Assembly (NCBI GenBank): GCA_016213675.1
Contig: JACQZW010000007.1
Location: 1-64,000, forward strand
Length of the DNA: 64,000 nucleotides
Direction: 5' to 3'
Source: Acidobacteriota bacterium
GTDB taxonomy: Bacteria; Acidobacteriota; Thermoanaerobaculia; Thermoanaerobaculales; Thermoanaerobaculaceae
The notes beneath the pieces were generated by a model, which saw only the letters and a list, made by a program, of their open reading frames with translations, had not been told where the DNA came from and searched no databases. The translations under genes were made by a program, and so were the position numbers. Shown piece after piece: positions 1-64,000 of the stretch (position 1 is its first letter; every line of letters begins with the position of its first letter).

Positions 1-1
1 G

Positions 2-3000
2 TCGTCGCTCAACATCTACGACGCGACGAACCCGACCAGCGCTCCCTCCGCGCAGTTGATCCTCCCGGCGAACCGGCCATGGGGCCAGACGCCGCCTGCC
101 ACCGACTGGGACGAGCTGCAGTTCGACGCCGCCGTCGCCGAAAACTACGACTACGGCATCGCGATGTTCCAGCATTACGGGTGGGTCTCGTTCAAGATCG
201 AGAACCCAGCCGCCCCGACCGCGCTCACCTTGAAGAAGGCGGTGCGGTTCGTGAACCCGGACACCGGGTCACGCCCGAAGTTCGCCCGGCTGTTCAGGGG
301 GACGGATGCGCAGTGGTACGCGGTTGGCTCCTACCTCGACGGCTCGTCCTCAGCCGTCTCGATCGTCTCCATGGGCGCCGACGCGAGCAATCCCCAGCTC
401 GTCAAGTCGTTCACCAGCACGCAAGTTGCATTCGGCGACGCCCTCGAGACCGCGCAGATCGCCGGTCAGTGGTGGATGTTCGTCAAGCGCAGCACGGGCA
501 CCACGGGCCTCGCCATCTTCGACGTGTCGAGCGCGGCCGGAGCCAGCGAGGTCGCCTTCATCGCGGGGCAGGCCTCGGACTACTACGTCGACCAGGACTC
601 GGCACGCCTCTACATCCTCGCGGCGACCTCGCCGCGGACGATCAAGGTCGTCGACATCGCGAACCCGGCGGCGCCGGTCGTCCGGTCGACCATCACCTTG
701 CTGGCCGGGACCTACTCGTGGGTCGCCGGTGACGGCAACGTCGTGGTGGCCGCCAAGGGCCGCCCGGGCCTCGACGCCAATCCGAACATGCAGGCGTTCT
801 CGGTCGTAAGCCCGACGGCGCCGGTCGAGATCGCCGCCGGCGAGCTCAACCTGAGCTTCAACGACGACGAGCTGCTCGGCGACATGGCCGTCATCCTCGC
901 GAGCAACGGGAACTCGCGCATCTTCCGCGCCGCCTACTCGATGGGCACGGCCACGACGCTCTCGTCGAGCTGCCTGTCGACCGACCCGCACCCGCTGTTC
1001 TCGGTCGCCAACCAGTCCGCGGCCAACGCGACGGCGGCCGCCTGCGGTGCCGCCGACGCGGACGGCTTCCCTCGCGACTCCTTCGACATCCACGACACCT
1101 CCTCGGGGCAGATCGCCAGCGGCACGGTCGAGATCACGGACGAGGCGGCGCAGACCGTGTTCGGGCCAGTGAGCTGGGGCTCCGGCGGGACATGGACCTG
1201 GCAGTCGCTAAACAGTCAGGCGCCCGGGCTGTACACGATCAGGATGACGCTGTACGACCAAGCCGGGTCCCCGTACCCGCTGACCAAGACGATCCGGCTG
1301 TGCGGCAACCCGACGGCGGCGCTGTCGGTGACCGTCGACGGGCAGACGTTCACGACGACGGGCTCCGGCCTGCTCAACGAGGCGGCCACGGTGTCGGCGC
1401 TCGGCACCACGGGCAGCCCCGCCGCCTACGTCCTGGCCCGCCAGAAGCCCGACCTCTCGATCGAGACGTTCAACGACCAGTCATCGACGACGTGGGTGAG
1501 CGACCTCGCCTCGCCGACCGCTGGGGACTTCAAGTTCGGTGTCGCCGCCAAGTACGCGTTCGTCGCCACCGACCACGCGACCTGCTCGGATGCGCTGTTC
1601 GCCAGCCTCAACCTGGGTAGCAACGGCACCTACGACGCCTGCAAGATCGTCGGCCCGATCACCGCCGGCTACGTCGTCTCGGCGTTCAGGGTCGAGCAAC
1701 CGAACGGCACGGCGGTGGCCTGGGACGGTCACCCGGGGGTCGTGCAGATCACGAACGACGTGACGTTGCGCTTCACCGGGAAGATGGCCACCGGCTACAC
1801 GCCTTACTTCGTGTGGACCATCCCGAACCCGCCGGGCGGCAACGTCATGCCGGGTTCGTGCAGCTACGGCACCGCGCCGTACACCAACGCGACGTGCAAC
1901 ATCCCCGGGGGCATACTGGCGACGCAGGGCATAGGCCAGCTCTGGGGACTGTCCGTCCAGGCGTGCCAGGGCGGCATCGCCGGCGAGCCCTGTGCCCAGC
2001 CGGTGCAGACCGTCGCGGCGCCGCCGGTGACCGTCCAGCCGCTCCAACAGGGGTGGGCGTTCAGCGTGTCGCCGACCAGCGTCAACATCGGCGACGAGGT
2101 GACGATCACCCTGACCCAGATGGTCCCCACGGACGGGTTCTCATCGTTCTCGTTCAACGTCGGCGGCGCGACCTGCGACGGGACGACGCCAGCGATCACC
2201 TGCGGCGGGTTCTTCGGCACCTGCACGCCGGGCTCGACCAACGTGAAGTTCCGTTACGCGAGCGGCGGGACGACGCGCACCATCTCAGGCACAGGCACGC
2301 TCGTGAGCGGTGGGCAGGTCGCCGCGTCGACGACACCGCAGGTCACGGTCTCGAGCAGCGGCTCGTGCCCAGTCACGTGTCCGACGTTGTCCGCGTCGAT
2401 CTCGGGGCCGAGCAGCGGGATCATCGGTCAGAACCTCACGTTCACGGCGGTCGCCTCCGGCGCGACCGTCGCCGGCTACTCCTGGAGCAAGGACGGACTG
2501 GCTGCCGGAACCGGGAGCTCGCTCACCACGTCGTTCTCGACGGCTGCCACGCACCGGATCGACCTCACCGTGTCGTTCTCGGTGCCCGGCGGGTGCACGA
2601 GCAGCGCGAGCACGTTCAGGAACGTGTCGATCACCGGCGGCGGCGGCAGCACGCTCACGATCACGCCGAGCAAGACCACAGCGTCGCCGGGCGAGAACAT
2701 CGTGTTCTCGTTCTCGCCGACACTGAGCCAGAACGGCGACTCGGTCAACGTGGCATTCGGCGACGGGGGAACCGGATCGGTCAGTTACCCGTGCCCATTC
2801 GGAAGCTGCGTCGTGACCCACGCCTACGCCTCGTCGGGGACTTTCTCGGTGACCGCCTCGGGAGTCACCGGTGGCACGAGTCGATCGGGCTCGACCCAGG
2901 TGACGATCCAGAACAACTGCGCGCTCCCGTCGGCTCCGGTCGCGGCCTTCACCTGGCTGCCCACCATGGTGCGCAAGGGCCAGCCGGTGCAGTTCACCGA

Positions 3001-5248
3001 CCAGTCGAGCAACACCCCGACGGCATGGGCGTGGCAGTTCGGTGACGCCGCGCCGCCGATCTTCGGCGGCGGCACGTCGAGCCAGCAACACCCCTCGTAC
3101 AGCTACCCCAACACGGGGACGTTCACGGTCAAGCTCACCGCCACGAACTGCCGCGGGTCGAACGTGAAGCAGCAGGTGATCACTGTCCTTTCGGCGTGCG
3201 CCGAGACCGCGGTCCCGGTGGCCGACTTCGACTGGGCGCCCAAGGGGCAGTTGGCCGGCTTCCCGACACAGCAGCAGCCCTACGTGGGGCAGACCGTGAC
3301 GCTGTCGGACCTGTCGACCAACAACCCGACGGCATGGCACTGGTACGACTTCCAGGGCGATCCGCCCACCGACTTCACGACCAGGAACGTCACGCGGACC
3401 TTCAGCACCGCCGGCAACAAGAACGTTCGGCTCACCGCCACGAACTGCGTCGGACCCTCGACCGAGAAGCTCAAGACGTTGACGGTCTACCCCGACGTGC
3501 GCCCGGTTACGGCCGACTTCACGGTCTCGACAGAACCCTTCCAGACCGGGACGCCCGTGGTCTTCACGGCCCGGACCGGCTTCGACTACGGCGATCCGAC
3601 CTCGTTCACGTGGCGATTCTCCGACGACCCCGAGCACCCGGTGACCGGTTCCTCCGTCCAGCACACGTTCTCGTGTCACGGGACGGCCCAGGTCACGCTG
3701 ACGGCTGCGCGCGGCACGTACAACGACCAGACCACCAGGCCGTTCAGCGTGGACGGCGAGATCTGCGGCCCCGAATCCATCGTCACGACCGACGCCGCTC
3801 TCGTCCAGGGGCTCAACGGGACGTTCTGGCGCACCGACCTCCGGGCGTTCAACCCGTCGGTCGAGGAGACCCGGGTCTATCTCGCCATCCTGCCGGTGGG
3901 ACAGAACAACGCTGACCCGTTCACGGCCGGCCCCTACCACGTCCCGGCCAAGGGCACGCTGGTCCTCAACGACATCCTGCAGATGTTCGCGCTGCTCGGC
4001 CAATCGTGGCAGAAGGCGGCCATCCGACTGACCTACGAGAACGTCGAAGACGTCGCGCCGATCGTGGTGTCGCGGACCTACACCAACACGACGGGCGGCG
4101 GGACCTACGGTCAGTCGATCACCGGTGTGCCGGTCCGAGCCAACACCACCGCCAACACGCTGTGGCTCACGGGCCTGCACAACGATGGCCTGCAGGGCGG
4201 GTTCCGCACCAACTTCGGCCTCGCCAACCTGCGTGGGGACGCCGGCGTCGGGGACATCGTGGTCCGGCTGTACAATGCCGCTGGCACCGAGCAGACCGCC
4301 AAGACGTTCGGTCTCGCGCCGTATGGCTACGTCCAGGACCGGGTCGCCAACCTCTTCGGGGCAGCCTTCGAGTCGATGGGCAGCTTCTCCCTCAAGGTCG
4401 AGATCCCGCAGGGCGTCGACGTGAAACCGAGCGCATCGGTCGTCGACAACCTCACCGGCGATCCGGTGACCGTGACCGGGCAGGTACCGCCGGCCACGAG
4501 GATTCTCGTCCCGTCGGTGGCACGCATCCGCGGTGAGGCGGGTACCGACTGGCACTCTGATGTCCAGCTCACCAACCCGGACCGCGTGGCCCACACGTGG
4601 AGAGTCGAGTTCCTGCCGAAGCAGGCGCTTCCGGCGGCGTCCCGGACGATCACCGTCGGTCCGGCGCAGAGCCTGCGGCTGCAGCGCCAGGGGGAGACTC
4701 CCGACGTGGTCGCGTGGATCTACGACCCGCTGCAAGCGCCGGATGCCAGTGGAGTCCTCCGCATCACGTCGGAGGACCAGTCGGGGGTCCTCCCGTTGGT
4801 CGGCGCCCGGACGTACAACCTGACCGCCAGCGGGACCTACGGGCAGGGGATCCCGGCGCTCAGCGCGAGCGACGGTGCTGCTCCGACCGGGGAGTTCCGG
4901 GAGTTGTTGATCACCGGGATGTCGAGCGAGGATTGGGCGCGCTCGAACCTCGGCTTCGTCAACCTCGGGACGGGCAACGTCAACTTCGAGGTGTACTTCT
5001 ACGACGAGTTCGGCAACATGCTCAACCCCGGTGGCCAGGCCTACCCGCTGTTCCTCGGGCCCGGGGGCTGGGACCAGGACAAGCTCGAGAACCGGGCCCT
5101 CAACCAGTGGGGGGTGACAGTCCCGTCGATGCGGCTGATCTCGGCGGTGGTCCGCGTGACCTCTGGCGGACCCGGGTTCGCCTATGCCTCGGTCGTCGAC
5201 AGCCTCACCGGAGACCCCGTGTTTGTCGGCGGCCAACTCGCTCCCTGA
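2..5248 (+). CDS. Giant secreted PKD-domain protein, 5' end outside window
   Basis: The reading frame is open to the left window edge, so the true start and any signal peptide lie upstream; 1748 residues are visible. The first ~300 residues read like repeated beta-propeller blades (short IV-DI-NP type strands). Bases ~2370-3760 encode several tandem PKD/Ig-like domains, recognisable by W-x-FGD-type cores and aromatic-rich closing strands. From ~3770 to the stop there are two copies of a ~240-residue beta-rich module with recurring phrases such as ASVVDxLTGDPV. Repeated Cys residues suggest export and disulphides. PKD and propeller domains usually mediate extracellular protein or polysaccharide contacts; the specific ligand is unknown. 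A strong terminator follows 24 bases after the stop, so it ends its transcript. Confidence 0.85.
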   Translation, partial: SSLNIYDATNPTSAPSAQLILPANRPWGQTPPATDWDELQFDAAVAENYDYGIAMFQHYGWVSFKIENPAAPTALTLKKAVRFVNPDTGSRPKFARLFRGTDAQWYAVGSYLDGSSSAVSIVSMGADASNPQLVKSFTSTQVAFGDALETAQIAGQWWMFVKRSTGTTGLAIFDVSSAAGASEVAFIAGQASDYYVDQDSARLYILAATSPRTIKVVDIANPAAPVVRSTITLLAGTYSWVAGDGNVVVAAKGRPGLDANPNMQAFSVVSPTAPVEIAAGELNLSFNDDELLGDMAVILASNGNSRIFRAAYSMGTATTLSSSCLSTDPHPLFSVANQSAANATAAACGAADADGFPRDSFDIHDTSSGQIASGTVEITDEAAQTVFGPVSWGSGGTWTWQSLNSQAPGLYTIRMTLYDQAGSPYPLTKTIRLCGNPTAALSVTVDGQTFTTTGSGLLNEAATVSALGTTGSPAAYVLARQKPDLSIETFNDQSSTTWVSDLASPTAGDFKFGVAAKYAFVATDHATCSDALFASLNLGSNGTYDACKIVGPITAGYVVSAFRVEQPNGTAVAWDGHPGVVQITNDVTLRFTGKMATGYTPYFVWTIPNPPGGNVMPGSCSYGTAPYTNATCNIPGGILATQGIGQLWGLSVQACQGGIAGEPCAQPVQTVAAPPVTVQPLQQGWAFSVSPTSVNIGDEVTITLTQMVPTDGFSSFSFNVGGATCDGTTPAITCGGFFGTCTPGSTNVKFRYASGGTTRTISGTGTLVSGGQVAASTTPQVTVSSSGSCPVTCPTLSASISGPSSGIIGQNLTFTAVASGATVAGYSWSKDGLAAGTGSSLTTSFSTAATHRIDLTVSFSVPGGCTSSASTFRNVSITGGGGSTLTITPSKTTASPGENIVFSFSPTLSQNGDSVNVAFGDGGTGSVSYPCPFGSCVVTHAYASSGTFSVTASGVTGGTSRSGSTQVTIQNNCALPSAPVAAFTWLPTMVRKGQPVQFTDQSSNTPTAWAWQFGDAAPPIFGGGTSSQQHPSYSYPNTGTFTVKLTATNCRGSNVKQQVITVLSACAETAVPVADFDWAPKGQLAGFPTQQQPYVGQTVTLSDLSTNNPTAWHWYDFQGDPPTDFTTRNVTRTFSTAGNKNVRLTATNCVGPSTEKLKTLTVYPDVRPVTADFTVSTEPFQTGTPVVFTARTGFDYGDPTSFTWRFSDDPEHPVTGSSVQHTFSCHGTAQVTLTAARGTYNDQTTRPFSVDGEICGPESIVTTDAALVQGLNGTFWRTDLRAFNPSVEETRVYLAILPVGQNNADPFTAGPYHVPAKGTLVLNDILQMFALLGQSWQKAAIRLTYENVEDVAPIVVSRTYTNTTGGGTYGQSITGVPVRANTTANTLWLTGLHNDGLQGGFRTNFGLANLRGDAGVGDIVVRLYNAAGTEQTAKTFGLAPYGYVQDRVANLFGAAFESMGSFSLKVEIPQGVDVKPSASVVDNLTGDPVTVTGQVPPATRILVPSVARIRGEAGTDWHSDVQLTNPDRVAHTWRVEFLPKQALPAASRTITVGPAQSLRLQRQGETPDVVAWIYDPLQAPDASGVLRITSEDQSGVLPLVGARTYNLTASGTYGQGIPALSASDGAAPTGEFRELLITGMSSEDWARSNLGFVNLGTGNVNFEVYFYDEFGNMLNPGGQAYPLFLGPGGWDQDKLENRALNQWGVTVPSMRLISAVVRVTSGGPGFAYASVVDSLTGDPVFVGGQLAP

Positions 5249-5271
5249 GCATTCTGATCCAGGAAACACTG

Positions 5272-5300
5272 AAGGGACCCGCCGCGCGGCGGGTCCCTTT
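5272..5300 (+). terminator. Rho-independent-type terminator after PKD gene
   Basis: A perfect inverted repeat with arms AAGGGACCCGCCG and CGGCGGGTCCCTT separated by CG, ending in TTT. It lies between the stop of the PKD gene and the ABC ATPase start. The short T run makes it a moderately strong candidate. Confidence 0.75.
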
Positions 5301-5326
5301 GCATGTGCTAGCCTGCATCCGTAGAC

Positions 5327-6547
5327 ATGGATGTGAGCACGCCAGTTGCCGCATCGCCGACCTCCCCCGAGGTCCAGGTCGAGGTCGCAGGGGTGGTCAA
5401 GCGCTACCCGCTGTTCGGCAGGCGCCGCGATCGGGCCCTGGCTTTCCTCGGGCGGACCGGCGGCCTCGCGTACAAGACTGCCCTCGACGGCGTGAGCCTG
5501 TCCGCCCACGCCGGCGAGGCAGTCGGGATCATTGGCGAGAACGGCTCCGGCAAGAGCACGCTGCTCCGCCTGGTGGCCGGGATCTCACCGCCGGATGCCG
5601 GGACGGTACGAACGTCACAACCTGTTGCGGCGATCCTGGAGCTGGGCCTCGGCTTTCATCCCGAATTCACCGGACGTGAGAACGCCGAGCTCTACGGTGC
5701 GTTGATCGGCGTTCCGGAGGCGACGATGCGCGGCCGGCTCGGTGACGTACTCGCGTTCGCGGAGCTCGGCGAATTCGTCGACCAGCCGCTGCGGACGTAC
5801 TCGTCGGGGATGGCAGCGCGGCTGGCCTTTGCCGTCGCCACCCACGTGGAGCCGCAGGTGCTGGTGGTCGACGAGGCGCTCGCCGTCGGGGACGGCGCCT
5901 TCCAGAGAAAGTGCATCGACCGCATGATCCGATTCAAGGACGAGCGAAGGACGGTCCTCTTCTGCTCTCACGCGATGTACCTGGTGGCGGCGTTCTGCGA
6001 GCACGCCCTGTGGCTCCACGAGGGCCGAGTGAAGGCCAGTGGAGTGACCCGCGACGTGATCCACGCCTACGAGGACTACCTGCGTCATCGCGCGAAGCGA
6101 ACCGTGGCTGGCAATCAGCAGGCTCCGGCCCCGCCGGGGAGTCTCGCGTCCCTGCGCGGCGTGGTCTTGGAGCCGGAGTCCGGCGACCTCCTGCCAGGCG
6201 ACCCGCTGCTGGTGCGGGTGCGACTGCAGCGAGCGATCCCCCATCTCCCGATCAACGTCGCGGTGTCGTTCGAGGACGAGAACGGGCTGATGGTGGCCGC
6301 CTTTGCGTCGCACTGGTCGGGTCATCCGCCGCTCGACGGGGCGGGGGAGGAGGAGGTCACACTGCGGATTCCGTCCTGCCCGCTCGCCCGAGGCAGCTAT
6401 GACGTGACCGTCTACCTCGCAGATTCGGCCGGCCTCCAGTTCTTCGATCAGGCCTTGTTGCGCCGGGCGCTGTCCATCCGGCCGGATCGCTGGCATCCGG
6501 GCCTCATCGCGGTGGAGCACCAATGGGAAGCGGACGGCTGGCGATGA
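5327..6547 (+). CDS. Wzt/TagH-type polysaccharide ABC transporter ATPase
   Basis: A 406-residue ATP-binding subunit of the ABC-2 polysaccharide/teichoic-acid export family. Walker A is GENGSGKST (70-78), the signature begins at YSSGM (158-162), Walker B is VLVVDEALAVGD (178-189), and the H-loop His is near 215. The LxGGxGFHPEFTGREN-type segment and the extra C-terminal ~150 residues match Wzt proteins, whose C-terminal beta domain reads the glycan terminus. The usual partner permease (Wzm) is not encoded downstream in this window. The ATG is preceded by an extended -10-like TGCTAGCCT (5306-5314). The next gene overlaps its stop (ATGA), which suggests one operon with the acetyltransferase, YfhO-like and PIG-L genes. 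Likely acts at the inner membrane exporting a lipid-linked glycan. Confidence 0.88.
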   Translation: MDVSTPVAASPTSPEVQVEVAGVVKRYPLFGRRRDRALAFLGRTGGLAYKTALDGVSLSAHAGEAVGIIGENGSGKSTLLRLVAGISPPDAGTVRTSQPVAAILELGLGFHPEFTGRENAELYGALIGVPEATMRGRLGDVLAFAELGEFVDQPLRTYSSGMAARLAFAVATHVEPQVLVVDEALAVGDGAFQRKCIDRMIRFKDERRTVLFCSHAMYLVAAFCEHALWLHEGRVKASGVTRDVIHAYEDYLRHRAKRTVAGNQQAPAPPGSLASLRGVVLEPESGDLLPGDPLLVRVRLQRAIPHLPINVAVSFEDENGLMVAAFASHWSGHPPLDGAGEEEVTLRIPSCPLARGSYDVTVYLADSAGLQFFDQALLRRALSIRPDRWHPGLIAVEHQWEADGWR

Positions 6548-7506
6548 GCGGATCGGAGCCGGTGATTCGCCCCTTTCGCGATGGCGACGAGGTCGCCATC
6601 AACGAGGGGTTCAACCGCGTTTTCGGCCTCGATCGGCCCCTCTCCGAATGGCGCTGGAAGTTCCCGGCGGTGCCGGAAGGGCGCTGGATCATGCTCGCCG
6701 AGGATGTCGGCGGCAGACTCCTCGCCCACTACGGAGCGTCTCCGATGCAGTTGCAGGCGGGCGACCTGGTCGTACGCGCCGGGCAACCGGTGGATGTCTA
6801 CTCGACGCCCGAAGCTCGTCGCACGAAGGTGTTCACGCACTGCTACCGGGCCTTCATCGAAGCGTTCGGCAACCGGGATGACCTGCCTCTGATGTATGGC
6901 TTCCCCGGTGGTGTCCATTATGAGATGGGCCTCACGCAGCTCGCGTACGAGCCCATGGGCCCGGTCGGGTACTGGCGCCGGGCCGTGGGACGCGGCCGAA
7001 GGGTGTGGCTGCCCCGCTACCGTGTGGTTCGAGGGTTCGACCCGGAGGCCGCGGACGAGCTGTGGGCGCGAGCTCGGGCGCGCTACCCGGCGGCCGGGAT
7101 TCGCGACGGTTCGTGGCTCGGCCGGCGCTTCACCGGCCGACCAGGTGTCGAGTACGTCTTCCTGACGGCCCGGCACAAGACCCGCGCAGCCGCCTCGGCG
7201 GTCGTCCGCATCGTCGGGGAGAGGCTCCTCTGGGCCGATCTCGTCTGGGACGGCGAGGATCCGCGGGCCCTCGTCGAGCTCGACTACGCTGTCGACGCGG
7301 TTGGACTGCGGTCGGGATGCACGGAGGCGGAGCTCTGGTTGCGCGGTGACGATGAGGCAGCGGCGGGCCTGACGAGACTCGGCTGGTCGGCACGCCCTCA
7401 CCCGGAGAATCTCCGGATGGTGGCCAGGGCGTTCCATCCTGACCTCGACCTGCGCGACATCGCCCGGCGCGTCTACGTGACCATGGGCGACTCGGACCTG
7501 GTGTAG
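6544..7506 (+). CDS. GNAT-family N-acetyltransferase
   Basis: Start chosen at the ATG whose ATGA overlaps the preceding stop; an in-frame ATG 21 bases earlier is possible. The ~320-residue product opens with the GNAT-type phrase VIRPFRDGDE and has a central YSTPEARRTKVFTHCYRAF segment resembling the acetyl-CoA-binding region. Its length suggests a double-GNAT or GNAT-plus-extension protein. Sandwiched between a glycan-exporter ATPase and a YfhO-like membrane protein, it probably acylates a sugar or lipid-linked intermediate. The substrate cannot be read from sequence. Confidence 0.72.
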   Translation: MSGSEPVIRPFRDGDEVAINEGFNRVFGLDRPLSEWRWKFPAVPEGRWIMLAEDVGGRLLAHYGASPMQLQAGDLVVRAGQPVDVYSTPEARRTKVFTHCYRAFIEAFGNRDDLPLMYGFPGGVHYEMGLTQLAYEPMGPVGYWRRAVGRGRRVWLPRYRVVRGFDPEAADELWARARARYPAAGIRDGSWLGRRFTGRPGVEYVFLTARHKTRAAASAVVRIVGERLLWADLVWDGEDPRALVELDYAVDAVGLRSGCTEAELWLRGDDEAAAGLTRLGWSARPHPENLRMVARAFHPDLDLRDIARRVYVTMGDSDLV

Positions 7507-7510
7507 CACG

Positions 7511-9772
7511 GTGGGAACGGCCGTCGCCCTGTGGATCGCCGTCCCGCTCGCCGCTATTCACCTGCTCGTATGTCGGCGTCGGGCACTACTGGTCTTTCAG
7601 ATCATGATCGATGTCATGCTGCTGGTCCTCCCCGTGCGCGTGCTGCTGTACGGCGCCCACCTCGGCCCTGGGTTTGTCGGTGGGGAGATCTGGGGCGCCC
7701 CGGTGACCGTCGCCGGATCGCCCGAGCAAAGCGACCTTCCACTCCAGTTTGCCGTTTGGTGGGAGGAAGCTCGTCGGCTCGCAGCAGCAGGTGAGCCACC
7801 CTGGGTGAGCGACAGGATCGGTGGCGGCGCCCCGCTGTTCGCCCATGGCCAGAGTGGCCTGCCCTTCCCGCTCCAAGCTCCCGTGTGGGTGCTCGGCGCC
7901 GAGCGCGGGACGGACGTGATGGCAGTGTGGAAGCTGGAGTTGGCGGCCCTGGGCGCCTTCCTCCTGCTGCGCCGGCTGCGGCTGCGACCGGCTGCGGCCG
8001 GGACCGGGGCGGTGGCCTACGCCTTCGGCCTCTACACGCTGTCCTGGCTGGTCGTGCCGCTCGCCTGGGTCGTCGCGGCGACGCCCTGGACCTGGTGGGC
8101 GCTGATCGGCTGCCTGCGCGGGAGGAAGGTCGAGGCGGCAGGCCTGGCGCTCCTGTTGGGGGTGTTGGCCGGCTGGTCGGTCCACCCGGAGTCTGCGGCG
8201 TTCCTCTGGATGTCGATCGCCGCGTCGGGCGCAGTCCTTGCCTGGGGTCGACGGCGACGGTTTCTCCGGCTCGCAATGCCCTTCGGTTTGGCGCTCGCGA
8301 TCAGCGCGATCGGAGCGTTGCCGACGCTGGCGGCCGTCGCCGACTCGGCAAAGCTCTCCGCGGCGCGCGCGATGGCAGCCTATCCCACTGCCGGCGTCGA
8401 CGGCGGGCTGCGGTGGCGCGCGCTGGCGCTTCTGCTCACGCCCTGGCGTGAAGGACACCCGGCAGACGGCACCTGGAGGTTGCCGTTCCCGTCGGCGGCC
8501 ATCGAGGTCGGGATCGGGGCAGGCGCGATCACGCTGGTCCTCGTGGGCCGGCCGCGGAGACGACTCCGCCGCCATCGCCTGGCGCTGATGGCGACCGGTC
8601 TCGGAGCGGCCGTGCTGGTGTGGCAGCTTCCGGCGTTGTCGGAGGTGCTGACCCACGTTCCGGTGCTCGGTGCGATGACGTGGAGCCGGGCAGGGTTCCT
8701 GGTGAGTTTCGCACTGGCGCTGTCGGCGGCGCTCGCGTTGGACGGCTACCTCCGGGGCCCGCGGCGGCTCAGGGCGGCGGTCGCTTCCCTGGCGGTCCAG
8801 GCTGCGGTCGTGGCGCTCCTCGTGACACCGGAGACGACACCCGGCCGGCTGCGGGTGTGGGGGCTGGCAGGGTCGCCGGCCGCCATCGGCGGGGTGTGTC
8901 TGGCCGGCGGCTCGGTTGGCGGGTGGATGGCCGCGGGAATTGTGGCACTCGAAGCAGGTGCGTCGGGCCTGTGGCTCCTCCCGGCATCCCGCCCGGTCCA
9001 ACGACCGTCGCCGATCGCCGCCGAGTTGCGCCGCCGGATCGACGCCGAGGGCGGGAGGCTGTTGGCGATAGGCTCGTCACTGCCAGCGAACCTGGCAGCT
9101 CGCTGGGGTGCGGCCGATCTGCGTGCCCACGATCCCGTGCGCCCCTCCTCCTTGGCGCGGCTCCACCGGGCACTGGGTTCCTCCGGGATGGCGCTGCCCG
9201 GGCCGCTGACCGCGCCGTGGTCGGGACTGGCGGGCGCGTGGGGAGTGCGCTGGCTGGTGACGCCTCCCGACGGACTCCGGGGTCCGTTCGCTGCCGGGTG
9301 GGAGGAGGTCTACCGAGGCGACGAAGGACGCATCTACCGGAACTCGCGCACGCTAGCGCCCGTGAGGCTCGCTGCGCGAGCGGTTCGCCCGCCGGCGGAC
9401 CCGCGGCCCGGAGGCTGGGAGGCCGTCGACTTTGCGTCCACCGTTGTGACAGGTGACAGCGTCGAGGTGTCGAGCGACGGCGAGCTCAAGCTCCTCGAGC
9501 AGCGTCCCTCGCGAGTCCGGGCGACTGTCGAGACCGTCGGTGAGAGCATGCTCGTCGTACACTCGCCGCGTGCTCCAGGATGGCGAGCCCGCCTCGACGG
9601 GGCGCCTTCGCCCATCGTCGATGCCAATCTCGGCGCCATGGGCATCTCGATTCCCCGCGGTCGCCATGACGTCACGCTGGAGTACGCACCCCGCGGCTGG
9701 CGGATTGGCGCGGTCCTGACGCTAATCGGTGTCGGAGGTGCCGCCTGGTTGGCAGCCTGGAGAAGACGATGA
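7511..9772 (+). CDS. YfhO-like polytopic membrane protein
   Basis: A 753-residue protein with a GTG start four bases after the previous stop. The first ~500 residues contain around ten or more hydrophobic segments, some flanked by arginine clusters. The last ~230 residues form a soluble beta-rich domain ending in a further transmembrane helix and an RRR tail. This layout matches bacterial YfhO-type membrane proteins, which belong to the GT-C-like glycosyl-transfer superfamily and decorate cell-surface polymers. Assignment is by architecture and context rather than by a catalytic motif I can point to. The PIG-L start overlaps its stop (ATGA), arguing for co-translation. Confidence 0.7.
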   Translation: MGTAVALWIAVPLAAIHLLVCRRRALLVFQIMIDVMLLVLPVRVLLYGAHLGPGFVGGEIWGAPVTVAGSPEQSDLPLQFAVWWEEARRLAAAGEPPWVSDRIGGGAPLFAHGQSGLPFPLQAPVWVLGAERGTDVMAVWKLELAALGAFLLLRRLRLRPAAAGTGAVAYAFGLYTLSWLVVPLAWVVAATPWTWWALIGCLRGRKVEAAGLALLLGVLAGWSVHPESAAFLWMSIAASGAVLAWGRRRRFLRLAMPFGLALAISAIGALPTLAAVADSAKLSAARAMAAYPTAGVDGGLRWRALALLLTPWREGHPADGTWRLPFPSAAIEVGIGAGAITLVLVGRPRRRLRRHRLALMATGLGAAVLVWQLPALSEVLTHVPVLGAMTWSRAGFLVSFALALSAALALDGYLRGPRRLRAAVASLAVQAAVVALLVTPETTPGRLRVWGLAGSPAAIGGVCLAGGSVGGWMAAGIVALEAGASGLWLLPASRPVQRPSPIAAELRRRIDAEGGRLLAIGSSLPANLAARWGAADLRAHDPVRPSSLARLHRALGSSGMALPGPLTAPWSGLAGAWGVRWLVTPPDGLRGPFAAGWEEVYRGDEGRIYRNSRTLAPVRLAARAVRPPADPRPGGWEAVDFASTVVTGDSVEVSSDGELKLLEQRPSRVRATVETVGESMLVVHSPRAPGWRARLDGAPSPIVDANLGAMGISIPRGRHDVTLEYAPRGWRIGAVLTLIGVGGAAWLAAWRRR

Positions 9773-10533
9773 CGAGGCGCCGGCTCCCCACGGAACAGGA
9801 ACTGATGCCGTACGCAACGTCCGCTCCGCCGGGGGCGAGGTGGCTCTTTTTGTCGCCGCATCCGGACGATGAGGTTTTCGGTGCCGGTGCCACCTTGGCG
9901 ATCGCGGCTCGTCGAGGCGTCGACGTCTCCCTGGTGGTGGTGACGGATGGCGGGGCGCAGGGCGACCCGATGACAAGAGAGCACGAGGCGTGTGCCGCTG
10001 CCGAGGCTCTCGGCCTGCGGGCCCCGGTCTTCTGGCGTTTCCCCGACCGGGGTCTCGACCCCGCCGACGTCTCGTTGCGCAGGCGCGTGGACGATGCGAT
10101 CACCAAAACCGGCGCGGACACGATCTTCGTCACCTCGCCGATCGACCTGCACCCGGACCACCGCGCGCTTGCCCGGGCAGTGCAGGGGGTGCTCCGTCGG
10201 CGGTTGCTGTGGGGGTGGCGAGGCGGGTCTCCACAATGGGTCGTCGCCTACGAGGTCGCCACACCGATCCTGCCCAATCTCCTGGTAGCGGTGGATCCGG
10301 TCATCGAAGTGCGGCGCCGCGCCGCGAGCATGTACGCCTCGCAGCTCGGGTTCAGGGGTTATGATCGCGCCATGGAGGCGTTCGGGACGCTGCGCGCATT
10401 GACCCTTGAGCGCGTCGAGCAAGCTGAGGCGTTCTTCGTCCTGCCCGCCCGCAATGTCGCTAGGTTGTCGGCGAGTCGCTGGGCAGCGCTCATGGGCTCA
10501 CCGCGCGGCATGAGGTGGACTGTCGTCGGGTGA
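9769..10533 (+). CDS. PIG-L/LmbE-family N-acetylglucosaminyl deacetylase-like
   Basis: A 254-residue protein with the zinc-binding HPDDE motif at residues 31-35 and a second HPDHR motif near residue 128, both diagnostic of the PIG-L/LmbE family. Members hydrolyse N-acetyl groups from GlcNAc-containing lipids or small glycoconjugates. No signal peptide is visible, so it probably acts at the cytoplasmic face. As the fourth gene of the tightly overlapping block from 5327, it is likely a deacetylase in the same surface-glycan pathway, opposite in sense to the acetyltransferase at 6544. Confidence 0.87.
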   Translation: MTRRRLPTEQELMPYATSAPPGARWLFLSPHPDDEVFGAGATLAIAARRGVDVSLVVVTDGGAQGDPMTREHEACAAAEALGLRAPVFWRFPDRGLDPADVSLRRRVDDAITKTGADTIFVTSPIDLHPDHRALARAVQGVLRRRLLWGWRGGSPQWVVAYEVATPILPNLLVAVDPVIEVRRRAASMYASQLGFRGYDRAMEAFGTLRALTLERVEQAEAFFVLPARNVARLSASRWAALMGSPRGMRWTVVG

Positions 10534-10647
10534 GGGCGCCCGAAGCTCCGGTGTCACCACGCGGGGGCGCCCGGATGAGAATCAGGCTGTGTCGGCGGGC
10601 TCGAGGTTGGCATGCAGGGTGCTTAACGGGTAGTCGAGGAGACGACC

Positions 10648-11526
10648 ATGCGCAGGACCTTCCTCGTCGTGATGTTCACTACGGTGTTGCTCGGCGCTGC
10701 GGCTCCGTCGCTGGCTCACCGTCACTACTGGCCCGGCTGGTACGGAGGGATGTCGTTCGGGCCCGGCTGGGGATGGGGTCCGTACGCCTACGTCGGGGGA
10801 CCGTCCTACGGGGGTCCGGCGCCGTCCTTGGCGGTGGTCGACACCGATGTCGAGCCCGAGCACGCGCGCGTCTATCTCAACGGCGAGCTGATCGGGACCG
10901 CCGACGACTTCGACGGCTTCCCCGACTACCTCTACCTCGAGCGGGGGCGCTACACGCTGGAGTTTCGGATTCCCGGCTACGAGTCGGGGACGCTCGAGGT
11001 CGAAGCTCGGGCGGGGCGCTTCTTTCCGGTCGACCTCAAGCTGAAACGTGTGGCCGGTGAGGCCGGTGCCCCCTGGTACGAACGGCCGCAGGGGCTGCCG
11101 GTGTCGAGGGTGTATGGCCCGGCGCAGAAGGGTGGCCCGGCCACGGTGGAGGCTCGACCCGACCCCGCGCTCCGCGAGGAGTTGCGGGCCCGTCCCGGGG
11201 ACGACGAGGACGCGGAGGACGCGGAGGACGTGGAGAACGAGGCTCCCACTGTCGGCGCCGGGACGTCGAAGAGCGGAGCCGCACTCGATATCCGCGTCTC
11301 GCCGAGCAATGCATCGGTGTATCTGGACGGCGAGTTCTTCGGGACAGCCGAGGAGCTCGGGTCACTTGAGCGCGGAGCCGCCGTGAGTGCGGGGAGGCAT
11401 CGGATCGATGTCTTGGCCCCCGGTCATGCGCCGCGGTCCCTGGAGTTCGATCTTCAGGCTGGTGAGCGACGACAGATCGTGGTGGAGCTCGAGGGGGGGC
11501 TGGACAAACCGAACGGTGGGTCTTAG
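10648..11526 (+). CDS. Secreted PEGA-domain protein
   Basis: A 292-residue protein with a signal peptide (hydrophobic core LVVMFTTVLLGAA, cleavage near SLAH), a short Trp/Gly/Tyr-rich stretch, and two PEGA-type beta domains at ~60-135 and ~210-285. Each contains the hallmark of a strand pair followed by VYLNGE/VYLDGE and a later G-x-R-x-PGY-like strand. An acidic linker (DDEDAEDAEDVENE) separates them. PEGA domains are surface, often S-layer-like or lipoprotein-associated modules; the function here is unknown. The stop codon lies inside the -10 hexamer of a promoter for the downstream small RNA candidate. Confidence 0.82.
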   Translation: MRRTFLVVMFTTVLLGAAAPSLAHRHYWPGWYGGMSFGPGWGWGPYAYVGGPSYGGPAPSLAVVDTDVEPEHARVYLNGELIGTADDFDGFPDYLYLERGRYTLEFRIPGYESGTLEVEARAGRFFPVDLKLKRVAGEAGAPWYERPQGLPVSRVYGPAQKGGPATVEARPDPALREELRARPGDDEDAEDAEDVENEAPTVGAGTSKSGAALDIRVSPSNASVYLDGEFFGTAEELGSLERGAAVSAGRHRIDVLAPGHAPRSLEFDLQAGERRQIVVELEGGLDKPNGGS

Positions 11527-11529
11527 AAT
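11501..11529 (+). promoter_or_regulatory. Strong sigma-70-like promoter for small RNA
   Basis: TGGACA (11501-11506), a 17-base spacer, then TAGAAT (11524-11529). Each hexamer differs from consensus at one position or two. It overlaps the last codons of the PEGA gene, with a predicted start near 11536. No plausible coding start follows, but a stable RNA-like segment and a terminator do. Confidence 0.65.
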
Positions 11530-11535
11530 AGCCAT

Positions 11536-11713
11536 AGTTCCAAAGAACGGAGGGAGGCGGCGGTCAGGCATCCACTCTTGCAAGCCAACCAAACGTGAAG
11601 CCTACCAACGTTTCCATTCAAGTCTACCCGCCTGTAAAGGCCAACCTAGACTGCTGAACCACCGACCTCCCGTTCTTCACCGCGCCGCCGGCAACCCCGG
11701 CGGCGGTTTTTTT
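11536..11713 (+). ncRNA. Candidate structured small RNA (~140-178 nt)
   Basis: It lies between a near-consensus promoter and a strong terminator and has no convincing ORF. AAGAACGG (11543-11550) pairs perfectly with CCGTTCTT (11670-11677), extended inward by GAGG with CCTC, giving a ~12 bp closing helix. Inside, GGCGGT can pair with ACCACC with one mismatch, CAGGC with GCCTG, and AAACGT with ACGTTT. A long closing stem, an internal open region and ~140-180 nt size are reminiscent of 6S RNA, but I see no sequence feature that proves that. It lacks the GGAAG-type core of SRP RNA. Identity is open; existence as a transcript is moderately supported. Confidence 0.5.
11683..11713 (+). terminator. 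Intrinsic terminator of small RNA
   Basis: Perfect 9 bp stem CGCCGCCGG / CCGGCGGCG around loop CAACC, then G and seven T residues (11707-11713). It is the most classical intrinsic terminator in the window. It ends the 11536 transcript and insulates the convergent holB gene. Confidence 0.88.
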
Positions 11714-11768
11714 CAGTCCCGGGGGTCCCCGAACCGACAGTCGGCCCGACGGCACCTGCCGTACCTCG

Positions 11769-12716
11769 TCAGCGGGCCCGCTGGCATCCCGTGAGCAGGG
11801 GCGCCAGGGCACCGACCAGCGTCCCCTCGAGCTCGGTGCGGAGGATCGCGTGCCGTCGGACCGCGTGGATCAACTGGGTCGCCGCGTCCAGAGCCGCCTC
11901 GGCGTGTTCGTGGGCTCCCTCCCGGGCGATGTCGAGCAGCTCGCCAAGTGCCATCGCTGCGGCGTCCGGGGCCTGGCGGCTCAAAGCTCCCAGGCGGAGT
12001 ACGGCCAGGACGTCCCCGGTCAGCATCTGGCGGATCAACTGGTTGACGACCTGGCGCCGGTCGGCGGCCTCCGTCCCCCCTGACACGACGTCGAGCCCGC
12101 CCTCCAAGAGCATCCGCGCCTGCTCGAGCGAGATCTCGTTGACCTCGGCCGCAAGACGGGCGAGCTCGTCCGGCTGGGGGCCGGGCACCCGGAGGGCCAC
12201 GGAGCGTGACACGATCGTCGGGAGCACCCGAGCGGGGTTGGCGGCGAGCAGCACCAGGGTCACGTGGGCCGGGGGCTCCTCCAGCGTCTTGAGAAGCGCG
12301 GACGCCGCCTCGGCGCTGAGAGGTGGCGTCTCGGCCGACGTAAGGACGATTACGCGGCGTGCACTTTCGAACGGCAACAGCGCGACCGTCGTCGCGACGT
12401 CGCGTGCCTGGGCGATGGAGATCTCGCTCTTCCCCGGCAGCACGTCGACGATTGTGACGTCGGGGTGAACGGCCCGGCGCACTCGCTCGCACGTCTGGCA
12501 TGGGCAGGGCCGGGTGGCGGCGCTCCGACACACGAGGGCGGCGGCGAGCTCGACAGCGACTGCTTCCCGCCCCATCCCGCCTTCACCGAGGAGGAGGATC
12601 GTACCGGGCAATGCTCCACGCCGGGCTGCGTCGGTGAGCCGGTCCAAGAGGCGCCTCGTGTTGATCCAGCCCGCGCCAGCGAGGTACTCCTTCGGCCAGG
12701 GCAGCATGGACGTCAC
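11769..12716 (-). CDS. holB: DNA polymerase III subunit delta-prime
   Basis: A 315-residue clamp-loader subunit of the replicative polymerase. It shows the AAA+ fold with a degenerate P-loop (GEGGMGREA, Lys replaced by Arg), as expected for delta-prime, which does not hydrolyse ATP. A Cys cluster (C..C-C..C around CPCQTC) forms the zinc module, and the ALLKTLEEPP and SRC-like (VSRSVALR) motifs are present. It overlaps the upstream tmk gene by four bases, the common tmk-holB pairing in bacteria, so the two are co-transcribed leftward. Confidence 0.93.
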   Translation of the reverse strand: MTSMLPWPKEYLAGAGWINTRRLLDRLTDAARRGALPGTILLLGEGGMGREAVAVELAAALVCRSAATRPCPCQTCERVRRAVHPDVTIVDVLPGKSEISIAQARDVATTVALLPFESARRVIVLTSAETPPLSAEAASALLKTLEEPPAHVTLVLLAANPARVLPTIVSRSVALRVPGPQPDELARLAAEVNEISLEQARMLLEGGLDVVSGGTEAADRRQVVNQLIRQMLTGDVLAVLRLGALSRQAPDAAAMALGELLDIAREGAHEHAEAALDAATQLIHAVRRHAILRTELEGTLVGALAPLLTGCQRAR

Positions 12717-13345
12717 GGAAGGAGGTCCTCAAGCGCGTCGAGCACGCGGGCGTGGATCTCGGCAGGCTCGCCCGTCGCGTCGATGAGTCGGACCCTCCCA
12801 GCCTCCCGGGCTGCGAGCTCGCGGAACGCCTCGGCGACGGCCTTGTGGAAGGCCAGGCGTTCGTCCTCGAAGCGGCGGTTCTGCGCGGTCTGGGTTGCAC
12901 GAGCTCGGGCGCGGGCCAGGCCGATTTCGACCGGCAGGTCGAGGACCAGGGTGCGGTCGGGGCGCACCGATCCGCAGGCGATGGCGTTGAGCGTGGTCAC
13001 CATTGCGATTCCAAGACCCCTGGCCACACCCTGGTAGGCGAGCGAGGAGTCTGAGAACCGATCCGAAAGCACCCAGGCGCCACCGTCCACCTCCGGGACG
13101 ATGACATGCTGCACATGTTGCGCGCGGGCTGCTTGCACCATGAGCAGCTCCGCCACAGGCGCGGGGTCGGCACTCGGGTCGAGGATGATCTCGCGGAGCC
13201 GTTCCCCGAGCGGTGTGCCACCGGGCTCGCGGGTCGCGACGACCCGGACGCCGAGGGACCTGAGGTGATCGCTGAGCAACGCGAGCTGTGTGCTCTTGCC
13301 GCATCCCTCGATGCCCTCGAACGTGACGAACCGACCCACCGGCAC
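12713..13345 (-). CDS. tmk: Thymidylate kinase
   Basis: A 210-residue enzyme phosphorylating dTMP to dTDP. The P-loop is FEGIEGCGKST near residues 8-18. The DR(F/Y) motif DRFSDSSLAYQG is present, and TREPGGTPLGE is the conserved dTMP-binding stretch. The start is a GTG with no Shine-Dalgarno; a TAGAAT hexamer (reverse strand) ends only six bases before it, which suggests a leaderless transcript. It forms an operon with holB. Confidence 0.94.
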   Translation of the reverse strand: MPVGRFVTFEGIEGCGKSTQLALLSDHLRSLGVRVVATREPGGTPLGERLREIILDPSADPAPVAELLMVQAARAQHVQHVIVPEVDGGAWVLSDRFSDSSLAYQGVARGLGIAMVTTLNAIACGSVRPDRTLVLDLPVEIGLARARARATQTAQNRRFEDERLAFHKAVAEAFRELAAREAGRVRLIDATGEPAEIHARVLDALEDLLP

Positions 13346-13351
13346 GGCCCG

Positions 13352-13357
13352 ATTCTA
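13352..13357 (-). promoter_or_regulatory. -10 element for tmk (leaderless layout)
   Basis: On the reverse strand TAGAAT is followed by six bases and then the GTG start of tmk. No good -35 is visible at 16-18 bases. The expected transcription start coincides with the start codon. Confidence 0.45.
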
Positions 13358-13451
13358 CACGGCCCTCCCGTGCGCGGAGGTCCGAGGCGGCTGTCTGATC
13401 CCAGTAGAGGGAACCGATACCTCGTGGCGACGTAGTATCGTTGTGCCGATT

Positions 13452-16013
13452 ATGAACCGGGGACATACCACGGGCCTCCTGTCGGTGCTGGCGTTTGGCG
13501 TTGCAGCCTTGCTGGTGGCGGGACTGTCGATCCTCGACATGTTCCTGCCCAGGCCCTACGACGGCGTCGTCTTGGAGGCCGATCGGGCCGACCTCGCGGT
13601 ACGAGCCGTGGTCGCCGGCTCTGGCGCTGCGCGTGCCGGAATCGAGCCGGGAGACCGGATCGCCGGTGTCGCCCGAGAGGTCGTTCGCACGCCTGCCGAG
13701 GTCGAGCGCGCCCTGCAGCAGCATCGGATCGGCGAGACCGTCACCTACCTCGTGGAACGGGGCGGACAGCTCGTGGAGCGGGAGGTCCAGCTTGGTCCCC
13801 GTCGCCTGGGCACGGCGCTCTACCTGTATGCGTGCTTCTCCGGGTTCCTGTTCTTCTTCATCGGGCTCTACGTGCTCCTGTCCCGCCCCGACGCCCCGGC
13901 GGGCTCGCCGGGGCATGTGTTCTTCGTGTTGTGCACACTCTTCCTCCTTTTCCTGGTGTGCCGCCTCCGCCCTGCGTCGTACTCGTGGGTCGATGGCGTG
14001 GTCCTCACGACGGGTACCCTGTCGCTGCTCGCACTGCCCGCCGCCTTCCTGCACTTCTTCCTGGTCTTTCCCCGACGGCTGCAGCTCACCCTCCTCCCGA
14101 CGGACGAGGGTTGGCGCGACAGCGAGCCTCCGCTGCTCCGGGCTGCCGAGCGTTTCGTGAACCTGTCACCTCACCTGTTCACGATCCTGTATCTGCTTCC
14201 GCCCGTCCTCTACGCCTCGACCCTGGCGATCGGCTCGATCCTCGACCTTCGGGTCCGGCTCGTCTCGGGAGCGCCCCTCGCGAGTTGGGTGCTGATGGGC
14301 GACTACCTGGTGCTCGGGCTCCTCGCGCTGCTGGCTTCGTTGCTCCGCGCCCGGGAGGGTCCCGAGCGCCGTCAGATCGCGACGGTCTTTTTCGGTACGG
14401 TCGTCGGGGTCACGCCGTTTCTCGTGCTCGGCGTCGCCTTCCCCTCGCTGTTCCGAATCGATCGCTACCTGCTGTTGGGCGTCATTCCCCTGATCGTGGT
14501 CCCGCTGACCTTTGCCTACGCGATCGTGCGGTTCCAGTTCTTCGACATTCACGTCATCGTCCGGCGTTCACTGCTCTACACCCTGACGACGGGTGTGGTG
14601 GCCGTCACCTACGCCGTGGGAATCGCGGCGTTCAACTTGATTTTCCGCGACTCATCGATCGGCAGCTCGCGTTTCTATCCGCTGATCCTCGCCCTGGTCA
14701 TTCTGGCGCTCTTCGATCCGCTTCGCCGCCGCCTGCAGGAGCCCGTCGATCGCTTCTTCTTCCGCGAGGCGTACGACGCCCGCCGAGCCGTCGAGGAGTT
14801 CTCCGAGGCCATGGTGAGGGAGTTCTCGTTCGAGCGGCTGGATGCGATGCTCACGACCCGGCTCTCGGAGCTGATGCACCTGGAGTGGGCAGCCCTGTAC
14901 CGGCGCGAAGGCTCCGCGTACGTAGCCTCCCGGGCCGCGGCCCCGTTGCCGGCGGAGCTCAGCGATCGTCTCGTTCTGATCACCGAGTTGGCTCGCCACG
15001 ACGCCCCGGCCCGTCTGGCAGTGCTGGAACCGGTCAAGGCGCTGGATCACGAGAGCCGGACGACGCTCGAGGCGTTCTCCCGCGCCGGGGCTCGACTCCT
15101 GGTCCCGCTCCGGACGCGGGAGGAGCTCCACGCAGTCCTCGTCCTCGGCCCTAAGAGGTCCGACGAGGAGTACGGGCGCGACGACCTTCAGCTCATCAAG
15201 ACGGTCGCCAACCAGGGCGCCGTCGCCCTCGAGACCGCCCGACTCTATCGCGAGCAGGCACGCCAGCTCGAGCTCGCCAAGGAGCTGGAGATCGCTCGCC
15301 GCGTGCAGGTCGCCCTCATTCCCGCCGAGCTGCCAGTCCTGCCCGGTTGGCAGGTGGCGGCACGCTGCGTCCCGGCGAGACAGGTCGGCGGGGACTTCTA
15401 CGACGCGCTCGTCGGCCCGGACGAGGGGACGCTCGCGCTCGTGGTCGGTGACGTCTCGGGGAAGTCCGTCTCCGGGGCGATGCTCATGGTCGCCGCCCGC
15501 GAGATCCTCCACACGGCAGCGTTGGGCGGGGCGCGTCCCGAGCAGATCATGCAGATCGCCAACCAACGGCTGTACACGCCTCAGCCGCGCCTGTTCGTCG
15601 CCCTGGCCTACCTCCTCCTCCAACCGAGCGGCAGGGTGACCTACGCCCTCGCCGGCCAACCGGCACCGTTGGTGCGGCGTCTCCGCGATGGTCGGCTTGA
15701 GGTCATCGAGGGCCCGGCTCCGGTTCACCGCCTGCCGCTCGGGGCGTTGAAGGAGGGAGCCTGGGATCTCCGCGAGCTGCAGCTCTCTCCCGGCGATCTG
15801 CTCGTTCTGTACTCGGACGGGATGACCGAGGCGCAGAACCTGGCTGGAGAGTTCTTCGGCGAGGAGCGACTCCATTCCACGTTGGTGGGCAACGATGGCC
15901 AACCGGCGGCCATCGTGGAAGGTCTGATGAGCGAGCTCCGGGAGTTCGTCGGTGACGCCGAGCCGTACGACGACGTGACCGTGGTCGCGGTTCGCTGGAT
16001 GGGGGACGCATGA
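13452..16013 (+). CDS. PDZ-7TM-GAF-SpoIIE membrane phosphatase
   Basis: ATG at 13452 gives 854 residues; an in-frame GTG at 13443 is an alternative. Order: an N-terminal membrane segment (~8-30), a PDZ-like domain (~35-105, with the AGIEPGDRI signature), about eight hydrophobic helices (~115-440), a GAF domain (~459-597), a coiled-coil-like connector, and a C-terminal PP2C/SpoIIE phosphatase domain (~640-854). The metal-binding motifs QVGGDFYDA, GDVSGKSVSGA, YSDGMTEA and DDVTVVAV are intact. Family members dephosphorylate anti-sigma antagonists of the SpoIIAA/RsbV type. The STAS and RsbW-like genes at 19.2-20.0 kb are natural partners. The TPR gene overlaps its stop by four bases. Confidence 0.87.
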   Translation: MNRGHTTGLLSVLAFGVAALLVAGLSILDMFLPRPYDGVVLEADRADLAVRAVVAGSGAARAGIEPGDRIAGVAREVVRTPAEVERALQQHRIGETVTYLVERGGQLVEREVQLGPRRLGTALYLYACFSGFLFFFIGLYVLLSRPDAPAGSPGHVFFVLCTLFLLFLVCRLRPASYSWVDGVVLTTGTLSLLALPAAFLHFFLVFPRRLQLTLLPTDEGWRDSEPPLLRAAERFVNLSPHLFTILYLLPPVLYASTLAIGSILDLRVRLVSGAPLASWVLMGDYLVLGLLALLASLLRAREGPERRQIATVFFGTVVGVTPFLVLGVAFPSLFRIDRYLLLGVIPLIVVPLTFAYAIVRFQFFDIHVIVRRSLLYTLTTGVVAVTYAVGIAAFNLIFRDSSIGSSRFYPLILALVILALFDPLRRRLQEPVDRFFFREAYDARRAVEEFSEAMVREFSFERLDAMLTTRLSELMHLEWAALYRREGSAYVASRAAAPLPAELSDRLVLITELARHDAPARLAVLEPVKALDHESRTTLEAFSRAGARLLVPLRTREELHAVLVLGPKRSDEEYGRDDLQLIKTVANQGAVALETARLYREQARQLELAKELEIARRVQVALIPAELPVLPGWQVAARCVPARQVGGDFYDALVGPDEGTLALVVGDVSGKSVSGAMLMVAAREILHTAALGGARPEQIMQIANQRLYTPQPRLFVALAYLLLQPSGRVTYALAGQPAPLVRRLRDGRLEVIEGPAPVHRLPLGALKEGAWDLRELQLSPGDLLVLYSDGMTEAQNLAGEFFGEERLHSTLVGNDGQPAAIVEGLMSELREFVGDAEPYDDVTVVAVRWMGDA

Positions 16014-17356
16014 GGAAGAGCACGTTGGTGGGCCTCGCCGGCCTCGTGGCGGCGCTGGCAGGGGTGTCGTACTGGGGCGCACGTCCGACGCCGCGGACGT
16101 GGAGCACGACGAGCGGCGCGGCGCTGACCGCCTTCGAGCAGGGCAGGCAGGCGGCCGAGAAGTTCTACCATCTCGAGGCCATCGACCACTTTCGAGCGGC
16201 ACTCTCGTTGGACCCCGAGTTCTTCGCCGCTCGAATCATGCTGGCCGAGAGCTTGGCGAGCAGCAGTCAGAATGGGCCGGCCAAGGAAGAGACCGCGCGC
16301 GCCCTGGAAACCGCCGATCCGAACGCACTGACCCCGGGTGAGCGGGGCCTTTGGGAAATCGCTCAGCTCAGGACGCAAGGGAAGTCGGACCTCGTCTACC
16401 CGGCGCTCGAGAGGCTCGCCAAGGACAACCCCGGGGACCCGAGTTTCTCGCGACAGCTCGCTTCTCAGGCGATCATGCGAGGCGAGCTCGACAAGGCTGC
16501 GAAGTGGGCCGAAAAGACCCTGCAGGTGGCGCAGAACGATGCGATGTCCTACAACACCTTGGGCTACATTGAGATGGGGCGAGGCAACTTCGCCGCGTCC
16601 GAGGCCCACTTCAAGAGGTACGTCTTCATCGCCCCCGATCAGGCCAATCCTCACGACTCCCTGGGCGAGCTCTACACCGTCATGGGGCGGTGGGAGGACG
16701 CCGAGAACGAGCTGAGGCGAGCCCTCGAAGTCAACCCGCGGTTCTTTCCTTCCTGGGACCACCTGGCGCGGGTCGCCGCGCTGCGAGGTGACGAGGCGGG
16801 TGCCCTGGAGGCGGCTCGGAGGTCGGGCGAGATCACCGGCGTGGACCAGGAGCAGCTCGACTCACGCATGGCCACGCTGCGCGGCTACACGGCGCTTTCA
16901 CGGGGCGACCGGGACGGGCTGATTGCAATCGCCCGAGAGCTGCCCTCTGACGCCGTTCTCGGGGACACCGGGCTCCTCCGTGCGATCGCCGCGTCGTACC
17001 AGGGAGATCTCGCCGCGCTGCGCCAGTTGGCATCCGCCGCCAGTGCGGCCGCGACCAAGGCCGAGGAGACCGGCAAGAAGGGGCCGAGGCCAGTGCTGGC
17101 CCTGATCAACTCCATGCGCCTCAGGGCGGAGGGGCACGCGCTCGAGGCGGCTCAGGTCGCCGGGAGCGCCGAGGCGGCCCTGAACTTCTCCATCGACCAG
17201 GCGATCCTCAAGCTGCTCCTGCGTTGCCAGGAGGTAGAGGCGCTGGCGGCGGCCGGCGAGAGGACCAAGGCCCAACAAGTGCTGGCAGCAATCGAGGCGG
17301 TCAATCCCTCGTTCCCATGCGTCGAGACGTGCCGTCAGCTCTTGGGTCGGCACTGA
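16010..17356 (+). CDS. TPR-repeat protein with N-terminal membrane anchor
   Basis: A 448-residue protein beginning with an uncleaved-looking hydrophobic segment (residues ~5-20), then tandem tetratricopeptide-like helices across most of its length. Clear A-x-x-x-x-x-A-L-x-x-x-P repeats occur near 45-75, 175-215 and 210-245. Enrichment in Ala, Leu and Glu fits an alpha-solenoid scaffold. It overlaps the phosphatase gene before it (ATGA) and the sigma-54-type regulator after it (TGATG), so the three are likely translated together. It may relay signals between the membrane phosphatase and the regulator. No enzymatic motif is visible. Confidence 0.75.
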   Translation: MRKSTLVGLAGLVAALAGVSYWGARPTPRTWSTTSGAALTAFEQGRQAAEKFYHLEAIDHFRAALSLDPEFFAARIMLAESLASSSQNGPAKEETARALETADPNALTPGERGLWEIAQLRTQGKSDLVYPALERLAKDNPGDPSFSRQLASQAIMRGELDKAAKWAEKTLQVAQNDAMSYNTLGYIEMGRGNFAASEAHFKRYVFIAPDQANPHDSLGELYTVMGRWEDAENELRRALEVNPRFFPSWDHLARVAALRGDEAGALEAARRSGEITGVDQEQLDSRMATLRGYTALSRGDRDGLIAIARELPSDAVLGDTGLLRAIAASYQGDLAALRQLASAASAAATKAEETGKKGPRPVLALINSMRLRAEGHALEAAQVAGSAEAALNFSIDQAILKLLLRCQEVEALAAAGERTKAQQVLAAIEAVNPSFPCVETCRQLLGRH

Positions 17357-18891
17357 TGTCTTCGTTGGGCCGGGACGGATGGCGCCGCGCCAGGCTCGAG
17401 ACCATTCTCGACCTGTCCCTCGCCATCGCCGGTCTGCGCCGGGAGAGCGAGGTTGTCGACGAACTCGTCCAGCGCGCCGTCGGGATGGTGGACGCCCGTG
17501 CGGGTCTCGCGCTGTCGCTCTCGCCGCAGCTCGGTACGGCCACCGTTTCTGCAGTGGGCTGGCCGAGTGATTGGGATGCCGGGGCCAGGCTGCTCGTCGA
17601 CCCCAAGATGCTGCCTGCTCGTGCAGGTGAGGTCGTCCGCGTTTCCGGCGACGAGATCGGACTCCCATTCGCGGAGGTCCTGTTGGCCCCCTGCCTGTGG
17701 CGGGAAGAGCTCCTCGGTCTGGTTGCGGTCGCCGACAAGGAGGCCCGGGCAGGCGTCGGTCGCTTCGATGAAGAAGACGTCACGTTCCTCCGGTCACTGG
17801 CACTCCTCGCGGCGCCGGCAATCGCCTCGTGCAGGGAGTTGGAGGAGGTGCAGCGTCAGAGGCTGGTGCTGGAGGAAGAGAACCGGGCCCTGCGGGTCGA
17901 GTCGGCCGAGGAGGCCGGTCTCGTCGGACAGTCTGCCCCCTTCCGGCGGGTTGTGGAGTTGGTCAGGCGCGTCGCCGCGACGGACGTCACCGTGCTCCTG
18001 CGGGGCGAGTCCGGCACCGGGAAGGAACGCGTCGCCCGACTCCTCCATCGACTCTCGACCCGGACCCGCGGGCCGTTTGTTCCGCTCAATTGCGCGGCCG
18101 TGCCCGAAACGCTGCTCGAAGCGGAGCTCTTCGGCATCGAGCGAGGAGTTGCAACGGGAGTCACGGCCAGGATCGGCAAGTTCGAGCTGGCGGGCGGTGG
18201 GACGCTGTTTCTCGACGAGATCGGCGACCTCTCGCCTGTGCTCCAGGCCAAGCTTCTGCGGGTCGTCCAAGATCGGGAGGTGGAGCGGGTCGGCGGTCGG
18301 CAGCGGGTCCGCGTGGACGTCCGCCTGATCACGGCCACGCACCGGGACCTCGAGGACATGCTCACGAAGGGTGAGTTCCGGCAGGACCTGTACTACCGGC
18401 TGCGGGTGATCGAACTGTCGCTGCCACCCCTGCGTGAACGGCGCGAGGACATTCCCCTTCTCGCGCACCACTTCGTCCGGATGCACGGGCGGAGACTCGG
18501 TCGTGAGGGACTCGTGCTGGCGCGGCCCGCGCTGGAGCTGCTGCTTCGCCACGACTTCCCCGGCAACGTGCGAGAGCTGGAGAACCTCCTCGAGGCCGCC
18601 GTGGCGCTCGCCGCCGGTCCGCGAATCGAGGTCGAGGACCTGCGACTCGCGATGGGCGGCGCCCAGCGCGGTGAAGTCACGCTCGTGGGTTCGCTCGAGG
18701 AGATCATTCGAACGCATGTCGGCCATACGTTGGCCCGCTTCGCAGGAAACCGCGCGGCGGCAGCCCGTGAGCTCGGCATCGACCGCTCCACGCTCTATCG
18801 CATGCTGAGGCGTTCTGCAACGACCGGTGCGGGACGCAACGCAGGAGCGATCGACCCGACGCAGCGGCACAAATCCCGAGGGCAGTCGTGA
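17356..18891 (+). CDS. GAF / sigma-54-type AAA+ / Fis activator with altered GAFTGA
   Basis: Start set at the ATG that overlaps the TPR stop; 511 residues. An N-terminal GAF domain (~10-170) is joined by a coiled coil to an AAA+ domain (~190-415) and a Fis-type helix-turn-helix (~440-485, ending AARELGIDRSTLYRML). Walker A GESGTGKE begins near 217 and the Walker B stretch TLFLDEIGDL is present. The sigma-54 contact loop, normally GAFTGA, reads GVATGV at residues 264-269, so the key Phe is missing. It may therefore act by a modified mechanism or with another sigma factor. No sigma-54 gene is in the window. Confidence 0.87.
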   Translation: MSSLGRDGWRRARLETILDLSLAIAGLRRESEVVDELVQRAVGMVDARAGLALSLSPQLGTATVSAVGWPSDWDAGARLLVDPKMLPARAGEVVRVSGDEIGLPFAEVLLAPCLWREELLGLVAVADKEARAGVGRFDEEDVTFLRSLALLAAPAIASCRELEEVQRQRLVLEEENRALRVESAEEAGLVGQSAPFRRVVELVRRVAATDVTVLLRGESGTGKERVARLLHRLSTRTRGPFVPLNCAAVPETLLEAELFGIERGVATGVTARIGKFELAGGGTLFLDEIGDLSPVLQAKLLRVVQDREVERVGGRQRVRVDVRLITATHRDLEDMLTKGEFRQDLYYRLRVIELSLPPLRERREDIPLLAHHFVRMHGRRLGREGLVLARPALELLLRHDFPGNVRELENLLEAAVALAAGPRIEVEDLRLAMGGAQRGEVTLVGSLEEIIRTHVGHTLARFAGNRAAAARELGIDRSTLYRMLRRSATTGAGRNAGAIDPTQRHKSRGQS

Positions 18892-18906
18892 ACGCAGAGC
18901 GCGAGC

Positions 18907-18921
18907 GTTGCATTTCGCAAC
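18907..18921. repeat. Inverted repeat, possible operator
   Basis: GTTGC-ATTTC-GCAAC, a perfect 5 bp inverted repeat with a 5-base centre in the AT-rich stretch just after the regulator gene. It lies ~30 bases upstream of a promoter-like pair. It may be a binding site for the Fis-type regulator encoded immediately upstream, but this is inference. Confidence 0.35.
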
Positions 18922-18949
18922 ATATTCGATCGATCTGGATTTGCTATTC

Positions 18950-18977
18950 TCGACATAAGGGTATGTTTGTCTATATT
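18950..18977 (+). promoter_or_regulatory. Promoter upstream of RsbW/STAS/phosphatase block
   Basis: TCGACA (18950-18955), a 16-base spacer, then TATATT (18972-18977), in the most AT-rich stretch of this region. Predicted transcription starts near 18984, ~220 bases before the RsbW-like gene. The interval holds only the small ORF described separately. Confidence 0.5.
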
Positions 18978-18987
18978 TTAGGTGGAT

Positions 18988-19179
18988 ATGGCAGGACTCT
19001 TGCTTTGCTCGCGTGCCATGATCCACGCCACGCTGACAAGCCGGCTTCTCGAGCCCCTCACGCACCCCTTGAGCGTGGTGACGGGTGGTGCGCTCGCAGC
19101 CGGACTGCTCCCCGACGATCGGGCGTTGTTTCTTGCCCGGGTGGCTTGGCGGGTACTGCGGCTGCTTCTGTCGCTCTGA
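18988..19179 (+). CDS. Possible 63-residue hydrophobic small protein
   Basis: A short frame from ATG 18988 (in-frame GTG at 18982) to TGA at 19177, in the ~310 bases between the regulator and the RsbW-like gene. The product has two hydrophobic patches (around LSVVTGGALAAGLL and RVLRLLLSL) and a basic centre, as in small membrane peptides. AGGTGG lies just before the ATG, and the promoter start point would fall at the start codon. No homologue is recognised, and a random ORF in high-GC DNA cannot be excluded. If it is not real, this interval is an untranslated leader. Confidence 0.25.
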   Translation: MAGLLLCSRAMIHATLTSRLLEPLTHPLSVVTGGALAAGLLPDDRALFLARVAWRVLRLLLSL

Positions 19180-19203
19180 TCGGCCCAGTACAGGGGCGTG
19201 GTG

Positions 19204-19626
19204 ATGGCTGAGCCCGAGCGCCTGCACTTCGTACTTTCGCGGTTGCCCAACGCCGAACTTGTGGTCGTTTCGGGCGTCGAGCAGCTCGGCGCCGCGCTGG
19301 GTTTTGCTCGTGATACCCTGGACGAGGTCAAGCTTGCAGTGCTCGAGGCGTGCCTCAACGCGCTCGAGCACGGTGGGTCGGAGGTCGAGGTGGAGCTTGT
19401 CGCGCACCAGGGCAGAGAGCCCTGGATGGAAGTTTCCGTCGTCGACCGCGGTCCCGGCTTTGACCCTGGAACCGTGGCGTCGCCGCGCCTCAACGACAAG
19501 CTGCACGCCCAAAGAAAGAGGGGCTGGGGACTGGAGCTGATGCGACGGATGATGGACCGCGTCGAGATCCTCTCGGTTCCCGGTCGTACGCAGGTCCGCA
19601 TGGTAAGGGGTCGCAGAGGGGTGTGA
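19204..19626 (+). CDS. RsbW-like anti-sigma serine kinase (HATPase_c)
   Basis: A 140-residue GHKL-type ATPase. The N-box reads EACLNALEHG, the G1 box DRGPGFDP and the G2 box RGWGLELMRRMMD. This size and motif set match RsbW/SpoIIAB kinases, which bind a sigma factor and phosphorylate a STAS antagonist. Upstream GTG codons at 19198 and 19201 are alternative starts; no strong Shine-Dalgarno separates them. It overlaps the STAS gene by four bases (GTGA), the standard partner-switch arrangement. The target sigma factor is not encoded nearby. Confidence 0.85.
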   Translation: MAEPERLHFVLSRLPNAELVVVSGVEQLGAALGFARDTLDEVKLAVLEACLNALEHGGSEVEVELVAHQGREPWMEVSVVDRGPGFDPGTVASPRLNDKLHAQRKRGWGLELMRRMMDRVEILSVPGRTQVRMVRGRRGV

Positions 19627-19985
19627 CGGTGGATATCTTCGAGCTCAGATTGGCGCTTCAGGACGGCAGCGTGGCGGTCCTCGAGGTCTCCGGGTACATC
19701 AACAACGAGGCGGGGGAGGCCATCGCCACGCAGGCACGTCGGCTGCTGGAGTCCGGGTCGCGGACCCTTCTTTTCGACCTCCACGCCACCCGGATCATCA
19801 ATTCGATAGGAATTTCCCTGCTTCTCGAGGTGCTGGAGGGTGTGCTGGCGGTCGAGGGAACCCTCGCCTTCTGCTCGCTCTCCCCGGGAATCGCGAAGAC
19901 CTTTCAGATCATGGGGTTGGCCCAGTACGCCAAGATCTTCACCGATCGCGAAACCGCTCTGGCGGAACTGTCAGCACGGTCATGA
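19623..19985 (+). CDS. STAS-domain anti-sigma factor antagonist
   Basis: A 120-residue single STAS domain. The segment LFDLHATRIINSIGISLL carries the phosphorylatable serine at the position equivalent to the DSSG motif of SpoIIAA/RsbV. In this family the unphosphorylated form binds the RsbW-like kinase and frees its sigma factor, and a PP2C phosphatase resets the switch. The GTG start overlaps the kinase stop, and its own stop overlaps the ATG of the next phosphatase gene. The three probably form a translationally coupled module. Confidence 0.87.
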   Translation: MTVDIFELRLALQDGSVAVLEVSGYINNEAGEAIATQARRLLESGSRTLLFDLHATRIINSIGISLLLEVLEGVLAVEGTLAFCSLSPGIAKTFQIMGLAQYAKIFTDRETALAELSARS

Positions 19986-21523
19986 CCATCGCGTGGGAAG
20001 TGGTTGAGTCCGCGGAGCGACTCGCCCGCGAGGGCGGGGTGGCTTTGCCCGAGGCGGTTCTCGCGGGTTTGGTCCGGGCTACCGGTGCCACGGGTGCCGT
20101 GCTCGGACGCGGCGGCGACGCGCTCGTCACCCATGGTCTAGCCGGTCCACCCATGCGCCGCGTGGAGCTCCATGCCGGGCGGGACATGTTCTGGCTCGAT
20201 TTGGTTGATGGAGTCGAGCCGGATCGCAACGTTTGCCTGGCGGCACGAGTCGCCCTGTCGTCCTGGCTCATGCGCGAGGAGCTCAAGAAGGCGCGCTTCG
20301 CGGAACGCAGGCGGCTCTGGGAGGTCGAGTCCTTGCGGGCCATCGCCGAGGTGCTTGGTGGCACGCTCGATCCCCGCCATATCGCCGAGGAGTTGGTGGT
20401 TCACGCCACGGCGCTCCTCGACGCCCGACGCGGCGAGGTGTGGCTCTCGCAAGGGACCGGACTCTCGAGTCAGGCGCGCGTCGCCGGGGCTGCCGCGACC
20501 ACGCCATGTGAGGACGGCACCTGCACCATTGCGGCACGGGTCGGAGGCGAGGTCCTGACCGCGCACGAGGCTGCTGCAGTGCCCGATGGGGGTCTTCTCG
20601 AGGAAGGCAGGCTGGCCGTCCCCGTGGTCGGTCGTCGCGGGAGGCTCGGCACCGTCGCCCTGGCCGAGCGGGAGGTTCGGGGAGGCCTCGCGGCGTTCGG
20701 TCCCACCGACACCGAGACGCTGCAGCTCTTTGCCTCACAGGCCGCCGTCGCGCTGGAGAACTCCTCCCTTCACGTGGAGGCGATGGAACGGCAGCTCCTC
20801 GAGCGCGAGCTCGAGCTGGCCGCCTTGGTCCAGAAGGAGCTCTTCCCCTCGGCGTTCGTAGCCCCGCCGGGACTCGAGCTCACGGCTCGCACCGAGCCGT
20901 GCCGCCAGGTCGGCGGAGACGTCTACGACCTCATCACGACGCCGTCCGGCGTAGTCCTGATGGCCGGGGACGTGGCCGGCAAAGGCGTGGCGGCGGCCCT
21001 GTTGGCCAGCTCGCTGCAGGCCGCAGTTCGTCTCCTTGCGCGGCACTGCCCGGATGTCGGCGAGCTGACCCTGCAGGTTCACCAGCATCTCCTCTCCTCG
21101 TCCCCGGAGAACAAGTTCGCGACACTCTTCCTCGCGTGTCTGCGACCGGACGGGACGCTCGAGTACGTCTCCGCAGGGCACAATCCGGCCATCATCGTGG
21201 CGCCGGGGGGGGAGGTCGAGCTCCTGCACTCCTCGGGTCCGCCTGTCGGACTGCTGCAGGCGGTGACCTACCAGACGGAGCGCGTCGAGCTTCCGGCGGG
21301 CGGCCTTCTGCTCGCCTACACGGACGGGTTCTCAGAGGCCTCGAACCCTCAAGGAGAGGAGTTCGGTACCGAGAGACTGGTCGCACTCGCGATCGAGCAT
21401 CGGCACCGACCGTTGGAGACCTTGGTCGAGGCGCTGTTCGGCGCGGTCGACGCCTTCACCGAGGGTGCGCCGGCCCACGACGACCGCACCGCCCTTGCCG
21501 TGCGCCGGCTCTCGTTGTCCTGA
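19982..21523 (+). CDS. GAF-SpoIIE phosphatase (RsbU-like)
   Basis: A 513-residue cytoplasmic protein with no membrane segment. A GAF domain (~110-260, ending in a LFASQAAVALENS signature) is followed by a short coiled coil and a PP2C/SpoIIE domain (~295-510). Metal-binding motifs QVGGDVYDL, AGDVAGKGVAAA, AYTDGFSEA and DDRTALAV are present. It is the third gene of the kinase/antagonist/phosphatase set and most likely dephosphorylates the STAS protein next door. With the membrane phosphatase at 13452 the locus has two inputs to one switch. Confidence 0.88.
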   Translation: MTIAWEVVESAERLAREGGVALPEAVLAGLVRATGATGAVLGRGGDALVTHGLAGPPMRRVELHAGRDMFWLDLVDGVEPDRNVCLAARVALSSWLMREELKKARFAERRRLWEVESLRAIAEVLGGTLDPRHIAEELVVHATALLDARRGEVWLSQGTGLSSQARVAGAAATTPCEDGTCTIAARVGGEVLTAHEAAAVPDGGLLEEGRLAVPVVGRRGRLGTVALAEREVRGGLAAFGPTDTETLQLFASQAAVALENSSLHVEAMERQLLERELELAALVQKELFPSAFVAPPGLELTARTEPCRQVGGDVYDLITTPSGVVLMAGDVAGKGVAAALLASSLQAAVRLLARHCPDVGELTLQVHQHLLSSSPENKFATLFLACLRPDGTLEYVSAGHNPAIIVAPGGEVELLHSSGPPVGLLQAVTYQTERVELPAGGLLLAYTDGFSEASNPQGEEFGTERLVALAIEHRHRPLETLVEALFGAVDAFTEGAPAHDDRTALAVRRLSLS

Positions 21524-21644
21524 GCCGCGCGACGGGTCCCACCCGGAAGGCGGGCCGCTCCCGATGGTGATGCCCCTCACCGCAGCGGGTTGGCAAGGCA
21601 CCGAGAATGATCGCACTCCTCTCCTCGAACCGACCTCCTCCTCC

Positions 21645-21664
21645 GCGCCCCGGCCCCGGGGCGC
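21645..21664 (+). terminator. GC-rich hairpin after the signalling block
   Basis: Perfect inverted repeat GCGCCCCGG-CC-CCGGGGCGC, ~120 bases after the phosphatase stop. There is no T run, so it may be a transcript-end hairpin or a pause rather than a true intrinsic terminator. Confidence 0.35.
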
Positions 21665-21679
21665 ACTTGTTGCGGCCCG

Positions 21680-21708
21680 TTGACTGCGGGGAATGTCGCG
21701 CATAAAGT
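21680..21708 (+). promoter_or_regulatory. Sigma-70-like promoter of porin/lipase operon
   Basis: TTGACT (21680-21685), a 17-base spacer, TAAAGT (21703-21708). It sits 54 bases before the FadL-like start, which has a strong GGAGGAGG ribosome site. Confidence 0.65.
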
Positions 21709-21761
21709 GCAAAACAAACGTCCTGCCGCTGAGAGGCCAGGAAAAGGGGAGGAGGATGGTC

Positions 21762-23048
21762 ATGAGAAACGTGAGGCGTTTTCTTCTTGCGGGGGTCGTG
21801 CTGGTGATTCCGGCGCTGGCCCTGGCCAACGGGTTCGCCCTCTTCGAGCATGGTGGCCGACCGGTCGGGATGGCCGGCGCTTGGGGTGCGATAGCCGACG
21901 ATGCGAGTGCCGGCTACTACAACCCGGCGGGGCTTGCCTTCCTCGAGGGGATGCAGGCCACCAGCGGCTTCTTCCTGATCACCGAGACCAGCGAGTTCAC
22001 CGGTGACAACCCCTACCCCGGCGAGGGGTACGCTGTCGAGATGGAAGATCAGATCTTCTACCCGCCGCACATTCACGCGACCGGCGCCATCTCCGGGAAC
22101 CTCCGGTGGGGCTTCAGCCTCACCGCGCCGTTCGGCCTCGGCACGTGGTGGCCGGACGACTACGCCGGGAAGTTCATCACCAAGCGGGTCGACCTCAAGG
22201 TCTTCAACCTCAACCCGAACCTCTCCTACAAGATCGGCGACTCCCTGGCCCTGGCGGTCGGCTTCGACTACTTCATGTCGCAGGTCGACCTCACCAAGTC
22301 GATCGGCGTGGTCAACCCCTACACCCAGCAGATCGCCGAAGTGGGCCAGGTCCACCTCTACAACGATGGCTGGGCCGATGGCTGGGGCTACAACGCGGCG
22401 CTCCTCGCCAAGCTCGGCGGCGGCTTCTCGTTCGGTGCGACGTACCGGTCCCGCGTCGAGGTGAAGTACGACGACGCCGAGGCGTCGTTCGTGCAGTTCC
22501 CCACCGGGTACGCCGACTTCGACGCCATCGTGGCGAGTCTCCTTCCCTTCGGCGACAACGTCGGCGGCGCGACGGCGATCACCTACCCGGCGGAGATGCG
22601 GCTCGCGCTCGCCTGGCAGCATGGCGGACTGGCGGTCGGCTTCGACGCGGTGAGGATGGGCTGGGACTCGTTCGACAGCCTCCCGATTACGATCGAGGGC
22701 CGGCCGGATCTGTCGTCCGATCGGGCGGAGGACTACGAGGACACCACGACGTACCGGCTCGGGATGGAGTACCGCACGTCTCCGAAGTTCGCCTTCCAGC
22801 TCGGAGTCCTCAAGGACCCGACGCCGGTACCGACCGCCTCGGTGTCGCCTCTCCTCCCCGACGCCGACCGCATGGGTTACTCGGCCGGGATCTCGTGGAA
22901 CCTCTCGCCGAAGGTGCGAGCCGACCTGGCCTATCTCTACCTCCCCTTCGACGAGCGCAGCACCGAAGGGCAGGACCACGACAACTTCAACGGCACCTAC
23001 AAGACCACGGCGAACCTGCTCGGCTTCAGCCTGGTCGTGAAGCTGTGA
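21762..23048 (+). CDS. FadL/OmpP1-family outer-membrane transporter
   Basis: Start at the ATG six bases after GGAGGAGG (another ATG at 21756); ~428 residues. A signal peptide (FLLAGVVLVIPALALA) is followed by NGFALFEHGGRPVGMAGAW, the N-terminal hatch sequence typical of FadL-like porins, including the GAWGAIADDASAGYYNPAG stretch. The rest alternates amphipathic strands and ends near a hydrophobic VVKL terminus, as in a beta-barrel. Such proteins carry long-chain fatty acids or other hydrophobic compounds across the outer membrane. The GDSL lipase gene starts 13 bases later and may supply the substrate. Confidence 0.87.
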   Translation: MRNVRRFLLAGVVLVIPALALANGFALFEHGGRPVGMAGAWGAIADDASAGYYNPAGLAFLEGMQATSGFFLITETSEFTGDNPYPGEGYAVEMEDQIFYPPHIHATGAISGNLRWGFSLTAPFGLGTWWPDDYAGKFITKRVDLKVFNLNPNLSYKIGDSLALAVGFDYFMSQVDLTKSIGVVNPYTQQIAEVGQVHLYNDGWADGWGYNAALLAKLGGGFSFGATYRSRVEVKYDDAEASFVQFPTGYADFDAIVASLLPFGDNVGGATAITYPAEMRLALAWQHGGLAVGFDAVRMGWDSFDSLPITIEGRPDLSSDRAEDYEDTTTYRLGMEYRTSPKFAFQLGVLKDPTPVPTASVSPLLPDADRMGYSAGISWNLSPKVRADLAYLYLPFDERSTEGQDHDNFNGTYKTTANLLGFSLVVKL

Positions 23049-23061
23049 CGAGGAGGACACG

Positions 23062-24513
23062 ATGAGACACGCACGCAAGGCTTGCATCCTGGGGGTCGCG
23101 GCGCTGCTCCTCGCCGGGAACGCCTTCGCCCAGGCGGACTTCACGAAGTACGTGGCGCTCGGAGACAGCCTGACGGCCGGCTATTCCTCAAATGGGCTGG
23201 CCAAGATGTATCAGGATCACTCCGTCCCCATGATCCTCTCCCAGCAGTTCGGCATGGCGACCTTCCAGCAACCGACCATCTCCGACCCTGGGATCCCGCA
23301 GGTTCTCGAGCTCAAGAGCCTCAGGGTGGTCAACGGCAGCATCGTGCCGACGATCGGCCTCAAGGGCACGGCTCCGGGTCATCCGACCAATGCGACCTAC
23401 GCCGGGATCTACAACAACCTGGGAGTGCCGGGCGCCAAGGCCGGCGACCTCCTGACCAAGACCGGCGACATCTCCAAGCCCGCCGGCGGCATCATCGACC
23501 CGAACACGATCATGTACGACCTCGTCCTGCGCTTCCCGGTCATCCCCGGCACCTCGACCCCGGGAACCGCGATCGCTCAGGGGATCGGCGCCGCGGGGAC
23601 GTTCTACACCGTGTGGGTCGGTAACAACGACGTCCTCGGCGCGGCCCTCTCCGGGGTCGCCCTCGAAGGCGTCACCCTGACGCCGAAGGCGACCTTCCAG
23701 ACCCAGTACACCCAACTCCTCGGGGCGCTCCGGCAGGGCCGCCCGAGTGCCGGGATCGTGGTGGCCAATATTGGGGATGTTGCAGCGCTCCCCTTCGTCA
23801 CGACGGTCAAACCGTACCTGGTCAACCCCAGCAACGGCCAGCACATCCCGCTGATCGGCGAGGCCGGCCTGCTCACCGAGCAGGATTACGTCACTCTGGG
23901 CGCGTCGTCGCTCATCCAGATGGGAATCGGCGTGCCGGCGGCGGCCGGCGGCACCGGGTTGCCGCTGCCCGAGGGCTCCATCGACGCCACCGGCCTACAC
24001 GCCGGCGTGATCTTGCGCGCCGCGGAGATCGCCGCCATCCGGGCGCGGACCGCCGAGCTCAACACCGTGATTTCCGGTGTTGCCAGCACCGTGGACGCCG
24101 AGGTGTTCGACGTCAGCACGTTCTTCAATGGTCTCGTCGCGAACGGCTACATCGTCGGTGGTGTCAGACTGTCGGCGTCGTTCCTGACCGGCGGCATCTT
24201 CTCCTACGACGGCGTCCACCCGCAGAGCCTGGGCTACGCGGTGGTTGCGAACGAGATGATCAGGACGATCAACGCGGCGTACGGCACCGAGGTGCCCGAG
24301 GTCGACTTCCGGCCGTACTTCGGCGGCGCACAGGCCGCGACGATGCCGCTCGCCAACGACACGGTGTTCTCGCTCGAGGCGTTCAAGTCGCTGCTGAAGG
24401 TGTTCGCCCCCGAGGCGCTCACCGACCAACTCGAACCGCGGCAGGCTGTCCGACCCCGGATCCAGCGGGACGACGACCTGCCGATCCCCGGAGTCCCGGG
24501 GCGGCTGCACTGA
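23062..24513 (+). CDS. Secreted SGNH/GDSL-family lipase/esterase
   Basis: A 483-residue exported hydrolase with signal peptide ending AFAQ. The nucleophile lies in GDSL (Ser36), the block III GNND motif is present, and the catalytic Asp383 and His386 lie in DGVHP. These define the SGNH hydrolase fold, though this protein is about 150-200 residues longer than compact members because of insertions between blocks II and III. It is co-oriented with a FadL-type porin immediately upstream, so it probably hydrolyses lipids or esters extracellularly and the porin imports the product. A terminator follows. Confidence 0.85.
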   Translation: MRHARKACILGVAALLLAGNAFAQADFTKYVALGDSLTAGYSSNGLAKMYQDHSVPMILSQQFGMATFQQPTISDPGIPQVLELKSLRVVNGSIVPTIGLKGTAPGHPTNATYAGIYNNLGVPGAKAGDLLTKTGDISKPAGGIIDPNTIMYDLVLRFPVIPGTSTPGTAIAQGIGAAGTFYTVWVGNNDVLGAALSGVALEGVTLTPKATFQTQYTQLLGALRQGRPSAGIVVANIGDVAALPFVTTVKPYLVNPSNGQHIPLIGEAGLLTEQDYVTLGASSLIQMGIGVPAAAGGTGLPLPEGSIDATGLHAGVILRAAEIAAIRARTAELNTVISGVASTVDAEVFDVSTFFNGLVANGYIVGGVRLSASFLTGGIFSYDGVHPQSLGYAVVANEMIRTINAAYGTEVPEVDFRPYFGGAQAATMPLANDTVFSLEAFKSLLKVFAPEALTDQLEPRQAVRPRIQRDDDLPIPGVPGRLH

Positions 24514-24537
24514 GTCTGACCGCACACGTTGTTCGAC

Positions 24538-24563
24538 AGAGGGTCGCCTGCGGGCGACCCTCT
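24538..24563 (+). terminator. Terminator after GDSL lipase
   Basis: Perfect 11 bp stem AGAGGGTCGCC / GGCGACCCTCT with a TGCG loop, followed by a T-rich TGTTGTCC. It separates the lipase from the cytochrome operon. Confidence 0.8.
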
Positions 24564-24625
24564 TGTTGTCCTGACGCATACGTTCTCGTGCAAGTTTCGC
24601 TATTCTCAAGCGGGGAGGATCAACG

Positions 24626-25969
24626 ATGGACTACCCGATCTGGGATCTCGCCATGGGCGGCGGGGTGCTCATCGGCATCGTCGCGATCACTCACGTCTGG
24701 GTGTCGCACTTCGCGGTGGGTGGAGGCATCGCCATTGCCCTGGTGGAGACGCTGGCAGTTCGTCGGGGCGATGCCGCGCTGCGCAACCTGGCCAAACGCT
24801 CCTCGCTGATGCTGATCCTCATCTCCACGGTGTTCGGCGCCATTTCGGGGGTCGGCATCTGGGTGACGATCGGCCTGGTGCATCCGGTCGCCACCTCGGC
24901 GCTCATCCACAACTACGTCTGGGGGTGGGCCGCCGAATGGGCGTTCTTCATCCTCGAGGTCGTGACCGCGCTGCTGTACTTCGCCACCTGGGACAAGGTG
25001 CGGCCGCGGACGCACGTGCTCATCATCTGGCTCTACGCGTTCGCGGCCTACATGTCCCTGGTGATCATCCAGGGGATCATCGCGTTCATGTTGACGCCCG
25101 GGCGGTGGCTGGCGACCCGCTCGTTCTGGGACGGGATCTTCAACCCGACCTACCTCCCCGGGTTGGTCCTGCGAACCGGCATCTGCCTGTTCCTGGCCGG
25201 CGCGTACATGACGTTCGCGGCGTTGCGCGAGCGTGAGCCCGCGGCGCGCGCCCGACTGGTCCGCCTGATGGCGGCACTGCAGGTGGTCGGCGTGCTCCTG
25301 GCGTACGGCGGCTACCGCTGGTGGGAGGCTGCGTTGCCGGACTCGGTGCGGGCGCTGTTCGACAGTGCCAAGCCGATCCTGGCCCAGCTCGCGATCACCC
25401 GTCACCTGGCCCTGTGGCTCCTGGCTGGGTACCTGTTGTTGGGTCTGTTCGCGCTGCTCGTGCCCAAGGCGCAACGCTGGCCGGTGGCGACGCTCGGCCT
25501 TCTGCTCGCGTTCGGCTTCTTCGGCAGCTACGAGCGCCTTCGCGAGGGCGCGCGGAAGCCGTTCGTCATTCGCGACTACATGTTCTCGAACGGGGTCCTG
25601 GTCCACGAGATCGGCGAGGTGAACCGGAAGGGGATCCTCGCCAAGGCCGTGTGGGCGGCACGCGAGAACGACGGCACACCTGAGAGCAAGGGACGTGCGG
25701 TCTTCCGCGCCCAGTGCGCGTCGTGCCACACCCTCGACGGGTACCTCTCGATCCGAGCCCTGGTCGCCCCGGTGGACGCCGACATGATCGGCGGGATCCT
25801 CGCGACCATGCGCGAGGAAGGCGAGGAGTACGCGTCAGGGAAATACATCCACGACGGGCACGTCGCGACCGAGCAGCTCGACTACCCACACATGCCGCCA
25901 TTGGTCGGAACCGACGACGAGGTCGAGGCGCTGTCCGCGTACCTCCTGTCCCTCAAGGCCTCGCACTGA
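24626..25969 (+). CDS. CydA-like membrane protein fused to cytochrome c
   Basis: A 447-residue protein with GGGGAGG seven bases before the ATG. Around nine transmembrane helices are followed by a soluble cytochrome c domain with CASCH (364-368) and a likely axial Met423 in YPHMPP. The N-terminal part resembles CydA of cytochrome bd: H23 lies in the position of the conserved N-terminal His, and E104 and E111 align with the two conserved Glu of the heme b595/d region. I see no long Q-loop, and the helix that carries the b558 His in CydA has none here. It belongs to the bd superfamily rather than a classical quinol oxidase. Partner: the next gene. Confidence 0.78.
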   Translation: MDYPIWDLAMGGGVLIGIVAITHVWVSHFAVGGGIAIALVETLAVRRGDAALRNLAKRSSLMLILISTVFGAISGVGIWVTIGLVHPVATSALIHNYVWGWAAEWAFFILEVVTALLYFATWDKVRPRTHVLIIWLYAFAAYMSLVIIQGIIAFMLTPGRWLATRSFWDGIFNPTYLPGLVLRTGICLFLAGAYMTFAALREREPAARARLVRLMAALQVVGVLLAYGGYRWWEAALPDSVRALFDSAKPILAQLAITRHLALWLLAGYLLLGLFALLVPKAQRWPVATLGLLLAFGFFGSYERLREGARKPFVIRDYMFSNGVLVHEIGEVNRKGILAKAVWAARENDGTPESKGRAVFRAQCASCHTLDGYLSIRALVAPVDADMIGGILATMREEGEEYASGKYIHDGHVATEQLDYPHMPPLVGTDDEVEALSAYLLSLKASH

Positions 25970-25982
25970 ACGGAGGCGTGCC

Positions 25983-27083
25983 ATGCAGACCAACCTCATC
26001 CCCGCGCTCGACCCCGCCCCGCTGCCCGGTCCGCCGTGGCTATTCCACGTGCTCTGGATCGTGACCTTCCTCATCCACCTGCTCTTCGTCAACACCGTGT
26101 TGGGCGGCACGCTCCTCGCGGCGCTCGCCGGGCGCACCCGGGCCGGGGCTCGCGAGTCCCGGCTCTTCCTCGTCGAGGCGAACTCGTGGGCGATCTCGCT
26201 CGCCATCACCTTCGGCATCGCGCCACTGCTCTTCGTCCAAGTCGTCCTCGGGCGCTTCTTCTACACCGCGACGCTCCTGGTCGCCTGGCCCTGGCTGGGC
26301 ATGCTCGGCCTGCTGACCGTCGCCTACTACCTGAACTACGTGGCGAAGTTCCGCCTCAAGGCGGGCAAGGACGCCGGCGCGATCTTGTGGCTGGAGGCCC
26401 TCTGCTTCCTGTCGATCGCCGCGATCCAGGTGACCGTGAACCTCCTCCACATGCAGCCGGCTCGTTGGGAGAGGGTGGCGGACCAGGCATGGGTCGCCCT
26501 CGCCGACCCGACGTTCCTGCCGCGCTACCTGCACTTCGTCCTGGCGGCCGTGGCGGTGGCCGGCGCCCTGCTCGCCTGGGTGGCGGTGCGGCGGGTGGCC
26601 AAGGGCGGCGAGGCCGTGTCGTGTCGGGGGATGGCTTCGTTCGGGCTGAAGGCGGTCATGATCTCGACGCTGCTGCAGCTCGCCGACGGGTTCTGGCTGC
26701 TCTTCGCGCTCCCCGAGGACGTGCTCAAGGGGTTCATGCGCGGCGGCGCCGCGACGATGCTCCCGTTCGTCGTCGGTGTCCTCGCCGGCATCGGGCTGCT
26801 CATGGTCCTCGCGCAGGTCTCAGACCCGCTGACGCAAGCCACCAAGGTGCGGCGCGTCATGGAGCTCATCGTGGGCGCCGTCGTGCTGATGATCGTCACC
26901 CGCCACCAGCTCCGCTTCATCTACCTGGCTCCGGCGCGCGCCTCCGAGCAGGTCGCCGTCGCACCGCAGTGGGACGTGTTTGCGCTCTTCCTGGTGTGCT
27001 TCGTCCTCTGTCTCGCCTTGACCGTGTACGCCGTCGTAAGAGCCGTGAAGGACCAACCACAGGCAGGGGAGCAGGCAGCCTAG
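25983..27083 (+). CDS. Second CydA-like integral membrane subunit
   Basis: A 366-residue, all-helical protein (~9 transmembrane segments) 13 bases after the cytochrome c fusion gene, with GGAGG near the start. Its N-terminal pattern FHVLWIVTFLIHLLFV places H22 and H32 like the first CydA helix. The helix RYLHFVLAAVAVAG carries H184 where CydA has its b558-ligand His, which the partner protein lacks. It shows no CydB signature that I recognise. The pair therefore looks like two CydA-derived subunits with complementary ligand sets. No CxxCH is present. The exact redox reaction is unknown. Confidence 0.65.
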   Translation: MQTNLIPALDPAPLPGPPWLFHVLWIVTFLIHLLFVNTVLGGTLLAALAGRTRAGARESRLFLVEANSWAISLAITFGIAPLLFVQVVLGRFFYTATLLVAWPWLGMLGLLTVAYYLNYVAKFRLKAGKDAGAILWLEALCFLSIAAIQVTVNLLHMQPARWERVADQAWVALADPTFLPRYLHFVLAAVAVAGALLAWVAVRRVAKGGEAVSCRGMASFGLKAVMISTLLQLADGFWLLFALPEDVLKGFMRGGAATMLPFVVGVLAGIGLLMVLAQVSDPLTQATKVRRVMELIVGAVVLMIVTRHQLRFIYLAPARASEQVAVAPQWDVFALFLVCFVLCLALTVYAVVRAVKDQPQAGEQAA

Positions 27084-27099
27084 GGAGAGGCGAGTTCCG

Positions 27100-27126
27100 G
27101 GTCCCGAGTCCAGGGTCCCGAGTCCG
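27100..27126. repeat. Tandem direct repeat, 13 bp unit
   Basis: GGGTCCCGAGTCC occurs twice, one base apart, in the 49-base gap between the convergent cytochrome and threonine aldolase genes. It resembles the G-rich filler repeats at 39.4 and 42.2 kb. Confidence 0.6.
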
Positions 27127-27132
27127 GTATCG

Positions 27133-28182
27133 CTATGCCGCGAGGGTGGCACGCGCAGCCGCGAGAGCGCTCTCGATGGCGCCGTCGTCGATCTCGTAGT
27201 GCGTCACCATCCGGACCTCGAAGCCGCCGAACGCGCCGCACAGGACGCCGAGCTCCTTCATCCCGGCGACAAAGCGGCCGGCAGGGGCGAGGCCGTCCCT
27301 GGACGGGAAGTGCTCAGGGCGGAGCCGGAAGACGACGATGTTGGTCTGCACCGAGGTGGGGTCGAGGTCGATGGCCGGCAGCTCGGCCAGGCCCTCGGTC
27401 AGCCGCCTGGCCCGGGCGTGGTCCTCTGGAAGACGGTCGACCATCTCGGTGAGGGCCACCAGACCGGCGGCGGCGAGCACGCCGACCTGCCGCATCCCAC
27501 CGCCGAACACCTTGCGGACCCTCCGCGCCTCGACGATGAAGTCGGTATCGCCGACCAACATCGAACCGACCGGGGCGGCGAGCCCCTTGGAGAGGCAGAA
27601 CATCACGCTGTCGCAGTCCCGAGCGAGCTCCTTGGCGGTCGTGCCGAGGGCCGCTGCGGCGTTGTGGATGCGCGCGCCATCGAGGTGGACCTTCAGCGCC
27701 TGACGGTGCGCGACGGCGGCCAGCGCGCGGGTACGCTCCGCGGTCATCGGCAAGCCGGACCACAGGTTGTGAGTGTTCTCCAGGCAGAGCAGGCGGGTGG
27801 GGGTGCGGTAGCTGACCTTCGGGTTGATGGCGGCCTCGACCTGGGCAGGCTCCATCACGCCTGCCGGCGTCGCGATCGGCCGGGGCAGGGTACCCGACAG
27901 GGCCGCCATGGCGCCCATCTCGAAGTTGAAGATGTGACCGCGCGCCTCGATGATCACCTCGCTCCCGTGCCTGGTGTGCAGGTGGACGGCGATCTGGTTT
28001 CCCATCGTGCCGGTGGGGACGAAGATCGCGGCCTCCCGCCCGAGCCGCTCGGCGGCCAGGGCCTCGAGACGCGCCACGGTGGGGTCTTCGCCGTAGACGT
28101 CGTCGCCGACCTCGGCATCGGCCATCGCGCGGCGCATCGCGGGAGTGGGACGGGTGACGGTATCGGAGCGCAGGTCGATCAT
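27133..28182 (-). CDS. ltaE: Low-specificity L-threonine aldolase
   Basis: A 349-residue PLP enzyme of the threonine-aldolase family, cleaving threonine or allo-threonine to glycine and acetaldehyde. K199 in CLSKGLAAPVGS binds PLP, D168 begins the DGARIHN stretch, and H83 is in ARGHIFNFE. The start MIDLRSDTVTRP is the classical N-terminus of the family. A much longer upstream frame exists but only this start fits. A TATCAT hexamer lies seven bases before the ATG with no Shine-Dalgarno, so the transcript may be leaderless. Confidence 0.9.
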   Translation of the reverse strand: MIDLRSDTVTRPTPAMRRAMADAEVGDDVYGEDPTVARLEALAAERLGREAAIFVPTGTMGNQIAVHLHTRHGSEVIIEARGHIFNFEMGAMAALSGTLPRPIATPAGVMEPAQVEAAINPKVSYRTPTRLLCLENTHNLWSGLPMTAERTRALAAVAHRQALKVHLDGARIHNAAAALGTTAKELARDCDSVMFCLSKGLAAPVGSMLVGDTDFIVEARRVRKVFGGGMRQVGVLAAAGLVALTEMVDRLPEDHARARRLTEGLAELPAIDLDPTSVQTNIVVFRLRPEHFPSRDGLAPAGRFVAGMKELGVLCGAFGGFEVRMVTHYEIDDGAIESALAAARATLAA

Positions 28183-28188
28183 GGCGGG

Positions 28189-28195
28189 TATGATA
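28189..28195. promoter_or_regulatory. Overlapping bidirectional -10 element
   Basis: TATGATA reads as TATGAT on the plus strand (toward the M16 peptidase gene) and as TATCAT on the minus strand (toward the threonine aldolase gene, ending seven bases before its ATG). Only 32 bases separate the two genes, so the divergent promoters must overlap. No good -35 is seen on either side. Confidence 0.45.
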
Positions 28196-28214
28196 GCCGC
28201 CCCATGGAGAGCGA

Positions 28215-30857
28215 ATGAGCGGAAGCTTCGAGGCCGTAACGCGGGAGTCGGGAATCGAGGAGCTCCTCCTGATGTCCAACGGGCTGCGTGTCCTGCTGGC
28301 GCCGGACCCGACGGTGCCGGTGACGGCCGCGTGCGTGGTCTACCACGTCGGTTCGCGCAACGAGGCTGTCGGGCACACCGGTGCAACCCACCTCCTCGAG
28401 CACCTGATGTTCAAGGGATCTCGGGCCTTCGACCCGAAGGCGGGTCGGCCGATCGCCCGTACCCTCGAGCGCGTCGGCGCGTCGTTCAACGCGACGACAT
28501 GGTTCGATCGCACCAACTACTACGAGACGCTGCCGGCGGAGCACGTCGAGCTCGCCCTCGAGCTGGAAGCCGACCGCATGCGGCACGCCCTCCTGCGCGC
28601 CGAGGACCTGGCCTCCGAGATGACCGTGGTTCGGAACGAGTTCGAGCGCGGCGAGAACGACCCCTTCGACGTCCTGCTCAAGGAATCGTTCGCGATGGCC
28701 TTCCGCGAGCATCCCTACCATCACCCCACGATCGGCTGGCGTTCCGACATCGAGGGGGCCTCGATCGAGAGGCTCCGCGAGTTCTACGACACCTTCTACT
28801 ACCCGGACAACGCGACGCTGATCCTCGTCGGGGCGGTGGACCGCGAGGCCATCCTCGACCTGGTCGAGAGACACTTCGGCCCGTTGCCCCGGGCAGTCCG
28901 GCCGATCGAACAGGCCGTCACGCGCGAGTCCGCGCAGGAGGGTGAACGCCGGTTCGTCGTCCGTCGCGCCGGCGAGGTCGGCTGGGTCGTGACCTCGTGG
29001 CGCGTGCCGGAGGCGGCGCACGCCGATACCCACGCCCTCGCGGTGCTCGCCGACGCGCTCTCCGGCGGGGTGACGTCGCGGCTGCACCAGAAGCTGGTCG
29101 AGCCGGGACGCTGCCTCGACGCCCAGGCGGTGGCCTGGCAGCTCCGCGACCCGGGGCTCTTCCAGGTCTTCGCGACGCTCAACCAGGGCGTCCCCCACGA
29201 CGAGGTCGAGCGCGCGGTCCGAGACGAGCTGGCCGCGATCGCCCGCGACGGCCTCCGCGACGACGAGCTCGAGCGGGCCAAGGTGCAGGTGGAGGCGCAG
29301 ACCGCCTACCACCGGGACTCGCCGTCGATGATCGCCGCGGCGCTGTCTGAGGCGGTCTCCTGCGCGCACTGGCGCCACTACGTCGACTACCTGGAGCGCA
29401 TCCGCGCGGTCGCCAACGCCGACGTGGTGCGGGTGGCCAGCAGCTACTTCCACGACGACGCCATCTCCGTCGGCCACTTCGTGCCCAGGAACGGGACAGG
29501 ACGTGGCGGGAGGACCACGGTGCCGGTCGCTCCGACGCTCAAACCCCGCCCCTGCACCCTGCGACCGGCGCTGGCGCCCCAGGTCATCGAAGCCGTGCTG
29601 CCGGGCGGGGCGCGCCTGCACCTGTTGCCGCGCCGTGGCAACCCGACGGTCCACCTCCAGGGGTCGCTCCTGGCCGGCCACGGGCTGGTCGCCGAACAAC
29701 GGTGGACCTCGGCGTCGCTGCTCCCGGACATGCTCGAACGCGGCACCTCGCAGCACGACCGCATGACGCTAGCCCGCACCATCGAAGACCGCGGGATCGA
29801 GCTGGACATCTCCGGCGAGGGCTTCAACCCGTTCGAGGTGTTCGTCTCGGCCCGATGCCTGTCCCGGCACCTCGGGCTGGTCCTGCGCCTGGCTGTGGAG
29901 ATGCTGCGCGAGCCGACCTTCCCGGTCGAGGAGCTCGAGAAGTTGCGGGCGCTCCGGCTCGGGGAGCTCGCACAGGTCAACGAGGACACGTTCCTGCGGG
30001 CGTTCGAGTCGTTCAGCCGGCTCCTGTACCCACGCGGTCACCCGTACTGCCGCAGGACCCTCGCCGAGCGACGCCAGGCCATCGAGAGCCTGACCCGTGA
30101 CGACCTCGTCGAGACGCACCGGGCACTCTACGGTCCCGCCTCGCAGGTCGTGACCGTGGTCGGCGACCTCGACCCTGCCGACGTGATCGCGACGCTCGAG
30201 GAGTTGCTCGCCGGTTGGGAGGGCGGGCTGGCGACCCCGCCTGCGTTGGCCAGACGCGGACCGCAGGACGCCCCCCCCGGCGAGGCGCGCGACGCGATGG
30301 CCGACAAGCCCAACCTGGATGTCGTGCTCGGTCACCCCGGCGGGCTGCGGCGGGCGGACGGCGACTTCCTGCCCGCGCTGCTGGCCAACGCGGTGCTGGG
30401 CCAGTCGACCTTGTCGTCCCGTCTCGGCCAGCGCCTGCGTGACCGCGAGGGGTTGACCTACGGTGTCGTGTCGCGGTTCTTCGGCGCCTCGCTCGCCGAC
30501 GGCCCGTGGGCCGCCACGTTCTCGGTCGCACCGACGTCGCTCGACCAGGCCTTGCAAGCCTGCCGCGAGGAGATCGCGCGCTTCGTCGCGGAAGGGCCGA
30601 CTGACGCCGAGTTGGCCGACGAGCGCGCGGCCATGGCCGGGTCGTTTCGCGTGTCGTTGGCGACCCCGGGCGGCATGGCGCGGGAGATCGCGCGGCTCGC
30701 CCGGCACCGGCTTCCGCTCTCCCTGCTCGACTCGATGCCGGACCTGATTCTGGCCACCACGCGTGCCGACGTGATCGCCGCGGCACGGTCACACATCGTC
30801 ACCGACCACCTGTCGCTGTCCGTCGCCGGTTCGCTCGTTGACCCGACCGTGACGTAG
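28215..30857 (+). CDS. M16-family zinc peptidase, double-length
   Basis: An 880-residue pitrilysin-family peptidase comprising two fused M16 halves. The N-terminal half has the inverted zinc motif HLLEH (H59-E62-H63) and a downstream acidic cluster for the third ligand. The C-terminal half (from ~440) has the fold but no HxxEH, as in inactive partner domains. M16 enzymes enclose substrates in a clamshell and degrade unfolded peptides or process transit sequences. I see no signal peptide, so it is likely cytoplasmic. The ribosome site is weak. Confidence 0.9.
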   Translation: MSGSFEAVTRESGIEELLLMSNGLRVLLAPDPTVPVTAACVVYHVGSRNEAVGHTGATHLLEHLMFKGSRAFDPKAGRPIARTLERVGASFNATTWFDRTNYYETLPAEHVELALELEADRMRHALLRAEDLASEMTVVRNEFERGENDPFDVLLKESFAMAFREHPYHHPTIGWRSDIEGASIERLREFYDTFYYPDNATLILVGAVDREAILDLVERHFGPLPRAVRPIEQAVTRESAQEGERRFVVRRAGEVGWVVTSWRVPEAAHADTHALAVLADALSGGVTSRLHQKLVEPGRCLDAQAVAWQLRDPGLFQVFATLNQGVPHDEVERAVRDELAAIARDGLRDDELERAKVQVEAQTAYHRDSPSMIAAALSEAVSCAHWRHYVDYLERIRAVANADVVRVASSYFHDDAISVGHFVPRNGTGRGGRTTVPVAPTLKPRPCTLRPALAPQVIEAVLPGGARLHLLPRRGNPTVHLQGSLLAGHGLVAEQRWTSASLLPDMLERGTSQHDRMTLARTIEDRGIELDISGEGFNPFEVFVSARCLSRHLGLVLRLAVEMLREPTFPVEELEKLRALRLGELAQVNEDTFLRAFESFSRLLYPRGHPYCRRTLAERRQAIESLTRDDLVETHRALYGPASQVVTVVGDLDPADVIATLEELLAGWEGGLATPPALARRGPQDAPPGEARDAMADKPNLDVVLGHPGGLRRADGDFLPALLANAVLGQSTLSSRLGQRLRDREGLTYGVVSRFFGASLADGPWAATFSVAPTSLDQALQACREEIARFVAEGPTDAELADERAAMAGSFRVSLATPGGMAREIARLARHRLPLSLLDSMPDLILATTRADVIAAARSHIVTDHLSLSVAGSLVDPTVT

Positions 30858-30867
30858 CGACTAGCAT
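30838..30867 (+). promoter_or_regulatory. recN promoter, leaderless layout
   Basis: TTGACC (30838-30843), 18-base spacer, TAGCAT (30862-30867), then seven bases to the ATG of recN. The -35 lies in the last codons of the peptidase gene. Predicted transcription begins at the start codon. Confidence 0.55.
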
Positions 30868-30874
30868 CGCCACC

Positions 30875-32572
30875 ATGCTCCGGGAGTTGGAAGTCCGCGA
30901 TCTGGGGATCATCGACACGATTCGGCTCGAGTTCCCTCCCGGCCTCGTGGCGCTGACGGGTGAGACCGGCGCCGGCAAGTCGCTGCTGGTGCAGTCGCTG
31001 CAACTGCTCGCCGGCGAGCGCGCCGACTCCGAGCAGGTGCGGTCGGGCAGCGAGCGGCTCGTGGTCGAGGCGTGCTTCGACACGCCGCGATCGGAGCTCG
31101 CCGGGGCGGAGCTCGAGGAGCTGGGCGTCGGTTCGGGCGACGAGCTGGCGCTACGCCGGGAAGTGACGGCCGCCGGCCGATCGCGGGCCTGGATCGACGA
31201 TGTCCCGGTCACCGTGGGTGCCCTGCAGCGCCTGGCGCCGCACCTCCTCGCGATCCACGGCCAGCACGCGCAGCGCGGGCTGGCCGACCCGGCCACCCAC
31301 GTCCAGTTGGTGGACACGGCCGGCGGTCTCGAAGCGGACCGCGGCGAGGTCGCGGCGGCGTTCGGCGCCTGGCGCGAGGTGAGCGAAGCGTTGGCGGCCC
31401 AGCGCCGCGCCCTGGCGAGCCGGCGCGATCGCCTCGACGTGATCGCCTTTCAGCTCCACGAGATCGATGACGCTCATATCGAGGCGGGAGAGGACGACCA
31501 GCTCGGCGAGGAGCGCGCCCTGCTTCGTCACGGCGAGCGCATCGGCGAGCTGCTGACGACCGCCCGGACGGAGCTGGGTGGCGAGGGGGGTACGGTGGCG
31601 CTGGCCCGCGCCTCCCGCGCCGTGCGCGAGCTGGCCCACCTCGGCCTCAACCTCGGCGAGACAGCCGAGGCGCTCGACCAGGCCCGGGTGCTGGCCGAGG
31701 ACGCCGAACGTGAGCTCGGCGGAATCTCCGATCGCGTCAGGGTCGACCCTCACCGGCTCGAGGCGGTCGAGGCTCGGCTCGTCGTCCTGGAGCGCCTGGC
31801 GAGGAAGTACGGCGGCTCCCTGGCGGATGCCATCGTCCATCGCGACGAGCTGCTTGCCGAACGTAGGCTCCTCGAGGGGGCGGAGGACGACATCGCACGG
31901 CTCGAGGGCGAGCTCGAGCAGCGCACGGTCGAGTACCTGCGCGCGGCACGCCTCCTCTCCGTCCGGCGCGCCGAGGCGGCCGCCTCGTTCGCACGGGAGG
32001 TGGTGAGGGTACTCGGCAGCCTGGGCATGCCCAGGGTGCGTCTCGAGCTGCGTCTCGGTCCCCGAGCAGACCCGAACGGACCTCTTGAGCTGGACGGGGT
32101 CAGGGTCGCGCCGGCAGCCGACGGCGTGGACGTCGGCGAGCTGCTGATCTCGCCCAACACCGGGGAGGAGGTGCGGCCGCTGGTCCGGATCGCCTCCGGC
32201 GGCGAGCTGTCCCGCATCCACCTGGCGATCCGCACCGTGCTCCGTGACCGCGTGCAGAGCGACGCGCTGACGCTCCTGTTCGACGAGGTCGACGCCGGGA
32301 TCGGCGGTCGCGTCGCCGACGAGCTCGGCGAACTGCTGGCGGCGTGCGGGCGCCGCGACCAGGTCCTGGTCGTCACCCACCTGCCCCAGGTTGCGGCCCG
32401 CGCCGGCGCGCACCTCGTGGTTTCGAAGAAGGTCACGCGAGGCCGGACGCTGACCGGGGTCGCGAAGGTCGAAGGCGAGAAGCGGGTCGACGAGGTCGTA
32501 CGGATGCTCGGCGGCTCGGAGGCCACGCCGGCCGCACGGCAGCACGCCCGAGAGCTGCTCCGTCGCCGCTGA
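30875..32572 (+). CDS. recN: DNA repair ATPase RecN
   Basis: A 565-residue SMC-like protein for double-strand break repair. Walker A GETGAGKS (29-36), an extended coiled-coil region, then the C-terminal signature SGGELSRIHLA and Walker B LLFDEVDAGIGG. The length is normal for RecN. The stop overlaps the start of the tsaC gene by one base. There is no Shine-Dalgarno but a promoter ends seven bases upstream. Confidence 0.95.
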   Translation: MLRELEVRDLGIIDTIRLEFPPGLVALTGETGAGKSLLVQSLQLLAGERADSEQVRSGSERLVVEACFDTPRSELAGAELEELGVGSGDELALRREVTAAGRSRAWIDDVPVTVGALQRLAPHLLAIHGQHAQRGLADPATHVQLVDTAGGLEADRGEVAAAFGAWREVSEALAAQRRALASRRDRLDVIAFQLHEIDDAHIEAGEDDQLGEERALLRHGERIGELLTTARTELGGEGGTVALARASRAVRELAHLGLNLGETAEALDQARVLAEDAERELGGISDRVRVDPHRLEAVEARLVVLERLARKYGGSLADAIVHRDELLAERRLLEGAEDDIARLEGELEQRTVEYLRAARLLSVRRAEAAASFAREVVRVLGSLGMPRVRLELRLGPRADPNGPLELDGVRVAPAADGVDVGELLISPNTGEEVRPLVRIASGGELSRIHLAIRTVLRDRVQSDALTLLFDEVDAGIGGRVADELGELLAACGRRDQVLVVTHLPQVAARAGAHLVVSKKVTRGRTLTGVAKVEGEKRVDEVVRMLGGSEATPAARQHARELLRRR

Positions 32573-33186
32573 TGCTCCGCCTGCCCTTCACCGATCCCAT
32601 CGATGTGCCCGCAGCCGTCTCGGCGGTGCGGCAGGCGCTCGCCGAGCACGGCATCGTCGCGATCCCGACCGAGACGTTCTACGGCCTCGCCGTCGACCCG
32701 CGTGACGCCACGGCCGTCGATCGAGTTTTCGCCGTCAAGGGTCGCCCGGCGGAGAAGGCGTTGCTCGTGGTCGGAGCGTCGCTCGGGCAGCTCGAGGAAC
32801 TGGTCGTCGTCGGCGAGCCCTGGCGGACCCGGCTCACGGCCGCATGGCCCGCGCCGCTGACCGTCGTGCTGCCCACCTCTCGGCCGATTCCGGCGGGCGG
32901 GGCGACGCTGGCGGTTCGGGTTCCCGCGCACCCCCTCCTGCGGGAGCTGTTGACCCGAACGGGGCCGCTCACCGCCACGTCGGCCAACCGGACCGGTGAG
33001 CCCGCGCCGAGCCGCCCGGGTCCGCTGGTGTCCGCGCTCGGCGACCGGGTCAGCGTGCTCCTGGACGGTGGCCGAACCGCCGGAGCGGGTGCATCCACCC
33101 TGATCGACGCGACTTGCGAACCGCCCCGACTGCTTCGCGCCGGGGCGTTCACGGCTCCCGCGAATTGGGCTGTGACAGTCGTGTGA
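32572..33186 (+). CDS. tsaC: L-threonylcarbamoyladenylate synthase (Sua5/YrdC)
   Basis: A 204-residue single-domain YrdC-type enzyme making threonylcarbamoyl-AMP for the universal t6A tRNA modification. The N-terminal VAIPTETFYGLAVD motif and KGRPAEKALLV segment are diagnostic; the later TSANRTGEPAP stretch matches the family. It lacks the extra Sua5 C-terminal domain, so TsaC is the better name. Coupled to recN by a TGATG junction. Confidence 0.9.
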   Translation: MLRLPFTDPIDVPAAVSAVRQALAEHGIVAIPTETFYGLAVDPRDATAVDRVFAVKGRPAEKALLVVGASLGQLEELVVVGEPWRTRLTAAWPAPLTVVLPTSRPIPAGGATLAVRVPAHPLLRELLTRTGPLTATSANRTGEPAPSRPGPLVSALGDRVSVLLDGGRTAGAGASTLIDATCEPPRLLRAGAFTAPANWAVTVV

Positions 33187-33283
33187 AGTTTCCACAGTTT
33201 GTGCGGAAAAGCCTGCGGAAATCTCCGGCATGGTGTCGCCAAGCTGGCCTCCTGCATGGGGTTATGCGACGTGCACTGAAATG

Positions 33284-33400
33284 AGTGCGGTTTTCTAACA
33301 TGTTGATTGACAAGATGTTATATGCATCGCATGGCGCTGCTTCGACTTCCGTGCGGAGTATTCCCGGCCGACTTCCACAGGTTCAAGAAAAGACCGCACT
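33284..33400. repeat. Long-range inverted repeat, ends of a possible fold
   Basis: AGTGCGGTTTTCT (33284-33296) is matched by AGAAAAGACCGCACT (33386-33400), complementary apart from a two-base GA insertion. The arms are ~90 bases apart. They could close an RNA structure of ~117 nt or be the termini of a tiny mobile element; no target duplication is evident. Confidence 0.5.
33297..33319. repeat. Near-palindromic 23 bp element
   Basis: AACATGTTG-ATTGA-CAAGATGTT: 9 bp arms with a single mismatch around a 5-base centre. It has the shape of a dimeric-regulator operator or an RNA hairpin. It sits just inside the left arm of the long inverted repeat. Confidence 0.5.
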
Positions 33401-33473
33401 TAGAAGACGCTCACGTTGCCCGCCCGAGATCGGGTGTGTTAGCGTTCCTCGGCCCGTTGGGGGGTGAGCCGGC

Positions 33474-34034
33474 ATGCGAGTACGACCGTTTTCCGGAAAG
33501 TCCCCGCGCTTCGGAGCGCGGGTGTACGTGGCCGCGACGGCCGCCGTCGTCGGCGAGGTGGAGCTGGCCGATGACGTGAGCGTCTGGTACGGGGCGGTTC
33601 TCCGCGCCGACCTGCAGGAGATCCGCGTCGGCGCGCGTTCCAACGTGCAGGACAACGCCGTGCTCCACGTCGACTCGCCCGATGCGCCGACGATCGTGGG
33701 CGAGGACGTCACCATCGGCCATGCGGCAATCCTCCACGGCTGCCGCGTCGAGCGTGGCGCCCTGATCGGGATGCACTCGACGGTGCTGAACGGCGCCGTG
33801 ATCGGCGAGGAGGCGGTCGTCGCCGCCGGTGCCCTGGTGCCGCCGGGGATGCAGGTCCCGGCACGCACGATGGTCGCGGGCGTGCCGGCCAAGGTGCGCC
33901 GCGAGCTCACGGCCGAGGAGCTCGGGCACGTCCGCCGCGGTGTGCGCGTCTATCTGGAACTGAAGGGCCGGTACCTCGCGGCCGATGATGAGCGCGACGT
34001 CGCCGATCCTGCCGAGTGGGAGAAGCTGCGATGA
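33474..34034 (+). CDS. Gamma-class carbonic anhydrase family protein
   Basis: A 186-residue left-handed beta-helix (hexapeptide repeat) protein. The motif set VQDNAVLHVD and TIGHAAILHGC supplies the zinc-ligand His residues of the YrdA/CaiE/gamma-CA branch. Members are carbonic anhydrase or metal-binding paralogues; activity varies and cannot be assumed. The hisS start overlaps its stop (ATGA), so the two are co-transcribed. Confidence 0.85.
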   Translation: MRVRPFSGKSPRFGARVYVAATAAVVGEVELADDVSVWYGAVLRADLQEIRVGARSNVQDNAVLHVDSPDAPTIVGEDVTIGHAAILHGCRVERGALIGMHSTVLNGAVIGEEAVVAAGALVPPGMQVPARTMVAGVPAKVRRELTAEELGHVRRGVRVYLELKGRYLAADDERDVADPAEWEKLR

Positions 34035-35287
34035 TCCAACGACCGCGCGGGACCCGCGACATCCTGCCCCCGGACACGCGGCTGTGGAACCGGGTCGAGG
34101 CCGTGGCGCGCGAGGTGTTCTCCGCCTGGGGAGCCGAGGAGATCCGCACCCCGGTGTTCGAGCACACCGAGCTGTTCGTGCGTTCGGTCGGCGAGACCAC
34201 GGACATCGTCCACAAGGAGATGTACACCTTCCTCGACCGCAAGGAGCGTTCGCTCACACTGCGGCCCGAAGGCACGGCTGGGGTCGCCCGAGCGTGGATC
34301 GAGAACCGCATGCAGGACCGCTCGCTGCCGCTCCGCCTCTACTACATCGGTCCGATGTTCCGCTACGAGCGGATGCAGCGCGGGCGGTACCGGCAGTTCG
34401 CCCAGATCGGCCTTGAGATCATCGGCGCCGAGACCCCGCTGGCCGACGCCGAGCTCCTCGCCGCCCTCCACGAGTTCCTCGTCCGGCTCGGCTTCGACGA
34501 CGTCGAGATCCACCTCAACAACCTCGGCGACCCTGACGACCGCCAGCGTTATCAGGAGGCCATCCGGCAGGTCATGGAGGTGCATCGCGCCGAACTGTGC
34601 GGCGACTGTCAGCGGCGTCTCGACGAGAACCCCCTGCGGTTGCTCGACTGCAAGGTGCCGCGTTGCCAGGAGCTGTCGGCCGGGGCGCCGGCGATGGACG
34701 CCGTCGCCTCGCCGGCCTCGCGCGAGCACGTCGCGGGCGTCGAAGCCCTCCTCGCGCGCCTCGGCGTCCCGTACCGCCGGAACCCGCGTCTCGTGCGGGG
34801 TCTGGACTACTACCTGCGCACGGCTTTCGAGGTGGTCTCGCCGAAGCTCGGGGCGGGAACGGCCCTGGGTGGCGGCGGGCGGTACGACCGCCTGATCGCC
34901 GACCTCGGCGGCCCGGCCGTGCCCGGGGTCGGCTTCGCCATCGGCGAGGACCGGCTGATCGACGTTCTCCCCGAGGCCTTCCGCCTCGAGACGCTGGCCC
35001 GGCCACGGCTCTACCTGGTCCCGCTCGGCGACGCGGCGCAGGCGTGGGCGCTGGAGCTGGCGCGCGATTGGGTCCGCGGCGGCGTGCCGGTGGAGCTCGA
35101 GGTGACCGGACGGTCCGCGCGAGCCGCGTTCAAGCGGGCGGATCGCGACCACTTCCCGGTCGTCGTGATCGTCGGGGACGACGAGCTCGCCCAGGGAACC
35201 GTCACCGTCAAGCGGCTCGCCGACGGCTCGCAGACCCGACTCACGCCGGACCGGGTACCGGGCTGGTGGCTCGAGCACGTCCGGTGA
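34031..35287 (+). CDS. hisS: Histidyl-tRNA synthetase
   Basis: The ATG at 34031 overlaps the previous stop (ATGA) and yields a standard N-terminus (IQRPRGTRDILPPD); 418 residues, the usual length. Class II motifs are present: LTLRPEGTAGVARA, YYIGPMFRYERMQRGRYRQFAQIGLE and GLDYYLRTAFEV, with GGGGRYDRLI for histidine/ATP binding. The C-terminal anticodon-binding domain follows from ~325. An upstream GTG at 34016 is less likely. Confidence 0.96.
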   Translation: MIQRPRGTRDILPPDTRLWNRVEAVAREVFSAWGAEEIRTPVFEHTELFVRSVGETTDIVHKEMYTFLDRKERSLTLRPEGTAGVARAWIENRMQDRSLPLRLYYIGPMFRYERMQRGRYRQFAQIGLEIIGAETPLADAELLAALHEFLVRLGFDDVEIHLNNLGDPDDRQRYQEAIRQVMEVHRAELCGDCQRRLDENPLRLLDCKVPRCQELSAGAPAMDAVASPASREHVAGVEALLARLGVPYRRNPRLVRGLDYYLRTAFEVVSPKLGAGTALGGGGRYDRLIADLGGPAVPGVGFAIGEDRLIDVLPEAFRLETLARPRLYLVPLGDAAQAWALELARDWVRGGVPVELEVTGRSARAAFKRADRDHFPVVVIVGDDELAQGTVTVKRLADGSQTRLTPDRVPGWWLEHVR

Positions 35288-35342
35288 GGTCGTTGCCGGG
35301 CCGCGTGACCGAAGCGTGTCGGCGGACGTCAGGGAGTGCATG

Positions 35343-36800
35343 ATGCGGAGATTTGCTGTCGCGTGCCTACTCGTGTCCACCGTTGCCCTGGCGGCGACGC
35401 CGTATCCCCTCGATCGGGCCGTCGGCGACGTCACCGCCGCCGGAAGCTACGCCACCGTCGAGCGACTGACCGCGCCGGAGTTCGGCGGCCGGCTCACCGG
35501 CACGCCCGGCTACGAGGCCGCCGCCGAGTGGGTGGCCGGTCGACTGAGGGCGGCGGGGCTGAGGTCGCTGCCGGAGGTGCCCGGATACCTCCAGCGCTTC
35601 CCGCTCACCCTGGGCGGGGTCGAGCGCGCCGTGATGGAGTTGCTTCCGGCCGGCGAGGACGAAAAGCCGCGGTCGCTCGAGTATTTCAAGGACTACCTGC
35701 CGCTCCTCTACTCGGGGTCCGGAGACGTCACCGGCGAGGTTGTGTTCGTCGGCTACGGCATCACGGCCCCGGAGCTGGGGCGCGACGACTACGCCGGTCT
35801 CGCCGTCGAGGGCAAGGTGGTGATGACGGTACGCGGCGCGCCCGCCGACGGCCGCGACTGGACCGCGTACGACTCGCACCGCGCCAGGACCGCCAACGCG
35901 AGAGCGCACGGAGCGGCAGGCTACCTGTTCGCCGAGTCGGCAATCGCCAACCCGAACGGCGAGCCGATCGCCGACCTCCCGATGGCCGACGTGAGCGAGG
36001 CGCTCGGCGACACGCTGCTGGCCGGCGCGAAGCTGACCCTGGCGGACGTCCGCAAGGTGCTCGCCAAGGGCGGCGTGGCCAGCTTCGCGACCGGCGCGAA
36101 GGTGCGTCTGGCCGTGACCGCGAGGCCGGCCCGACCGGCGCAGGGCGCCAACGTCGTCGCCTGGCTCCCGGGCAGCGACCCGGCGGTGGCGGGCGAGTAC
36201 GTGCTGCTCGGTGCCCACCTCGATCACTGCGGCGACTGGCCGCAGCTCCTGCCGGGTGCCGACGACAACGCGTCGGGATCGGCGACGCTCCTCGAGATCG
36301 CCCGTGCCGCCGCGCGCCTCACGCCTCGCCCTCGGCGCTCGATCGTGTTCGTCTTCTTCGGGGGCGAAGAAACCGGGTTGCTCGGCTCGAGGCACTTCGT
36401 CGCCGACCGGCCCGCCTCGCTCGTCACCTGCCTGGGCGTGATCAACCTGGACATGGTCGGTGCCGGCACCGGCGCCTTCGTGGCGGGGGGCAAGAACTTC
36501 CCCGCGCTCCAGCAGGCCATCGAGGCCGCACGCGACCGCCGCCAGCCGGGCATGACGGTCAAGGCCGGTCGCTCCGAGGGAGAGCCCCGTGCCGACCACG
36601 GGCCGTTCCAGCAGGCCGCGATCCCGGCGGTGTCGATCTTCGGATCGGGGGGCAACCACCACGGCTATCACAGCCCGGAGGACACGATCTGGTGGATCAC
36701 CCCGAAGGCAATGGAGGCGATCGGTCGCGTCGTCCTCGACGCCGCCGCAACCCTGGCGAACGACGGCGTGGCGGTGTCGCCCCCGAGCCCTGGGCGTTGA
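35343..36800 (+). CDS. Secreted M28-family aminopeptidase
   Basis: A 485-residue exported metallopeptidase with signal peptide FAVACLLVSTVALAA; AGGGAG lies six bases upstream (an ATG at 35340 is also possible). The M28 dinuclear zinc set is visible: GAHLDHCGDW (His), GADDNASG (Asp), GGEETGLLG (Glu-Glu), NLDMVG (Asp) and GYHSPEDT (His). A PA-like insert occupies ~110-260. Probably removes N-terminal residues from peptides outside the cytoplasm. It is convergent with the BMC operon, only 18 bases apart. Confidence 0.9.
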   Translation: MRRFAVACLLVSTVALAATPYPLDRAVGDVTAAGSYATVERLTAPEFGGRLTGTPGYEAAAEWVAGRLRAAGLRSLPEVPGYLQRFPLTLGGVERAVMELLPAGEDEKPRSLEYFKDYLPLLYSGSGDVTGEVVFVGYGITAPELGRDDYAGLAVEGKVVMTVRGAPADGRDWTAYDSHRARTANARAHGAAGYLFAESAIANPNGEPIADLPMADVSEALGDTLLAGAKLTLADVRKVLAKGGVASFATGAKVRLAVTARPARPAQGANVVAWLPGSDPAVAGEYVLLGAHLDHCGDWPQLLPGADDNASGSATLLEIARAAARLTPRPRRSIVFVFFGGEETGLLGSRHFVADRPASLVTCLGVINLDMVGAGTGAFVAGGKNFPALQQAIEAARDRRQPGMTVKAGRSEGEPRADHGPFQQAAIPAVSIFGSGGNHHGYHSPEDTIWWITPKAMEAIGRVVLDAAATLANDGVAVSPPSPGR

Positions 36801-36818
36801 CCAGCCCGGCGCGGGCTC

Positions 36819-37091
36819 TCAACCCGACGGGTTGATCGCGTCGACGATGCCGACGACGACCGAACGGACGGGCGCGTCGTTCGAGCCGAGCACCTGGCGC
36901 GCGCCGTTCCCCTCGTCGAGGACGAGCACCAGCTCGCCGACCCCGGCACCGACGATGTCGACGGCGATGACGTAGTCGCCGGTCGCTTTCCCGGCGGCGT
37001 CGGTCTTCTCGACGACGAGCTGCTTCGTGGCGTCGTAGAACGGGTGGTTGATGGTCGACGTGACCTCGCCGATGACCCGGCCGAGGATCAT
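36819..37091 (-). CDS. BMC pentameric shell protein (EutN/CcmL) 1
   Basis: A 90-residue BMC-P vertex protein. It opens with MILGRVIGEV, the typical EutN/CcmL beta-barrel start, contains the VDIVGAGVGELVL core, and ends in GIVDAINPS. Pentamers cap the twelve vertices of the polyhedral shell. It is the last gene of the operon, joined to the next upstream gene by an ATGA overlap. Three BMC-P paralogues in one operon imply specialised vertices. Confidence 0.9.
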   Translation of the reverse strand: MILGRVIGEVTSTINHPFYDATKQLVVEKTDAAGKATGDYVIAVDIVGAGVGELVLVLDEGNGARQVLGSNDAPVRSVVVGIVDAINPSG

Positions 37092-37369
37092 CGCTTGCCC
37101 CCGGGAAGGTGCAGCGTGTCCACGATCCCGACGATCGCGTGGTCGACGGGGACGAACCACGGCTCCAGCGCCATGGCGGCTTCGCGGCCGCCCTCGAAGG
37201 TGACCAGCTCCCCCGGCCCGGCCATCCGCGTCGCGTCGGCGGCGACGAGCGTGCGACCCTTCGGCTTTCCGGTCTTGTCGAGGGGCTGGACGAGCAGCAA
37301 CGGACACCCCTCGAGGCCAGGCGTGACGACGCACGGCACGACCGTGCCGACGACCCGGCCGAGCAGCAT
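37088..37369 (-). CDS. BMC pentameric shell protein (EutN/CcmL) 2
   Basis: A 93-residue BMC-P protein (starts MLLGRVVGTVV, GPGELVTFEGG core, ends GIVDTLHLPGGKR). It overlaps the BMC-T gene upstream by one base and the first BMC-P downstream by four. The insertion after residue ~18 (PGLEGCPLLLV) is longer than in copy 1. Only the last 94 codons of a much longer open frame encode protein; the rest lies antisense in other genes of the operon. Confidence 0.9.
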   Translation of the reverse strand: MLLGRVVGTVVPCVVTPGLEGCPLLLVQPLDKTGKPKGRTLVAADATRMAGPGELVTFEGGREAAMALEPWFVPVDHAIVGIVDTLHLPGGKR

Positions 37370-37980
37370 CAGCCGTCCTCCCCGGGGAGCGAGGCCAGGG
37401 TCGCCGTGGCGAACGCGGTCCCCTCGGCGAGTTGTGCCGTCGTGGCCTCGTGCGGCGAGGAGACGATGCGGGTGACCGCGGTCCGTCCCGTCTCCTCGAG
37501 GACCGCGACGGCGATGGCGAGCGCGGCTTCGACGTCGTGCAGCTCGCCGCGGAACACCGAGAGGCCCTTGCCGTGCAAGCCCTGCTCGCCCGGCCGGATC
37601 TCGACGAGCTCCACCTGGGTCCCCTTGAGCGCGGCCTCGGCGGCACGGACGTTGGCCGCCACCGTCTCGGTCTCGACGATGCCCAGGGAGCCGACGCCGT
37701 CGGTGCGGCGGCGGCCGAGGATCCCCTCGAACAGACGGGGGTGCACGTCGGCGAGCAGCACGTGATCGACGACGCTCTCCCCGCCCCAGGCCAGCCCTTC
37801 GCGCACCGCCTCGCCGACCGAGGCCGGCGTCCCGCCGACCAGCGTCAGATAGCGCCCGGCCGTGATCGTGCCGGCACGCACGAAGCCGATCGGCGCCTTC
37901 TTGAGCATCGCGTCGGTGGCTTGCATGCCGACGGCGATGTCGGCGAATTCGATGAGGCCGAGGGCAGGATGGGTCTTCAT
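37369..37980 (-). CDS. BMC trimeric shell protein (tandem BMC domain)
   Basis: A 203-residue BMC-T protein with two BMC folds: ~4-90 (starts PALGLIEFADIAVGMQATDAM) and ~95-185 (GSLGIVETETVAANVRAAEAAL). Three chains make a pseudohexagonal tile. The first-domain segment GTITAGRYLTLVGG is the pore-side loop. No Cys-rich iron-sulfur pore motif is visible, unlike PduT. It follows the aldehyde dehydrogenase gene directly. Confidence 0.9.
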   Translation of the reverse strand: MKTHPALGLIEFADIAVGMQATDAMLKKAPIGFVRAGTITAGRYLTLVGGTPASVGEAVREGLAWGGESVVDHVLLADVHPRLFEGILGRRRTDGVGSLGIVETETVAANVRAAEAALKGTQVELVEIRPGEQGLHGKGLSVFRGELHDVEAALAIAVAVLEETGRTAVTRIVSSPHEATTAQLAEGTAFATATLASLPGEDG

Positions 37981-39417
37981 CTAGGTGATCCGGAAGTGGT
38001 CGACCAGCACGCAACGCCGCCAGCGCGAGAACGAGCGCGGTCCGGTGAGCCCCTCGCCGGTGGGGCTGGCGATGGTGAAGGAGCAGAACCCCTCGCCGTC
38101 GAGGCCGAGGCCGGCCTGCGAGCGGCCGTTCTTGACGAAGATCGAACAGTCGCACGCCTTCGCCATGCGATGCAGGTGGTCGAGGTCCTTCGAGTGCATC
38201 ACGGCGGTGTGCCGGTTGCCGCCCTCGACCCGCACGGCGAGGTCGATGGCGGCATCCGCGTTTGGCACGCGACAGATCGGCATGACCGGCATCATCTGTT
38301 CGGTCCAGAGCAGGGGGTGGTCGACGTCGACCTCGACGATGGCGAGACGGTTCGACGCCGTCGCCGCGACGCCGAGCCCGCCCAGGATCACGTCGGCGTT
38401 CTTGCCGATCAGCTCGCGGTTGATGTGGGCCTCCTGGCGGGGGCCGTGCATCTCGGCGAAGATCAGCTTCTCCAGCCGGGGCAACTGGTGCGGGCCGAGC
38501 AGCACCGCGCCGTGCCGGGTCATCGCCTTGACCAGGTCGTCCGCGACCGAGGCCACCGCGATGACCTCCTTCTCGTCGACGCAGATGATGTTGTTGTCGG
38601 TCGAGGCGCCGAGGACGATGTCGCGGGCAGCTTGCTCGAGGTCCGCGGTCTCGTCGACCACGACCGGCGGGTTGCCCGGCCCGGCGCAGATCGCCCGCTT
38701 CCCCGAGGACATCGCCGCCTTGACCACGGCGCCGCCGCCAGTCACGACGACCAGGCGGACGTCCTTGTGCCGCATCAGGGCCTGGGCCGAGTCGATGGAC
38801 GGGTCCGCGACGCAGGTCACCACGTTCGGCGGACCACCGGCCGCGGTGATCGCCTGGTTCAGCAGGGCGACCGTCTGGACCGAGCAGCGCTTCGCCGTCG
38901 GGTGGACGTTGAAGGTCACGGTGTTCCCGGCCGCGATCATGCCGATGGTGTTGCAGATGATGGTCGACGTGGGGTTCGTGCAGGGGGTAATGGCGCCGAT
39001 CACGCCGAACGGCGCCGGCTCCATGAGGGTGAGCCCGTGGTCGCCGGTCACCGAGACGGGGGCGAGGTCCTCGAGCCCCGGGGTCTTCTCGGTGACGAGG
39101 CGGTTCTTGACCACCTTGTCCTCGAACCGCCCGAGCCCGGTCTCCTCCCAGGCGGCGCGGGCGAGCGACTCGCTGTTCGCCAGCATCGACGCCCGGATCG
39201 CCGCGATGATCTGGGCCCGGACCGCGAGCGGCAGCGCGACGAAGGCCGGCTGCGCGCGCCTCGCGGCGGCGACGGCCTCGTCCACGGTGGCGAAGATCCC
39301 CACCGCCGAACCGGCCGGGCTCGACGCCGGTCCCGCCTTCTCGTTCGGGCGGGCCTCGAGGTCGGCGACGATCCGCCGCGCGATCGCCTCGATCTCCTGC
39401 TCGCTCAACTTCGACAT
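37981..39417 (-). CDS. CoA-acylating aldehyde dehydrogenase of the microcompartment
   Basis: A 478-residue PduP/EutE-type enzyme turning an aldehyde, NAD+ and CoA into acyl-CoA. The catalytic Cys279 is in NNIICVDEKEV. An N-terminal amphipathic helix (LSEQEIEAIARRIVADLEA, residues 4-22) resembles an encapsulation peptide that targets cargo to the shell. The acetaldehyde released by the DeoC domain is the obvious substrate. In the same operon as all the shell genes. No alcohol dehydrogenase or phosphotransacylase is nearby. Confidence 0.93.
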   Translation of the reverse strand: MSKLSEQEIEAIARRIVADLEARPNEKAGPASSPAGSAVGIFATVDEAVAAARRAQPAFVALPLAVRAQIIAAIRASMLANSESLARAAWEETGLGRFEDKVVKNRLVTEKTPGLEDLAPVSVTGDHGLTLMEPAPFGVIGAITPCTNPTSTIICNTIGMIAAGNTVTFNVHPTAKRCSVQTVALLNQAITAAGGPPNVVTCVADPSIDSAQALMRHKDVRLVVVTGGGAVVKAAMSSGKRAICAGPGNPPVVVDETADLEQAARDIVLGASTDNNIICVDEKEVIAVASVADDLVKAMTRHGAVLLGPHQLPRLEKLIFAEMHGPRQEAHINRELIGKNADVILGGLGVAATASNRLAIVEVDVDHPLLWTEQMMPVMPICRVPNADAAIDLAVRVEGGNRHTAVMHSKDLDHLHRMAKACDCSIFVKNGRSQAGLGLDGEGFCSFTIASPTGEGLTGPRSFSRWRRCVLVDHFRIT

Positions 39418-39538
39418 TCTCGCTCCGCTCGAATGTCAGGCGCCAGGGAACGGGGGACATCGGAGAAGAGGCCCTCCCCTGTCGCTCCAGGCGGCCGGAG
39501 CGGCTCCGCTGTTCCCCGTCCCCAGAGCCCAGTACCCT
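39418..39538. other. Filler spacer in BMC operon
   Basis: 121 bases between the aldehyde dehydrogenase and the third BMC-P gene hold no gene. They include GGAACGGGGGACA and a partly related C-rich counterpart (GTTCCCCGTCCCC) ~90 bases away. An internal promoter cannot be identified. Confidence 0.4.
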
Positions 39539-39826
39539 TCATTTCTTGTACTTCGTCGTGCCGTCGACCGCGACGGAGTCGACGATCGCCATGACCACGG
39601 CATCGACCGGCCGCTTGTCGGTGAGCACCGTCTGGCGTGCCGAGCTGCCGGCGGCGAACAGCACGACCTCGCCGGGTCCGGCCCCGACCGCGTCCGCGGC
39701 GACCACCGTGGCGCCGCTCTCCTTGCCCTCCTCGTCGACGACCCGCAGGAGAAGCATCTTCAGCCCCTGGAGGGTCGCCTCCTTGCGCGTGGCGACGACC
39801 GTGCCGACGACCTTGGCGAGCTGCAT
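39539..39826 (-). CDS. BMC pentameric shell protein (EutN/CcmL) 3
   Basis: A 95-residue BMC-P protein (starts [19 protein letters not shown], core [17 protein letters not shown], Lys-rich tail). This is the copy closest to canonical EutN/CcmL in length. It lies between the BMC-H and aldehyde dehydrogenase genes and is separate from the tightly overlapping pair at the operon end. Confidence 0.92.
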
Positions 39827-39890
39827 GGACGTTCCTCCCCGAAGGCGCTGCCGCCCGGACGATCCTCTGGCATCGCCCGGGCGGACAGGC

Positions 39891-40193
<303 letters not shown>

Positions 40194-40251
40194 TGTCCTG
40201 CCTCCCTCGCCCTGTCCGGACTCGGTCCGGGTCGAGCGTCAGTGCTGTCCG

Positions 40252-40884
40252 TCAGTCGCGGCCGGAGCGGGCCGGCCGCCCGTTGATGTCGGCGATCGCC
40301 TGCTCCGCAGCGCGGTAACCGACGTCGATGTCCTTTTCCTCGCCTCCGAGGTAGAGCCGCCCGAAGCTGCCGAAGGCGCGTACCTCGAGGATGTTGATGT
40401 TGGCCGCCTTCTCCGCCTCGTTGGCGGCGATGGCGGCATACCCCGCCGGCGCACACTCCATCACGTAGAGCGACTGCCCGGGCAGGATGAGGTCGCCATG
40501 GCGGGTGCGGTTGATGAGTTGGGTGTGGTAGTCGGAGATGTTGCGGATCACCTGGCTGGTGAAGATCTCTGGTTTGATCCGCTCCTCCTCCTTGAGGTCG
40601 AGTGCGGCGAGGATCGCCCGACCAGCGGCACGCACGTCCGCCTGCGAGTCGGAGTGGATCTCCAGCATGCCGTAGAGCCGCTCGATAATCATCATGCCGG
40701 GACGGACGTCGGTCGCCTTGAGCGCCACGTCGGTGACCCGCATGATGTCCATCCCCGGCGCGACCTCGACGAAGAGAGAGGCCTGCCCCGGGACGGGGAG
40801 GAACCCCTGCGCGACGGTGCCGAGGAACGACGCGTACTGGGGCTGAAGCGAGTCGATGAAGACGTAGCAACGAAGCTCGGACAT
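40252..40884 (-). CDS. BMC trimeric shell protein, gated double-layer type
   Basis: A 210-residue protein with two BMC domains of the permuted CsoS1D-like class ([20 protein letters not shown] opening, central [21 protein letters not shown]). Known members of this group stack as two trimers and gate a large pore suitable for bulky cofactors. It starts one base before the stop of the RpiB-DeoC gene, so these two are translationally coupled. Confidence 0.88.
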
Positions 40885-42135
<1,251 letters not shown>

Positions 42136-42141
42136 GAGCGG

Positions 42142-42147
42142 ATGCTA
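42142..42147 (-). promoter_or_regulatory. -10 element of BMC operon (leaderless layout)
   Basis: On the reverse strand TAGCAT is followed by six bases and the ATG of the RpiB-DeoC gene, the same hexamer and spacing as at recN. No -35 is seen; the upstream sequence is the G-rich repeat. Confidence 0.45.
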
Positions 42148-42158
42148 CCTCAAATGAT

Positions 42159-42188
42159 GGGGGACAGGGGACGGGGGACAGTGGACAG
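42159..42188. repeat. G-rich minisatellite
   Basis: GGGGGACAGGGGACGGGGG, continuing into ACAGTGGACAG, is built from GGGGACA-like units. The three long G runs could favour a G-quadruplex-like fold, though a fourth G3 run is missing. It sits between the divergent BMC and antiporter genes and resembles filler at 27.1 and 39.4 kb. Confidence 0.55.
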
Positions 42189-42237
42189 TGCAAGGAATCG
42201 AGCGTGGTAGGCTCGGCGACAGGCCCGGAGGGACGTG

Positions 42238-43314
42238 ATGAGGAAGCTGCTGCGAATCCTGCCCTGGATGCTCTTGCCCGCCGCGATGGCGGCCGGACTC
42301 GTCCATGCCCCGGCGCTCGTGCGGTTCGTCCTGGCCGGGGCGGCCTTGATTCCTGTCGCGGCGTTGCTCGGCGAGGCCACCGAGCAGCTCTCGGCACGCC
42401 TCGGCCCGGTCGCGGCGGGGTTGCTCAACGCCACCTGCGGCAACGCGGCAGAGCTCATCATCGCGGTCCTCGCGCTGCGCCGGGGTCTCGTCGAAGTCGT
42501 GCAGGCGTCGATCTCCGGATCGATCATCGGCAACCTCCTGCTCGTCCTCGGCCTCGCCCTCGTGATCGGAGGCGCCAGGCACAAGGTGCAGCGTTTCTCC
42601 CCGCTGGCCGCGGAAAGCCAGCTCGGCTCGTTGGCGCTCGCCGTCTTCGCGCTCCTGCTTCCGGCGGTCTTCTTCCACCTCGCGAGGCTGTCGCACCGCG
42701 AGGACCTCACGGTTCCGCTCTCGCTCGTCGTCGCGGCGGTGCTCCTCGCCGTCTACGCCGCCGCCCTGGTGTTCTCGCTCCGGACCCACAAGCATCTGCT
42801 CGGCGGCGGGCACCAGGCCGAGGCGCCGCGGTGGTCGAGCCGGCGCGCCGTGTGGACGCTCGTCGCGGCGGGCGCCGCCACCGGGGTGGTCTCCGAGATC
42901 CTCGTCGGCAGCGTCGAGGAGGTCGGCCACTCGTTGAGCCTCGGCCCGGTGTTCATGGGGGTGGTCGTCGTTGCGGTACTGGGCAACGCCGCGGAGCACG
43001 CTGCTGCCATCATGTTCGCCTGGCGCAACGACATGGATTCGGCCATCTCGATCTGCTTCGCCTCGTCGTTGCAGGTCGCGTTGTTCGTGACGCCCGCTCT
43101 TGTGCTGCTGTCGTTCCCGCTCGGCAACCCGATGACGCTGGTGTTCTCGGGGATCGAGGTGATCGCGGTGGCGGTGGCGGTCGGGCTCACCGGTCTCGTC
43201 ACGCTCAACGGGGAGAGCAACTGGCTCGAGGGCGTCCAGCTCCTGGCGCTGTACGTGATCCTGGCCGTGTGTCTCGCCCTGTTGCCCCCGACCGAGGCCT
43301 TGCTTCCCCTGTGA
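42238..43314 (+). CDS. cax: Ca2+/H+ antiporter (CaCA family)
   Basis: A 358-residue membrane protein (ATG at 42238, GTG at 42235 less likely; GGAGGG upstream). About eleven hydrophobic helices carry the two inverted alpha-repeats of the CAX family, [16 protein letters not shown] near residue 75 and [17 protein letters not shown] near 255. These form the ion-binding site. Exports Ca2+ in exchange for protons at the inner membrane. The next gene overlaps it by GTGA. Confidence 0.92.
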
Positions 43315-43841
43315 CGGCCCGGGTGGACGACCTGCCTCGCGTGGCGCGGATCGTCTCCGGCGGTCAGACCGGCGTCGACCGGGCGGCGCTCGACGTTGCG
43401 CTGGAACTCGGGATTCCGTGTGGGGGATGGTGTCCCCGCGGACGACGCGCCGAGGACGGCCCGGTACCGGACCGCTTTCCACTGCGGGAGACTCCCGGCC
43501 GCGACTACCCGCGGCGGACCGCCTGGAACGTCCGCGACAGCGACGCCACGCTGGTCCTCACCCGGGGCTCGCTGCGCGGAGGCACGGCGCTCACCGTGCG
43601 CGTCGCGCGGCAGACGGCCAAGCCGGTACTGGTCGTCGACCTGGGCGACATGCCCTCCCCACAGCCGGCGCTGGCCTGGCTGGAGTTGCACCGGGTTGCG
43701 GTCCTGAACGTCGCGGGTCCGCGCGAGAGCGAGAACCCGGGGATCGCCGACCAGGCGCGAACCTACCTGCGGCTCCTCCTGTCGCACGAGCGCGGAGGCC
43801 ATCGGCAGGCGGGGGCCCGTGGGCGCGTCGTCGTCGCATGA
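43311..43841 (+). CDS. SLOG-type putative molybdenum carrier family protein
   Basis: A 176-residue Rossmann-like protein starting at a GTG that overlaps the antiporter stop; a second GTG at 43323 is possible. [15 protein letters not shown] is the nucleotide-binding loop of the YpsA/putative molybdenum carrier branch of the SLOG superfamily, followed by [13 protein letters not shown] and the conserved [11 protein letters not shown]. Known members bind nucleotide-like ligands; physiological role unclear. Possibly co-transcribed with the Ca2+/H+ antiporter by chance of position. Confidence 0.78.
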
Positions 43842-44162
43842 GAGCGGGGCATCTCGCAACCGAGTCAAGCTTGTGAAAACCCGGACATTCTCGATTCCGG
43901 GCAACCTCGCAGGACCACCCGCTGCTGCTCATGACCTGTCCCATCAACGACTTCATCTTGGTCCGGCAACCTGCGACATCGGGCCCGGTCCTCTTGACTT
44001 TTTCCAAAAACGGCTCATAGTGCGCCGCGCGTGGTTCCGGCATCCTTGCTGGCTGCGCGGTAGTGCTACGGGCCGTTGGCGGAGGTTGAAGCAGGTGGTG
44101 GGACGTCCCAGCGAAACCGGACGAACTCCCTGAAGAGTTGCCGATCCCGGAGGAGCCAAGGC
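43842..44162 (+). other. Intergenic region with leader of TPR-TonB operon
   Basis: No gene. It contains the promoter described next and then a ~135-base leader before the lipoprotein gene. A C/T-rich stretch precedes the promoter. No riboswitch class that I recognise is apparent. Confidence 0.5.
43994..44021 (+). promoter_or_regulatory. Promoter of TPR lipoprotein-TonB operon
   Basis: TTGACT (43994-43999), 16-base AT-rich spacer, CATAGT (44016-44021). Predicted start near 44028. A strong GGAGGAG ribosome site then serves the first gene at 44163. Confidence 0.55.
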
Positions 44163-44984
44163 ATGCGGAAAGCCCCGATTCCCCTGATGTTGTGCGCCGT
44201 ACTGGCGGTGGCGCCGCTGGCCGGGTGCCACAAGGTCAAAGCCCGCGCCGAACTCAAGGAGGGCAACCAACTATACAAGGAGGAGAAGTACAAGGAGGCG
44301 CTGGAGCAGTTCAAGCTCGGTGTCCAGTTGGATCCGACCCTGACATTCGCCCAGCGGTCGGTCGGCCTCACGGCGATGGCGCTCTTCAAGCCCGGCGACA
44401 AGTCCAGGCAGAACATGCAGTACGCCGAACTGGCCGTCGACGCATTCCAGAAGTACCTCCGCGCCTACCCGCAGGACGCCAAGGTCGAGGACTACCTCGT
44501 CGGGATGTGGGTCAGCTCCGAGCAGTACGACAAGGCCGTCACCTACCTCAAGAAGCAGCGCCAGGAGCACCCGGAGAACGCCAAGTACAACCAGGGTATC
44601 GTCGGGGTGTTGATCAAGGCGATGCGCTTCCAGGATGCCTTCGACTTCGTCGCCGACAAGGCTCCGCGCGACGCGGGCCTTTGGTACAACGTGGGGACGC
44701 AGGCCTGGTCGAAGTCCTACAACGACCCGACGGTATCGTTCGACGACCGGACCAAGGTTGTCGACCTCGGGATTCAAGCCATGCAGCGGGCGGTGGACAG
44801 CAAGTCGGATTACATGGAGGCGATGGTCTACTACAACCTCCTGTACCGCGAGAAGGCGAAACTGACGCTCGACGAGAAGGTCAAGGCGGAGCTGATCGCC
44901 AAGGCCAACGAATGGCGTGACAAGGCTCTGGCGTTGAAGAACAAGGGGAAGCAGCCCACCCCGAAGCCTTCGGCAGCCAGGTGA
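44163..44984 (+). CDS. TPR-containing lipoprotein
   Basis: A 273-residue protein with a lipobox, LAGC, at the end of a signal peptide (LMLCAVLAVAP), so it is likely anchored in a membrane by lipid. Several TPR-like helical repeats follow (~30-210), Lys/Ala-rich, with a Pro/Lys tail. It is first in a run with tonB, exbB and two exbD genes (spacing 13-61 bases), so it probably works with that energy-transducing machine at the periplasm. No catalytic motif. Confidence 0.8.
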   Translation: MRKAPIPLMLCAVLAVAPLAGCHKVKARAELKEGNQLYKEEKYKEALEQFKLGVQLDPTLTFAQRSVGLTAMALFKPGDKSRQNMQYAELAVDAFQKYLRAYPQDAKVEDYLVGMWVSSEQYDKAVTYLKKQRQEHPENAKYNQGIVGVLIKAMRFQDAFDFVADKAPRDAGLWYNVGTQAWSKSYNDPTVSFDDRTKVVDLGIQAMQRAVDSKSDYMEAMVYYNLLYREKAKLTLDEKVKAELIAKANEWRDKALALKNKGKQPTPKPSAAR

Positions 44985-44997
44985 ACGGGGACCGACA

Positions 44998-45717
<720 letters not shown>

Positions 45718-45754
45718 GGTTTTCCAGAAAAGCCCCTTCGAAAGGAGAATCGTA

Positions 45755-46450
45755 ATGGACTTCGGACCCGTAGCGCTGTGGCAGTCGATGGGCATGATCG
45801 CGAGGGCTGTGACCCTGCTGCTTCTCGTAATGTCCGTCTATTCACTCACCGTCGCGGTCGAACGCGCCCTGACCTACCGGAAGGCGAAGAAGGAATCGCT
45901 CGATTTCGCCCGCCAGGTGACGCAGTTCCTCAAGCAGAACCGTCCACAGGACGCGATCGCGGCTGCGCGCAAGTACAAGCACTCCCACCTGGCCAAGGTG
46001 GTGGCCGCCGGCCTGCTCGAGTTCCAGAACGAGAGCCAGCTCTCGCCGCTGACCGGTGAGGACGTCATCGAGGCCGCGCGCCGCGCCATCGAGCGCACCT
46101 CGCTGATCACGACCGCCGACTTCAAGCGCGGCACCGGCGGACTCGCGACCATCGGCGCGACCGCCCCGTTCGTCGGCCTGTTCGGTACCGTCATCGGTAT
46201 CATCAACGCGTTCAAGGGCATGGCGCTTACCGGCTCGGGCGGCATCGGCGCGGTGTCGGCGGGTATCGCCGAGGCGCTCGTGACGACGGCGTTCGGCCTG
46301 TTCGTCGCCATCCCGGCCGTGTGGCTCTACAACTACCTGTCGCAGAAGATCGAGCGCTTCCAGGTCGAGATGAGCAACTCGTCCTCCGAGCTGATCGACT
46401 TCTTCATCAAGCAGGCGGGCGGCACGCACGCGGTCGGCATCAGCAAGTGA
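45755..46450 (+). CDS. exbB: MotA/TolQ/ExbB proton-channel protein
   Basis: A 231-residue inner-membrane protein with three hydrophobic helices (~15-40, 130-155, 165-190) and the conserved GATAPFVGLFGTVIGIINAF segment. Together with ExbD it forms the proton channel powering TonB. AAAGGAGAA precedes the ATG. Length and motif are normal. Confidence 0.93.
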   Translation: MDFGPVALWQSMGMIARAVTLLLLVMSVYSLTVAVERALTYRKAKKESLDFARQVTQFLKQNRPQDAIAAARKYKHSHLAKVVAAGLLEFQNESQLSPLTGEDVIEAARRAIERTSLITTADFKRGTGGLATIGATAPFVGLFGTVIGIINAFKGMALTGSGGIGAVSAGIAEALVTTAFGLFVAIPAVWLYNYLSQKIERFQVEMSNSSSELIDFFIKQAGGTHAVGISK

Positions 46451-46492
46451 GCACGGCCGCGCGCCGTGCGATCACCTGCGCGGGAGGGACCC

Positions 46493-46948
46493 ATGCAGCT
46501 CCGCGGACATAAGAAAGAGGAACCCGTCATCAAGGCGGGAGCCGTCCAGTCCGACATCAACGTGACGCCGCTCGTCGACGTCTGCCTCGTGCTCCTCATC
46601 ATCTTCATGGTCGTCACGCCGCTGCTGCAGAAGGGCGTCGACGTCGCCCTGCCGGAGACCACGCGGCCCGAGAAGGTGCCGGAGAACGAGCAGCAAATGG
46701 TCGTCGCGGTCAAGATGGACGGGAGCGTCTTCGTCGGACAGGACTGGGTGCCGGCCGGCCAGCTCGCGGCGGCGATCAAGAAGATCAAGACGGAATCGCC
46801 GAACAAGGAAATCGTAGTCAAGGGCGACAAGCGACTGCGGTACAAGGAAATCCGCGAGGTCATGAAGGTCCTCAACGACGCGGGTTTCACCAAGGTCGGC
46901 CTGATTGCCCACAAGAAGGAAACGGGCTCGTCGACGAACATCTACTGA
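46493..46948 (+). CDS. exbD: ExbD/TolR biopolymer transport protein 1
   Basis: A 151-residue protein with one N-terminal transmembrane helix (VDVCLVLLIIFMVVTPLL) carrying the proton-relay Asp, then a periplasmic domain. The ATG has GGAGGG upstream; a frame start at 46466 is longer but unlikely. The second ExbD gene follows 61 bases later. Confidence 0.92.
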   Translation: MQLRGHKKEEPVIKAGAVQSDINVTPLVDVCLVLLIIFMVVTPLLQKGVDVALPETTRPEKVPENEQQMVVAVKMDGSVFVGQDWVPAGQLAAAIKKIKTESPNKEIVVKGDKRLRYKEIREVMKVLNDAGFTKVGLIAHKKETGSSTNIY

Positions 46949-47009
46949 GTTCCGCGGGGTTTGTTGAGGTACGGGCGGGTCTCACGCGTCCGAACCGAGG
47001 AGGCGCATC

Positions 47010-47429
47010 ATGTCAATGGCGGTTGGTAGCCCGAGCGGCACGCTTAAAGCGGACATCAACATCACACCCCTCGTGGATGTGGTCCTGGTGCTCCTGATCA
47101 TCTTCATGGTGATCACGCCCATCCTGCAGATGGGCTACGACACGAACGTCCCTCCGAAGGACAACACGGTGTCGACTCCATCGACCCTCGATCAGGTGAT
47201 CATCCGGCTGGAGGGTGACGGGCGGATCTTCATCAACAAGGAGGAGGTCGGTGAGAGGGAATTCCCGACCAGGCTCCAACAAGTGTTGCGGGGTCGCGAG
47301 TCGAAGGTGACGTTCTTCGCCGCCGCCGGTACGCTTTCCTACGAGAGGGTGATGTACTACATGGATCTGTGCAAGAACAACGGCGCTCAGAAGCTGGGCA
47401 TCGTGCTCGAGGAGCTTTCTGGGAGTTAG
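47010..47429 (+). CDS. exbD: ExbD/TolR biopolymer transport protein 2
   Basis: A 139-residue paralogue of the preceding gene: INITPLVDVVLVLLIIFMVITPIL is the single membrane helix with the Asp, then a divergent periplasmic domain. Two ExbD genes in series with one ExbB and one TonB recur in Acidobacteriota and Bacteroidota and may form a hetero-oligomer. GAGGAGG lies before the ATG. Terminator follows. Confidence 0.91.
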   Translation: MSMAVGSPSGTLKADINITPLVDVVLVLLIIFMVITPILQMGYDTNVPPKDNTVSTPSTLDQVIIRLEGDGRIFINKEEVGEREFPTRLQQVLRGRESKVTFFAAAGTLSYERVMYYMDLCKNNGAQKLGIVLEELSGS

Positions 47430-47489
47430 GGTGATCGTGCCGCGCCGTCCCGGCCCATCGTGATGGTGCGGGTCCGAAGTGGGTTTTTC

Positions 47490-47519
47490 GCGCGCCGCCT
47501 CCGGGCGGCGCGCTTTTTT
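47490..47519 (+). terminator. Intrinsic terminator of TonB/ExbBDD operon
   Basis: Perfect 10 bp stem GCGCGCCGCC / GGCGGCGCGC with TCCG loop and six T residues (47514-47519), the strongest terminator in this half of the window. Confidence 0.9.
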
Positions 47520-47605
47520 CCCCAGCCCTGACTCGCCCGGTGAGACCGGCCGGAGCTTGCCGGACCCTTGCTTGTGTGCGAATCTTCACAAACTGGAGGG
47601 GAGCG

Positions 47606-49024
47606 ATGTTCCGTACCTTCGAGGAAGCCCAGGCTTTCACCCGCGACCGAGCGATCGCGATGGTCGATCTGAAGTTCTGCGACCTCTGGGGGCGCTGGCA
47701 TCACGTCACCCTGCCGTCCGGCCGGTTCACACCCGGATTGATGGAGAGCGGAGTCGGGTTCGACGGGTCGAGCGTCGGCTTCAAGACTGTGAGCGCCGGT
47801 GACATGGTCTTGGTCCCCGACCTCTCGACCGGGTTCCTGGACCCGTTCTGGGAGGTGCCGACGCTGTCGTTCGTCTGCTCGACCTTGGAGGCGGACACCC
47901 GGCAGGTCTTCCCCTACGACCCGAGGAACATCGCCACGCGGGCAGAGGAGTACCTCAAGACGAGCGGCGTCGCCGACGCGTCGATGTGGGGGCCGGAGTT
48001 CGAGTTCTACCTCTTCGACGGCGTGGCGTACGAGAACGGGATGAACGTCTCGTCGTACCGTGTGGAGTCGCAGGAGGGTGACTGGCGCTCGCACGAGCTC
48101 GGGAGCGGCTACACGATTCCGCGCCACGGCGGCTACCACGCGATCCCGCCGCACGACCACCTCTACAACCTACGCACGCGGATCACCACGCGACTGCAGG
48201 AGATGGGCGTCGAGGTGAAGTACCACCACCACGAGGTGGGCGGTCCCGGCCAGTGCGAAATCGAGACCCCGCTCTTGCCTCTGATCCGAGCGGCGGACAC
48301 GGTGCTGTTGGTCAAGTACGTGGCCCGGATGACGGCAAGCCAGCTCGGGATGACGGCGACGTTCATGCCCAAGCCGCTGTACGGCGAAGCAGGCTCCGGC
48401 ATGCACTTCCACCAGCAACTCCTGCGTGGTGGGCAGAACCTGTGCTTCGACGCGCAGGGCTACGGCAGCGCCAGCGCCCTGGCCCGCTCCTACATCGCCG
48501 GACTGCTCCTCCACGGCGGGGCGGTCATGGCCTTCACCAATCCCTCGACGAACTCCTACCGGCGGCTCATCCCGGGTTACGAGGCGCCGATCTCGGCGAT
48601 CTTCTCGGTGGGCAACCGCAGCGCGGCGATCAGGATCCCCAAGTACGCCAACCGGCCCGAGAGCGCGCGCTTCGAGTTCAGACCCCCGGACGCCACGTGC
48701 AACCCCTATCTCGCGATCGCTGCGCAGCTCATGGCCGGGATCGACGGCATCCAGCGCAAGCTCGATCCCACCGAGTTGGGGTACGGCCCGGTCGACGAGG
48801 ACATCTTCACCTGGGAGCCGGCCAGGCGGGCGAAGATCAAGGCGCTGCCAACCTCGCTCGGCGAGACGATGTCCGCTCTGGAGACCGACCGGGAGTTCCT
48901 CCTCGCCGGCGACGTCTTTTCCGCCGACCTCATCGAGCGGTGGATCGACCGCAAGCGGTGGGAGTCGCGCGAGGTGCGCAACCGTCCGCATCCGTACGAG
49001 GTGGAGCTGTACTACGACCTGTAG
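47606..49024 (+). CDS. glnA: Glutamine synthetase type I, no adenylylation site
   Basis: A 472-residue enzyme joining ammonia to glutamate using ATP. ATG follows GGAGGGGAG. FDGSSVGF, GPEFEFYLFD, GSGMHFHQQL and NPSTNSYRRLIPGYEAP are the active-site signatures. The loop that carries the regulatory Tyr in adenylylated GSI-beta enzymes reads VDEDIFTWEPARR here, without Tyr, so control by adenylylation is unlikely and the enzyme looks GSI-alpha-like. A terminator follows. Confidence 0.93.
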   Translation: MFRTFEEAQAFTRDRAIAMVDLKFCDLWGRWHHVTLPSGRFTPGLMESGVGFDGSSVGFKTVSAGDMVLVPDLSTGFLDPFWEVPTLSFVCSTLEADTRQVFPYDPRNIATRAEEYLKTSGVADASMWGPEFEFYLFDGVAYENGMNVSSYRVESQEGDWRSHELGSGYTIPRHGGYHAIPPHDHLYNLRTRITTRLQEMGVEVKYHHHEVGGPGQCEIETPLLPLIRAADTVLLVKYVARMTASQLGMTATFMPKPLYGEAGSGMHFHQQLLRGGQNLCFDAQGYGSASALARSYIAGLLLHGGAVMAFTNPSTNSYRRLIPGYEAPISAIFSVGNRSAAIRIPKYANRPESARFEFRPPDATCNPYLAIAAQLMAGIDGIQRKLDPTELGYGPVDEDIFTWEPARRAKIKALPTSLGETMSALETDREFLLAGDVFSADLIERWIDRKRWESREVRNRPHPYEVELYYDL

Positions 49025-49050
49025 TCGACGTCGGATCGGGACGACCCTGG

Positions 49051-49086
49051 AATCGGCGAGCCTCACGCTCGCCGATTTCACTTTTT
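49051..49086 (+). terminator. Terminator after glnA
   Basis: Perfect 11 bp stem AATCGGCGAGC / GCTCGCCGATT around CTCAC, then a short spacer and TTTTT (49082-49086). Confidence 0.85.
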
Positions 49087-49106
49087 CGGCCCAGAGTGTC
49101 TAATCT
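49077..49106 (+). promoter_or_regulatory. Promoter of alpha-2-macroglobulin gene, leaderless layout
   Basis: TTCACT (49077-49082), 18-base spacer, TAATCT (49101-49106), then six bases to the ATG. It overlaps the tail of the glnA terminator. Confidence 0.5.
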
Positions 49107-49112
49107 GATGCC

Positions 49113-52100
49113 ATGAGCCTGACACGACTGCAGCGTGGGTCCCGCCTCCCGGTCGCCCGTGGACTGGTCGCCGGGAGTGCCCTCGCCCTCCTCTTGGTCG
49201 CCCCATCGTGCGGCGCTGCCGTGCTCCAGGAGAAGCAGGACGGGGGTGGTGCGTCCGCCGTCGGGACGCCGGTCAAGGGAGAGCCCGTGAAGCCGGTTCC
49301 GAGTTGGAAGGACATCGACCGACTGGTCGACGAGCAGAAGTTCCAGAAAGCCCTCGAGGCCGTCGAGATCCGCCTCCAGGCGGCGCGCGGCACGACCGAC
49401 GACAGCGAGCTGACCCGAGCGCTGATCAAGGCGACCCAGCTCCGGACCGGTCTACACGGCTACGAGACCGCGGTGCGCTTCCTGCGCGAGCAGCCGTGGC
49501 CGCAGAGCGTGCTCGCCCGCACCACGCTCCGCCTGTTCTATGCGCACGCCCTCGTCACGTATGCAGAGGCGTACTCGTGGGAGATCGGCCAGCGCGAAAA
49601 GGTCGAGAGCGCGGGGGTGCTCGACCTCAAGGCCTGGACCCGCGACGAGATCGTCGCAGAGGCGCTGCGGGCGTACGGCGAGGTGTGGAGCGACCGCGAG
49701 TCGTTCGGCGGCGAGGCGATCGGGATCCTCGAGGAGTACCTGGAAGCGAACGACTACCCGGCCGAGGTGCGGGGCAGGCTGCGGGACGCGCTCTCCTATC
49801 TCACCGTCGAGCTCCTTGCCGACACCTCGTTCTGGAGCCCTGAGCAGTCGAACGAGGTGCATCGCGTCGACCTGGCGGCGCTCCTGACACCCCACCACGG
49901 GGCGCCGGCGGCCGACCCTGACGACACGACCGCCCACCCGCTCGTTCGCTTCGCCGCGGTCCTCGGGGATCTCGAGTCATGGCACGCGAGCGCCGGGAGG
50001 CGCGAAGCGGCGCTCGAAGCCCGTCTCGAGCTCGCCCGGCGCCTCCACGCGGCGTTCGACGAAGACGATGATCGGGCCGCCATCGTGGCCGAACTGGAGC
50101 GTCGCCTACCCGAGTTCCGCGAGGTGGCCTGGTGGGCCGCGGGCATGGCGCAGCTCGCCGAGTTCGTCCAGGAGACGGACGGCGCCGACAGCCGGGTGCG
50201 CGCGCGGGAGCTCGCCCTGCAGGGCGCCGCGGCCTACCCGCAGTCGATCGGGGGCCGCCGCTGCGCGCACCTGGCTGCGGCCATCGCCGCTCCGGACTAC
50301 TCGCTCGAGTCGATGACGGCCGACGGCGCCGGCCGGCGGTCGCTGCTCGTCACCCACAAGAACCTGACGAGCCTGAGCTTCCGCGCCTACGAGACGGACC
50401 TCGTCCGCCGCGTCGAGACGGCCCGTGACTACAACCTCCTACCCAACGCCGACGAGCTCCGCGCTCTCGCGAGGTCGAAGCAGCCGGTCGCGCGCTGGAA
50501 CGTGGACCTCCCCGCGACCCCCGATTACCGCAGCCACCGCACCTTCGTCAGCCCGCCCCTGACCAAGGCCGGGTTCTACGTGATCGTCGCCTCGCCCCGC
50601 GCCGACTTCAAGGGAGTGGACAGCCGGATCCTCGCAGCAGTCTTGAACGTGACCGATCTCGTCCTCGTGACGGGTCGCGACGACGACGGCGGGGCCGAGG
50701 TGAGGGTGCTGTCCGGGACGACGGGTGCGCCGCTAGCCGGCGTCGAGGTCGCGCTCTACCGTTTCGACTGGCAGCAGGGGCACCGACGCATCGAGGCCCG
50801 GAGGGCCGGCGACGACGGTCTGGTCCGCTTCGAACCCCGGCTGGGGCGGGAGGCGGGGCCGCACTTCCTGCTCGCCCGGCGCGGCGCGGAGGCCGCGCTG
50901 GAGTCGGACAGCCTGTGGTTCCAGCGCCGCGAGGAGCCCCAGGAAACGTCGGCGTGCCTCATCTACACCGACCGCAGCATCTACCGGCCGCAGCAGAAGG
51001 TGCTGTGGAAGGTCCTCGCCTACCGGGGGAGGGGCGAAGTGGGGAGCTACCGTACCCTGGCCGGGAGCTCAGTGACGGTCTCGCTGCTCGACGCCAACGG
51101 CCAGACCGTCGAGTCCGCCACGTTGGCCACCAACCGGTTCGGCACCGCGGTGGGCGAGTTCGTGCTCCCTGCCGGGCGGGCGCTCGGCGCCTGGCGGCTG
51201 TCCAGCTCCCTCGGCGGCAGCCAGGGGTTCCGCGTCGAGGAGTACAAGCGTCCCACCTTCGAGGTCACGGTCACGGACCCGACCGCTCCGCTTCGCTTGA
51301 ACCGCGAGGCGCGCCTCACCGGCGAGGCCAGGTACTACTTCGGCCTGCCCGTCACGGCCGGTCAGGTCAAGTGGCGGGTCACCCGCGAGCCGGTCATGCC
51401 GCCGTGGTGGGGTTGGTGGGGACGGAAGTCGTCTGCCCGGTCGGTACAGACCATCGCCTCAGGTACCGCGACGCTCGCGGAGGACGGGCGATTCGAGGTT
51501 GCCTTCACGCCGCGTGCCGACGAGCGGCTGGCCGCGGACGAGAAGGTCACGTACCGCTTTGCGCTCGCCGCCGACGTCAGCGACGAGGGAGGCGAGACGC
51601 GCAGCGCGAGGCGCGTCTTCCGTCTCGGATTCGTCGCGGTCGAGGCGAGCATCGAGACCGACAGCTCGTTCTTCCGCTCCGGGGCTTCGGCGCGCCTGAC
51701 CGTCCGGCGCACCTCCCTCGACGGCGTCGCCCGGCCGGGGCCGGGGAGCTGGCGGCTCATGAGCCTGGTCCAGCCGGTCGCGACGTTGACCCCGGCCGAC
51801 CAGCCGCGCACGACCGCGCCGCGGAGCGACCCGGCGCCAGAAGCCGAGACCGCGGGCGACCGCCTTCGGGCGCGTTGGGAGACCGGTGTCACGGTCGAGG
51901 AGATCCTCCGCAACTGGCCCGCCGGGCCAGAGCTGCGCCGCGGCACGGTGGACCACGACGCCGCCGGCGAGGCCGCGATCGACCTGGGGACGCCGCCGCC
52001 TGGCGCCTACCGGCTGATCTACGAGACCCGCGACGAGTTCGGCGCGACGTGCGAGGCGACGCGCGACCTGGTCGTGGCGGGTCGGGCGGGCCGTCTCGCC

Positions 52101-55100
52101 GCGCCGCTGGTCGTGTGGAGCGAGGCCGCGTCGGTACCAGTCGGCGGCACCGCACGCCTGCTCGTCCACTCAGGCCTGCCGAACCAGCCCCTGTTCCTCG
52201 ACGTCTTCAGCGGGGGCGTCCGAGTCGAGCGCCGGCGCTTGACACCGGGCAACGGACTCGAGCTCATCGAGGTCCCCGTCACCGCGGAGCGCCGCGGCGG
52301 GTTTGGGGTAAGCGTGACCGGCGTGCGCGATCACCAGTTCCTCCAGGCCACGGCGCAGGTGTTCGTGCCGTGGGACGACCGTGCGCTCGAGGTCAGTTTC
52401 GCGTCGTTCCGCGACAACCTCCGCCCGGGCGGGCGGGAGACCTGGCGCGTCACGGTCAAGGGCGCCGGCGCCGAGGCTTCGGCGGCCGAGCTGCTCGCCT
52501 ACATGTACGACAAGAGCCTCGACGTCTTCGCGCCGCACGTCCCCCCGGACCCGCAGCAGCTCTACCCAAACCGCGCCGCGGTGCGGACCAGCCAGGCGAG
52601 CCTCGGCTTCCAGGGCGGCACGTGGCTGGAAGGAGACGCCCGCGAGCTGCCGGAGTACCCGCAACTCGAAGGCGACAGCCTGAAGTTCTACGACTCCTGC
52701 GGCATCGGCGGACCGGGCCGGCGCCGCGCGATGTTCGAGGAGAGCGTCGCGATGGCGCCGCAGACGATGCGAGCGATGCCGGCACCGGCGGCGCCGATGG
52801 CCAAGTCGGCACCGGTGGGCGAGGCCTCGGGCGTAGCCGGCGCCGAGGAGGACGCTGAGGCGCCTCCGCCGGAGGCCGAGCCGCCGCAGCTCCGGGCGGA
52901 CTTCGCGGAGACGGCGTTCTGGAAACCGCAGCTCCTGACCGGCGAGGACGGCAGCGCGGCGATCGAGTTCACCGTCCCCGACTCGGTGACGGCGTGGAAC
53001 GTCTGGGTGCATGCCGTCACCCGCGACCTCAAGGCCGGATCGCTCCACCGGGAAGCCAGGAGCGTCAAAGAGATCATGGTCCGGCCCTACCTGCCGCGCT
53101 TCCTCCGCGAGGGGGACCAGGCCGAGCTCCGGGTCGTGGTCAACAACGCGTCCGATCGCGAGCTCGAGGGCTCGCTCACCTTCGACATCCTCGACCCGGC
53201 CGGCGAGACCAGCGTGCTGGGCGAGTTCGGGCTCACGCAGTCTGCAGCCTCGCGGGCGTTCACGGTGAAGGGCGCCGGCTCGACCAGCGTCGCGTTCGCG
53301 GTGACCGCGCCGAGGCGGGTGGGCGCGGTGGCGGTCAAGGTGATCGCCACGGCCGGCGATCTCTCCGACGGCGAGCTGCGCGTCCTGCCGCTCCTCCCTG
53401 GGCGCATTCACCTTACGCAGTCGCGGTTCGTCACGCTGCGCGACGCCGACCGCCGCACCATGCGCTTCGACGACCTGGCCCGCGACGACGACCCCACGCG
53501 GGTGAACGAGCAGATGGTCGTGACGGTCGACGCGCAGCTCTTCTACACCGTGCTCGCGGCCCTCCCGTACCTCGTCGACTACCCCTACGAGTGCACCGAG
53601 CAGACGCTCAACCGGTTCGTCTCCACGGGCATCGTCTCGACCCTGTACGACGACTACCCGGTGGTGGGGAAGGTCGCCGCGGAGCTCGCCAAGCGGGACA
53701 CGCGGCTCGAGACGTTCGACGCCGCGGACCCCAACCGCAAGATGGCCCTCGAGGAGACCCCGTGGCTCGTCGAGGCACAGGGCGGCACGGATGCCGGGCA
53801 TGGCCTGACCAACGTCCTCGACCCGCGCATCGCCAGGGCGGAGCGGGACACGGCGCTCGCCAAGCTCCGCAAGGCGCAGACCGCCAACGGGGCGTTCCCA
53901 TGGTGGCCGGGCGGGCCGCCGTCGCCGTACATGACGCTGTACATCATGCACGGCCTGGCCAGGGCCGCGGAGTTCGGCGTCGACGTGCCACGGGACATGG
54001 TCCAGCGGGGCTGGAACTTCCTCGGCGGGCACTTCCGCGCCGACCTCAAGCGCCTCATGGCCGAGGATTGCTGCTGGGAGTTCCTGACCTTCCTGAACTA
54101 CGTCGCGACCTGTTACCCCGACGCCTCGTGGACCGGCAACGCCCTGCCCGAGTCCGAACGCCGGGAGATCCTCGGGTTCTCCTACAGACACTGGAAGCAG
54201 CACTCGCCCTACCTCAAGGGGTACCTGGCGTTGACGCTCGCGCGGATGGGCCGGGAGAACGACGCGCGGGCCGTGTGGTCGAGCGTCATGGACTCGGCGA
54301 AGACGACGCAGGACGAGGGCACCTTCTGGGCGCCCGAGGACCGCGCCTGGCTCTGGTACAACGACACCATCGAGAGCCACGCCTTCGCGCTCAGGGCGCT
54401 GATGGAGCTCGAGCCGGGCAGCCCGCACCGCGACGGGCTGGTGCAGTGGCTCCTGCTCAACAAGAAGCTCAACCAGTGGAAGTCGACCCGCGCCACCGCC
54501 GAGGTCATCTACTCGCTGGTGCACTACCTGAAGCACGAGGGGGCGCTGGGAATCCCGGAGGACGCCACCGTCATCGCCGGGGGCCGGACGGTCCGATTCA
54601 CGTTCTCGCCGGAGAGCTACACCGGCAAGAAGAACCAGGTCGTGATCCCCTCGGCCGGGATCGACCCCTCGACGACCTCGACGGTGATCGTCGAGAAGAC
54701 CTCGAAGGGGTTCGCATTCGCCTCGGCGACGTGGCAGTTCTCCACCGAGCAGCTCCCGACCGAGGACCGCGGCGACTTCTTCGCGGTGTCCCGCCACTTC
54801 TTCAAGCGCGAGGGCACGCCGTCGGGGTTCGTCCTCAAGCCGCTCGCCGAGGGGGCCCTGCTCGCTGTGGGCGACCAGGTCGAGGTCCAGGTGTCGCTGC
54901 GTTCGAAGCACGAGGCGGAGTACGTCCACCTGCGCGACCCCAGGGCGGCCGGCCTCGAGCCCGAGAACGCCGTGTCGCGGTTCAGGTGGGATCTCGGCAT
55001 CGGCTGGTACGAGGAGACCCGCGACTCCGGCTCCAACTTCTTCTTCGAGCGGCTCCCGGCCGGCGAGTACACGTTCAAGTATCGGCTCCGCGCCAACCTC

Positions 55101-55205
55101 GCCGGCACGTTCAAGGTCGCGCCGGCGACGGTGCAGTCGATGTACGCCCCCGAGTTCAACGCGTACTCGGCGGGCGCGACGCTCCGGATCGTCCCGGCGG
55201 AGTGA
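49113..55205 (+). CDS. Bacterial alpha-2-macroglobulin
   Basis: A 2030-residue periplasmic protein with an N-terminal hydrophobic signal segment and a possible lipid-anchor Cys in PSCG. Macroglobulin beta domains follow an Ala-rich helical start. The thioester-type motif Cys1494-Thr-Glu-Gln1497 occurs in YPYECTEQT, the position where YfhM-like proteins trap proteases. A bait-like Pro/Ala/Glu-rich segment lies near 1210-1270. Acts like an innate protease inhibitor of the envelope. The common partner gene pbpC (PBP1C) is not adjacent. Confidence 0.9.
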   Translation: MSLTRLQRGSRLPVARGLVAGSALALLLVAPSCGAAVLQEKQDGGGASAVGTPVKGEPVKPVPSWKDIDRLVDEQKFQKALEAVEIRLQAARGTTDDSELTRALIKATQLRTGLHGYETAVRFLREQPWPQSVLARTTLRLFYAHALVTYAEAYSWEIGQREKVESAGVLDLKAWTRDEIVAEALRAYGEVWSDRESFGGEAIGILEEYLEANDYPAEVRGRLRDALSYLTVELLADTSFWSPEQSNEVHRVDLAALLTPHHGAPAADPDDTTAHPLVRFAAVLGDLESWHASAGRREAALEARLELARRLHAAFDEDDDRAAIVAELERRLPEFREVAWWAAGMAQLAEFVQETDGADSRVRARELALQGAAAYPQSIGGRRCAHLAAAIAAPDYSLESMTADGAGRRSLLVTHKNLTSLSFRAYETDLVRRVETARDYNLLPNADELRALARSKQPVARWNVDLPATPDYRSHRTFVSPPLTKAGFYVIVASPRADFKGVDSRILAAVLNVTDLVLVTGRDDDGGAEVRVLSGTTGAPLAGVEVALYRFDWQQGHRRIEARRAGDDGLVRFEPRLGREAGPHFLLARRGAEAALESDSLWFQRREEPQETSACLIYTDRSIYRPQQKVLWKVLAYRGRGEVGSYRTLAGSSVTVSLLDANGQTVESATLATNRFGTAVGEFVLPAGRALGAWRLSSSLGGSQGFRVEEYKRPTFEVTVTDPTAPLRLNREARLTGEARYYFGLPVTAGQVKWRVTREPVMPPWWGWWGRKSSARSVQTIASGTATLAEDGRFEVAFTPRADERLAADEKVTYRFALAADVSDEGGETRSARRVFRLGFVAVEASIETDSSFFRSGASARLTVRRTSLDGVARPGPGSWRLMSLVQPVATLTPADQPRTTAPRSDPAPEAETAGDRLRARWETGVTVEEILRNWPAGPELRRGTVDHDAAGEAAIDLGTPPPGAYRLIYETRDEFGATCEATRDLVVAGRAGRLAAPLVVWSEAASVPVGGTARLLVHSGLPNQPLFLDVFSGGVRVERRRLTPGNGLELIEVPVTAERRGGFGVSVTGVRDHQFLQATAQVFVPWDDRALEVSFASFRDNLRPGGRETWRVTVKGAGAEASAAELLAYMYDKSLDVFAPHVPPDPQQLYPNRAAVRTSQASLGFQGGTWLEGDARELPEYPQLEGDSLKFYDSCGIGGPGRRRAMFEESVAMAPQTMRAMPAPAAPMAKSAPVGEASGVAGAEEDAEAPPPEAEPPQLRADFAETAFWKPQLLTGEDGSAAIEFTVPDSVTAWNVWVHAVTRDLKAGSLHREARSVKEIMVRPYLPRFLREGDQAELRVVVNNASDRELEGSLTFDILDPAGETSVLGEFGLTQSAASRAFTVKGAGSTSVAFAVTAPRRVGAVAVKVIATAGDLSDGELRVLPLLPGRIHLTQSRFVTLRDADRRTMRFDDLARDDDPTRVNEQMVVTVDAQLFYTVLAALPYLVDYPYECTEQTLNRFVSTGIVSTLYDDYPVVGKVAAELAKRDTRLETFDAADPNRKMALEETPWLVEAQGGTDAGHGLTNVLDPRIARAERDTALAKLRKAQTANGAFPWWPGGPPSPYMTLYIMHGLARAAEFGVDVPRDMVQRGWNFLGGHFRADLKRLMAEDCCWEFLTFLNYVATCYPDASWTGNALPESERREILGFSYRHWKQHSPYLKGYLALTLARMGRENDARAVWSSVMDSAKTTQDEGTFWAPEDRAWLWYNDTIESHAFALRALMELEPGSPHRDGLVQWLLLNKKLNQWKSTRATAEVIYSLVHYLKHEGALGIPEDATVIAGGRTVRFTFSPESYTGKKNQVVIPSAGIDPSTTSTVIVEKTSKGFAFASATWQFSTEQLPTEDRGDFFAVSRHFFKREGTPSGFVLKPLAEGALLAVGDQVEVQVSLRSKHEAEYVHLRDPRAAGLEPENAVSRFRWDLGIGWYEETRDSGSNFFFERLPAGEYTFKYRLRANLAGTFKVAPATVQSMYAPEFNAYSAGATLRIVPAE

Positions 55206-55228
55206 GCGCAGTGGAAGGCCGTGAACGA

Positions 55229-55257
55229 GAGACGCCGGCCATGGAGGCCGGCGTCTC
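55229..55257. terminator. Bidirectional hairpin between convergent genes
   Basis: Perfect 12 bp stem GAGACGCCGGCC / GGCCGGCGTCTC with loop ATGGA, between the macroglobulin gene and the convergent lipoprotein gene. No T run on either strand, so a weak or factor-aided terminator. Confidence 0.55.
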
Positions 55258-55284
55258 GATGTCAACCGTGGCGAAAGACCGGGG

Positions 55285-55752
55285 CTACTCGAGCTTCTCG
55301 ATCGGGAAGTGCAGGGCGGCCTGACCCTGCTGCACCGTCAGCACGTAGATGCCGGGGCCGAGCACCCGGGTGCACTTGACCTTCTGCATCTCCGGCTCGC
55401 CCTTGATCCCGCCGGTCGTCAGGTCGGCCGTGAACGTGGCGGTCGAGCTCTGCTCGTACCGGCGGTTGGGCCGCTCGTCGAACTTGGTGTAGTCCGTCGG
55501 CTTGTAGTCGCCGTAGAGGATGAAGTAGTAGTCGCTCCCGCGCATCCTCACCTTGGGCTCACCGTGGAAGCTGTTGATAGCGAACCCCTCTTCGGTGAAC
55601 TCGGTCTCGACGTTGACGGTCGAGATCTCCATGATCTCGCCCCCGACCACGATGAACACGCCCTTGTGATCGGGCTTCGGCTCCCGGTTGCAGGCCGTGA
55701 GCGAGAGCGCCATCAAGGCCACGAGCAGCAGAGTAGGCATAGTCCTGCGCAT
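55285..55752 (-). CDS. Small lipoprotein, function unknown
   Basis: A 155-residue protein with a lipobox, LTAC, after LLLVALMALS. The mature part is beta-rich with mixed charge and no domain I recognise. A TATACT -10 (55798-55803, minus strand) and GGTGGAGGAG ribosome site precede it. It is convergent with the alpha-2-macroglobulin gene, so not in its operon. Confidence 0.75.
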   Translation of the reverse strand: MRRTMPTLLLVALMALSLTACNREPKPDHKGVFIVVGGEIMEISTVNVETEFTEEGFAINSFHGEPKVRMRGSDYYFILYGDYKPTDYTKFDERPNRRYEQSSTATFTADLTTGGIKGEPEMQKVKCTRVLGPGIYVLTVQQGQAALHFPIEKLE

Positions 55753-55797
55753 GTCGGCTCCTCCACCTGTCGCCCTGTACCGGCGTCAGAGGGCGGA

Positions 55798-55803
55798 AGT
55801 ATA
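55798..55803 (-). promoter_or_regulatory. -10 element of lipoprotein gene
   Basis: TATACT on the reverse strand, ~45 bases before the lipoprotein start with a ribosome site between. The -35 is unclear. Confidence 0.4.
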
Positions 55804-55837
55804 CCAGCCCGGAGGCGAGCGCAAGCCCCCACGGGGG

Positions 55838-56695
55838 TTACTCCTTCCTCGGGCGCGCGGCCGCCATCAGAGCCTTCGCGGCGGCGCGATCAAGCTGGGT
55901 GAAGGCCGAGAACTCCTGGCCCGAGAGCAGCGCTTCGCCCCCGTCCAGGGTGACGACATCGCCGGTCTGGTACGGGCTCGCGTCGGAGAGCATGTACGCG
56001 GCGAGGCTGGCGAGCTCGTCCGGAGTGCCGAAGCGGCGCAGCGGCACCCGCCGCACGGCCTCGCGCTCGATCTCTGGATGGGGCACGAGGCGCGAGAACG
56101 CGCCCTCGGTGGGGATCAACCCGGGCGCGATCGCGTTGAGGCGGATCCCGTAGGTCGCCCACTCGACGGCGAGCGATCGGGTCATGACCGCGACGCCGGC
56201 CTTGGCCACCGCGGAGGGCAGGACGAACGCCGATCCGATCGCCGCGTAGTTCGTGACGATCGACAGCACGCTCCCACCCCTGCCGCAGGCGACGAGACGT
56301 CGACCCAGCTCGCGCGTGCAGTAGAAGCTCCCGTAGAGGACGATGCGGACCACGGCGTCGAACGCGTTGTCGGAGAGCTCCTCGGAAGGGCAGAGGAAGT
56401 TGCCGGCCGCGTTGTTGACCAGCGAGTCGACCGGCCCGAGGGCCGCCTCGGCGGCGTCGAACGCGGCGACGACGGCCTTCGAGTCGCGAATGTCGCACGG
56501 CACCGCGACCGCCTCGCCGCCCGCCTTGCGGATGTCCGCGACGGTGGCATCGAGCGGCTGCGGGCGCCGGCCGAGGACCGCCACCCTCGCGCCGAGGCCG
56601 CCGAACCGCAAGGCCATGGCCCGGCCCAGACCGCTCCCGCCGCCGGTGATCAGCATGCTCTTGCCGCTGAGTAGGTCGTTCCTGAACGGTTCCAT
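55838..56695 (-). CDS. SDR oxidoreductase, 2,4-dienoyl-CoA reductase-like
   Basis: A 285-residue short-chain dehydrogenase. ITGGGSGLGRAMA binds NAD(P)H; NNAAGNFLCPSEELS and the PSAVAKAGV and GLIPTEGAFSRL stretches match the peroxisomal/mitochondrial 2,4-dienoyl-CoA reductase branch rather than generic SDRs, including replacement of the usual YxxxK Tyr. It would reduce polyunsaturated acyl-CoA intermediates in beta-oxidation. ATG has GGGAGGGG upstream. Start chosen because the longer frame has no plausible signal. Confidence 0.82.
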   Translation of the reverse strand: MEPFRNDLLSGKSMLITGGGSGLGRAMALRFGGLGARVAVLGRRPQPLDATVADIRKAGGEAVAVPCDIRDSKAVVAAFDAAEAALGPVDSLVNNAAGNFLCPSEELSDNAFDAVVRIVLYGSFYCTRELGRRLVACGRGGSVLSIVTNYAAIGSAFVLPSAVAKAGVAVMTRSLAVEWATYGIRLNAIAPGLIPTEGAFSRLVPHPEIEREAVRRVPLRRFGTPDELASLAAYMLSDASPYQTGDVVTLDGGEALLSGQEFSAFTQLDRAAAKALMAAARPRKE

Positions 56696-56807
56696 GGCCC
56701 CTCCCAACCGTTGGTACGCAGGGTAGCAGCCCCATGCTAGGGTTCTGTTCGAGCCCGGACGGGCGGCCGTTTCCCATGGCGCCGACAGGGGGAGGCATGA
56801 GCACACG

Positions 56808-59489
56808 ATGGGGGTCGTCGAAGCGCACGTACGGAGGTCGAGAACCCTGAGTGCGGGCCGCGCTGCGGCGAGCCTCGGATGGCGGCTCGCCTTCGTCGCA
56901 GGCGTGGCCGCCGGACTCCTGCTGCCGGCGTCGTACGCGCAGCAGGTCCGACCGCGCGCCTCCCGAGGCTGGGTCGTGCCGACCAACCAGCTCGTCACAC
57001 CGGCCGGCCGGTTGCTCACCTTCCTCGGCCGCCCCACCGACGTCCTGCTCCTCGACGACGGCCGCACGTGCGCCGTCAAGAACCTCGAGGGCGTCGTGTT
57101 CGTGGACCTCGACGAGATGGCCGTCGATCAGGAGGTCGCGACGGGGGAGTGGTCGCAGGGGGTGGTCGGGCTCGCGGCCGACGAGCAGGGCACCGTCTAC
57201 AGCTCGGGCACCGGGGGACGCATCTGGGTCAACCGCCGCCAGCCCGACGGGTGCTACGCGCTCGACGCACCGCTCCAACTCCCGCCGGTCGCCGTCGGTG
57301 GGGACCCCGCGGCGACCGGGCTTGCCTATGACCGGTCGAGCGGGTCCCTGCTCGCCCTGTCGGGCCGGGGCAACACGCTCGTCCGGATGCGAGCGGCGAC
57401 CGGCGAGGTGGTGGGCGCCCCGATCGCGGTCGGGGTGGCCCCGTTCGCCGTCGTGCTCGCGGGCTCGGGCAAGGCCTACGTGTCGAACTGGGGCGGCTCG
57501 CCGCCGGCCCCGTCCGACCCCCAGGCCTACACCTCGGACACCGCGGTGAAGATCGACCCGACGACGGGCGCCAGCGCCGAGGGCTCGGTGAGCGTCGTCG
57601 ACCTCGATCGAGGCGCCGTCACCGCGGCGATCACCACCGGTCGCCACCCCAGCGGCCTCGCCCTGTCGCCGGATCGCCGCTTTCTCTACGTCGCCTGCGC
57701 CAACAGCGACGAGGTCGACGTCATCGCCACGGCACACGACCGCCTCGTCGAGCGCATCGTGGTTCGCCCCGAGGTCGCGCTTCCGTTCGGCAGCGGGCCG
57801 AGCGCCGTCGCGGTGTCGCTCGACGGCAGCCGGCTCTACGTCGCCAACGGGACCAACAACGCCATCGCCGTCATCGAGCTCGGCCCCGCCTCGTCGTCGT
57901 CGCCGACAGTGGCCGGTCCCAGCCGGCTGGCCGAGCTCATCCCGACCGGATGGCACCCCGGCGCGCTGGCGCTGCGGCCGATCTCGCCGCTCGCGACGCC
58001 GTCGCCGGGCGCGACCGAGGAGCTGATCGTCGCGAGCTTGAAGGGGATCGGCTCGAGGGCTCGCTTCGACAACGGGGCGTTCAACACCCACGGGCACGTC
58101 GGCACGCTGTCCGCGGTACTGCTTCCCCACACCCCGGACGTGGCCCACGCCCACACCGCGCGAGTGGCGGCCAACAACAGCCTCGAGCTGGCTCGGCTCG
58201 GCCTCGAGCCGCCGCGTCCCGGGATCGCCCCGCGCGCGCTCCCGGAGCGCCACGGCGAGCCCTCACGCTTCTCCCACGTGATCTACATCATCAAGGAGAA
58301 CCGCACCTACGACCAGGTGCTCGGCGACCTGCCCCAGGGCAACGGCGATCCGTCGCTGACGATCTACGGCCGCGACGTCACACCCAACCAGCACGCCCTG
58401 GCCGAGGAGTTCGTCCTGCTCGACAACTTCCACTGCTCCGGCGTGCTGTCGGCCGACGGCCATGCGTGGGCGACCGAGGCGTACGCGACCGACTACCTCG
58501 AGCGGCATCTCGCGGCCTTCGTACGCAGCTACCCCTACGACGGCAGCGATCCGCTCGCCTACTCACCGCGCGGGTTCATCTGGGATGCTGCGCTCGCCCG
58601 GGGCCTGACGTTTCGCAGCTACGGTGAGTTCGGCCGCGGCGAGATCGACCCGCCGACGTCCACCTGGACCGACGTCTGGGACGACTTCCGGGCCGGCTCG
58701 GAGCGGATCACGTTCCGGGCGACGGCAAACATCGGCACGCTGGAGGGGAGCGTCGCCCCGACCTACGTCGGCCTCCTCGGGGCGGTGCCCGACGTCGTCC
58801 GGGCGCGCGAGTTCTTCGAGGAGTTCCGGGCGTTCGAGTCGAACGGCAGGCTGCCTAACCTGACGATCATCCTGCTGCCCAACGACCACACCGAGGGGAC
58901 GCGGCCCTCGTTCCCGACCCCCCGGGCGATGGTCGCCGACAACGACCTCGCCCTGGGCCAGATCGTCGCCACCGTGACGCGCTCCTCGTTCTGGCCGCGG
59001 ACCGCGATCTTCGTCGTCGAGGACGACCCCCAGGACGGCTTCGACCACGTCGACGCCCATCGGACCGTGGCCCAGGTGATCAGCCCGTACACCCGCCGGG
59101 GCCTCGTCGACAGCACCTACTCCACCCAGGTCAGCATGCTCAAGACCATCGAGCTGATCCTCGGGCTCGCGCCGCTCAACCAGCTCGACCTGGCCGCCCC
59201 GGCGATGCGCTCGTGCTTCCGGGAAGTGGCCGACCTGACGCCGTACCGCGTCCGGGCGAACCGGATCCCGCTCGACGAGATGAACCCCGAGCTGTCCGCC
59301 CTCAGCGGTGAGGCGCTCCACTGGGCCCGGGCGTCGATGGAGCTCCCGTTGGACGAGATCGACAAGGCCGACGAGGACACCCTAAACCGGATCCTCTGGC
59401 ATGCCGCCCGGGGCGACGGGATCCCGTACCCCGAGCGGCTCGGCCCGGCCGAACCAGGCGGACCGGACGATCGCGAGCGGCCCCGCTGA
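56808..59489 (+). CDS. Secreted beta-propeller / phosphoesterase protein
   Basis: An 893-residue exported protein (signal peptide around RLAFVAGVAAGLLLPASYAQ). The first ~440 residues form a YVTN-type propeller (RFLYVACANSDEVDVI, RLYVANGTNNAIAVI). The rest is an alkaline-phosphatase-superfamily phosphoesterase starting HVIYIIKENRTYDQVLGDL, with later Asp and His metal ligands (DNFHCSG, EDDPQDGFDHVDAHR). Likely a periplasmic or surface phosphodiesterase; substrate unknown. Confidence 0.83.
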   Translation: MGVVEAHVRRSRTLSAGRAAASLGWRLAFVAGVAAGLLLPASYAQQVRPRASRGWVVPTNQLVTPAGRLLTFLGRPTDVLLLDDGRTCAVKNLEGVVFVDLDEMAVDQEVATGEWSQGVVGLAADEQGTVYSSGTGGRIWVNRRQPDGCYALDAPLQLPPVAVGGDPAATGLAYDRSSGSLLALSGRGNTLVRMRAATGEVVGAPIAVGVAPFAVVLAGSGKAYVSNWGGSPPAPSDPQAYTSDTAVKIDPTTGASAEGSVSVVDLDRGAVTAAITTGRHPSGLALSPDRRFLYVACANSDEVDVIATAHDRLVERIVVRPEVALPFGSGPSAVAVSLDGSRLYVANGTNNAIAVIELGPASSSSPTVAGPSRLAELIPTGWHPGALALRPISPLATPSPGATEELIVASLKGIGSRARFDNGAFNTHGHVGTLSAVLLPHTPDVAHAHTARVAANNSLELARLGLEPPRPGIAPRALPERHGEPSRFSHVIYIIKENRTYDQVLGDLPQGNGDPSLTIYGRDVTPNQHALAEEFVLLDNFHCSGVLSADGHAWATEAYATDYLERHLAAFVRSYPYDGSDPLAYSPRGFIWDAALARGLTFRSYGEFGRGEIDPPTSTWTDVWDDFRAGSERITFRATANIGTLEGSVAPTYVGLLGAVPDVVRAREFFEEFRAFESNGRLPNLTIILLPNDHTEGTRPSFPTPRAMVADNDLALGQIVATVTRSSFWPRTAIFVVEDDPQDGFDHVDAHRTVAQVISPYTRRGLVDSTYSTQVSMLKTIELILGLAPLNQLDLAAPAMRSCFREVADLTPYRVRANRIPLDEMNPELSALSGEALHWARASMELPLDEIDKADEDTLNRILWHAARGDGIPYPERLGPAEPGGPDDRERPR

Positions 59490-59540
59490 GGCGCTGCCTC
59501 GTGTCCGGCCCCGAACGTCGCCTGCCGCGGCGAGCTCCGG

Positions 59541-60596
59541 CTAGCGAGCCTCGGCCGCAGCCAGCGGTGCGACGATGACGTCGCCGCTGCCGGTGTCGGC
59601 GGTGATCCGGATCCGGCCGTCGCCCCGGGTGTAGCCGACCACCGTACGACCCTCGACGAGCGCCCGGGCGTCGTCGTAACGGCAGACGAGGTCGCCGGAG
59701 CCCTGGTCGGCGCGTACCTCGAACGGCGCGTCGGCAGGCAGCCGGAGGCGGACGTCGCCTGAGCCGGTGTCGGCCCGGACGCGGGTGAGCCGGGAGCCGG
59801 TGGCCTCGAGCTCGACGCTCCCCGAGCCGGTGTCGGCCTCGAACGACTCGATGTCGGCGCCGAGGACCCGGACGCTGCCGGACCCGGTGTCGGCCTTGAC
59901 GCGCCGGGCGGTGACCGTCTCGACCCGCACGCTTCCCGAGCCGGTGTCACAGGTGACGGCGTCGCCGTCGAAGCCCTTCAGCTCGATGTCCCCGCTGCCC
60001 GTATCGCCGGAGAACGAGCCTGTGATGGCGCTGGCCACGATGTCGCCGGAGCCGGTGTCGGCCGACACCCGCCCGTCGAGGGTGCGGAGCTCGATATCGC
60101 CGCTTCCCGAGTCGAACGTCACGGTCCCCTTGAGCCCCTCGCCCGTCACGCGGCCCACGTGGTTCGTGAACGTGCCGTGGACGGCAGTGCGCGGCACCGT
60201 GACCTCGATGTCCGCCCAGAGCTCGACGCCCCGGCTGCTGCTCACCCGCACCTTGCGGCCGTCGTACTCGAACGACGAGTTGCCGGCGTGCGGGTAGCGG
60301 AACGTCCAAATGTCGGTGGGGACGCGCAGGCGGAGCACCGGCTCGCCCTCCTTGCCGGTCACTTGCTCGAGCCGCACCGCGCCGGCCAGTTCGCCGTTCT
60401 CGGCGTGCACGGTAGCGACCGCCACGACCTTGTCGCCGTCGCCGGCCGAGACGCGCATGACACCGGCGAGATTCTCCACGGCGAAGGAGCTTGCCGGGCT
60501 GCCGGCCAACTCGACCCGCAGCGTCTTCGTCACCTCGGCGAACGCCCCCGTCGTCACGGCGACGGCGAGCAGGACCAACACGACCGTACGGCGCAT
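59541..60596 (-). CDS. DUF4097-like repeat protein, exported
   Basis: A 351-residue protein with signal peptide (VVLVLLAVAVTTGAFA); ATG at 60596 has GGAGG six bases upstream. About nine short beta-strand repeats of ~19 residues, each with a DTGSGD or DTGSGS turn, from ~170 to the end. This is the beta-helix style of the DUF4097 family, presumed an envelope adhesin or polymer-binding protein. The DNA is correspondingly repetitive. Confidence 0.82.
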   Translation of the reverse strand: MRRTVVLVLLAVAVTTGAFAEVTKTLRVELAGSPASSFAVENLAGVMRVSAGDGDKVVAVATVHAENGELAGAVRLEQVTGKEGEPVLRLRVPTDIWTFRYPHAGNSSFEYDGRKVRVSSSRGVELWADIEVTVPRTAVHGTFTNHVGRVTGEGLKGTVTFDSGSGDIELRTLDGRVSADTGSGDIVASAITGSFSGDTGSGDIELKGFDGDAVTCDTGSGSVRVETVTARRVKADTGSGSVRVLGADIESFEADTGSGSVELEATGSRLTRVRADTGSGDVRLRLPADAPFEVRADQGSGDLVCRYDDARALVEGRTVVGYTRGDGRIRITADTGSGDVIVAPLAAAEAR

Positions 60597-60703
60597 CACG
60601 CACCTCCCAGGACTAGGTTCGTCTCACGCATTCAACGAAGCGGGGCGCACCGAGGTTCTCTCCTTCGCGCGTCGGCGCGGTCCAGAAGCCCGGGGCGCCT
60701 GTC

Positions 60704-61795
60704 TCAGGCCGGATTCGGCAGGTCGCCGAACCACCCGCGGAGAGTGTCGAAGACCTCCCGGCTGAACGGCATGACGAAGTGGTTGACCCCGGGCAGGAGG
60801 GCGAAGCGACCGTTCCCGACGAGGTCCAGCTCGTCGTCCGGGCCGAGGTTGGCGGCACTGGCGGCCGAGACCAGGCCATCCGTGGCCCGGATGGCCGGGC
60901 CGGTCCGCGCGCGGGCGGACAGTGAGCCCGCGATGGCGTAGGTCCGCGCCCAGGGGAGGGGGGGGACCGGCACCCGGTGGGGCTTCAGCCCGCCCCACGA
61001 CGGCGGCTGCTCCCACGCCTCGCGGAGCATCGCGCCGTGGCGCAGGTCGCGGATCCCGTCGCTGCGCATGTCGAGGATGCGGCCGGCGAAGGTCAGGAAG
61101 AACGTCGGGACGGTGTAGACCCAGAAGTCCGTGAGCCCGGCGATCGGGCCCAGGGGTGCCCGTCCGCCCAGCCGCAGGCTGTGGAAGAGCCTTCGCAGCC
61201 CGAGCGCCGACAGGCGGAGCGGAATGGGGGCGCCGGCCACGAGGAGCCTGACGAGCTGCGCCCCCTTCTCGAGGGGGACACCGCGGTTCGGCGTGCCGAG
61301 GAGGACGACGCGGTCGATCCGCCGGGTGAACCCCATGCCGGCCTTGTCCCCCTGGAAAAGTGCCGAACGGCACACCAGGCCGCCCATGCTGTGGGCCACG
61401 AGGTGCCAGTGCGCCCCGGCTTCGCCAACCTCGTCCGCCAGTGCCTGCAGCAGGTTGGCGAGCTCGAGGCCGTTCTCCGAGATGTGCCGCCCGGTGTCGT
61501 AGAGGACGTGGACGGTGAACATGCCGAGCTCGCGCTCGAACGCCGAGGTCATGTCGAAGGTGGCGGCGCGCCAGCAGGAGTCGTCGTAGAGCAGGCCGTG
61601 GACGAAGAACACGACGCCATGTCCGGAGGCCTGCTCAGCGTAGAGCTGCGCGATCTCGCCGGGAGTGTGGTTCTGCCCCTGGCGGCGAAGCCGCATCCGC
61701 TCCGGGTAACGCAGCCCCGGCGGAAGCGAATCGCCGACGAGACCGCTCGTTCCCCCGCGGACTAACTCCCGGGTCCTCGCCAACTTGCGCTTCAA
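60704..61795 (-). CDS. Alpha/beta hydrolase, lipase-like
   Basis: A hydrolase of ~363 residues. FFVHGLLYDD is the oxyanion-side motif and the nucleophile lies in AHSMGG; PNRGVP and GVNHFVM mark the later catalytic region, with the His near the end. The start is uncertain: a TTG at 61795 or 61783, or an ATG at 61696 with weak GGAG. A TATACT hexamer lies at 61833-61838 (minus strand). The substrate may be a lipid or glycolipid. Confidence 0.78.
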   Translation of the reverse strand: MKRKLARTRELVRGGTSGLVGDSLPPGLRYPERMRLRRQGQNHTPGEIAQLYAEQASGHGVVFFVHGLLYDDSCWRAATFDMTSAFERELGMFTVHVLYDTGRHISENGLELANLLQALADEVGEAGAHWHLVAHSMGGLVCRSALFQGDKAGMGFTRRIDRVVLLGTPNRGVPLEKGAQLVRLLVAGAPIPLRLSALGLRRLFHSLRLGGRAPLGPIAGLTDFWVYTVPTFFLTFAGRILDMRSDGIRDLRHGAMLREAWEQPPSWGGLKPHRVPVPPLPWARTYAIAGSLSARARTGPAIRATDGLVSAASAANLGPDDELDLVGNGRFALLPGVNHFVMPFSREVFDTLRGWFGDLPNPA

Positions 61796-61871
61796 CTGGT
61801 TTGCCGTGGTTTGTCGCCTCGCTGCGGTGGCGAGTATATCGGCTGTGCTCGAGCTCGGGGCGCGACGGCTG

Positions 61872-62831
61872 TCAGTTCCACCGCTTCGGGTCATCGTCGG
61901 GAGGTGGCGTCGGCGCGACGTGGAGCGGGCGCTCCTCGGCGTCCCAGGCGGCGCGCAACGCCGCGTCACGGTCGCGCCGGCGTTTGATGGCGAGGAGGGC
62001 CAGCGCCGTGATCGCCATCCACAGCGCCGCGGTGCTCGTCGCGAACGGCACCCACGTGTTCCACACCGTCTCGCGCCGGAAGTAGGCGCGCGCGAAGGAG
62101 CCCGTCGACTCGCCGGTCGCCGCCGCGAAGGCGTCGTCGAAGGCGCGACCCGCCGCGACCCCGGCGAGGATCCGGCTGACGGCGGTGTCGCCGTGCCGGC
62201 GGAGCAGATATCGCACCAGGGCGGCCGACACGGCATACCCCCGCGAGGCCGCGGCGGCGTCGCCGAGGAACGCGGCGTCGACCTCGTCGAGCGTCCGCGG
62301 CCCGCGCCCGATCGTCGCCATGGCCACCCGGGCGCCGTCCCCGACCCCCCACTCGCGGGCGGCCACCGTGGCGGCTCCCTCGTTGAACCAGCGCGGCACA
62401 CTGCGTCCGCCGGTCGCGCGCGCGAGCAGCATGTGCGCGAGCTCGTGCCGGACCAATGCCTCCATGGTGCCGACGGGGTACGACGGCACCCGCGCCGGGA
62501 AAAGCACGACGGTGTCGAGGGCCGGCAGGGCGTAGCCGCTCACCCAGGACGGCGCCCGGGCGGCCAGCGCCGAGCGCTCGTCCGCCAGGACCACCCGGAC
62601 CGGGCCACCCGGAGTCGCGAGCCCGAGGAGGTCCAGCAGCGAAACCCAGTCGCCGGCGCCGAGCGTCCGCACCGCGGCGGCGTGCCGCTCCAACTCGGGG
62701 GGCGCTTCGACGAGCAGCTCGGGCGCACCTGTCGTCGGCGTCCCGGCGAGGGCGCTCGACAGGAGCAGCCCACAGGCGAGCACCGCACGGGCGTGCCGGC
62801 CGCTGCGACTGGCGTGGAGGATGAACCCCAT
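61872..62831 (-). CDS. Membrane-anchored peptidase MA-like protein
   Basis: A 319-residue exported zinc peptidase. Signal peptide (AVLACGLLLSSALAG), gluzincin motif HELAH at 129-133 and downstream Glu151 in RWFNEGAAT, with a C-terminal transmembrane helix (ALWMAITALALLAI). The set matches peptidase MA family proteins. Probably clips exported peptides at the periplasmic side. A possible extended -10 TGTTAGCCT ends eight bases before the start. Confidence 0.82.
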   Translation of the reverse strand: MGFILHASRSGRHARAVLACGLLLSSALAGTPTTGAPELLVEAPPELERHAAAVRTLGAGDWVSLLDLLGLATPGGPVRVVLADERSALAARAPSWVSGYALPALDTVVLFPARVPSYPVGTMEALVRHELAHMLLARATGGRSVPRWFNEGAATVAAREWGVGDGARVAMATIGRGPRTLDEVDAAFLGDAAAASRGYAVSAALVRYLLRRHGDTAVSRILAGVAAGRAFDDAFAAATGESTGSFARAYFRRETVWNTWVPFATSTAALWMAITALALLAIKRRRDRDAALRAAWDAEERPLHVAPTPPPDDDPKRWN

Positions 62832-62991
62832 TCCTGCCGAGGCTAACAGAACGCCGAGCGGCGCTCAGCCTCGGCCATGGTCGCTGCGGATGCGATCCGA
62901 CCGGGCGAACCTCGACCGCCCCGGCCGAACTGACGCACAGGCGATCTGAGCCCGCCGTACGATTCGAGCGCCTCACCGAAGAGCGTGCGCG

Positions 62992-63438
62992 TCAAGTTAC
63001 CCCGGCGGTGATCATCTCCATCGCGTTCACGTACCGCTTGAAGAAGATCTGCGAAATCCGCTGCTGGATGGCATAGCCCACCACCGGGTTGTCGTCGAGG
63101 ATCCGGCGTAGGGCGTTGATCTCGATCTTGAGCACTTCCGAGTCCTTCACGCACTCGGCCTTGAGGATGTAGCGCTCCAGCCCGGTGAGGGAGGACACGC
63201 CGAACATGCCTCCGTCGACGATGTCGTCCACGAGGAATCCCGCTTCGCCCGGCGCGGTCCTCCTCAGCTCGACCCTCCCCTTGAGGAGCACGAAGATGTG
63301 GCTCGCGACGACGCCCGGCGCGTAGACCGTTTCACCCTCTTTGAGGTGCATTATTCCGGATGCTGCGCTGAGCCGCTCGATCTCTCTCGGGCTCAGGAGC
63401 GAGAAGACCGCGTGACCCTTGAGCCTCTCCATCACCAT
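62992..63438 (-). CDS. Cyclic-nucleotide-binding protein without DNA-binding domain
   Basis: A 148-residue cNMP-binding fold (GETVYAPGVVASHIFVLLKGRVEL, DIVDGGMFGVSSL). The C-terminal part is a helical segment ending in AMEMITAG and holds no helix-turn-helix, so it is not a Crp-type regulator. The phosphate-binding cassette lacks the canonical Arg-Ser pair. The start may be GTG 63447 instead of ATG 63438. It may sense a ligand for a partner protein. Confidence 0.8.
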   Translation of the reverse strand: MVMERLKGHAVFSLLSPREIERLSAASGIMHLKEGETVYAPGVVASHIFVLLKGRVELRRTAPGEAGFLVDDIVDGGMFGVSSLTGLERYILKAECVKDSEVLKIEINALRRILDDNPVVGYAIQQRISQIFFKRYVNAMEMITAGVT

Positions 63439-63622
63439 CTCGCACACTCCTCTCCCGGCATCCGTGGCGGCGAATAAGCCCCACCCGTCCGTTCGGGTGG
63501 CCCCGCGCCAGTGTTGTCGGTTCTGCGGCCAATATCGGCCTGCGGTGCAGGTCGGGCAAGCGTCGGAGGAGTTCGGGTTCGAGGGGCAGTCGTTCGACCG
63601 GGCGCCACGGGGCGGGGTTGCC

Positions 63623-63628
63623 TATAAT
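63623..63628 (+). promoter_or_regulatory. -10 element before GlsB-type gene
   Basis: TATAAT (63623-63628), a perfect consensus, 31 bases before the ATG at 63659. No good -35 at normal spacing (TTCGAC lies at 24), so the promoter may depend on an activator or another sigma factor. Confidence 0.45.
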
Positions 63629-63658
63629 TAGGTCGACATCAAGGTCAGGAGGTCGAGA

Positions 63659-63916
63659 ATGGGCTGCTTCCAGGTGCTGTGGTCGCTTCTCATCGGGTTC
63701 CTCGTTGGCCTCGTCGCTCGGGCGCTGGTGCCGGGCATCGACAGCATGGGGCTGATCCTGACGACCGTCCTCGGCGTCGTCGGCTCGCTGGTCGGCGGCT
63801 TCCTCGGCGGGCTGGTGTCCAAGCCCAAGGAGGGCGCGAAGTTCAACCCGGCGGGGTTCCTGCTCTCGGTCGTCGGGGCGATCGTGGTGCTCGTCCTCTG
63901 GCGGCTCGTTCGTTAG
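63659..63916 (+). CDS. GlsB/YeaQ/YmgE-family membrane protein
   Basis: An 85-residue protein with about three hydrophobic helices and the GLVARALVPG and GGFLGGLV signatures of the transglycosylase-associated (GlsB/YeaQ/YmgE) family. Family members are small inner-membrane proteins often induced by stress. AGGAGGT lies five bases before the ATG; a consensus -10 lies upstream. Confidence 0.87.
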   Translation: MGCFQVLWSLLIGFLVGLVARALVPGIDSMGLILTTVLGVVGSLVGGFLGGLVSKPKEGAKFNPAGFLLSVVGAIVVLVLWRLVR

Positions 63917-63979
63917 GGGTGCGCACGATGATCGGCGGCCAGGCAGCGACCGCCGGACGACACCGGAAGGAGACCGGCG

Positions 63980-64000
63980 ATGACGGTGAAACAAGGCCTC
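63980..64000 (+). CDS. Start of a gene running off the window
   Basis: ATG at 63980 with AAGGAG eight bases upstream opens a frame of seven codons (MTVKQGL) before the window ends. Too short to identify. Confidence 0.4.

Follow-up and report, generated by a model that had tools for sequence, protein, structure and literature searches.

A linked pair of CydA-like genes with a fused cytochrome c in Acidobacteriota, probably encoding a cytochrome-c-dependent member of the cytochrome bd superfamily

Two adjacent genes on an acidobacterial contig raise the question of what complex is formed when a CydA-like subunit that carries a cytochrome c is encoded beside a second CydA-like subunit, and of where electrons would enter it. 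The genes, here termed A and B, lie in a 64 000 nucleotide stretch of DNA (the window; contig JACQZW010000007.1, positions 1 to 64 000) from a member of the Thermoanaerobaculaceae. Within the cytochrome bd superfamily, qOR, OR-C and OR-N families are distinguished (PMC13189123). In two of the three the quinol site is not conserved, and their members are believed to draw electrons from cytochrome c or a different donor; every cytochrome bd characterised as of 2021 was a quinol oxidase (PMC8509429). A first-pass annotation of the window had proposed a complex of the CydA/CydA-prime type, in which electrons may enter through the cytochrome c rather than from quinol. The proposal was examined here by profile comparison, structure prediction, gene linkage and phylogeny.

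Sequence and predicted fold of the two subunits

Both open reading frames were found at the coordinates originally assigned to them, and these are listed with the conserved residues in Table 1. A terminator-like hairpin at the end of the GDSL(-lipase) gene precedes gene A, Shine-Dalgarno-like sequences stand before each of the two genes, the gap between them is 13 nt, and the gene 3' of gene B lies on the opposite strand and points at the pair; A and B therefore probably constitute their own transcription unit. No oxygen-defence genes were found next to the pair in the window. Elsewhere in the window, a regulatory cluster (17224-21523) encoding an NtrC-type sigma-54 activator followed by anti-sigma kinase-like, STAS-like (identified by eye) and SpoIIE phosphatase genes was observed, with the FadL-like and GDSL genes downstream of it. 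The genome also holds two true CydAB pairs and three heme-copper-superfamily proteins at other locations.

Table 1. Features of the A-B locus, in coordinates of the window, with the evidence for each
Feature	Position	Strand	Evidence
Inverted repeat, GC-rich, then T-rich run: GGGTCGCC-TGCG-GGCGACCC-TCTTGTTGT	24541..24569	.	Read from sequence
Gene A, CydA-like, 8 predicted TM helices and C-terminal cytochrome c, 447 aa	24626..25969	+	Pfam, alignment, AlphaFold2, Foldseek
Gene A His23 (E. coli CydA H19)	24692..24694	+	65/65 homologues
Gene A Glu104 (E. coli CydA E99)	24935..24937	+	65/65 homologues
Gene A Glu111 (E. coli CydA E107, proton path)	24956..24958	+	65/65 homologues
Gene A Glu307 (E. 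coli CydA E445, heme b595 ligand)	25544..25546	+	65/65 homologues
Gene A Arg310 (R448 of GRQPW motif, here GARKPF)	25553..25555	+	65/65 homologues
Gene A cytochrome c domain, residues 352-444, replacing CydA helix TM9	25679..25957	+	PF00034, E 1.2e-6
Gene A CASCH heme-c binding motif, residues 364-368	25715..25729	+	Cys, Cys, His invariant in homologue alignment
Gene A Met423 (MPPLVG), probable distal heme-c ligand	25892..25894	+	Nearly invariant
Gene B, CydA-like (A-prime type), 9 predicted TM helices, no Glu pair, 366 aa	25983..27083	+	hhalign, AlphaFold2, Foldseek
Gene B His32 (H19 column)	26076..26078	+	62/63 homologues, one gap
Gene B His184 (H186 column, b558 ligand)	26532..26534	+	62/63 homologues
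Gene B Met303 (column of E. coli G440, helix 8)	26889..26891	+	62/63 homologues
Gene B Arg307-His308-x-x-Arg311 (R, E445 position, R448 position)	26901..26915	+	R307 63/63, R311 62/63

Gene A matched the Pfam family for the N-terminal half of CydA (PF01654, E 6e-11, residues 16-221), and was aligned with CydA of E. coli, both true CydA proteins encoded in this genome and 65 non-redundant homologues. The three residues that had been singled out as CydA-like in the first-pass annotation, His23, Glu104 and Glu111, fell in the expected ligand columns and were invariant, and Glu307 and Arg310 can be added to them. The earlier remark that the b558 histidine and a long Q-loop are missing was also borne out: leucine occupies the H186 column, the M393 position shows no conservation, and a deletion has removed the Q-loop together with K252 and E257. 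In E. coli, heme b558 is held by H186 and M393 (PMC6853902). The C-terminal cytochrome c that had been read from the CASCH motif was recognised by PF00034 over residues 355-444, and a CxxCH motif was present in every gene A homologue with its C-terminus available. The AlphaFold2 model of gene A (mean pLDDT 90) comprises eight long helices followed by the cytochrome c domain, the ninth helix of CydA (TM9) being absent, and the top Foldseek matches were CydA chains from known cytochrome bd structures. As the E445/GRQPW loop is periplasmic in CydA and the heme-c domain follows it directly, the heme c of gene A should be periplasmic.

When PDB chains were searched directly with the sequences of A and B, no relative of the bd family was found, so a comparison of folds was needed. 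Gene B had no Pfam match at all, CydB included. Its hhalign probability was 97 against gene A and 86 against quinol-oxidase CydA, as compared with 1.2 against CydB. In Foldseek searches with the gene B model (pLDDT 93, nine helices) ranks 1-10 were all CydA chains, with CydB chains lower down. The histidines formerly noted in the N-terminal region and the b558 helix were each conserved in nearly all homologues, position 308 was mostly H, E or D among the 63 homologues, and counterparts of E99 and E107 were absent from the homologue alignment, as had been supposed. Judged by profile, fold ranking and ligand columns, gene B is a CydA relative, derived from CydA and not from CydB. The second gene was examined for a classical CydB by the same three routes and none was found, and the reading of gene B as a diverged CydB was ruled out by profile comparison and fold ranking.

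A joint alignment was made with quinol-oxidase CydA and with 13 bd-like proteins of Nitrospirota, a set called OR-N-like on the basis of phylum and of the literature on Nitrospirota (PMC12342949) and holding no named reference. Methionine occupied the Met303 column in 27/28 B proteins and in 13/13 of the Nitrospirota proteins, whereas quinol-oxidase CydA has glycine there and its heme-ligating methionine elsewhere. The putative ligand pair of B, His184 with a methionine of helix 8, is unlike the His/Met pair of the quinol oxidases and like that of the Nitrospirota proteins. The shared columns suggest that a low-spin heme is held by this His and Met in both groups and, for the pair studied here, that the low-spin heme has been relocated to the partner B.

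Conservation, linkage and phylogeny of the pair

Linkage was assessed in 80 loci from named genomes. A and B were adjacent in 73 of these, across many phyla, the genes mostly overlapping or lying a few bases apart, and the loci without adjacent genes were mostly contig ends; conservation on this scale argues that the pairing is not due to chance. The order was reversed, with B upstream of A, in eight loci from sulfate reducers and their relatives. A proteins of the reversed loci have eight heme-c motifs, compared with one in gene A, and two were found in other branches. Proteins of ∼820-890 amino acids with eight CxxCH motifs in C7/MtrC-like domains were observed in L042, L043, L045, L046, L052, L054, L058, L060 and L061, and also in L206, and in the eight of these loci for which both genes were located B was the upstream one; full-length A proteins of this kind occurred in 15 of the 27 genomes of one family.

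The distances among A proteins and among B proteins were correlated (r = 0.84; none of 500 shuffles exceeded 0.15), and A and B evolve together. The phylogeny resolved one clade each for A (100/100), B (100/100), qOR CydA (100/100) and the Nitrospirota bd-like proteins (97/90), A and B each falling outside the last. When the cable-bacterial group was added the Nitrospirota set was no longer cleanly one clade, and A and B were still recovered as clades.

In the family of the window, A was present in 16 of 17 genomes and CydB in 10 of 17, and A-B accordingly does not depend on cytochrome bd. The seven family genomes with A and without CydB all encode a heme-copper-superfamily protein and a bc-type cytochrome b, the latter being a possible source of reduced cytochrome c in these genomes. 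One genome of the same order (G020) has A and neither a heme-copper oxidase nor a bc-type cytochrome b, and its electron donor must therefore come from elsewhere.

The neighbours of the pair were inspected in relatives that belong to anaerobic lineages. In one locus (L031) the pair lies next to genes for rubrerythrin and flavodiiron protein, in another (L071) next to rubrerythrin, desulfoferrodoxin and a flavodiiron-like protein, and in a third (L081) next to Fur with rubrerythrin-like and flavodiiron-like genes; single neighbours were Fur alone (L028), a ferritin-like gene (L065) and a peroxiredoxin gene (L063), and in L078 the pair adjoins a true CydAB pair. These neighbourhoods are consistent with a role in oxygen removal.

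Electron entry and function

Taken together, A and B are probably the subunits of a single membrane complex that acts as a cytochrome-c-dependent oxygen reductase and belongs to the cytochrome bd superfamily, being of the OR-C type as assigned by features and by exclusion from the qOR and OR-N-like groups in a tree that held no named OR-C sequences. From sequence, linkage, co-evolution and fold we infer that the complex forms, which hemes occupy it, where its electrons come from and how they travel, and that it reduces oxygen. A would be the catalytic subunit: His23, Glu104 and Glu307, in its first helix bundle and helix 8, would hold the two hemes of the active site, and Glu111 would lie on a proton route from the cytoplasm. 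The heme c of A would take electrons from a periplasmic cytochrome c and pass them to the active site. B would stand in the place of CydB as the pseudo-symmetric partner of A, with His184 and Met303 as the probable ligands of a low-spin heme b. The complex of CydA and CydA-prime put forward in the first-pass annotation is supported by the profile, fold and ligand columns of B, and both models match CydA chains best.

With the Q-loop and both b558 ligands gone, the usual quinol oxidation is impossible. Electron entry through cytochrome c, as first suggested for this locus, is supported by this loss together with the position of the heme-c domain, immediately after the periplasmic GRQPW-type loop. 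If A alone takes the electrons of heme c, the conserved histidines of B have no explained role. It may be, and we advance this tentatively as something rather doubtful, that B is not a mere substitute for CydB but an electron-carrying half: the low-spin heme would have moved from A to B (His184 and the helix-8 Met), a second heme might be bound by His32 where A and B meet, and electrons could pass from one CydA-type subunit to the other on their way to the oxygen site.

The retention in B of the b558-type histidine column, with a methionine shared by 13/13 of the Nitrospirota bd-like proteins, would also suit a complex that still oxidises quinol, at a new site in B beside the His184/Met303 low-spin heme, heme c then being accessory or an exit branch. 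We consider this unlikely; neither A, B nor the Nitrospirota proteins have a Q-loop or counterparts of K252 and E257, and no A protein whose C-terminus is present is without a heme-c motif, which is expected if heme c is the point of entry. Some relatives, as described above, adjoin flavodiiron, rubrerythrin, desulfoferrodoxin or Fur genes, encoding proteins that deal with NO, peroxide, superoxide or oxygen, and A-B might on these grounds reduce or sense another ligand such as NO or peroxide, with oxygen reduction not its main task; this is improbable in view of the full oxygen-reducing residue set that is retained, the proton-path Glu111 included. That A-B is an ordinary CydAB in which CydB has diverged and to which a cytochrome c has been added is scarcely credible, since the Pfam CydA match of A and the CydB chains lower in the fold search of B are set against the missing quinol site, the missing b558 ligands, the separate clades, the profile probability of B against CydB and the two true CydAB pairs elsewhere in the genome.

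The preferred cytochrome-c-dependent oxygen reductase would likely serve to use oxygen with high affinity, or to remove it where oxygen is low. Such an enzyme, if confirmed, would mean that the oxygen-reducing heme arrangement works with another electron input and another energy yield. The relatives beside oxygen-defence genes in anaerobes suggest possible oxygen removal with periplasmic electrons. The pair is compact, its partner subunit has a clear ligand pattern and it is nearly universal in the acidobacterial family, which makes it a good target for expression; a specific and testable idea about subunit B has also been gained.

Comparison with known families

The canonical qOR CydAB oxidases of E. 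coli, Geobacillus and Mycobacterium share with A the fold and the H19/E99/E107/E445/R448 set. Compared with these, A-B has no Q-loop, no H186/M393 pair and no TM9, a heme c is fused, and the partner is CydA-like rather than CydB.

A second comparison is with the CydA homologue (CydAh) of cable bacteria, which like A has a CydA core with a periplasmic cytochrome c domain and no Q-loop (PMC13047784); in cable-bacterial genomes this homologue occurs mostly without CydB (PMC10030654, PMC13047784). Eleven Desulfobulbales genomes were sampled as probable cable bacteria (L291-L301), seven with the truncated-haemoglobin/five-heme fusion described for cable bacteria and four others bearing haemoglobin. 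The homologue was present in all eleven, with cytochrome c fused in 10 of 11 frames. It keeps H19, H186, M393, E445 and R448, has lost E107, has no Q-loop, and forms a clade apart from A. No B gene was found within ∼4 kb on either side of it (less at contig ends) in the 11 genomes. The notion that it is gene A with an overlooked adjacent B was consequently rejected, there being no B nearby, a separate clade and retention of H186/M393. The lone homologue is possibly a one-gene oxidase. In one of these loci (L298:4054-5787) it was observed with two cytochrome c domains and a repeated linker between them (VGDEAKPAAGDAVDDVQKD).

The CydAA'/bd-like oxidases of the OR-N type, from Nitrospirota and Nitrospinota, resemble A-B in having no standard quinol site and a presumed cytochrome c donor. 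Unlike A, the 13 Nitrospirota bd-like proteins examined have no fused heme c and form their own clade. Two Nitrospirota loci (L196:1566-4200 and L197) were observed to have two adjacent short bd-like genes, of ∼410 and ∼450 amino acids with MGxxRExAR-motif ends, and these are probably OR-N5 pairs.

Two CydA-type paralogues are also found in CydAA' of the archaeon Caldivirga maquilingensis, reportedly a quinol oxidase with only b hemes; A-B resembles it in this composition, as a complex inferred here, and differs in its acidobacterial relatives and in the absence of a quinol site. OR-C is said to have been defined by Murali, Gennis and Hemp in 2021, with a heme-c domain fused to the catalytic subunit. 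It shares with A-B a CydA-type active site without a quinol site and a presumed cytochrome c donor, and A has the active-site ligand set, lacks the quinol site and carries the fused heme-c domain. No report of a purified member of the A-B branch was found; the branch has already been recognised from genomes, and by its sequence features A-B fits as a further member of the OR-C kind. The name CydAA' belongs to the archaeal quinol oxidase, and the published class that matches A-B is OR-C.
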